In this document: piece after piece, positions 1-21,730 of the stretch
Layout: the number at the start of each line of letters is the position of its first letter
How positions within the stretch are numbered: the stretch's first letter is position 1
IMG/VR virus record: IMGVR_UViG_3300032116_001482
Span: 1 to 21,730 of that record
DNA: 21,730 bases
Direction: 5' to 3' (one strand)
Source of the DNA: a virus
Translations under genes and position numbers: made by a program
The notes under the pieces: model-generated
Database searches by the model: none
What the model was told of the DNA's origin: nothing
Seen by the model: the letters and a program-made list of their open reading frames with translations, nothing else

Positions 1-548
1 ATTCAGATAACGGCACAAACTACATTGATCTGATTGCTCCGGCTTCTGTCGCAAGTAATCGGACAATTACTTTGCCTGATGAAACCGGAACGCTACTGAC
101 AACGGGTTCCACATTTGCCGGAACTGGCCCTGCCTTCTATGCGTATCAACTTACTGCTCAAACTGGTGTTACGCAGTTGACGGCAACCAAAATTACCTTT
201 GATGCAGAGGTATTTGACACAAACAATAACTTTGCGTCGAGCAGGTTTACTCCGACGGTTGCTGGCTACTATCAATTCAGTTTTGGCGTTTCAATACCAT
301 CGGCAAACTCAGGTGCATTTTGTCAGGCAACTATTAGAAAAAATAACTCTACGGATACAAATGGAGCCGCGTCACTTGGTCAAAGCGGAACCCTGTACCC
401 CCAGTCCGTTGGCTCTGTTCTTTTGTATATGAATGGCTCAACCGATTATGTCGAAGTCAACATTTACGGAACAGCCCCGGGTAATTATTCTATTTTGAAT
501 GGAATTTATTGCACCTTCTTTATGGGCGCACTTGTGAGGGCCGCATGA
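1..548 (+). CDS. Tail fibre protein with C1q/TNF-like tip, partial at left edge
   Basis: The reading frame is already open at base 3 and no good start is visible, so this is the C-terminal part of a longer gene; the TTG at 72 is not a credible start because the frame upstream reads as fibre sequence (DNGTNYIDLIAPASVASNR). The motif ITLPDETGTLL is common in phage tail fibres just before the receptor-binding tip. The last ~130 residues have the look of a C1q/TNF-like jelly roll: FTPTVAGYYQFSFGV, then VLLYMNGSTDYVEVNIYG, ending in a hydrophobic strand TFFMGALVRAA. Such tips usually form trimers that bind host surface receptors. The TGA stop overlaps the next start (ATGATGA). Fibre role is fairly sure; the C1q-like fold is inferred from motif pattern. 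Confidence 0.8.
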   Translation, partial: SDNGTNYIDLIAPASVASNRTITLPDETGTLLTTGSTFAGTGPAFYAYQLTAQTGVTQLTATKITFDAEVFDTNNNFASSRFTPTVAGYYQFSFGVSIPSANSGAFCQATIRKNNSTDTNGAASLGQSGTLYPQSVGSVLLYMNGSTDYVEVNIYGTAPGNYSILNGIYCTFFMGALVRAA

Positions 549-721
549 TGACACTTTACGAAAAAATCAAAAAAATCTACCCTGAACTTCAAGATATTGA
601 GTTCAGTCAAACCATTCGTTTGCGAAACGACAGCGATGGTCGCGGCGACTACATCGCTCAGTGGGATCATCCGACGCTGCCGCGTCCAACCCAAGAACAA
701 CTTGATGCGGTAAAGGAGTAA
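545..721 (+). CDS. XkdW-like small tail-fibre-associated protein
   Basis: A 58-residue protein starting at the ATG that overlaps the stop of the upstream fibre gene (MMTLYEKIKKIYPEL). A longer reading from 509 would run back into the fibre gene and is less likely. The pattern LYEKIKKIYPEL, then an acidic/polar stretch, then YIAQWDHPTLPRPTQEQL matches what I know of the XkdW family of small phage tail proteins, whose exact role is not established. Its translational coupling to the fibre suggests an assembly or accessory role for that fibre. No membrane segment or signal peptide is visible. Family assignment is by remembered motif, not by search. Confidence 0.65.
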   Translation: MMTLYEKIKKIYPELQDIEFSQTIRLRNDSDGRGDYIAQWDHPTLPRPTQEQLDAVKE

Positions 722-724
722 CGT

Positions 725-1306
725 ATGAGCAAGATAGCCCTATCAGGTGACGCAAGCGGAACAGGTACGTTCACCATTGCGTCTCCAAACTCAAACAGCA
801 ACTACACGCTGACGCTTCCGGCAAATACCGGGACTTTGCTTTCTACTGCGTCCAATCTTGCTGGTTTGACTGGCGCGGGGAAAATACTTCAGGTCGTTCA
901 GAGCAATCAATTTAGTGGTGTGACAACCACCTCTGGTTCTGCTCAATTTTCCTCTTCTACCCCATCTATTACGCCTTCTGCCACATCCAGCAAAATTTTG
1001 CAGTTATGGGCAACCTCTGTAATTGTTGATTGTGATAACGATTCGCAAGGTTCAAACAACGGCTTTGTGCGTTTCGAGTATCAAATTGGCGGCACTGGCG
1101 GCGCATGGTCTTCGTTGGGTCAGTTTACTGTGCCCGGGCGCGGCGGTAACGGTACTTTCACAAATGCTGTCTTTTTGAGTTCTTTGTCTACCACCAGCAC
1201 CGTTTACTTCCGCATGGGTATTGGTAAAGAAGAGGGTGCTCGCAACATTCTGATTAACGATGCTTGGGGCAGTAACCGTGTATTTTTGCTGGAGGTGGGA
1301 GCATGA
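725..1306 (+). CDS. Short tail fibre / receptor-binding protein
   Basis: A 193-residue protein preceded by AAAGGAGTAACGT. The N-terminus (MSKIALSGDASGTGTFTIAS) and the motif LTLPANTGTLLSTAS are typical tail-fibre repeats and parallel the end of the first fibre gene. From residue ~55 it has the module GKILQVVQSNQFSGVTTTSG with ITPSATSSKIL, a beta-rich C-terminal fibre domain seen in many phages, ending in the strand VFLLEVGA. It has no long shaft or recognisable virion-anchoring domain, so it may be a fibre tip or an accessory fibre attached to another protein. It ends in an ATGA overlap with the next gene, like the first fibre cassette. Confidence 0.75.
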   Translation: MSKIALSGDASGTGTFTIASPNSNSNYTLTLPANTGTLLSTASNLAGLTGAGKILQVVQSNQFSGVTTTSGSAQFSSSTPSITPSATSSKILQLWATSVIVDCDNDSQGSNNGFVRFEYQIGGTGGAWSSLGQFTVPGRGGNGTFTNAVFLSSLSTTSTVYFRMGIGKEEGARNILINDAWGSNRVFLLEVGA

Positions 1307-1602
1307 CAACAATCGTAAAAGCACTCCTCTCGTTGCGCCCCGGCGCTGAGTGGACGATACACGGCGAAGATCAGTTGGAATGGCTCGATCAAAAGCAAAC
1401 GCGCCCCACTGATGCTGAAATTCAAGCCGAGGTTGCTCGCCTTCAGGCCGCAGAGCCTGCGCGTATTGCAGGAGAAAAGCGCCGAGTGGCTTATACCTAC
1501 GAAGCCGACCCTCTGTTCTTCAAAGCACAACGAGGCGAAGCCACAATGTCTGAGTGGCAAGCCAAAGTGGCTGAAATCAAAGCCCGTTACCCGAAGGAGT
1601 AA
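1303..1602 (+). CDS. Small fibre-cassette accessory protein (tail assembly chaperone-like)
   Basis: A 99-residue hydrophilic protein whose ATG overlaps the stop of the upstream fibre gene, with GGAGG just upstream. The first half contains LRPGAEWTIHGEDQLEWLD followed by an Ala/Glu-rich helix (EIQAEVARLQAAEPARIA). The second half, YEADPLFFKAQRGEATMSEW and then KVAEIKARYPKE, is a motif I know from many phage proteins found beside tail fibres. The molecular function is not known to me. Position and coupling suggest a fibre assembly factor or tail chaperone. No catalytic motif is seen. Confidence 0.6.
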   Translation: MTTIVKALLSLRPGAEWTIHGEDQLEWLDQKQTRPTDAEIQAEVARLQAAEPARIAGEKRRVAYTYEADPLFFKAQRGEATMSEWQAKVAEIKARYPKE

Positions 1603-1608
1603 ACCATG
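1594..1608 (+). promoter_or_regulatory. Strong ribosome binding site now leading into an 11-codon remnant ORF
   Basis: AAGGAG at 1594-1599 lies six bases before the ATG at 1606. It is the strongest initiation site in this part of the operon, yet it now drives only an 11-codon reading frame. It probably served the third fibre gene before the endonuclease gene was inserted (inference). Confidence 0.6.
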
Positions 1609-1641
1609 CCCAGCATAATCAACAGTGTGAGGATTGAATGA
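1606..1641 (+). pseudogene. Truncated duplicate of the start of the third tail-fibre gene
   Basis: The frame reads MPSIINSVRIE and stops. Its first seven codons match the start of the fibre gene at 2239 (MPSILNS) with only four base differences over the first 21 bases. It has a strong ribosome binding site, and its TGA stop overlaps the ATG of the endonuclease gene as ATGA. I read this as the 5' stub of the fibre gene left upstream of an inserted homing endonuclease; it may now act as a leader peptide that couples translation into the endonuclease. Confidence 0.65.
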
Positions 1642-2238
1642 CAGCCAGACTGCCAACGGAAGTTTGTCATCTGTACCGCATTACTGATACGGTACGGGGC
1701 AAGTTTTACATTGGCAAACATCGTGGCTCAGAAAAATCTTCATATTGGGGAAGCGGAAGACGAATTCGATCTCATGTAAAAAAGTACGGCTCTCAAGACC
1801 TTATTTACGAAATACTGGTGATTGGAACCGAGGAGTACATTTATGAAATCGAGAAAAAATATGTCACGGATGAATTTATTGCATCCAATTCAAACTGTTT
1901 AAACCTTTGTGCTGGCGGTATTGGCGGCAACATGGGTCACGGTGCTTGGAACAAAGGGAAAAAATGGGATGACGCCGCCAAAGAAAAAATGAGGCTGGCA
2001 AAACTTGGAAAGGTTAGTCCACGCAAAGGGGCGGTTAATAGCCCAGAGCATCGTTTAAAAATTAGTCTTGCTCGTGTGGGTAAAGTTTGCATTACCGAAG
2101 AAGCGAGAAAAAAGTTAAGCGCGATTAACAAAGGAAAAGTTTGGGAAAGGGTGGATTGCCCTCATTGCGGCAAGTCTGTTCCTTGGCATATGCGTAACCA
2201 AAAGCATTTCGATAAATGCGAAAGAAAGGATTTTAACT
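1638..2238 (+). mobile_element. Homing-endonuclease insertion at the start of a tail-fibre gene
   Basis: The interval between the two copies of the fibre-gene start (1606 and 2239) is filled almost exactly by the endonuclease gene. The flanking partial duplication ATGCC(C/T)AGCATA(A/T)T(C/G)AAC suggests insertion by recombination around the fibre start codon, leaving one stub and one working start. The exact insertion ends cannot be fixed without an uninterrupted relative. Confidence 0.5.
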
Positions 2239-2246
2239 ATGCCTAG
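1638..2246 (+). CDS. GIY-YIG homing endonuclease with NUMOD3 repeats and C-terminal zinc finger
   Basis: A 202-residue free-standing homing endonuclease. The N-terminal nuclease domain (residues ~9-95) shows a degenerate GIY element (HLYRIT), the YIG element FYIGKH, and GSGRRIRSHVKKYG with the arginine region, followed by EEYIYEIEKKYV where the catalytic Glu is expected. Residues ~105-170 carry NUMOD3-like DNA-binding repeats (GKKWDDAAKEKMRLAKLGK; SPEHRLKISLARVGK; TEEARKKLSAINKGK). The C-terminus has a zinc-finger pattern: CPHC at 174-177 and HFDKC at 190-194. Such enzymes cut alleles lacking them and spread by recombination. The start is chosen from GAGGA at 1629-1633. The stop lies inside the start of the next fibre gene (8-base overlap). 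It is more AT-rich than downstream genes, as expected for a mobile gene. Confidence 0.88.
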   Translation: MTARLPTEVCHLYRITDTVRGKFYIGKHRGSEKSSYWGSGRRIRSHVKKYGSQDLIYEILVIGTEEYIYEIEKKYVTDEFIASNSNCLNLCAGGIGGNMGHGAWNKGKKWDDAAKEKMRLAKLGKVSPRKGAVNSPEHRLKISLARVGKVCITEEARKKLSAINKGKVWERVDCPHCGKSVPWHMRNQKHFDKCERKDFNYA

Positions 2247-2928
2247 CATATTGAACTCAGATGACGGAGTAGTCTCCGGTACGTCTGGTCTAAAGACCAC
2301 GGGCGGGAATGATGGTGTTACCGTTTTCCAGCAAAACGGTACTGAGGCTGCGCGTATCAGCGCAGCAAGTAATGTCGGTATTGGCACCACAAATGCTGGC
2401 GCATTTAGACTTGCGGTGGTCGGTTCTCGCATTCAATTATCTGGAGGCTCGACATCGCAAGAGGGTATAGCAATTCAACGTATTGCTGGCGCTGCAACCA
2501 TTACTGGAATCAATAATGACAACAATGCGTACAACGATGTTGCTTTATATGCTGGCGCGTCGGAGGGTGCGAGGCTTACCACTGGCGGTCTTTTCCAATT
2601 CAACTCCGGTTACGGCTCAGTAGCCACAGCATACGGATGTCGCTCTTGGGTAAACTTTAACGGCACAGGTACGGTGGCAATCCGTGCTTCGGGTAATGTG
2701 TCCAGCATTACGGATAACGGAACAGGCAATTACACAGTTAACTTCACGACTGCATTTGTTGACACCAGTTATTCTGGGGTTTTTGGGTGCAATGACAACG
2801 GGAATACGAGCACTATGTGTTACCGAACAGGTGGCACAAAATCAACCACCGCCTTCCAAGTTAGCACGGCTTCAGGGGTGGCTGTTCTTGCTGACAATGA
2901 TATGTGTATGGTTGCTGTTTTCCGTTAA
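2239..2928 (+). CDS. Tail fibre / receptor-binding protein
   Basis: A 229-residue fibre protein. The N-terminal half has phage-fibre motifs (GTEAARISAASNVGIGTTNAG, then FRLAVVG), and the C-terminal half carries the conserved tip module CRSWVNFNGTGTVAIRASGN, followed by ITDNGTGNYTVNFTTAFVDT and ending in a hydrophobic strand MCMVAVFR. This module is widespread at the end of phage tail fibres and is presumed to bind host receptors. AAAGGA at 2225-2230, inside the endonuclease gene, provides the ribosome binding site, and the start overlaps the endonuclease stop. A second, broken copy of its start lies at 1606. Two small conserved genes follow. Confidence 0.8.
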   Translation: MPSILNSDDGVVSGTSGLKTTGGNDGVTVFQQNGTEAARISAASNVGIGTTNAGAFRLAVVGSRIQLSGGSTSQEGIAIQRIAGAATITGINNDNNAYNDVALYAGASEGARLTTGGLFQFNSGYGSVATAYGCRSWVNFNGTGTVAIRASGNVSSITDNGTGNYTVNFTTAFVDTSYSGVFGCNDNGNTSTMCYRTGGTKSTTAFQVSTASGVAVLADNDMCMVAVFR

Positions 2929-2944
2929 TTAAAGGAGTTAAAAC

Positions 2945-3202
2945 ATGACAAAACGAATCATTTTTCAAAACGACGAAGGCGGCGTTGCCGTCCTTATTCC
3001 AACCCCTGAGTGCTTGCAAGAGCACACGATTGAAGAGATTGCTGCCAAGGATGTTCCTTCTGGCAAGCCCTACAAGATCGTGGACGTGGCAGACATTCCG
3101 TCTGACCGCACTTTCCGCAACGCTTGGGAGGTTGATGTCAATACATTGACCGATGGTGTTGGCGCTGAGTCCAACGAGTTCCCTGTGAAGGAGGAAGCAT
3201 GA
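2945..3202 (+). CDS. Conserved small phage protein of the fibre cassette, function unknown
   Basis: An 85-residue protein after AAAGGAGTTAAAAC. The sequence KRIIFQNDEGGVAVLIPTPE followed by PSGKPYKIVDVADIPSDRTF and RNAWEVD is a pattern I recognise from many phage and prophage fibre regions, without a known function. It is a compact, probably beta-rich soluble protein with no membrane segment. It is coupled by ATGA to the next gene, and the two usually occur as a pair in my memory of such loci. A role in fibre attachment or assembly is inferred from context only. Confidence 0.6.
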   Translation: MTKRIIFQNDEGGVAVLIPTPECLQEHTIEEIAAKDVPSGKPYKIVDVADIPSDRTFRNAWEVDVNTLTDGVGAESNEFPVKEEA

Positions 3203-3435
3203 TTTCCATCAACATGACCAAGGCGAAAGAGATCGCCCACACCGCTCGCCGCGCTGCTCGTACTGCCGAGTTTGAGCCGCATGACGCCATCATCATGAAG
3301 CAGATTCCCGGTGTTGATGCCGCTGCCGCTGAAGCCGCTCGTCAGGCAATCCGCGACAAGTACGCTGCTCTGCAAACGCAGATGGATGCTGCTCAGACCC
3401 CTGATCAACTGAAGTCTCTGATGCCGCAGGTGTAA
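3199..3435 (+). CDS. Conserved small helical phage protein, partner of the upstream gene
   Basis: A 78-residue, almost wholly helical protein: INMTKAKEIAHTARRAARTA, a short hinge (FEPHDAIIMKQIPGVD), then AAAAEAARQAIRDKYAALQT and a C-terminal helix. The start overlaps the previous stop as ATGA, so the two proteins are probably made in fixed ratio. The helical, charged character and its place after a fibre would fit a chaperone, but no function is known to me. It is the last gene before the lysis cassette. Confidence 0.6.
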   Translation: MISINMTKAKEIAHTARRAARTAEFEPHDAIIMKQIPGVDAAAAEAARQAIRDKYAALQTQMDAAQTPDQLKSLMPQV

Positions 3436-3437
3436 TC

Positions 3438-3707
3438 ATGGCATGGTCTGACGTTCTCAAAGCAGTCATTCCCATCGTGGTTGCGGCTCTGGCTTGGCTG
3501 CTGGGGCAGGTTGCGTCTTTCTCGGAACGCCTGACCAAGATTGAAGGGGCCATGCCTGCGCTCATTACCAAAGAGGGTGTTCCGACTGACAGCCCAATCA
3601 GCGCAGAGCGCAGGGCGCAACAACGCGAGCACTTGATGACACACATTCATGAGTTGCAGGTCAAAGTCAGGCTCCTTGAGGAGCGTGAGAAACTGAACAA
3701 GAAATAA
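3438..3707 (+). CDS. Membrane-anchored coiled-coil protein of the lysis cassette (candidate i-spanin)
   Basis: An 89-residue protein with one N-terminal transmembrane segment (residues ~8-27, VLKAVIPIVVAALAWLLGQV) followed by a hydrophilic region and a C-terminal heptad-like helix (HIHELQVKVRLLEEREKLNK). This topology, directly before a holin and an endolysin, fits an inner-membrane spanin that helps disrupt the outer membrane of Gram-negative hosts. It is shorter than typical Rz proteins, and I found no lipobox-containing outer-membrane partner in or beside it. It could instead be a holin regulator or another small membrane protein. It begins two bases after the previous stop. Confidence 0.5.
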   Translation: MAWSDVLKAVIPIVVAALAWLLGQVASFSERLTKIEGAMPALITKEGVPTDSPISAERRAQQREHLMTHIHELQVKVRLLEEREKLNKK

Positions 3708-3722
3708 CCAACAGGAGGACGC

Positions 3723-4223
3723 ATGGACTGGCTCAAACAGATTGCCCCAACAGTTGCTACAGCCCTCGGTGGCCCACTGGCAGGAATGGCGGTGTCTGCC
3801 ATCTCCAAAGCCATCGGCGTTGATCCTGACAAAGTTGAAGACCTGATCTCCAGCAACAAACTGACTTCGGATCAGATTGCCCAGATCAAGATTGCCGAGA
3901 TCGAACTCCAAAAGCAAGCCCAAGAACTGGGCCTGAACTTTGAGAAACTGGCAGTCGATGACCGCAAGAGCGCCCGCGAGATGCAGGCGGTGACCCGTTC
4001 GTGGGTTCCTCCTCTGCTGGCTGCTTCGGTGACTGTCGGATTCTTCGCTATCCTTGGCGGCATGATGTTCGGTCAGATGTCCGTGGCTGACAACACGGCG
4101 CTCACCATGATGCTTGGCTCTCTGGGCACGGCTTGGACCGGGATCATCGCCTACTACTTCGGCTCGTCTGCTGGCTCTCAGGCCAAGACCGACCTGCTTT
4201 CTAAAGCACCGCCCGTCAAATGA
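3723..4223 (+). CDS. Three-transmembrane phage holin (GTA_holin_3TM type)
   Basis: A 166-residue protein preceded by AGGAGGACGC. Three hydrophobic segments are visible: residues ~9-31 (TVATALGGPLAGMAVSAISK), ~94-118 (WVPPLLAASVTVGFFAILGG) and ~124-150 (ALTMMLGSLGTAWTGIIAYY). Between the first and second lies a charged helical region. The pattern of a first segment, an amphipathic linker, then RxxxxxxRSWVPP and two closing segments is that of the 3TM holin family of phages and gene transfer agents. Holins form inner-membrane lesions that let the endolysin reach the cell wall at a set time. The endolysin gene follows after nine bases, completing the cassette. Confidence 0.8.
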   Translation: MDWLKQIAPTVATALGGPLAGMAVSAISKAIGVDPDKVEDLISSNKLTSDQIAQIKIAEIELQKQAQELGLNFEKLAVDDRKSAREMQAVTRSWVPPLLAASVTVGFFAILGGMMFGQMSVADNTALTMMLGSLGTAWTGIIAYYFGSSAGSQAKTDLLSKAPPVK

Positions 4224-4232
4224 GGAGTCGCC

Positions 4233-4688
4233 ATGCCATTCCAACTTTCTCAGCGCAGTCTCGATAAACTAGTGGGCGTTCGCCCGGAACTGGTCGAGGT
4301 GGTTAAACGCGCTATTGAGATCACCACTGTTGACTTCGGTGTCACCGAGGGACTGCGTACCAAGGAGCGTCAGATCGAACTCTTTGAGAAAGGAGCATCC
4401 CAGATCAAAGACGGCGGCACTCACGTCGATGGCAGAGCGGTGGACCTGATGGCCTACATCGGAGATCGTGGCAGTTGGGAACTCAACCTGTACGACAACA
4501 TTGCTGATGCGGTGAAACAAGCCGCAATCGAGAAGAACGTAGCGATCCGTTGGGGTGCTGCGTGGAACGTGCCCGACATTCGCCTCTGGCGCGGCACGAT
4601 GGAGGAGGCCATGAACTTCTACATCGACGAGCGTCGTAAGCAAAACAAGCGTCCGTTCATTGACGGACCCCACTTCGAGATGGTCTAA
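4233..4688 (+). CDS. Endolysin, M15-family L-Ala-D-Glu / D-Ala-D-Ala-type peptidase
   Basis: A 151-residue single-domain peptidase without signal peptide, so it depends on the holin. The M15 zinc site is complete: H64 and D71 in GGTHVDGRAVDL and H147 in the C-terminal GPHFEM, with E149 in the usual HxE arrangement. The N-terminal half has the family features VTEGLRTKERQIELFEKGAS. Related phage endolysins, such as that of T5, cut the peptide stem of Gram-negative peptidoglycan. The start has GAGGAG upstream. The exact bond cleaved cannot be told from sequence. Confidence 0.87.
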   Translation: MPFQLSQRSLDKLVGVRPELVEVVKRAIEITTVDFGVTEGLRTKERQIELFEKGASQIKDGGTHVDGRAVDLMAYIGDRGSWELNLYDNIADAVKQAAIEKNVAIRWGAAWNVPDIRLWRGTMEEAMNFYIDERRKQNKRPFIDGPHFEMV

Positions 4689-4690
4689 CT

Positions 4691-6541
4691 ATGGCTCTGC
4701 AACGCCTCCAGTTCAAACCCGGTGTAAACCGCGACCAGACTAACTATGCTGGCGAGGGGGGCTACTACGAGTGCGATAAGGTTCGCTTCCGCTCGGGTTA
4801 TCCCCAGAAGTTGGGTGGATGGCTTCGCTACGGTGTATTCACGTTGGCAGGTGTGTGCCGTCAGATGTACAACTACATCACCACCGAGTCCGACAACATC
4901 ATGTGTCTGGGTACCAGCGAGAAGGCATACCTTGAGGTGGGTGGTAACCTAATTGACGTTACGCCGCTACGTACAACTTTTACGTCTCCGGCTACAAACA
5001 ACTGCTTTGATACCACCAATGGCTCGGCTACTGTTCGTGTCAACATCATCAACCACGGTGCCATCGACGGCGACTGGGTGACTTTTTCTGGTGTTGTCGG
5101 TCCGGTCAATGGCATCCCTGCGTCGGAGTTGAATGCTGAGTTCCAGATTGTTTACATCGACCAAGACAACTTCGACATCACGGTAACCACTCCGGCAACA
5201 AGCACCGGCTCTGGTGGTGGCACGGCTATCGTCGCTGCCTTCCAGATCAACATTGGTTCGCCTACGGGCACGGTGGGTTACGGTTGGAGTGCGGGTACTT
5301 GGAGCCGTGGTACTTGGGGTTCAGGCACGATCACCCCTATTTACACCCCGCAGCGCGACTGGTTCTTCGACAACTTCGACAACGACGCGGTGATGAACAT
5401 CCGTCAAGGCCCGATCTACTGGTGGGTGTACGACCCAACCTTTACGACTCGTGCTGTGCTGCTGTCGTCGCTGACCGGGGCTAGTGCTGTTCCCGTTGCG
5501 GCTATGCAAGTGCTGGTCTCGCAGAACGACAAGCACCTGCTGGCATTTGGCTGTGTGCCGTTTGGTTCGTCCTCCGTTTCCGACTTTGATCCTCTTCTTA
5601 TCCGTTGGGCAAACCAGAACGATCCGGTCAACTGGACTCCGACTGCAACAAACACCTCGGGCTTCCTGCGTGTGTCTCGTGGTTCGCGCATCATTCGCGC
5701 TATCCCTACCCGTCAAGAAATCTTGGTCTTCACGGACTCGCACCTCTACTCCTTGCAGTTCTTGGGTACAACGGATGTGTTTGGCTTGCAGGAGATGGGT
5801 GACAACATCTCCATCATGGGGCCACGGTCTTGCGCCACTGCCAACAACGTGACGTACTGGATGGGTACGGACAAGTTTTACTACTACTCAGGTCGTGTGG
5901 AGACTCTCCCCTGCACCCTGCGTAACCACGTTTTTCAGAACTTCAACTACGACCAAGCCCAGCAGGTCGTGTGTGGCACCAACGAGGGTTGGCACGAGAT
6001 TTGGTGGTTCTACCCAACTGCCAACTCGCCTACCAACGATGCCTACGTTGTGTACAACTACTTGGAAAAGGTGTGGTTCTACGGCTCGCTTCCGCGCACG
6101 GCTTGGCTTGACTCGGCTTTGCGCCAGTACCCGCAAGCGGTTGGCAACTACCAGATGTTTGACCATGAGCGTGGGGTCAACGACGATGTGTTGCCGATGA
6201 CTTCGTTCATCACGACCAACGACTTTGATGTGGGTGACGGCGAGAACTTGCTGCTTATCAAGCGCATACTGCCTGACATCAACTTTGAAGGTTCCACCGC
6301 AGCCAACCCGCAGATTCTGCTGACTATGCGTCCGCGCAACTTCCCGGGTAGCAACTACAGCAGCACCAACCAGCCTACGGTTACTCAGAGTACGACGGTA
6401 CCTGTAGAACAGTACACCGAGCAGGTATTCATCCGCGCCCGTGCACGGCAGATGGGGTTCAAGATTCAGTCAACTGACTTGGGCGTGCAGTGGCAACTCG
6501 GCGCACCTCGTTTGGATGGTCGTCCAGATGGCAAGAGATAA
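4691..6541 (+). CDS. Large tail/stabilisation protein (beta-rich, propeller-like) with FCCH-like insert
   Basis: A 616-residue protein starting two bases after the endolysin stop. The N-terminus (LQRLQFKPGVNRDQTNYAGE, then CDKVRFRSGYPQKLGGW) is the opening motif of a family of podoviral tail proteins like the P22 gp10 / tubular tail group that close or extend the portal and anchor fibres. Residues ~97-182 form an insert (NGSATVRVNIINHGAIDGDW, then NAEFQIVYIDQDNFDITV) resembling the repeat that databases label as ubiquitin-activating E1 FCCH in phage proteins; it is a beta-barrel-like structural repeat and does not imply ubiquitin chemistry. The remainder has repeated W/Y-rich beta strands (RDWFFDNFDN, WWVYDPTF, LYSLQFLGTTDVFGL, VTYWMGTDKFYYYSGRVETL) fitting a propeller. 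The exact structural place in the tail is inferred. Confidence 0.65.
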   Translation: MALQRLQFKPGVNRDQTNYAGEGGYYECDKVRFRSGYPQKLGGWLRYGVFTLAGVCRQMYNYITTESDNIMCLGTSEKAYLEVGGNLIDVTPLRTTFTSPATNNCFDTTNGSATVRVNIINHGAIDGDWVTFSGVVGPVNGIPASELNAEFQIVYIDQDNFDITVTTPATSTGSGGGTAIVAAFQINIGSPTGTVGYGWSAGTWSRGTWGSGTITPIYTPQRDWFFDNFDNDAVMNIRQGPIYWWVYDPTFTTRAVLLSSLTGASAVPVAAMQVLVSQNDKHLLAFGCVPFGSSSVSDFDPLLIRWANQNDPVNWTPTATNTSGFLRVSRGSRIIRAIPTRQEILVFTDSHLYSLQFLGTTDVFGLQEMGDNISIMGPRSCATANNVTYWMGTDKFYYYSGRVETLPCTLRNHVFQNFNYDQAQQVVCGTNEGWHEIWWFYPTANSPTNDAYVVYNYLEKVWFYGSLPRTAWLDSALRQYPQAVGNYQMFDHERGVNDDVLPMTSFITTNDFDVGDGENLLLIKRILPDINFEGSTAANPQILLTMRPRNFPGSNYSSTNQPTVTQSTTVPVEQYTEQVFIRARARQMGFKIQSTDLGVQWQLGAPRLDGRPDGKR

Positions 6542-6543
6542 CC

Positions 6544-7920
6544 ATGACACTCATCAAGCGATTCGTTGCTCCGGCTCTGCCCATACCGAACGTAGAGTAC
6601 GACCAGCGGGAGCAGACCGACCTCATCCGAGCGTTGCGACTCTACTTCAACTTGCTGGACGACTATCTCAACCAGATCACAAACGAGGTTAATGACGGTA
6701 TGGACCCATTCTCACCCACATCGCTCGATGCGTTCGGTAGGCTGCGGTCTAGTGAGCCTTACACCCTGTTTGATAGCCAGAACCGCTACGCTGCTGATAA
6801 CCAGTTTGATGCCGCCACGACGGGCACTGGCACGACAACTTTCCTCTCCAACGAGGCTGCAATCAAGATGGAGGTCACTGGGGCTGGTGTTGGCTCGGTG
6901 ACCCGCCAGTCTTATCGCTCGTTCCCGTACCAGCCGGGTAAGGGACTGCTGGTGCTTGCGACTTTTGTGATGGACTCCAGCACGAGTGCCAACTTGACGC
7001 AAAGCGTGGGTTACTTTAACGACAGCAATGGTGTATTTTTCAAGAATACGGGTGGCGTGTATTCGTTTGTCCTACGCTCCAGTTCTACTCCTACCCCCGG
7101 CACGCCGAGCGACATCCGCACGGTCAATCAAGCCGATTGGAATGGCGACAAACTTGATGGCACTGGGGCTTCCGGCCTGACGCTTGATCCAAGCAAAGCG
7201 CAGATTCTTTGGATGGACTTTGAATGGCTGGGTGTTGGTTCGGTGCGCTGCGGTTTCATCATTGATGGAGCGTACGTTGTTTGCCATACCTTTGAAAACG
7301 CTAATGACATCACGTCGGTCTACATGACCACTGCCATCTTGCCAGTGCGGTATTCAATTACCAGCACAACCGCTGCCGTGGCTGCGTCGATGAAAGCCAT
7401 CTGCTGCACAGTCATTTCCGAGGGCGGCTTTCAACAAACGTCAATTGACCATGTGGCAAGACGCACAACGGTACTCACTAACATTGATACCGCATCGACG
7501 TTTTACCCTGTTGTCTCTATTCGCATGGCGTCTGGGCGTACGGGGTCAGTTGTACTACCCAATCGGACGCAGTTTTTGCCATTGACTAGCCAGAACTATG
7601 AAGTGGTTCTTTTGAAGAATCCGACGTTGACTGGAGCAACATGGGCTGCAACTGTGCCAAGTGACAGCAACGTTGAGTTTGATGTTGCGGCAACGGCAAT
7701 TTCCAGTGTCGGTACGATTGCTCAGACGGACTACGTCACTGCTACAGGTAGCGGCGGGGTAGGCGCTACAGCCACCCCGACTGGGTATAACTGGGATTTG
7801 CAGTTAGGCGTGTCACTTGCCGGGGTGAGCGACATATACACACTAGCCGTTCGTACTGTGGATGGTGCGACTAAAGGTAGCGGAGTGGGTTCCCTATCTT
7901 TTTACGACCTAACACAATGA
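6544..7920 (+). CDS. Phage virion/tail structural protein with FGRLR module
   Basis: A 458-residue protein. The reading frame opens further upstream at a GTG (6490), inside the previous gene, but the ATG at 6544, two bases after that gene's stop, is the sensible start. Residues 1-50 (YDQREQTDLIRALRLYFNLL) form a small helical module that I recall as a stand-alone short protein in other phages. Residues ~55-85 carry FGRLRSSEPYTLFDSQNRY, a conserved opening of large beta-structured phage virion proteins. The rest is beta-rich with many Ser/Thr/Gly, including VRCGFIIDGAYVVCHTFENA. It is probably a tail or capsid-surface protein; no enzymatic motif is seen. Confidence 0.6.
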   Translation: MTLIKRFVAPALPIPNVEYDQREQTDLIRALRLYFNLLDDYLNQITNEVNDGMDPFSPTSLDAFGRLRSSEPYTLFDSQNRYAADNQFDAATTGTGTTTFLSNEAAIKMEVTGAGVGSVTRQSYRSFPYQPGKGLLVLATFVMDSSTSANLTQSVGYFNDSNGVFFKNTGGVYSFVLRSSSTPTPGTPSDIRTVNQADWNGDKLDGTGASGLTLDPSKAQILWMDFEWLGVGSVRCGFIIDGAYVVCHTFENANDITSVYMTTAILPVRYSITSTTAAVAASMKAICCTVISEGGFQQTSIDHVARRTTVLTNIDTASTFYPVVSIRMASGRTGSVVLPNRTQFLPLTSQNYEVVLLKNPTLTGATWAATVPSDSNVEFDVAATAISSVGTIAQTDYVTATGSGGVGATATPTGYNWDLQLGVSLAGVSDIYTLAVRTVDGATKGSGVGSLSFYDLTQ

Positions 7921-7947
7921 GAATGACTAGCCTTGACTTGACATTTT

Positions 7948-7965
7948 GAGGATAATTTGACTATG
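7948..7965 (+). promoter_or_regulatory. Ribosome binding site that decides the start of the 595-residue structural gene
   Basis: GAGGA at 7948-7952 is 10 bases from the ATG at 7963 but only 4 bases from the in-frame TTG at 7957, so the ATG is preferred. The 42-base gap before it is the longest between genes within the rightward operon. Confidence 0.55.
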
Positions 7966-9750
7966 CAATATCCCACAATTGCCCAACCACAATTCGCATT
8001 CGCCCCCACTTTTGCTGGAGGCGGGCTGGCTAACGCCGCGCAGGCAGTTCAGTCTCGGGGTCGCGGCAACGACACCATGCTGGTTCACATGACCCCCGGC
8101 GAGGTAAAGGGGTTGCAGGCACTGGCGTTGGCGCATGGCGGTTCCCTAACAATCAACCCTGCTACGGGTTTACCCGAAGCCGGATTCCTCGACGCTATCC
8201 TGCCTATCGTGGCGGGTTTTGCACTTGGCCCTGCTGGTTTTGCTCTGATGTCTGCCCCGATGGCGGCGCTGACTGTGGGTGGCGTAACGGCTTTGAGCAC
8301 GGGCGACCTCGGCAAAGGCCTGATGGCGGGTCTGGGCGCATTCGGCGGTGCTAACCTTGGTGCCGCTCTGTCGTCTACGGGTACTGAAGCAGCCAAAACA
8401 GCAATGTTGCCTAGTGGCGGTATGTCTGTCGCAGAAAGCATCCCCGCCAGTATGGGCGGTACGGGTGCTACGACAGGTTCTACGCTTGCGGACATCACTG
8501 GAAAAGCGGCTTCTGCGTCTGGTCCGATGTCGATGGCTCCGTGGGCACAACCCAGCGTAGCCTCTCAACTGGGCGTTTCTTCCGCTCCGGTGGCAATGAC
8601 GCCGTCTCAAGTGGCGGCTTTGCAATCGACGGCTCCGACTGGGTTCAGTAGTGTTGGCTCAGGCATTGCTGACTTGGCTTCCCCCGGTGGTTTTTCCCGT
8701 TTTGGTAACGCATTCATGAATGCTTCCGGCGGCGGTATGGGTACGGCTATGGGTGCGTACGGTATGGCGGCTCCTGTTTTGGACGCAGTTCAGCCTTCCT
8801 ACGAGTTTCCTAACGTTGCCGAAGCCACCAGTTCTAACTATGCAGGGCCATACGTACCGACCCCCCGTGAGGTACGGTTCAAGCCTGAAGATGACACCAG
8901 CACTTCGGAGTTCACCTACTTCACCCCGTCTAACCCTGTTCCGGGGTATCAGCCAATGAATGCTGCGGCTGGTGGTTACATGCAACGCTACCAAGAAGGT
9001 GGTGAGGTCATGCCGCGAGTGAGCGACATGGTGCGTCCTGCTCCTGAAGTCATTCAGACGCTGCCCGCTGTACCTGAGTCAGCCAATCAGGGGATGACTG
9101 CCTCGTTGTTCAATAAAAACTTTCTTGGTGCCGAGCCTGCCAATTTGACCGAGCATAGTGGTATGGAGAGCATGGTGCGCTACCAAGAGGGTGGCAACGT
9201 TGAAGATCGCGCCCTGCGTATGCCTGCTGACCTCAGCCGTGTCGGGACTGCACCTGAGTTCAATCACAATTTCCGCCCCATCGAGGTGATGGCTCCTGCC
9301 CAAAGTGCTGCCCCTGAACCTGCTGGTTTCGGTGGCCTCATCTCGCGTGCGATGCGAGACATCTTTGACCGTGAGGGGAAGTCCAATTACACCGACTTGT
9401 CCAAGTTCAAGTACGACCCCAACACCCAACGCATGGTGCCGATGGCACAAGGTGGACTGGCTGCGCTCAATGCCTACAACAAAGGCGGCACCCCTGTGGG
9501 TGGTCGTTTCCTGCAAGGAGCAGGCGACGGCACTAGCGACTCTATCCCCGCCACGATAGGCGGAAGTCAACCAGCACGTCTGGCTGATGGCGAGTTTGTG
9601 GTGGATGCTCGCACTGTGTCCGAGATTGGTAACGGCTCTTCTAAGGCTGGTGCCAAGAAGTTGTACGCCATGATGGAGCGTGTGCACAGCGCACGCAAGA
9701 AAGCCAAGCGTGGTCAGGACACTAAAGCAGACAGGTACTTGCCAGCATGA
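7963..9750 (+). CDS. Podoviral internal virion / structural protein, Gly-Ala-rich
   Basis: A 595-residue protein. The N-terminal ~70 residues hold the conserved motif MTPGEVKGLQALALAHGGSL with NPATGLPEAGF, known from virion proteins of many environmental podoviruses. Residues ~75-137 are strongly hydrophobic and Gly/Ala-rich (AILPIVAGFALGPAGFALMS), suitable for membrane insertion during DNA ejection. The centre is low complexity, with two copies of RYQEGG (nt ~8987 and ~9179). The C-terminal module (~519-583) has DGTSDSIPATIGGSQPARLA, DGEFVVDARTVSEIGNGSS and GAKKLYAMMERV, also widely conserved at the end of such proteins. Its place just before the gp13-gp16-like block supports an ejection or tail-core role. 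Exact function is unknown. Confidence 0.65.
   Translation: MQYPTIAQPQFAFAPTFAGGGLANAAQAVQSRGRGNDTMLVHMTPGEVKGLQALALAHGGSLTINPATGLPEAGFLDAILPIVAGFALGPAGFALMSAPMAALTVGGVTALSTGDLGKGLMAGLGAFGGANLGAALSSTGTEAAKTAMLPSGGMSVAESIPASMGGTGATTGSTLADITGKAASASGPMSMAPWAQPSVASQLGVSSAPVAMTPSQVAALQSTAPTGFSSVGSGIADLASPGGFSRFGNAFMNASGGGMGTAMGAYGMAAPVLDAVQPSYEFPNVAEATSSNYAGPYVPTPREVRFKPEDDTSTSEFTYFTPSNPVPGYQPMNAAAGGYMQRYQEGGEVMPRVSDMVRPAPEVIQTLPAVPESANQGMTASLFNKNFLGAEPANLTEHSGMESMVRYQEGGNVEDRALRMPADLSRVGTAPEFNHNFRPIEVMAPAQSAAPEPAGFGGLISRAMRDIFDREGKSNYTDLSKFKYDPNTQRMVPMAQGGLAALNAYNKGGTPVGGRFLQGAGDGTSDSIPATIGGSQPARLADGEFVVDARTVSEIGNGSSKAGAKKLYAMMERVHSARKKAKRGQDTKADRYLPA
8986..9202 (+). repeat. Two copies of a RYQEGG segment in the structural protein
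   Basis: The encoded segments YMQRYQEGGEVMPRVSDM and SMVRYQEGGNVEDRALRM lie ~190 bases apart within one gene. Similar double-glycine hinges (QGGLAALNAYNKGG; DGGLMSLP; NSGGIVAFAAG) recur later in this protein and in the 706-residue protein downstream. Confidence 0.5.
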
Positions 9751-10652
9751 TGGAACTACAGATAAGCACTCTATGGATTGAGCGGCTTTTGAAGAAGCCC
9801 TTCCATAAGCATTGTCTGTTGGGGGACAAGAAGTTCTTCGATCCCTATTCCTTCCCGGTAGCAAAAGAGTTGGAAGACAATTTTCCAGCCATTCAAGCCG
9901 AACTTAAAGACATCCTTAAGCGTTACGACGACTTCGCTCCGTTTCAAAGCATCTCGCCTGACCAGACTTACATCTCCAACGACGACAAGTGGCGAATGTT
10001 TTTCTTTAAGGCGGCTGGGGTGAACTTCGGACGCAACCAACAATTTGCACCAAAGACCTTCGAGATTCTGAACAAACACAAGTATGTAATTTCAGCCTAC
10101 ATATCTGTGCTTGGTCCCCATAAAATGCTCATGCCGCATGAAGGTCCGTGGTCTGGCATTCTGCGTATGCACTTGGGGGTGGTTATCCCCGGCAACAAAG
10201 AGTGCACGTTGGTCAACGGTGGCGAGAAGTACCACTGGGAGGAAGGCAAGGTAGTCCTGTTTGACGATACGTACGAGCACATTGCTGTGAACGAAACCGA
10301 TCAGATTCGGGCTATCCTATTCTTGGATGTGATGCGTCCCTTGCCGCAACCGTGGAAGTTCATCAACTGGGCGATCCTGCGCCTGTCGGTTCTGTTTCCG
10401 TATATTTGGATTCCGTACTTCCGGCACAAGCGATGGGAGAAGCGGTTCTACGGAGAAAAAGAATGCAATGCACAATGGTCCCTAGCGAGCACGTTAAAGA
10501 AATTTGGAGCCAAGTTGAAGGCTACCTCGAAGGGGCTGCTGAGTACACTCATGGTCGGTATGACGTGGATGACATCTACGACTCGATCATGGGCTACGAC
10601 CATACGCTCTGGATTGCTTTCACGGACGAAGGCATCAAAGGGGCAGTCGTGA
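9747..10652 (+). CDS. Aspartyl/asparaginyl beta-hydroxylase-like 2-oxoglutarate oxygenase
   Basis: A 301-residue protein whose start overlaps the previous stop (ATGA). Residues ~115-195 are a recognisable Asp/Arg hydroxylase (AspH-type) domain: H131 in MPHEGP, R140 and H142 in ILRMHLGVVIP, W-EG, FDDTYEH with H178, and R188 in DQIRAILFLDV. The spacing of these residues follows human AspH (H679, R688, H690, H725, R735), and the first His is followed by x-Gly rather than x-Asp, as in AspH, so iron would be held by two histidines. A hydrophobic stretch (~residues 203-225, FINWAILRLSVLFPYIWIPY) follows. The last ~62 residues overlap the next gene by 190 bases and look like out-of-frame sequence; a protein of ~239 residues may be the ancestral form. 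The substrate is unknown; its virion-gene neighbours suggest a phage or host protein. Confidence 0.8.
   Translation: MMELQISTLWIERLLKKPFHKHCLLGDKKFFDPYSFPVAKELEDNFPAIQAELKDILKRYDDFAPFQSISPDQTYISNDDKWRMFFFKAAGVNFGRNQQFAPKTFEILNKHKYVISAYISVLGPHKMLMPHEGPWSGILRMHLGVVIPGNKECTLVNGGEKYHWEEGKVVLFDDTYEHIAVNETDQIRAILFLDVMRPLPQPWKFINWAILRLSVLFPYIWIPYFRHKRWEKRFYGEKECNAQWSLASTLKKFGAKLKATSKGLLSTLMVGMTWMTSTTRSWATTIRSGLLSRTKASKGQS
10452..10465 (+). promoter_or_regulatory. Ribosome binding site fixing the start of the GNAT-like gene
   Basis: GGAG at 10452-10455 lies seven bases before the ATG at 10463. This supports translation starting well inside the oxygenase frame and excludes the longer 183-residue reading from 10352. 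Confidence 0.6.
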
Positions 10653-10903
10653 CAAATTTCATGTTTTACCCACGTAAGAAGTATCTTGTGATGACCTTCT
10701 GCGGCGGGGTGGAACTGGAAACATGGAAAGACCCCATGCTGAAGTTGTTGCAGCACTTTGCGTTCGATACCCACTGTGATGGAATTGAGGCAACTGCAAG
10801 ACCGGGCTGGGCCAAGATGTTTAAGAACGACGGGCATCAACCGTTGTGGCAAACCTTTCAACTTCCTGCGGCTGATGCGGGGTTAGGAGCACAAAATGGG
10901 TAA
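10463..10903 (+). CDS. GNAT-like phage protein in the position of T7 internal virion protein gp13
   Basis: A 146-residue protein. The order of elements is that of a compact GNAT fold: an N-terminal helical part (HVKEIWSQVEGYLEGAAEYT), strands HTLWIAFTDEGIKGAVVTNF and KYLVMTFCGG, a helix (WKDPMLKLLQHFAF), strand GIEATARPGWAKMFKNDG, and a final strand WQTFQLP. Phage proteins like this are often labelled internal virion protein A; T7 gp13 has a similar layout. No clear acetyl-CoA pyrophosphate loop (Q/RxxGxG/A) is visible, so it may be a structural derivative and not an active enzyme. Its stop overlaps the next start by eight bases. The first 190 bases overlap the 3' end of the oxygenase gene. 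Confidence 0.6.
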   Translation: MQCTMVPSEHVKEIWSQVEGYLEGAAEYTHGRYDVDDIYDSIMGYDHTLWIAFTDEGIKGAVVTNFMFYPRKKYLVMTFCGGVELETWKDPMLKLLQHFAFDTHCDGIEATARPGWAKMFKNDGHQPLWQTFQLPAADAGLGAQNG

Positions 10904-11807
10904 AGGCGGCGGCGGAGGCGGGGCACCTCAACCCTCATCTCAAACAGTAACGCAGACTAATCTGCCGGAGTACGCAAAGCCGTACTTTGAGAACATCATG
11001 AGCCGGGCGCAGGCTGAGTCCTATCGTCCGTACACTGCGTATCAAGGTGAACGCATCGCTGGGTTTACCCCCGGGCAGACGGCTGCACAAACTGAAACTC
11101 TTGGGATGAGAACCCCCGGGCAGTTTGGCACGGCTACGGGTGGTACGACGGCTGGCGCGGCTATGGGCTTGGGTGCTGGTGCACAGGGTCTGGGTGCGGC
11201 TTTCACCGATCCTACGCAGATGATGTCGCCTTACTACCAAGGCGTAGTAGATGTTCAAAAGCGCGAAGCCATCCGTGATGCGGAGAAGACTCAACTGGGT
11301 GCCAACCTTGCGGCGGCTCGGCAGGGTACCTATGGTGGTGCTCGCCAACTCTTGGCTCAGACCGAACGTGAGCGTGCTCTTGGTCAGCAGGTTGGTGACA
11401 TCCAAGCCCGTGGTCTGCAAGCCGCCTACGAGGCAGCGGCGCAGCGCGGTCAGATGTTGGGCCAACTGGGCATGCAGGGTCTGGGTATGGGGCTGCAAGG
11501 CGCTCAACAACTTGGACAACTCGGTGCGCAACAACAGCAAACCGATCTTGCTCGTATCCAAGCGCAGGCAGCCGCTGGTGCAGAACAGCGTCAACTCCAA
11601 CAGCAACGTCTTGATACGGCGTACGCCGACTTCTTGCGTCAGCGTGACTATCCGATGGAGCAATTGGGCTACTACAGCAATCTGCTACGCGGCGTGCCTG
11701 TTCAGTTGGGTTCGACCTCGACTACATACGCGCAACCCCCGTCTCTCGCTTCCCAAGTCAGTGGTCTCGGTTTGGCAGGGCTGGGCTTGTATAACCTAGC
11801 AAAATAA
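10896..11807 (+). CDS. Internal virion protein in the gp14 position (ejection protein)
   Basis: A 303-residue protein with AGGAG at 10885-10889. It opens with a poly-Gly tract (MGKGGGGGGAPQP), then LPEYAKPYFENIMSRAQAES and TPGQ motifs, followed by MMSPYYQGVVDVQKREAIRD, long Ala/Gln-rich helices (residues ~125-240, e.g. LQGAQQLGQLGAQQQQTDLA), and the C-terminal DFLRQRDYPMEQLGYYSNLL with a short hydrophobic end (SGLGLAGLGLYNLAK). This architecture is conserved in podoviral virion proteins located between gp13-like and gp15/16-like genes. The amphipathic Gln-rich helices suit the membrane-spanning part of an ejection conduit. The homology to T7 gp14 is positional and not shown by sequence here. 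Confidence 0.65.
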   Translation: MGKGGGGGGAPQPSSQTVTQTNLPEYAKPYFENIMSRAQAESYRPYTAYQGERIAGFTPGQTAAQTETLGMRTPGQFGTATGGTTAGAAMGLGAGAQGLGAAFTDPTQMMSPYYQGVVDVQKREAIRDAEKTQLGANLAAARQGTYGGARQLLAQTERERALGQQVGDIQARGLQAAYEAAAQRGQMLGQLGMQGLGMGLQGAQQLGQLGAQQQQTDLARIQAQAAAGAEQRQLQQQRLDTAYADFLRQRDYPMEQLGYYSNLLRGVPVQLGSTSTTYAQPPSLASQVSGLGLAGLGLYNLAK

Positions 11808-11816
11808 GAGGCAGAC

Positions 11817-13937
11817 ATGGAAACTAAACCTTACGCAATCCAGTCGCCCGAAGACATCGCAAAAGAGTACGGCGGCAACAAACAGAAAATTGCACAGGCT
11901 GCGCAGATCGGCCTGCTTGACCCTACCGCTGCGGTGCTGGCAGGTATGTTTATTGACCGCATGCGCGGTGCCCAATCGCAAGAGCAAGCACCCCAACGCA
12001 CTGTCGCTCAACAAGTACTGGCCCCGCAACCTGCTGCACCTACGGGTGCTGGGCTAGGTGCAACCCCTGAAGCCGCTCAATTGGCAGCGGCCTACCCTGC
12101 TGAAGGTGCACCACCTCCGATTCCCGGTCCTTCCATGCCGCAAGAGCCTGTCATGGCTGCGGACGGTGGACTGATGTCGCTCCCTGTCGATGACTCCATG
12201 TTTGAGCCGTCCTACAACTCGGGCGGCATTGTTGCTTTTGCGGCTGGCTCTGAAGGCATGCCTGTTCAGGGCGAAGGTGTCATTGCAGAGCGTGAACGCG
12301 AGCGTCTGCGTCAAGCCATCCAAGCCCGGGCTGCTGCTATTTCCGATCCTACCGCTCGGGCGCAGTTCCTCAACCAAGTTACCAAGTTGTCTCCTGATGA
12401 GCAGCGCGTAGCACTCGGTGAGATTACGCTGGCTCCTGTCCCCTCGATGAGTAACGTTGAGGGTGCGCCGCTAACGGGTGAGTCGCCCGGAGTTATCCGT
12501 GGTGAAGGTCTGACGGTCACTGAAAGCCCACGTGCTGCTCGTTCAAGTGCTCCTGACCCAGTGGAAGAAATTCGCCGGGAATACGGCGATGCCGCTGCTA
12601 AGTTCTACAAAGAAAAAGGTTATTTTGCCCCGGGTGCATGGCAACGACTTTCTGACGGCGAATATCCGATGATTGCCGGAAAACCTGCCGTGTCGGACGT
12701 TTACCCTGACGAGACCCTTCGCGGTTCTCGTGCGTCAATGGTTGCTCCTCCTGCGGATGCGGCTGCTCCTCCTGTGTCCGATGTCTATCCTGACGAGACT
12801 GTTCGTGGTTCACGTCAAGGGCTAGTTGCAGCCGCTGCTGTGGATGCTGATCCTGCCGCTGCAAAGGCTGCTGTTGACCAAGGTGGCGCTGCGGGTCTGC
12901 GAGCCTATGTTCAGCAATACAAAGACTTGATGAGTGGTATCCCTGAGGGCGAAGGTCTCAAGGAGTACAAGGAGTATCTGAAGAATCTGCCCGGTGAACT
13001 CGACAAGCGCAAGAAGGAAGACCTGTGGGGCGCATTGACTCAGTTTGGTCTCAACCTCGCTGGCTCTCAGTCGCCGTACTTCCTGCAAGCCGCTGGTCAA
13101 GCAGGCGCTCAGACGATGCCTGCCATCACTGGTGCTATTAAAGAACGTCGTAGTGCTGAGGCTGAGGCCCGTAAGTCTCGTGCTGAACTGGACAAGATGA
13201 CTCGTGCCGAGGAAATCAAAGCCCTTGAGGGTGGCGTCAAGTTGTACGGCGACGAACAAGGTCGTCTCACCCAAGCAGAGATTGCCCGCCTTAATCGGGA
13301 GTCTCAGGAACGACAGGCGCGTATTGCGGCTGACAAACCGACTGACATGCGTAGTTACGTTGCTGACGCTGTGGCTGCGGCACGGGCTGGAGGCGACAAA
13401 GAGACTCCCGATGCAGTTCTCCGCCAACGCGCCGTCGAGACTTACTTGAACCTGTATGGTGCTGCGGGGGCAAGAGCAAGTGCTGCCCAAACGCAAGCAA
13501 GTACAGCGGCAGACGCAGCATCCGCCAGAATCCAAGACAGTGCACGCGACAACGTCGATAAAGCACTTGCAGGTAACTGGAACAGCCCCGAAAACAAACG
13601 CATTCGCGATCTACAAAAAGCAGACAGGGAAGCGAATAAAAAATCTGGGGCTAAACCGGGAGATGCAAACTATCAAGACAGCGTCACCCCGTATAGAGAT
13701 AGTCTGTATTCCGCCGAAGAGGCACGCCTCCGGAGAGGAAGTGCTGCGTCGGCTCCTGCGCCCGCTCCGGCTCCTGCCGCTTCTGCTCGACCCCCGGCTG
13801 CTGCGCCTGCTGCTTCTGCTCGACCCCCGGCTGCTGCACCGCAAAGTCAGTTTACGGTTACGGCACCGAACGGCAGGGTGTACTATTTCCCGACTAAGGA
13901 AGCGGCAGACGCATTCGCAAAATCGTTCGCTAAGTAG
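11817..13937 (+). CDS. Internal virion protein in the gp15 position
   Basis: A 706-residue protein preceded by AAGAGGCAGAC. The N-terminus IQSPEDIAKEYGGNKQKIAQ followed by LLDPTAAVLAGMFIDRMR is a conserved opening in environmental podovirus virion proteins. The middle contains the Gly hinge region (DGGLMSLPVDDSMFEPSYNS), a 28-residue repeat around SDVYPDET(L/V)RGSR, and a long charged helical region (residues ~365-560) with many Arg/Glu/Ala. The C-terminal part is a Pro/Ala linker with two 11-residue repeats (ASARPPAAAP) before a short folded tail (FTVTAPNGRVYYFPTKEAAD). It is probably ejected or part of the tail core with its neighbours. No enzymatic motif is found. Confidence 0.6.
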   Translation: METKPYAIQSPEDIAKEYGGNKQKIAQAAQIGLLDPTAAVLAGMFIDRMRGAQSQEQAPQRTVAQQVLAPQPAAPTGAGLGATPEAAQLAAAYPAEGAPPPIPGPSMPQEPVMAADGGLMSLPVDDSMFEPSYNSGGIVAFAAGSEGMPVQGEGVIAERERERLRQAIQARAAAISDPTARAQFLNQVTKLSPDEQRVALGEITLAPVPSMSNVEGAPLTGESPGVIRGEGLTVTESPRAARSSAPDPVEEIRREYGDAAAKFYKEKGYFAPGAWQRLSDGEYPMIAGKPAVSDVYPDETLRGSRASMVAPPADAAAPPVSDVYPDETVRGSRQGLVAAAAVDADPAAAKAAVDQGGAAGLRAYVQQYKDLMSGIPEGEGLKEYKEYLKNLPGELDKRKKEDLWGALTQFGLNLAGSQSPYFLQAAGQAGAQTMPAITGAIKERRSAEAEARKSRAELDKMTRAEEIKALEGGVKLYGDEQGRLTQAEIARLNRESQERQARIAADKPTDMRSYVADAVAAARAGGDKETPDAVLRQRAVETYLNLYGAAGARASAAQTQASTAADAASARIQDSARDNVDKALAGNWNSPENKRIRDLQKADREANKKSGAKPGDANYQDSVTPYRDSLYSAEEARLRRGSAASAPAPAPAPAASARPPAAAPAASARPPAAAPQSQFTVTAPNGRVYYFPTKEAADAFAKSFAK
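12690..12818 (+). repeat. Two-copy 84-base tandem repeat in the gp15-position gene
   Basis: The segment encoding VSDVYPDETLRGSR starts at 12690 and VSDVYPDETVRGSR at 12774, a period of 84 bases (28 codons). Several third positions differ, so the duplication is not recent and the peptide is under selection. Confidence 0.7.
13779..13840 (+). repeat. 33-base direct repeat encoding ASARPPAAAP
   Basis: TTCTGCTCGACCCCCGGCTG occurs at 13781 and again at 13814 with no difference over more than 20 bases, a period of 33 bases. It codes for a Pro/Ala linker and, being nearly identical, looks recent or slippage-prone. Confidence 0.75.
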
Positions 13938-13945
13938 GAGTTGGA

Positions 13946-16900
13946 ATGGACTACGACAAACTTGCCAGACAGTTCGGTGGAACTGCGGCTCCTGTAAGTC
14001 CTCCAGCGCAACCGGATTTTGATGCGCTTGCCAAACAGTTTGGTGGTGCTGCCGCGCCTGTAGCAGCCAAGGGGCAAGACCTTGATGCGCTTGCCCAGCA
14101 GTTTGGTGCAACAGGCTACTCTGTTCCTGCGCCTGCTCCGGCTGCTGCGGCTCCGGCTGCTGCGGCTCCTGCCCCTGCAAAACAGGAAGAAAGTTCTTTC
14201 TGGGGCGAGGTCAAAAAAGGCTTCGGTACTGCGTGGGAAGGACTTAAGAATCTTCCTGAAACGCTCAGTTTGCAGCGTTCGTCGCTCAACGTAGACCGCA
14301 ACATGCAGGTCTTGAACTACCTTGATCGCATCGACAAGGGTGAAAAATTTGGGTTGGGTGTCGGTATGGGCGAGTTGCCCGTAAACATGACCACGACTAT
14401 CGACTTGTACCAGCGTGCGAAGCCCGAGAAACGCGCAGAGTTGCGTGCTCAGGTTGAGGCTGAGATGAGAACTCAGCAAGACAAAATTATGCAGGCTTTG
14501 CCTGCGTATGCGGAGTATCAGAAGAAACTGGAACCCTATCGTGGTCGGGTGCCTGACGCTACCGACATTGGTTCGCTTAAAGACTTCCGCGACTGGCTGG
14601 GCTTTAATGTATCTGCGGGTACGGTGCAACTGCTACCCATCATGGCTTCTGCCTATGTCACTCGGGGTCAAGCACGAGTTGCTGCCCCTGCGGGTATCGG
14701 TACGACGATGGCTCTGGGAGAGACAGTTCAGAACCGCCTTGAGTACATCCTCGACAAGGTAAAGAGTCTCCCTCCTGAACAGCAGGCGCAGGCAGTACAA
14801 GAATACATCACTGCGACTAATGACACCAACATGGCAGTTGCCCTCGCGTCTGGGGCACTCGATCTTGCTGGCCCTGTTGGTACCATTATCCGTCGGCAGT
14901 TGGCAAAAGAAGGCGGCAGAGAGTTCGTCAAATTTGCTACTAAACGCGAAGCAGCCAAGGCTGCGGTTACGCAAGCACCCCGTGAAATCGGGGAAGAGTT
15001 TCTTACGGGTGGTGCGCAGGAGATTGCGCAGATTGCTGGTGCCCGAAATGTGGGTGAGCAGACGGGAGACATATTCTCCAAAGAAAATATCAAGCGTGTG
15101 TTCAACGCTGCTGCCGCAGAAGCCGCTGGTAGTCTGGGTGGTAGTGGTATCAATGTAGCCACAAACGTTGGGCAGCAGATGTTGGCTGAACGCACTGAGC
15201 GTTTGGCAAGAGAAGAGTTGGAAAATCAAGTCCGCGATATGGAGCGGCGCACTCGTCAGTCCGAGGTATCGGCAGCGGCTGACACGATTGGACCCACTTT
15301 TGATGCGCTGGTGGCGAGATACAGAGCCGAAGGCATGTCTGAAATGGATGCGTTCAAAGCGGCAGGGGCCGATATAGCGCAAGGGAGGGTCGATCTTGGA
15401 GACATTACAACTGACACCGGAAGAGGTGAGCCTAGCGTTTCTGTGCCTAGTGGGGGAACAGAAACAGTCCAACCTACCGCCGAGTCTACAGAATCTGGAA
15501 CTGCACCAGTGGCAGTATCTGGCGCACCTGTTGGCGATGCTGGAACAAGAGCGCGATCTGTCGCAACTCCACTGACTGAGCGTGTTGAACCTACCGTAGA
15601 TGTAGACCAACTGGCGGCGCAAGAATCCCGGCAGCGGGGACGTGCGGAGCCTAGTGCCACCGTGGTGGAACCGGGTTCTCTTGAGGAAAAAGTTCGTCTG
15701 GCCTATCCGCCAGAAGTTGCAGAGCAGATCATTGCTCGTGCAAGTGTGCTCACGCAAGAAGCCGCAGATATGGGGGCGTCGATTAACCCCGGCCTGATTC
15801 TGCGTGCTGCTGAAGCGCAGGTTCTCGAAACTCTACCGGAAGAGACGGCTGCTGCACCACAAGGTACAGAGGTCATCGACGAGAGTGCGTTCTTGGAGTC
15901 TGTTGCACCACAGGACGCAACAGCCATTGACGAAAGCGCGTTCCTAGAGTCTGCTGCGCCGCAAGATGTAACAGCCATCGACGAAAGTGCATTCTTGGGT
16001 GCGCCTGCCGAGACCGTATCTTTAGACGCGGTTACCGAGACCACTCCTGCTTCTGCGCTACCTGTAAACCCTGAGACGGGCCTGAAGCCAAAGGGCAAAC
16101 GTGGTCGCAAGCCTGTCGAGCGCACGCCCGAAGAGCAAGCCGCTGCCGATGCCCAGCGCAAAGAACGTCAGAAAGTCGGGCGCGATTCCATTCGCACTGC
16201 TGAGAAATCTCGTGCCGTTGTTGAAAAGCCGTTCAGCGTGGACGACTACGACAACATGGATGCTGCCAAAGCGGCGGCTATGGAACTTCAGCAGGAACGG
16301 GACAACGCCCTAGTTGAGGCTTACCGCATCCTGAATGACCGCAACATTGGCCCGACTTCCAAGGCCAAGCAGATTGCCAAGACCGTCATTGACCACCCGA
16401 GTGTTGACCTGCAAGAGAAACAGCGGGCACAAAGTCGTGCCAAGCAGACGGATACTGCTCGTGCAGACATCCTTGGAGACTCCACCAACGCCCAGCCTGA
16501 CTCGTTCTACGAGACGGCTACCGATGCAACCAAGGCGATTGACCACGTCATTAAGACTGGCAACCCGTTTGAAAAACTGCTCGCCCAACGCATCAAGCCT
16601 TTTTTGAAGGGTGTGAAGATTGTTGTCGTCAGCAATCCTGAGACTGACATCCCTGACCCTCGTACCCGCCGCAACTTCCGTGGCGCGATGGGCCTGTACG
16701 TCGAGAAGGGCAAGCAGCGCACGATTTACCTGAGCAACATGCCCGGGTTGCGTGGCATCAACAACATGACGTTCCTGCACGAAGCACTTCACGGTGCGAC
16801 GATGGCGCAGATCAACGCATGGACTAAAGACCCCAACTCGGTCAGCCCCCAAGCCCGTGCGGCAATTGCTGACATGCAAAAGGTGATGTTGCAGGCGTAC

Positions 16901-19900
16901 AAGTATTACGCTGTGATGAACGTCACTGGCAGAACCGATCCGCTGGAAGACGCGCTCTACAACCTCGGTGCCTTCACCGACCTCAAGGAGTTCGTGGCTT
17001 ACGGCATGACCCAGCCCGAGATGCAAGACTTCTTGATGAAGGTGCCCGGGCAGTACAAGTTCGATGGGGACACGCTCAACCGTGGCCTGCTGACTAAGTT
17101 CGTGCAGTCCATCCGCAAGATGTTCAACATGGGGCCGCAGTATGACTCTGCGTTCCAAGACCTTGTGGTGGTTACGGATCGTCTGCTACGCGCAGCACCC
17201 GCCCCTTCTTCTCAGAGCACTATCATGGCTTTGGCGCGGAGGGTCACCGCCAAACAAAACAAGACGCTTGGAAAGATTGCAAGGTCTCAGAGTGCAACGG
17301 ACTTGAACGCCAGCATCGGTGAATTGATGATGGAGACCCGGAATGCCAAGGATGCAATCCGTCTGCTGAAGTCCGTCTATGGCGCTTTGTCTGTGGGTAC
17401 GCTGCGGAAAATTTTGCCGACCCAAACCACGATGGACATTACTCGTTGGATTGGAGACCGCATCAACAACATCCGTGTCGTCAATGATGCCGTGCAGGAC
17501 ATGGCTGGCATGCGTGCCAAGATGATTCGGGAACTGGCGCAGAAAGTCCCCGAGTGGGTGGCATTTGGTCAGAAATACGAAGATGGTGCTCGGGCGCTGG
17601 GCGATGTGATGCACGCCTCTACGCTGCTAGGTGTTGATCCTACTTTGTACCCGGACCTCTTTGACGCATTGCAGAACGACACTCAGTTGCAGAAACTGAA
17701 GGCTGACTATCAGGCCGCGCTCAACGACCCCAACAAGTCGCCCAAGCAACGGGCTACCGCCAAGGGCAACATCACCAAACGTGAGAATGAACTGCGGGTG
17801 GTGTATGAAGGCGGTCTAGTGGTTAACCCGCACACTGGTGAGCGATACAACATCAGCGGATGGGACAACCTTGCCGCACCTACTTTTGGCAACGGAGAGG
17901 GTCAGCGCATCTACGTCATGGCACGCGATGCCTATCGGGATACGTTCAACCTGCACCAGAAGTTGTTGATCGACAAGATCACCAAAGCCAACATTCCGGG
18001 TAGTGCCAGCAAGCCCAACACCCCGAAGGGCAAACTGATTGCCCAGATCACGCAGACTTTCCAAGAAGCCCAGCAGTTGGGGGTCTACTTCCCCCTCATG
18101 CGTTACGGCAACCACTGGCTGCGTATTGGTTCTGGTAAGTCCGGCGAGTTCTACATGTTTGAGTCCGCTGCGGCTCGAAACAACTACGCCCGTAAGCGTG
18201 CGGAAGAATCTGGCAAGACGCTGGAGGAGATGATTGAGTCGGAAGACTTTGATGTGGGTGATGACCTGCGCGAGATGCGCAACGACATCGTCGAGTCCAG
18301 CCAGATGCTCAAGGACATCTTCAAGGCACTGGAGGACAGCGCCAACGTGGACCCGGTCACTGGTAAGGCTGCGATTACGGACGTAGACGCAATCAAAGAT
18401 CAGGTCTATCAGATGTACCTGATGACGTTGCCTGACCGAGACATCCGTCGCAAGTTCACTCATCGCCAAGGCAAGACGGGTTTCAGTGCCGATGTGCTTC
18501 GCAATTTCATCGTGTCTCAGCACACTGCGGCTAACCAATTGGCGCGTCTGGCCTATGCTGACCAGATTCGGTTGGGTATTGGCTCTGCTTACGCTGAACT
18601 TGCAGGCAACCCTGACAAGTTGAAACTGTCGGCCTTCGTGGATGAGATTGCCATGCGTGCCAGCGCGGAGATGACTCCGCAAGTCCCGGGTGAATTTAAC
18701 TGGGATCAGATGGCGAGCATCGGTAACCAAGTGGTCTTCTACTACATGCTGACCTCGCCTAAGTCGGCTCTGGTGCAGATGACCCAGTTGCCGATTGTTG
18801 GTTTGCCTGCACTGACCGCTAAGTATGGTGCTGCCGATACGGCGAAAGTCACGGCGCGTTACTCCTTCTTGTTCAACAAACTTGGCACTACGAAGATAGA
18901 CCAGCGCGGGAATGTAGTGACCAACTGGGGCGAGCCGTCCATCAACGACTCCTCCTACGTCAATAAGCACCCTGATCTTGATTACCGCAAGGCGCTCAAG
19001 ACCGCATGGCAAGCAGCCCAAGACCGAGACATCTTCATGTCTACCTATGCGGCGGACATGACCAGCCGTGCCTCTGTGCCTACGGGCAAGTACGAAGGCT
19101 GGATGAAGAAGGGCACTCGGGCTACGTTGAACTTGATGGGCGGTGCCTTCCACCACTTGGAGCGCATCACCCGTGAGACCATGTACATGTCCACGTTTGA
19201 GTTGGAGTTTGCTCGTGCTAAGAAAGAAGGGCTAAACAACGCAGACGCAACGGACCGTGGTATCAAGGCTGCAACGGACATGGTCTACGAGACCCTGTTC
19301 AACTACTCGCAGTACAACAAGCCGCGCATCATGAAGGCGGGTGCCATTCCCCGTTTGGCTACTCAGTTCATGAGTTTCCCGCTTCAGATGACTTCTTATC
19401 TGGTGCGCAACTTCTACGGCATGCTGCCTTTCCTGAACAAGGAAGAAAAACGTGACGCTGCCATCAAGTTCTTTGGCACGCTAGGCATGACGGGTATGTT
19501 TGCTGGTGTGGTTGGCCTGCCCGGATACAGCATGATTATGGGTATCGCTGAGGGCATCCGCGAGTTGCTGCGTCCTGACATGGAAGATGATGAGGCAGAC
19601 GAGGAATACGATGTTGACGATGACGGCAACCCGCTTGGCAAGCGTAATCTTGATCTGTGGTTCCGTGAATGGTTCATTCCGAACTATTTCGGCCCGGGTA
19701 GCGACCTCGCTAAGGCACTTGGTCTTACCGACGAACAGGCACTTGCCCTACAACGTGGTGTCAAGATGGGGCCAATCTCGGCACTGACTGACCTGAACAT
19801 CGGCGCGTCGGTATCACTGGATGGTCTGTGGTTCCGTGACGATGCACCTGCGGAAGACTCCAAGGCTGCATTCACGCAGTTCATCTTTAACTTTGTAACT

Positions 19901-20473
19901 GGCCCGTTTGGTAGCATGGGGCAGCAGGTTGCTTCTGCCTTCGATGATTTCAACAACGGGCAGTTCAATCGTGGGGTGGAGAAACTGCTTCCTGCATTCT
20001 TCCGTGGTGGTGCCAAAGCCATACGACAAGCAACCGAGGGAGAGCAGACTCGTCAAGGTGCTGAGATTCGCAACGCCGAGTGGTACACCACGGGCAAGTT
20101 GCTTGGCACATCGCTTGGGTTCCAAAGCACTGAAGTGGCGGAAATCCAGAAGAAGAACTTCATGGCTAAACGCATGGTGATGGAGATTCAGAAGGATCGC
20201 CAGAAAGTGCTTGCTGATCTCGACCTAGCAGTGCAGCGGTATGAGAATGACCCATCAGACAGCAATGAAACTCGTCTTGAGGATGCTTTGATAGCCATTG
20301 ACAAGTACAACTACAAGAACGGCATGCTTGCCATCAGCGGTGAGACCGTGTCGAAGTCGTTGTCTGGTCGGGCGCAGCGTCGTGCTGAGGCAGTTGAAGG
20401 GCTTATGGTTTCTCCGAAAGAAGCCCCGTACGTCTACCCACTGCTCGAACGCTCCCAAGTGCCGCAGGAATAA
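13946..20473 (+). CDS. Giant polyvalent ejection protein (gp16-like) with HExxH metallopeptidase domain
   Basis: A 2175-residue protein preceded by TAGGAG. Regions in order: three N-terminal D(Y/F/L)DxLAxQFG repeats (residues 2-12, 24-34, 45-55); a Pro/Ala linker; a helical region to ~450 with amphipathic and hydrophobic stretches; a disordered acidic section with three IDESAFLES repeats (~644-685); an AT-hook-like KGKRGRKP (716-723); a zinc metallopeptidase domain (~870-1060) with H945-E-A-L-H949 and E1015 (DLKEFVAYG) as likely third ligand; a long helical region; a hydrophobic segment (~1840-1872), an acidic run, and a C-terminal region like PLxRFG-type phage polyvalent proteins. I see no lytic transglycosylase motif, unlike T7 gp16. 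It is probably carried in the virion and expelled with the DNA to build the conduit and process envelope or host proteins. Substrate and ligand assignments are inferred. Confidence 0.72.
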   Translation: MDYDKLARQFGGTAAPVSPPAQPDFDALAKQFGGAAAPVAAKGQDLDALAQQFGATGYSVPAPAPAAAAPAAAAPAPAKQEESSFWGEVKKGFGTAWEGLKNLPETLSLQRSSLNVDRNMQVLNYLDRIDKGEKFGLGVGMGELPVNMTTTIDLYQRAKPEKRAELRAQVEAEMRTQQDKIMQALPAYAEYQKKLEPYRGRVPDATDIGSLKDFRDWLGFNVSAGTVQLLPIMASAYVTRGQARVAAPAGIGTTMALGETVQNRLEYILDKVKSLPPEQQAQAVQEYITATNDTNMAVALASGALDLAGPVGTIIRRQLAKEGGREFVKFATKREAAKAAVTQAPREIGEEFLTGGAQEIAQIAGARNVGEQTGDIFSKENIKRVFNAAAAEAAGSLGGSGINVATNVGQQMLAERTERLAREELENQVRDMERRTRQSEVSAAADTIGPTFDALVARYRAEGMSEMDAFKAAGADIAQGRVDLGDITTDTGRGEPSVSVPSGGTETVQPTAESTESGTAPVAVSGAPVGDAGTRARSVATPLTERVEPTVDVDQLAAQESRQRGRAEPSATVVEPGSLEEKVRLAYPPEVAEQIIARASVLTQEAADMGASINPGLILRAAEAQVLETLPEETAAAPQGTEVIDESAFLESVAPQDATAIDESAFLESAAPQDVTAIDESAFLGAPAETVSLDAVTETTPASALPVNPETGLKPKGKRGRKPVERTPEEQAAADAQRKERQKVGRDSIRTAEKSRAVVEKPFSVDDYDNMDAAKAAAMELQQERDNALVEAYRILNDRNIGPTSKAKQIAKTVIDHPSVDLQEKQRAQSRAKQTDTARADILGDSTNAQPDSFYETATDATKAIDHVIKTGNPFEKLLAQRIKPFLKGVKIVVVSNPETDIPDPRTRRNFRGAMGLYVEKGKQRTIYLSNMPGLRGINNMTFLHEALHGATMAQINAWTKDPNSVSPQARAAIADMQKVMLQAYKYYAVMNVTGRTDPLEDALYNLGAFTDLKEFVAYGMTQPEMQDFLMKVPGQYKFDGDTLNRGLLTKFVQSIRKMFNMGPQYDSAFQDLVVVTDRLLRAAPAPSSQSTIMALARRVTAKQNKTLGKIARSQSATDLNASIGELMMETRNAKDAIRLLKSVYGALSVGTLRKILPTQTTMDITRWIGDRINNIRVVNDAVQDMAGMRAKMIRELAQKVPEWVAFGQKYEDGARALGDVMHASTLLGVDPTLYPDLFDALQNDTQLQKLKADYQAALNDPNKSPKQRATAKGNITKRENELRVVYEGGLVVNPHTGERYNISGWDNLAAPTFGNGEGQRIYVMARDAYRDTFNLHQKLLIDKITKANIPGSASKPNTPKGKLIAQITQTFQEAQQLGVYFPLMRYGNHWLRIGSGKSGEFYMFESAAARNNYARKRAEESGKTLEEMIESEDFDVGDDLREMRNDIVESSQMLKDIFKALEDSANVDPVTGKAAITDVDAIKDQVYQMYLMTLPDRDIRRKFTHRQGKTGFSADVLRNFIVSQHTAANQLARLAYADQIRLGIGSAYAELAGNPDKLKLSAFVDEIAMRASAEMTPQVPGEFNWDQMASIGNQVVFYYMLTSPKSALVQMTQLPIVGLPALTAKYGAADTAKVTARYSFLFNKLGTTKIDQRGNVVTNWGEPSINDSSYVNKHPDLDYRKALKTAWQAAQDRDIFMSTYAADMTSRASVPTGKYEGWMKKGTRATLNLMGGAFHHLERITRETMYMSTFELEFARAKKEGLNNADATDRGIKAATDMVYETLFNYSQYNKPRIMKAGAIPRLATQFMSFPLQMTSYLVRNFYGMLPFLNKEEKRDAAIKFFGTLGMTGMFAGVVGLPGYSMIMGIAEGIRELLRPDMEDDEADEEYDVDDDGNPLGKRNLDLWFREWFIPNYFGPGSDLAKALGLTDEQALALQRGVKMGPISALTDLNIGASVSLDGLWFRDDAPAEDSKAAFTQFIFNFVTGPFGSMGQQVASAFDDFNNGQFNRGVEKLLPAFFRGGAKAIRQATEGEQTRQGAEIRNAEWYTTGKLLGTSLGFQSTEVAEIQKKNFMAKRMVMEIQKDRQKVLADLDLAVQRYENDPSDSNETRLEDALIAIDKYNYKNGMLAISGETVSKSLSGRAQRRAEAVEGLMVSPKEAPYVYPLLERSQVPQE
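13949..14110 (+). repeat. Three N-terminal QFGG repeats of the giant protein
   Basis: The units start at residues 2, 24 and 45 (DYDKLARQFGG, DFDALAKQFGG, DLDALAQQFGA). The second and third are close at base level (GATGCGCTTGCC then CAGTTTGGTG), pointing to recent duplication. The unit is likely a docking or packaging element at the protein's N-terminus (inference). Confidence 0.7.
15875..15997 (+). repeat. Three-copy 51-base tandem repeat in the giant gene
   Basis: ATHGA(C/T)GA-type units begin at 15875, 15926 and 15977 and code for IDESAFLES(V/A)APQD(A/V)TA, the third truncated after IDESAFLG. The exact 51-base period and scattered third-position changes show tandem duplication kept in frame. 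Confidence 0.8.
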
Positions 20474-20505
20474 AAAACCCCGGGGGTTAGCCCGGGGTGT
20501 TAAAA
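20471..20505 (-). terminator. Rho-independent terminator, mainly for the leftward operon, possibly bidirectional
   Basis: An 8-bp stem (20477-20484 pairing with 20491-20498, ACCCCGGG/CCCGGGGT) encloses the loop GGTTAG. Read leftward, the stem is followed by TTTTTTATT, an excellent U-tract. Read rightward it is followed by TGTTAAAAA, a weak tail, but the stop of the giant gene abuts it, so it could also end the late transcript. It sits between convergent operons. Confidence 0.8.
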
Positions 20506-20518
20506 AGGCAACTACGCC

Positions 20519-20546
20519 AAGAAAGCGGAAGGAGCGATTCTTCCGC
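20519..20546 (-). terminator. Second hairpin, leftward terminator in tandem
   Basis: A 7-bp stem GCGGAAG (20525-20531) pairs with CTTCCGC (20540-20546) across an 8-base loop. Read leftward it is followed by TTTCTTGG, a shorter U-rich tail. It lies just after the leftward 64-residue gene, so it would be the first of two terminators met by that transcript. Read rightward there is no U-tract. Confidence 0.6.
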
Positions 20547-20556
20547 GTTCAGTATA

Positions 20557-20751
20557 TCAAAGACGCCATATCCGTAAACCCTTGATGCCGTCTTCGATCA
20601 CAACTTTGGTCAATATGTTGTATCGGAGCCTCTGTGTGGTACGACGAACCTCTTTCTCAGCGGCAGGCGGGTTCAAGCAAGGGATGAAGAACGAGCACCC
20701 CTTCTTAAACTTTTTCCAGTTCACCCGATAACTAACCTTCTCCACCAGCAT
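20557..20751 (-). CDS. Small basic phage protein downstream of the DUF927-type gene
   Basis: A 64-residue protein from the ATG at 20751 (MLVEKVSYRVNWKKFKKGCS), overlapping the end of the upstream gene by 20 bases in another frame. An alternative in-frame ATG at 20778 would add nine residues. The pattern WKKFKKGCSFFIPCLNP, then a charged helix (AAEKEVRRTTQRLRY), then TKVVIEDGIKGLRIWRL looks like a compact alpha/beta fold and resembles small proteins I recall from phage replication regions. No function is known to me. Being basic, it might bind nucleic acid. It is the last gene of the leftward operon before two terminators. Confidence 0.6.
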   Translation of the reverse strand: MLVEKVSYRVNWKKFKKGCSFFIPCLNPPAAEKEVRRTTQRLRYNILTKVVIEDGIKGLRIWRL

Positions 20752-21730
20752 CGTTGGCACCCGGGGTTGCGAACTCATCCATGCTGATGAACTCCGTGTT
20801 GGAACAGTCGAAGATCAGTGAATGCACCCCGGGCGATACGACCTTCATGCCTTTGGACAGCCGTTTGTTCATGGTGCCCAGAAAGATGCCTTTCTTCTCT
20901 AACTGCGCCAGCGTGTCTTTGTAGTTCACTTGGAACTTGACGCAATCGTTCTTGAACGGCTTGGCGGCTACGAACATCTTCTTAGTATCTGGCTCGTAGC
21001 GTATGAGCAACTCGCCACGAGGCTCCAGTGTGGGCAGCATTGCCATGTTGGTGCGACGATCTACTTCCTCGTTTACAACCAAGATGTTCTGCATGTGACG
21101 GTTGATGTAGTCACCGACCACTGCCATCACGTCGCTGGCTGGCGGCTTCACTTCTACTCGTAGGCCCAAGATCATCTGGGTAGCCCACTTGTAGATGGCT
21201 TTCATGTCCCAGTCGATGAGGCCAATGTTCTTGGCAATCAGACCGCCAGTGATGTTGGCAGCAACCACCGCAGACCAGAAGCGTTCACGTTGAGTCAGGC
21301 GCAGTTCCTTGTCGATCTTGGCTTGGATGCCAAGGACCGTGTTCTTCGCTTCTTCCAGATTCTCTACTAGCCACTTGGCATACAGGTCGCCTGCGTGTCC
21401 GAAGTTCTGCTTCAGTTGATGATCGAACATGTGCTTGGCTTCTGCCACGTCAATCACTGGGCTGTAGTCGATCTTGTATTCGATCAGGCGCATCATCTCG
21501 CCGTCAGGGCTGCTTTTGAGTGATGCCATCTTTTCGTAGAACGAAGCGTTCGATGAGCACAGGGAGATTGACTGCCACGAAGTGAGGTTCAGGCGCAGTT
21601 CGTTGGAACTGGCTTTCACCCGATCACGCCCCCGCCCCTGCGACATGCTGTACGCCAAGGTAGAGAAGTCTGCCGGAGTGGTGTTGGTCATCTCGTCCAT
21701 GGTAAACGGCAGGTTGTTCATCAAGCCCCG
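20732..21730 (-). CDS. DUF927-type phage ATPase/helicase-like protein, C-terminal part, cut by right edge
   Basis: The frame is open to the window edge; the TTG at 21724 that could serve as a start lies in mid-domain, so the gene begins beyond the window. The visible part starts at a Walker B-like LPFTMDEMTN, then has LAYSMSQGRGRDRVKASSNE, a polar sensor-like strand SISLCSSNASFYEKM, and PDGEMMRLIEYKI. This order is characteristic of DUF927 proteins, helicase-like P-loop ATPases found in phages and mobile elements; the Walker A motif must lie further right. The C-terminal ~200 residues (ERFWSAVVAANITGGLIAKN; later RRTNMAMLPTLEPRGELLIR) form a further domain of unknown role. A replication or early function is likely from family and from the opposite strand to the late genes. 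Confidence 0.65.
   Translation of the reverse strand, partial: RGLMNNLPFTMDEMTNTTPADFSTLAYSMSQGRGRDRVKASSNELRLNLTSWQSISLCSSNASFYEKMASLKSSPDGEMMRLIEYKIDYSPVIDVAEAKHMFDHQLKQNFGHAGDLYAKWLVENLEEAKNTVLGIQAKIDKELRLTQRERFWSAVVAANITGGLIAKNIGLIDWDMKAIYKWATQMILGLRVEVKPPASDVMAVVGDYINRHMQNILVVNEEVDRRTNMAMLPTLEPRGELLIRYEPDTKKMFVAAKPFKNDCVKFQVNYKDTLAQLEKKGIFLGTMNKRLSKGMKVVSPGVHSLIFDCSNTEFISMDEFATPGANDAGGEG

Follow-up and report, generated by a model that had tools for sequence, protein, structure and literature searches.

The 2175-residue protein encoded in the window, the 21,730-nt stretch of viral DNA analysed here, carries a predicted zincin-like metallopeptidase domain, and our preferred reading, to which we give a probability of roughly 55%, is that this domain is a DNA-associated protease in a packaged and ejected giant protein, acting after ejection. 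Computation gives a conserved tetrad, a fold class, a family, a gene context and a linked motif. The giant-protein gene lies at 13946–20473 (all features here are on the plus strand), with a putative ribosome-binding site, GGAG, immediately 5′ of it, and its product is ordered as N-terminal repeats, an AT-hook-like motif, the zincin domain, LPD39 and a PLxRFG core. The zincin domain was delimited to 16508–17200 (residues 855–1085) by a conservation block, the A2 alignment and an AlphaFold2 core with pLDDT 94–98; an earlier sequence-only reading had placed it at 16550–17200, where the 3′ end agrees and the start falls slightly inside the domain. Ahead of the zincin is a long, weakly conserved linker (about residues 430–700 in the conservation profile), and behind it are large polyvalent protein associated domain 39 (LPD39; 17435–17716, residues 1164–1257; Pfam PF18858, E = 6.4e-8) and the PLxRFG or tail-700 core (18080–19579, residues 1379–1878; NCBIfam NF032893, E = 1.2e-90), while a DarB-like match reaches about residue 2158 (phrog_10089, E = 4.8e-56). 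With the zincin domain alone as query, Pfam and NCBIfam gave no match above cut-off.

The sequence-only reading had proposed a zinc site made of H945, E946 and H949 together with E1015, and all four positions proved invariant in 61 aligned relatives. The first three lie in HEALH (16778–16792), with E946 as the predicted general base; the predicted third zinc ligand, E1015 (16988–16990, within DLKEFVAYG), is on its own helix in the model. HExxH occurs once in the 2175 residues, for which the chance expectation is 0.005 (13 histidines). The only invariant columns among the 61 relatives are G937, L944, H945, E946, H949 and E1015, so the correct glutamate had been chosen. As this set was recruited partly via the HExxH pattern, our claim of conservation rests on a second set, recruited through the C-terminal core. 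From its 80 proteins, 10 that are cut off before the domain and two cut off inside it (L115 and L131) were dropped; the zincin domain is present in 55 of the 68 evaluable proteins, with the tetrad complete in 55 of 55, HEALH invariant at its three site positions in 46/46 distinct rows, and E1015 invariant as well. Thirteen of the 68 are without the domain, so the core can function as a unit without it. The tetrad makes up almost everything that stays invariant in an alignment of 19 sequences, where the rows are 12–19% identical to the first (two near-identical ones excepted), and its four positions read HEHE in all 10 aligned representatives. The 12 comparison records, taken from 60 listed of 751, were picked for spread rather than randomly; KpV74 was missed by the A2 profile and counted through HExxH and alignment. 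A scan of genome contigs with the same profile returned 101 pattern stretches and no relatives.

AlphaFold2 predicted a confident helix, three-strand, HExxH-helix and Glu-helix fold for the domain. In model numbering, an N-terminal helix (57–69) is followed by strands 73–78, 99–104 and 107–115, which form a three-stranded sheet; HExxH (128–132) is on helix 123–144, and E198, corresponding to E1015, is on the C-terminal helix 196–205. Structure prediction, which the sequence-only reading had proposed as a check, thus returned the helix and sheet arrangement of zincin-like MPTases, with zincin rows at middling Z. The lethal factor (M34) catalytic domains were the best among the matches listed by VIA-align (top row Z 5.8, rmsd 6.3, 156 aligned), with SprT (Z 4.3) and PPEP among later rows, and Z against non-phage zincins stays below 6, a range rated middling by the tool. 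Lethal factor and SprT types are zincins, a fold to which the model of the giant protein's domain shows middling similarity, and neither was hit by sequence when profiles were searched against the PDB. In the SprT/Spartan DNA-dependent proteases the third zinc ligand is a histidine, whereas the third conserved position of the giant protein is a glutamate, E1015. Foldseek against the PDB found no match to the window model at E ≤ 1e-3, with most TM-scores near 0.2, and neither N4 nor PhiM1 chains appeared in the 50 VIA-align matches listed for it. Both were listed for the model of a PhiM1-like relative (8vb2 residues 268–517, Z 16.0; N4 vRNAP residues 2124–2364, Z 8.5), itself a weak AlphaFold2 model with mean pLDDT 59.7; in Foldseek, 8vb2 was its sole match below 1e-3, with a poor overall superposition. 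Comparison of the domain with predicted viral structures returned a phiKMV-type internal protein (E = 2.6e-11) and also N4-like vRNAPs.

On the evidence of profiles and models, the domain is a member of the polyvalent-protein zincin-like MPTase group that includes C1 of the N4 vRNAP. It matches the vRNAP family phrog_2206 (positions 1997–2251) at E = 2.3e-21, this family is matched by all 61 members, and a PDB profile search found two solved chains, 9sfn_G (E = 4.9e-45) and 8vb2_A (E = 6.4e-4). With N4 vRNAP C1 (gp50 residues 2124–2375; PDB 9pnt and 9pnr) it has in common the profile family, the fold of the PhiM1-like relative and HExxH, while C1, unlike the giant protein, is fused to an RNA polymerase. 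The N4 vRNAP is described as an ejected virion protein whose C1 region has a zincin-type HExxH. The same domain, tetrad included, is found in phiKMV gp37 and its kin (9sfn_G; PhiM1 gp48, PDB 8vb2); by alignment, HExxH of 8vb2 starts at about residue 385 and its Glu is near 449. Gp37 follows two smaller internal virion genes, a position like that of the giant protein, but these proteins have about 1300 residues against 2175 here and are annotated with an endolysin domain, and Pfam and NCBIfam recognised neither LPD39 nor a PLxRFG core in gp37. Polyvalent proteins as described by Iyer et al. 2017 (PMC5512222) are large mobile-element proteins in which a zincin MPTase is fused to LPD domains, a fusion that the giant protein shares through LPD39; the terms AT-hook, KMV, ejection and internal virion do not occur in that paper's main text. 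The link to polyvalent proteins drawn in the sequence-only reading is thus borne out by LPD39, the PLxRFG core and the vRNAP-family match. In the open-licence literature we found no paper that names the phiKMV/PhiM1 domain a metallopeptidase, which the paper on 9SFN itself, outside that literature, may do, and according to PMC7552054 none of the Phikmvvirus products has a predicted proteolytic domain. We considered the gp37 zincin as the cutter in the phiKMV Rac/RNA polymerase alpha cleavage and rejected it, because Rac is, by that paper's account, the sole phage factor required.

The gene neighbourhood suggests that the giant protein of this virus, known here from a contig alone, is probably injected with the DNA. 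Among its relatives, Limnohabitans phage YIMV22061 is a cultured one. A 303-aa gene of a DNA ejection protein family (10896–11807; phrog_4287, E = 5.2e-20) lies upstream of it, as does its homologue in 58 of the 59 loci with enough sequence; between the two is a 706-aa gene with no recognised domain (11817–13937), a homologue of which is present in 21/59 loci. The giant gene thus adjoins other ejection protein genes, as do the tetrameric ejection protein (TEP) genes of podophages. Between the C-terminal hub of its product and phiKMV-type TEPs, hhalign joins 33 columns only (probability 17, E = 0.0014).

AT-hooks have a GRP-type core with basic flanks. The segment KGKRGRKP (16091–16114, residues 716–723), conserved upstream of the zincin, fits the AT-hook pattern by sequence, and many relatives have the GRP form. 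Among 71 zincin proteins, a mix of the HExxH-recruited and core-recruited sets, the motif lies ~230 residues upstream of the zincin in 44 to 55 and is missing from 16 even in its relaxed form; the strict form has a density of 4.875 per 1000 aa in this region versus 0.036 elsewhere. It was not found in phiKMV-type proteins, in the vRNAP of A38 (the sole N4-like phage checked), in Parlo or in Pavtok. Near its N-terminus the giant protein repeats a short motif three times, as YDKLARQFGG, FDALAKQFGG and LDALAQQFG (13952–14107). The N-terminal repeat score exceeds the 99th percentile of control windows in 27/55 proteins and does not in the other 28, and some of the high scores stem from Pro/Ala-rich runs. 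Judged by sequence, the AT-hook-like motif upstream of the zincin and the short N-terminal repeats appear to be new here; we found no report of the former for such proteins in the open-licence literature, although the paper on 9SFN, which lies outside it, may contain one.

According to our preferred reading, the giant protein would be packed with the genome and stay beside the DNA, as the upstream AT-hook-like motif and the position of the homologous PhiM1 domain along the DNA path suggest; in PhiM1, the loops of this domain are described as carrying positive charge and lying close to the DNA coil. The protein would then leave the capsid together with the DNA and refold, and its zinc site would cleave a small number of targets, perhaps a single one, where the phage DNA enters or on that DNA as it comes in. 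The targets would belong to the host or be the giant chain itself. Zinc binding, catalysis, ejection, DNA binding, timing and substrate are the steps that we infer. Alternatively, the protease could act while the particle is assembled or within the head, cutting itself or its sibling ejection proteins; such a role has been suggested for P1 DdrB and, in PMC5512222, for polyvalent MPTases in general. The long linker ahead of the zincin would suit such processing, but no obvious common cleavage site stands out in its poorly conserved profile, and in relatives, from which all evidence on this point comes, the proteins appear intact in particles: the PhiM1 TEP is modelled on both sides of the zincin-homologous domain, the top band of virions has been attributed to the 144-kDa phiKMV-type protein, and the N4 vRNAP is stated in PMC5512222 to be packaged unprocessed. 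Of the three roles offered in the sequence-only reading (opening a path in the envelope, processing sibling ejection proteins, cutting host targets after entry), processing before ejection is made less likely, as relatives appear intact in virions, and we regard self-processing as a rather unlikely account; action on the host or on the protein itself after entry remains.

Proteins of the T7 gp16 type have a lytic transglycosylase. The sequence-only reading had seen no such motif here, and indeed no SLT or lysozyme domain was found over the full length of the giant protein (Pfam, E ≤ 1), while the identical scan detected SLT in Ptah, Cd1, Parlo and Pavtok. The zincin might be a cell-wall peptidase that takes over peptidoglycan opening from the transglycosylase. 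Ten TEP proteins were fetched, five with and five without the zincin motif, and SLT was found in two of the seven scanned, both without zincin; the PhiM1 authors, moreover, label the homologous region endolysin/exotransglycosidase-like. However, Parlo gp81 has SLT and zincin in one protein, so that the zincin is no simple substitute for SLT, the octameric protein of PhiM1 is described with a separate lysozyme-like domain, and neither the domain searches nor the VIA-align fold comparison found a relation to a known peptidoglycan peptidase. Peptidoglycan opening by the zincin has no positive support, and we consider it quite unlikely. Less likely still, the fold could have been conserved for structural reasons or for chemistry other than proteolysis, such as that of HExxH oxygenase-type hydroxylases; an alpha-ketoglutarate dependent HExxH oxygenase domain did appear as one low VIA-align row (Z 3.3), and the N4 authors point out that HExxH is known also from non-protease enzymes. 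Against this, zincin rows outrank the oxygenase row, the distal glutamate is invariant in both sets of relatives, and a purely structural role leaves unexplained why it is the tetrad that stays fixed. The zinc metallopeptidase assigned in the sequence-only reading, in a giant ejection-cluster protein without a T7-type transglycosylase, is supported as a prediction by conservation, predicted fold and homology to a solved domain.

The kind of domain is already known, and the giant protein is, by evidence that is all computational, a further member. One domain thereby unites three phage groups, the N4-type vRNAPs, the phiKMV-type ejection proteins and the giant PLxRFG proteins, which suggests a metallopeptidase in the PhiM1 ejectosome domain that, like its counterpart in many annotations of phiKMV-type phages, goes under the name endolysin/exotransglycosidase-like. 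With N4 infecting E. coli K-12, the targets of a phage protease that is injected can be sought by experiment, and the linked AT-hook-like motif gives a concrete idea of a DNA tether. A bolder proposal, which we hold to be improbable as a whole, is that the AT-hook-like segment holds the virion-borne zincin on the entering genome, where it clips host proteins, and that the phiKMV/PhiM1 'endolysin' domain is likewise a protease rather than a cell-wall enzyme. If the tether were real, the targets would be restriction, degradation or nucleoid proteins that settle on phage DNA, and the domain would be the proteolytic equivalent of the domains that modify DNA in related DarB-like proteins.

The window, a virus record of 21,730 bases that we treated as a fragment, encodes a giant protein of 2175 aa (13946–20473) in which HExxH occurs once, as H945-E946-A-L-H949 starting at nt 16778; with 13 His in the protein, the chance expectation is 0.005. 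The sequence-only reading had named a distal Glu, E1015, which lies at nt 16988 and is invariant in relatives. It had also seen no transglycosylase, and the Pfam scan agreed, returning no transglycosylase or lysozyme domain in the giant protein at E≤1. The chain further carries LPD39 (aa 1164–1257; Pfam, E 6.4e-8), the PLxRFG/tail-700 core (aa 1379–1878; NCBIfam, E 1.2e-90) and a DarB-like antirestriction similarity (aa 1365–2158; PHROGs, E 4.8e-56). IDESAFL is repeated three times with 17-residue spacing in a weakly conserved linker (aa 644–684; window 15875–15997).

H945, E946, H949, and E1015 were kept already in the first alignment of five relatives. A viral-contig scan with this alignment gave 196 relatives, and the best 80 of 196, thinned at 90% identity, contributed to a 61-sequence alignment whose only invariant columns are G937, L944, H945, E946, H949, and E1015. 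As the first viral-contig scan used the motif itself as the pattern, recruitment was redone with the C-terminal core alone. With a 20-sequence alignment as query this gave 289 relatives; among the best 80 of 289, the sequence breaks off ahead of the domain in 10 and within it in 2, leaving 68. The domain is present in 55 of these 68, with HExxH in 55/55, and missing in 13; all four residues are invariant across these 55 rows, 46 of them distinct. The domain can thus be lost in its entirety, yet none of the 55 copies has a disrupted site. The slot, scanned in 7 of the 13, showed HATPase with a WLM-like match in one protein and a weak ART-PolyVal match in two. The former (locus L168, 1707–10328) bears HEASH in its WLM-like match, and by its sequence a different metallopeptidase type is predicted to occupy the same slot.

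The AlphaFold2 model built from the 61-sequence alignment has a mean pLDDT of 87.3 (94–98 in the core) and runs helix, strand, helix, two strands, HExxH helix, long helix, short helix, and E1015 helix. Foldseek with this model found no match in the PDB at E≤1e-3. VIA-align put lethal factor catalytic domains at the head of its list (best row Z 5.8, 156 aligned, rmsd 6.3) and SprT (Z 4.3) and PPEP (Z 4.1) below them. All three kinds are zincins, at middling Z values, and the list also holds rows from other portions of toxin chains. Predicted viral structures gave 21 matches at E≤1e-3, headed by an internal core protein of phiKMV type (E 2.6e-11), with N4-like virion RNA polymerase (vRNAP), LPD, and ART-PolyVal proteins further down.

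The family of the domain is already known. All 61 aligned members match the virion RNA polymerase group phrog_2206, the window's domain over positions 1997–2251 of that group (E 2.3e-21). Passages of Iyer et al. 2017 (PMC5512222) locate a zincin-like metallopeptidase at aa 2130–2448 of N4 vRNAP and call the metallopeptidase the commonest domain of polyvalent proteins; the fold described there, a three-stranded sheet with an N-terminal helix, a HEXXH helix, and a Glu helix, is the same as in our model. The N4 vRNAP structure preprint (PMC12633501) describes a C1 domain (residues 2124–2375) with a zincin-type HExxH. Residue conservation, modelled fold, and vRNAP family match thus bear out both the motif and the metallopeptidase call of the sequence-only reading, and we place the probability that the region has a zincin fold and an intact site at about 0.93. 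The domain is probably catalytic.

The domain profile also reached ejection proteins of solved structure, namely 9sfn_G (1337 aa; E 4.9e-45), 8vb2_A (PhiM1 gp48; E 6.4e-4), and 23sg_S (gp10; E 0.025). With PhiM1-like, KpV74-like, and phiKMV sequences added, a 19-sequence alignment leaves the same four residues and one Leu invariant. In VIA-align a weak PhiM1-like model (pLDDT 59.7) aligned with residues 268–517 of 8vb2 (Z 16.0) and residues 2124–2364 of N4 vRNAP (Z 8.5; next row 5.2). In the PhiM1 paper, residues 268–528 are assigned by BLASTP and DALI to an endolysin/exotransglycosidase-like domain (PMC11440229); we read them as the N4 C1/polyvalent zincin domain. This re-reading for phiKMV and PhiM1 was not found in the openly licensed papers searched and may be new, and the 9sfn authors may already say so.

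phiKMV gp37 matched 751 phage records, of which 12 were sampled: 10 podophage tetrameric ejection proteins, one N4-like vRNAP, and one Limnohabitans protein. HExxH is present in five of the 10 ejection proteins, the vRNAP, and the Limnohabitans protein, and the other five ejection proteins are without it. An SLT scan of 7 of the 10 was positive for Ptah and Cd1, which both lack the zincin, and negative for the remaining five. Parlo gp81 has SLT and zincin together, so the zincin is more than a stand-in for SLT. Extra HExxH motifs lie outside the studied domain at aa 2557 of Parlo gp81 and aa 3871 of Pavtok gp27.

Upstream of the giant-protein gene lie a 706-aa gene and a gene for a 303-aa protein homologous to DNA ejection proteins (phrog_4287, E 5.2e-20). 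Among 59 loci with >2.6 kb upstream, homologues of the 303-aa protein precede the gene on the same strand in 58 and those of the 706-aa protein in 21, which speaks for the giant protein being a virion component that is ejected, but falls short of proof. With the endolysin encoded at 4233–4688 (phrog_465, E 1.7e-49; Peptidase_M15_4 match weak), this phage has a wall-degrading enzyme apart from the giant protein. The window also holds an aspartyl/asparaginyl beta-hydroxylase gene between virion genes (9747–10652; PF05118, E 9.7e-41), a NUMOD3/GIY-YIG-like homing endonuclease gene close to those for tail fibres (1638–2246), and a minus-strand DNA primase/helicase-like gene cut by the window end (20732–21730; phrog_8841, phrog_25314).

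Many relatives have, about 230 residues ahead of HExxH, a motif of the type GKPRGRPK (KGKRGRKP in the window, aa 716–723). From its GRP core we take it to be AT-hook-like, with putative DNA binding. Of 71 zincin proteins, 55 have the relaxed core GR[PK] at this place (6.28 per 1000 aa vs 0.29 elsewhere) and 44 the strict form (4.875 vs 0.036). The strict form also appears in 3 of 13 zincin-less core relatives, in other surroundings (Fisher p 0.014 vs 44 of 71, uncorrected for kinship among sequences). phiKMV-type proteins, Parlo, Pavtok, and A38 vRNAP lack the motif. As a separate line, the PhiM1 paper describes the loops of the zincin domain as positively charged and near the DNA coil (PMC11440229). 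Its link to the zincin was not found in the openly licensed literature searched and may be new. Short motifs also recur, in two or three copies, over the first ~55 residues of the protein (window 13952–14107) and of related giant proteins (L003, L004, L025, L028, L034, L070, L080, L099, and others). Such repeats (e.g. FVPFTGKLD, WTPPSDAV, FDPSTA, LAKQFGG) are alike inside one protein and unlike between relatives; 27 of 55 N-termini score above the 99th percentile for control windows, and each of 22 tested patterns is confined to the giant protein of its own locus. They may serve as a tag for packaging or docking.

In relatives the protein seems to be whole inside the virion. The PhiM1 ejection protein was modelled across the zincin domain in particles (PMC11440229), a 1337-aa, 144-kDa protein was assigned to the top virion band of a phiKMV-type phage (PMC5638911), and N4 vRNAP reportedly enters the particle without processing (PMC5512222). 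Action after ejection is therefore favoured. Taken as a whole, the chain of events to which we lean slightly is that the predicted protease would act after ejection, near the entering DNA, on host proteins or on the giant protein's own chain.
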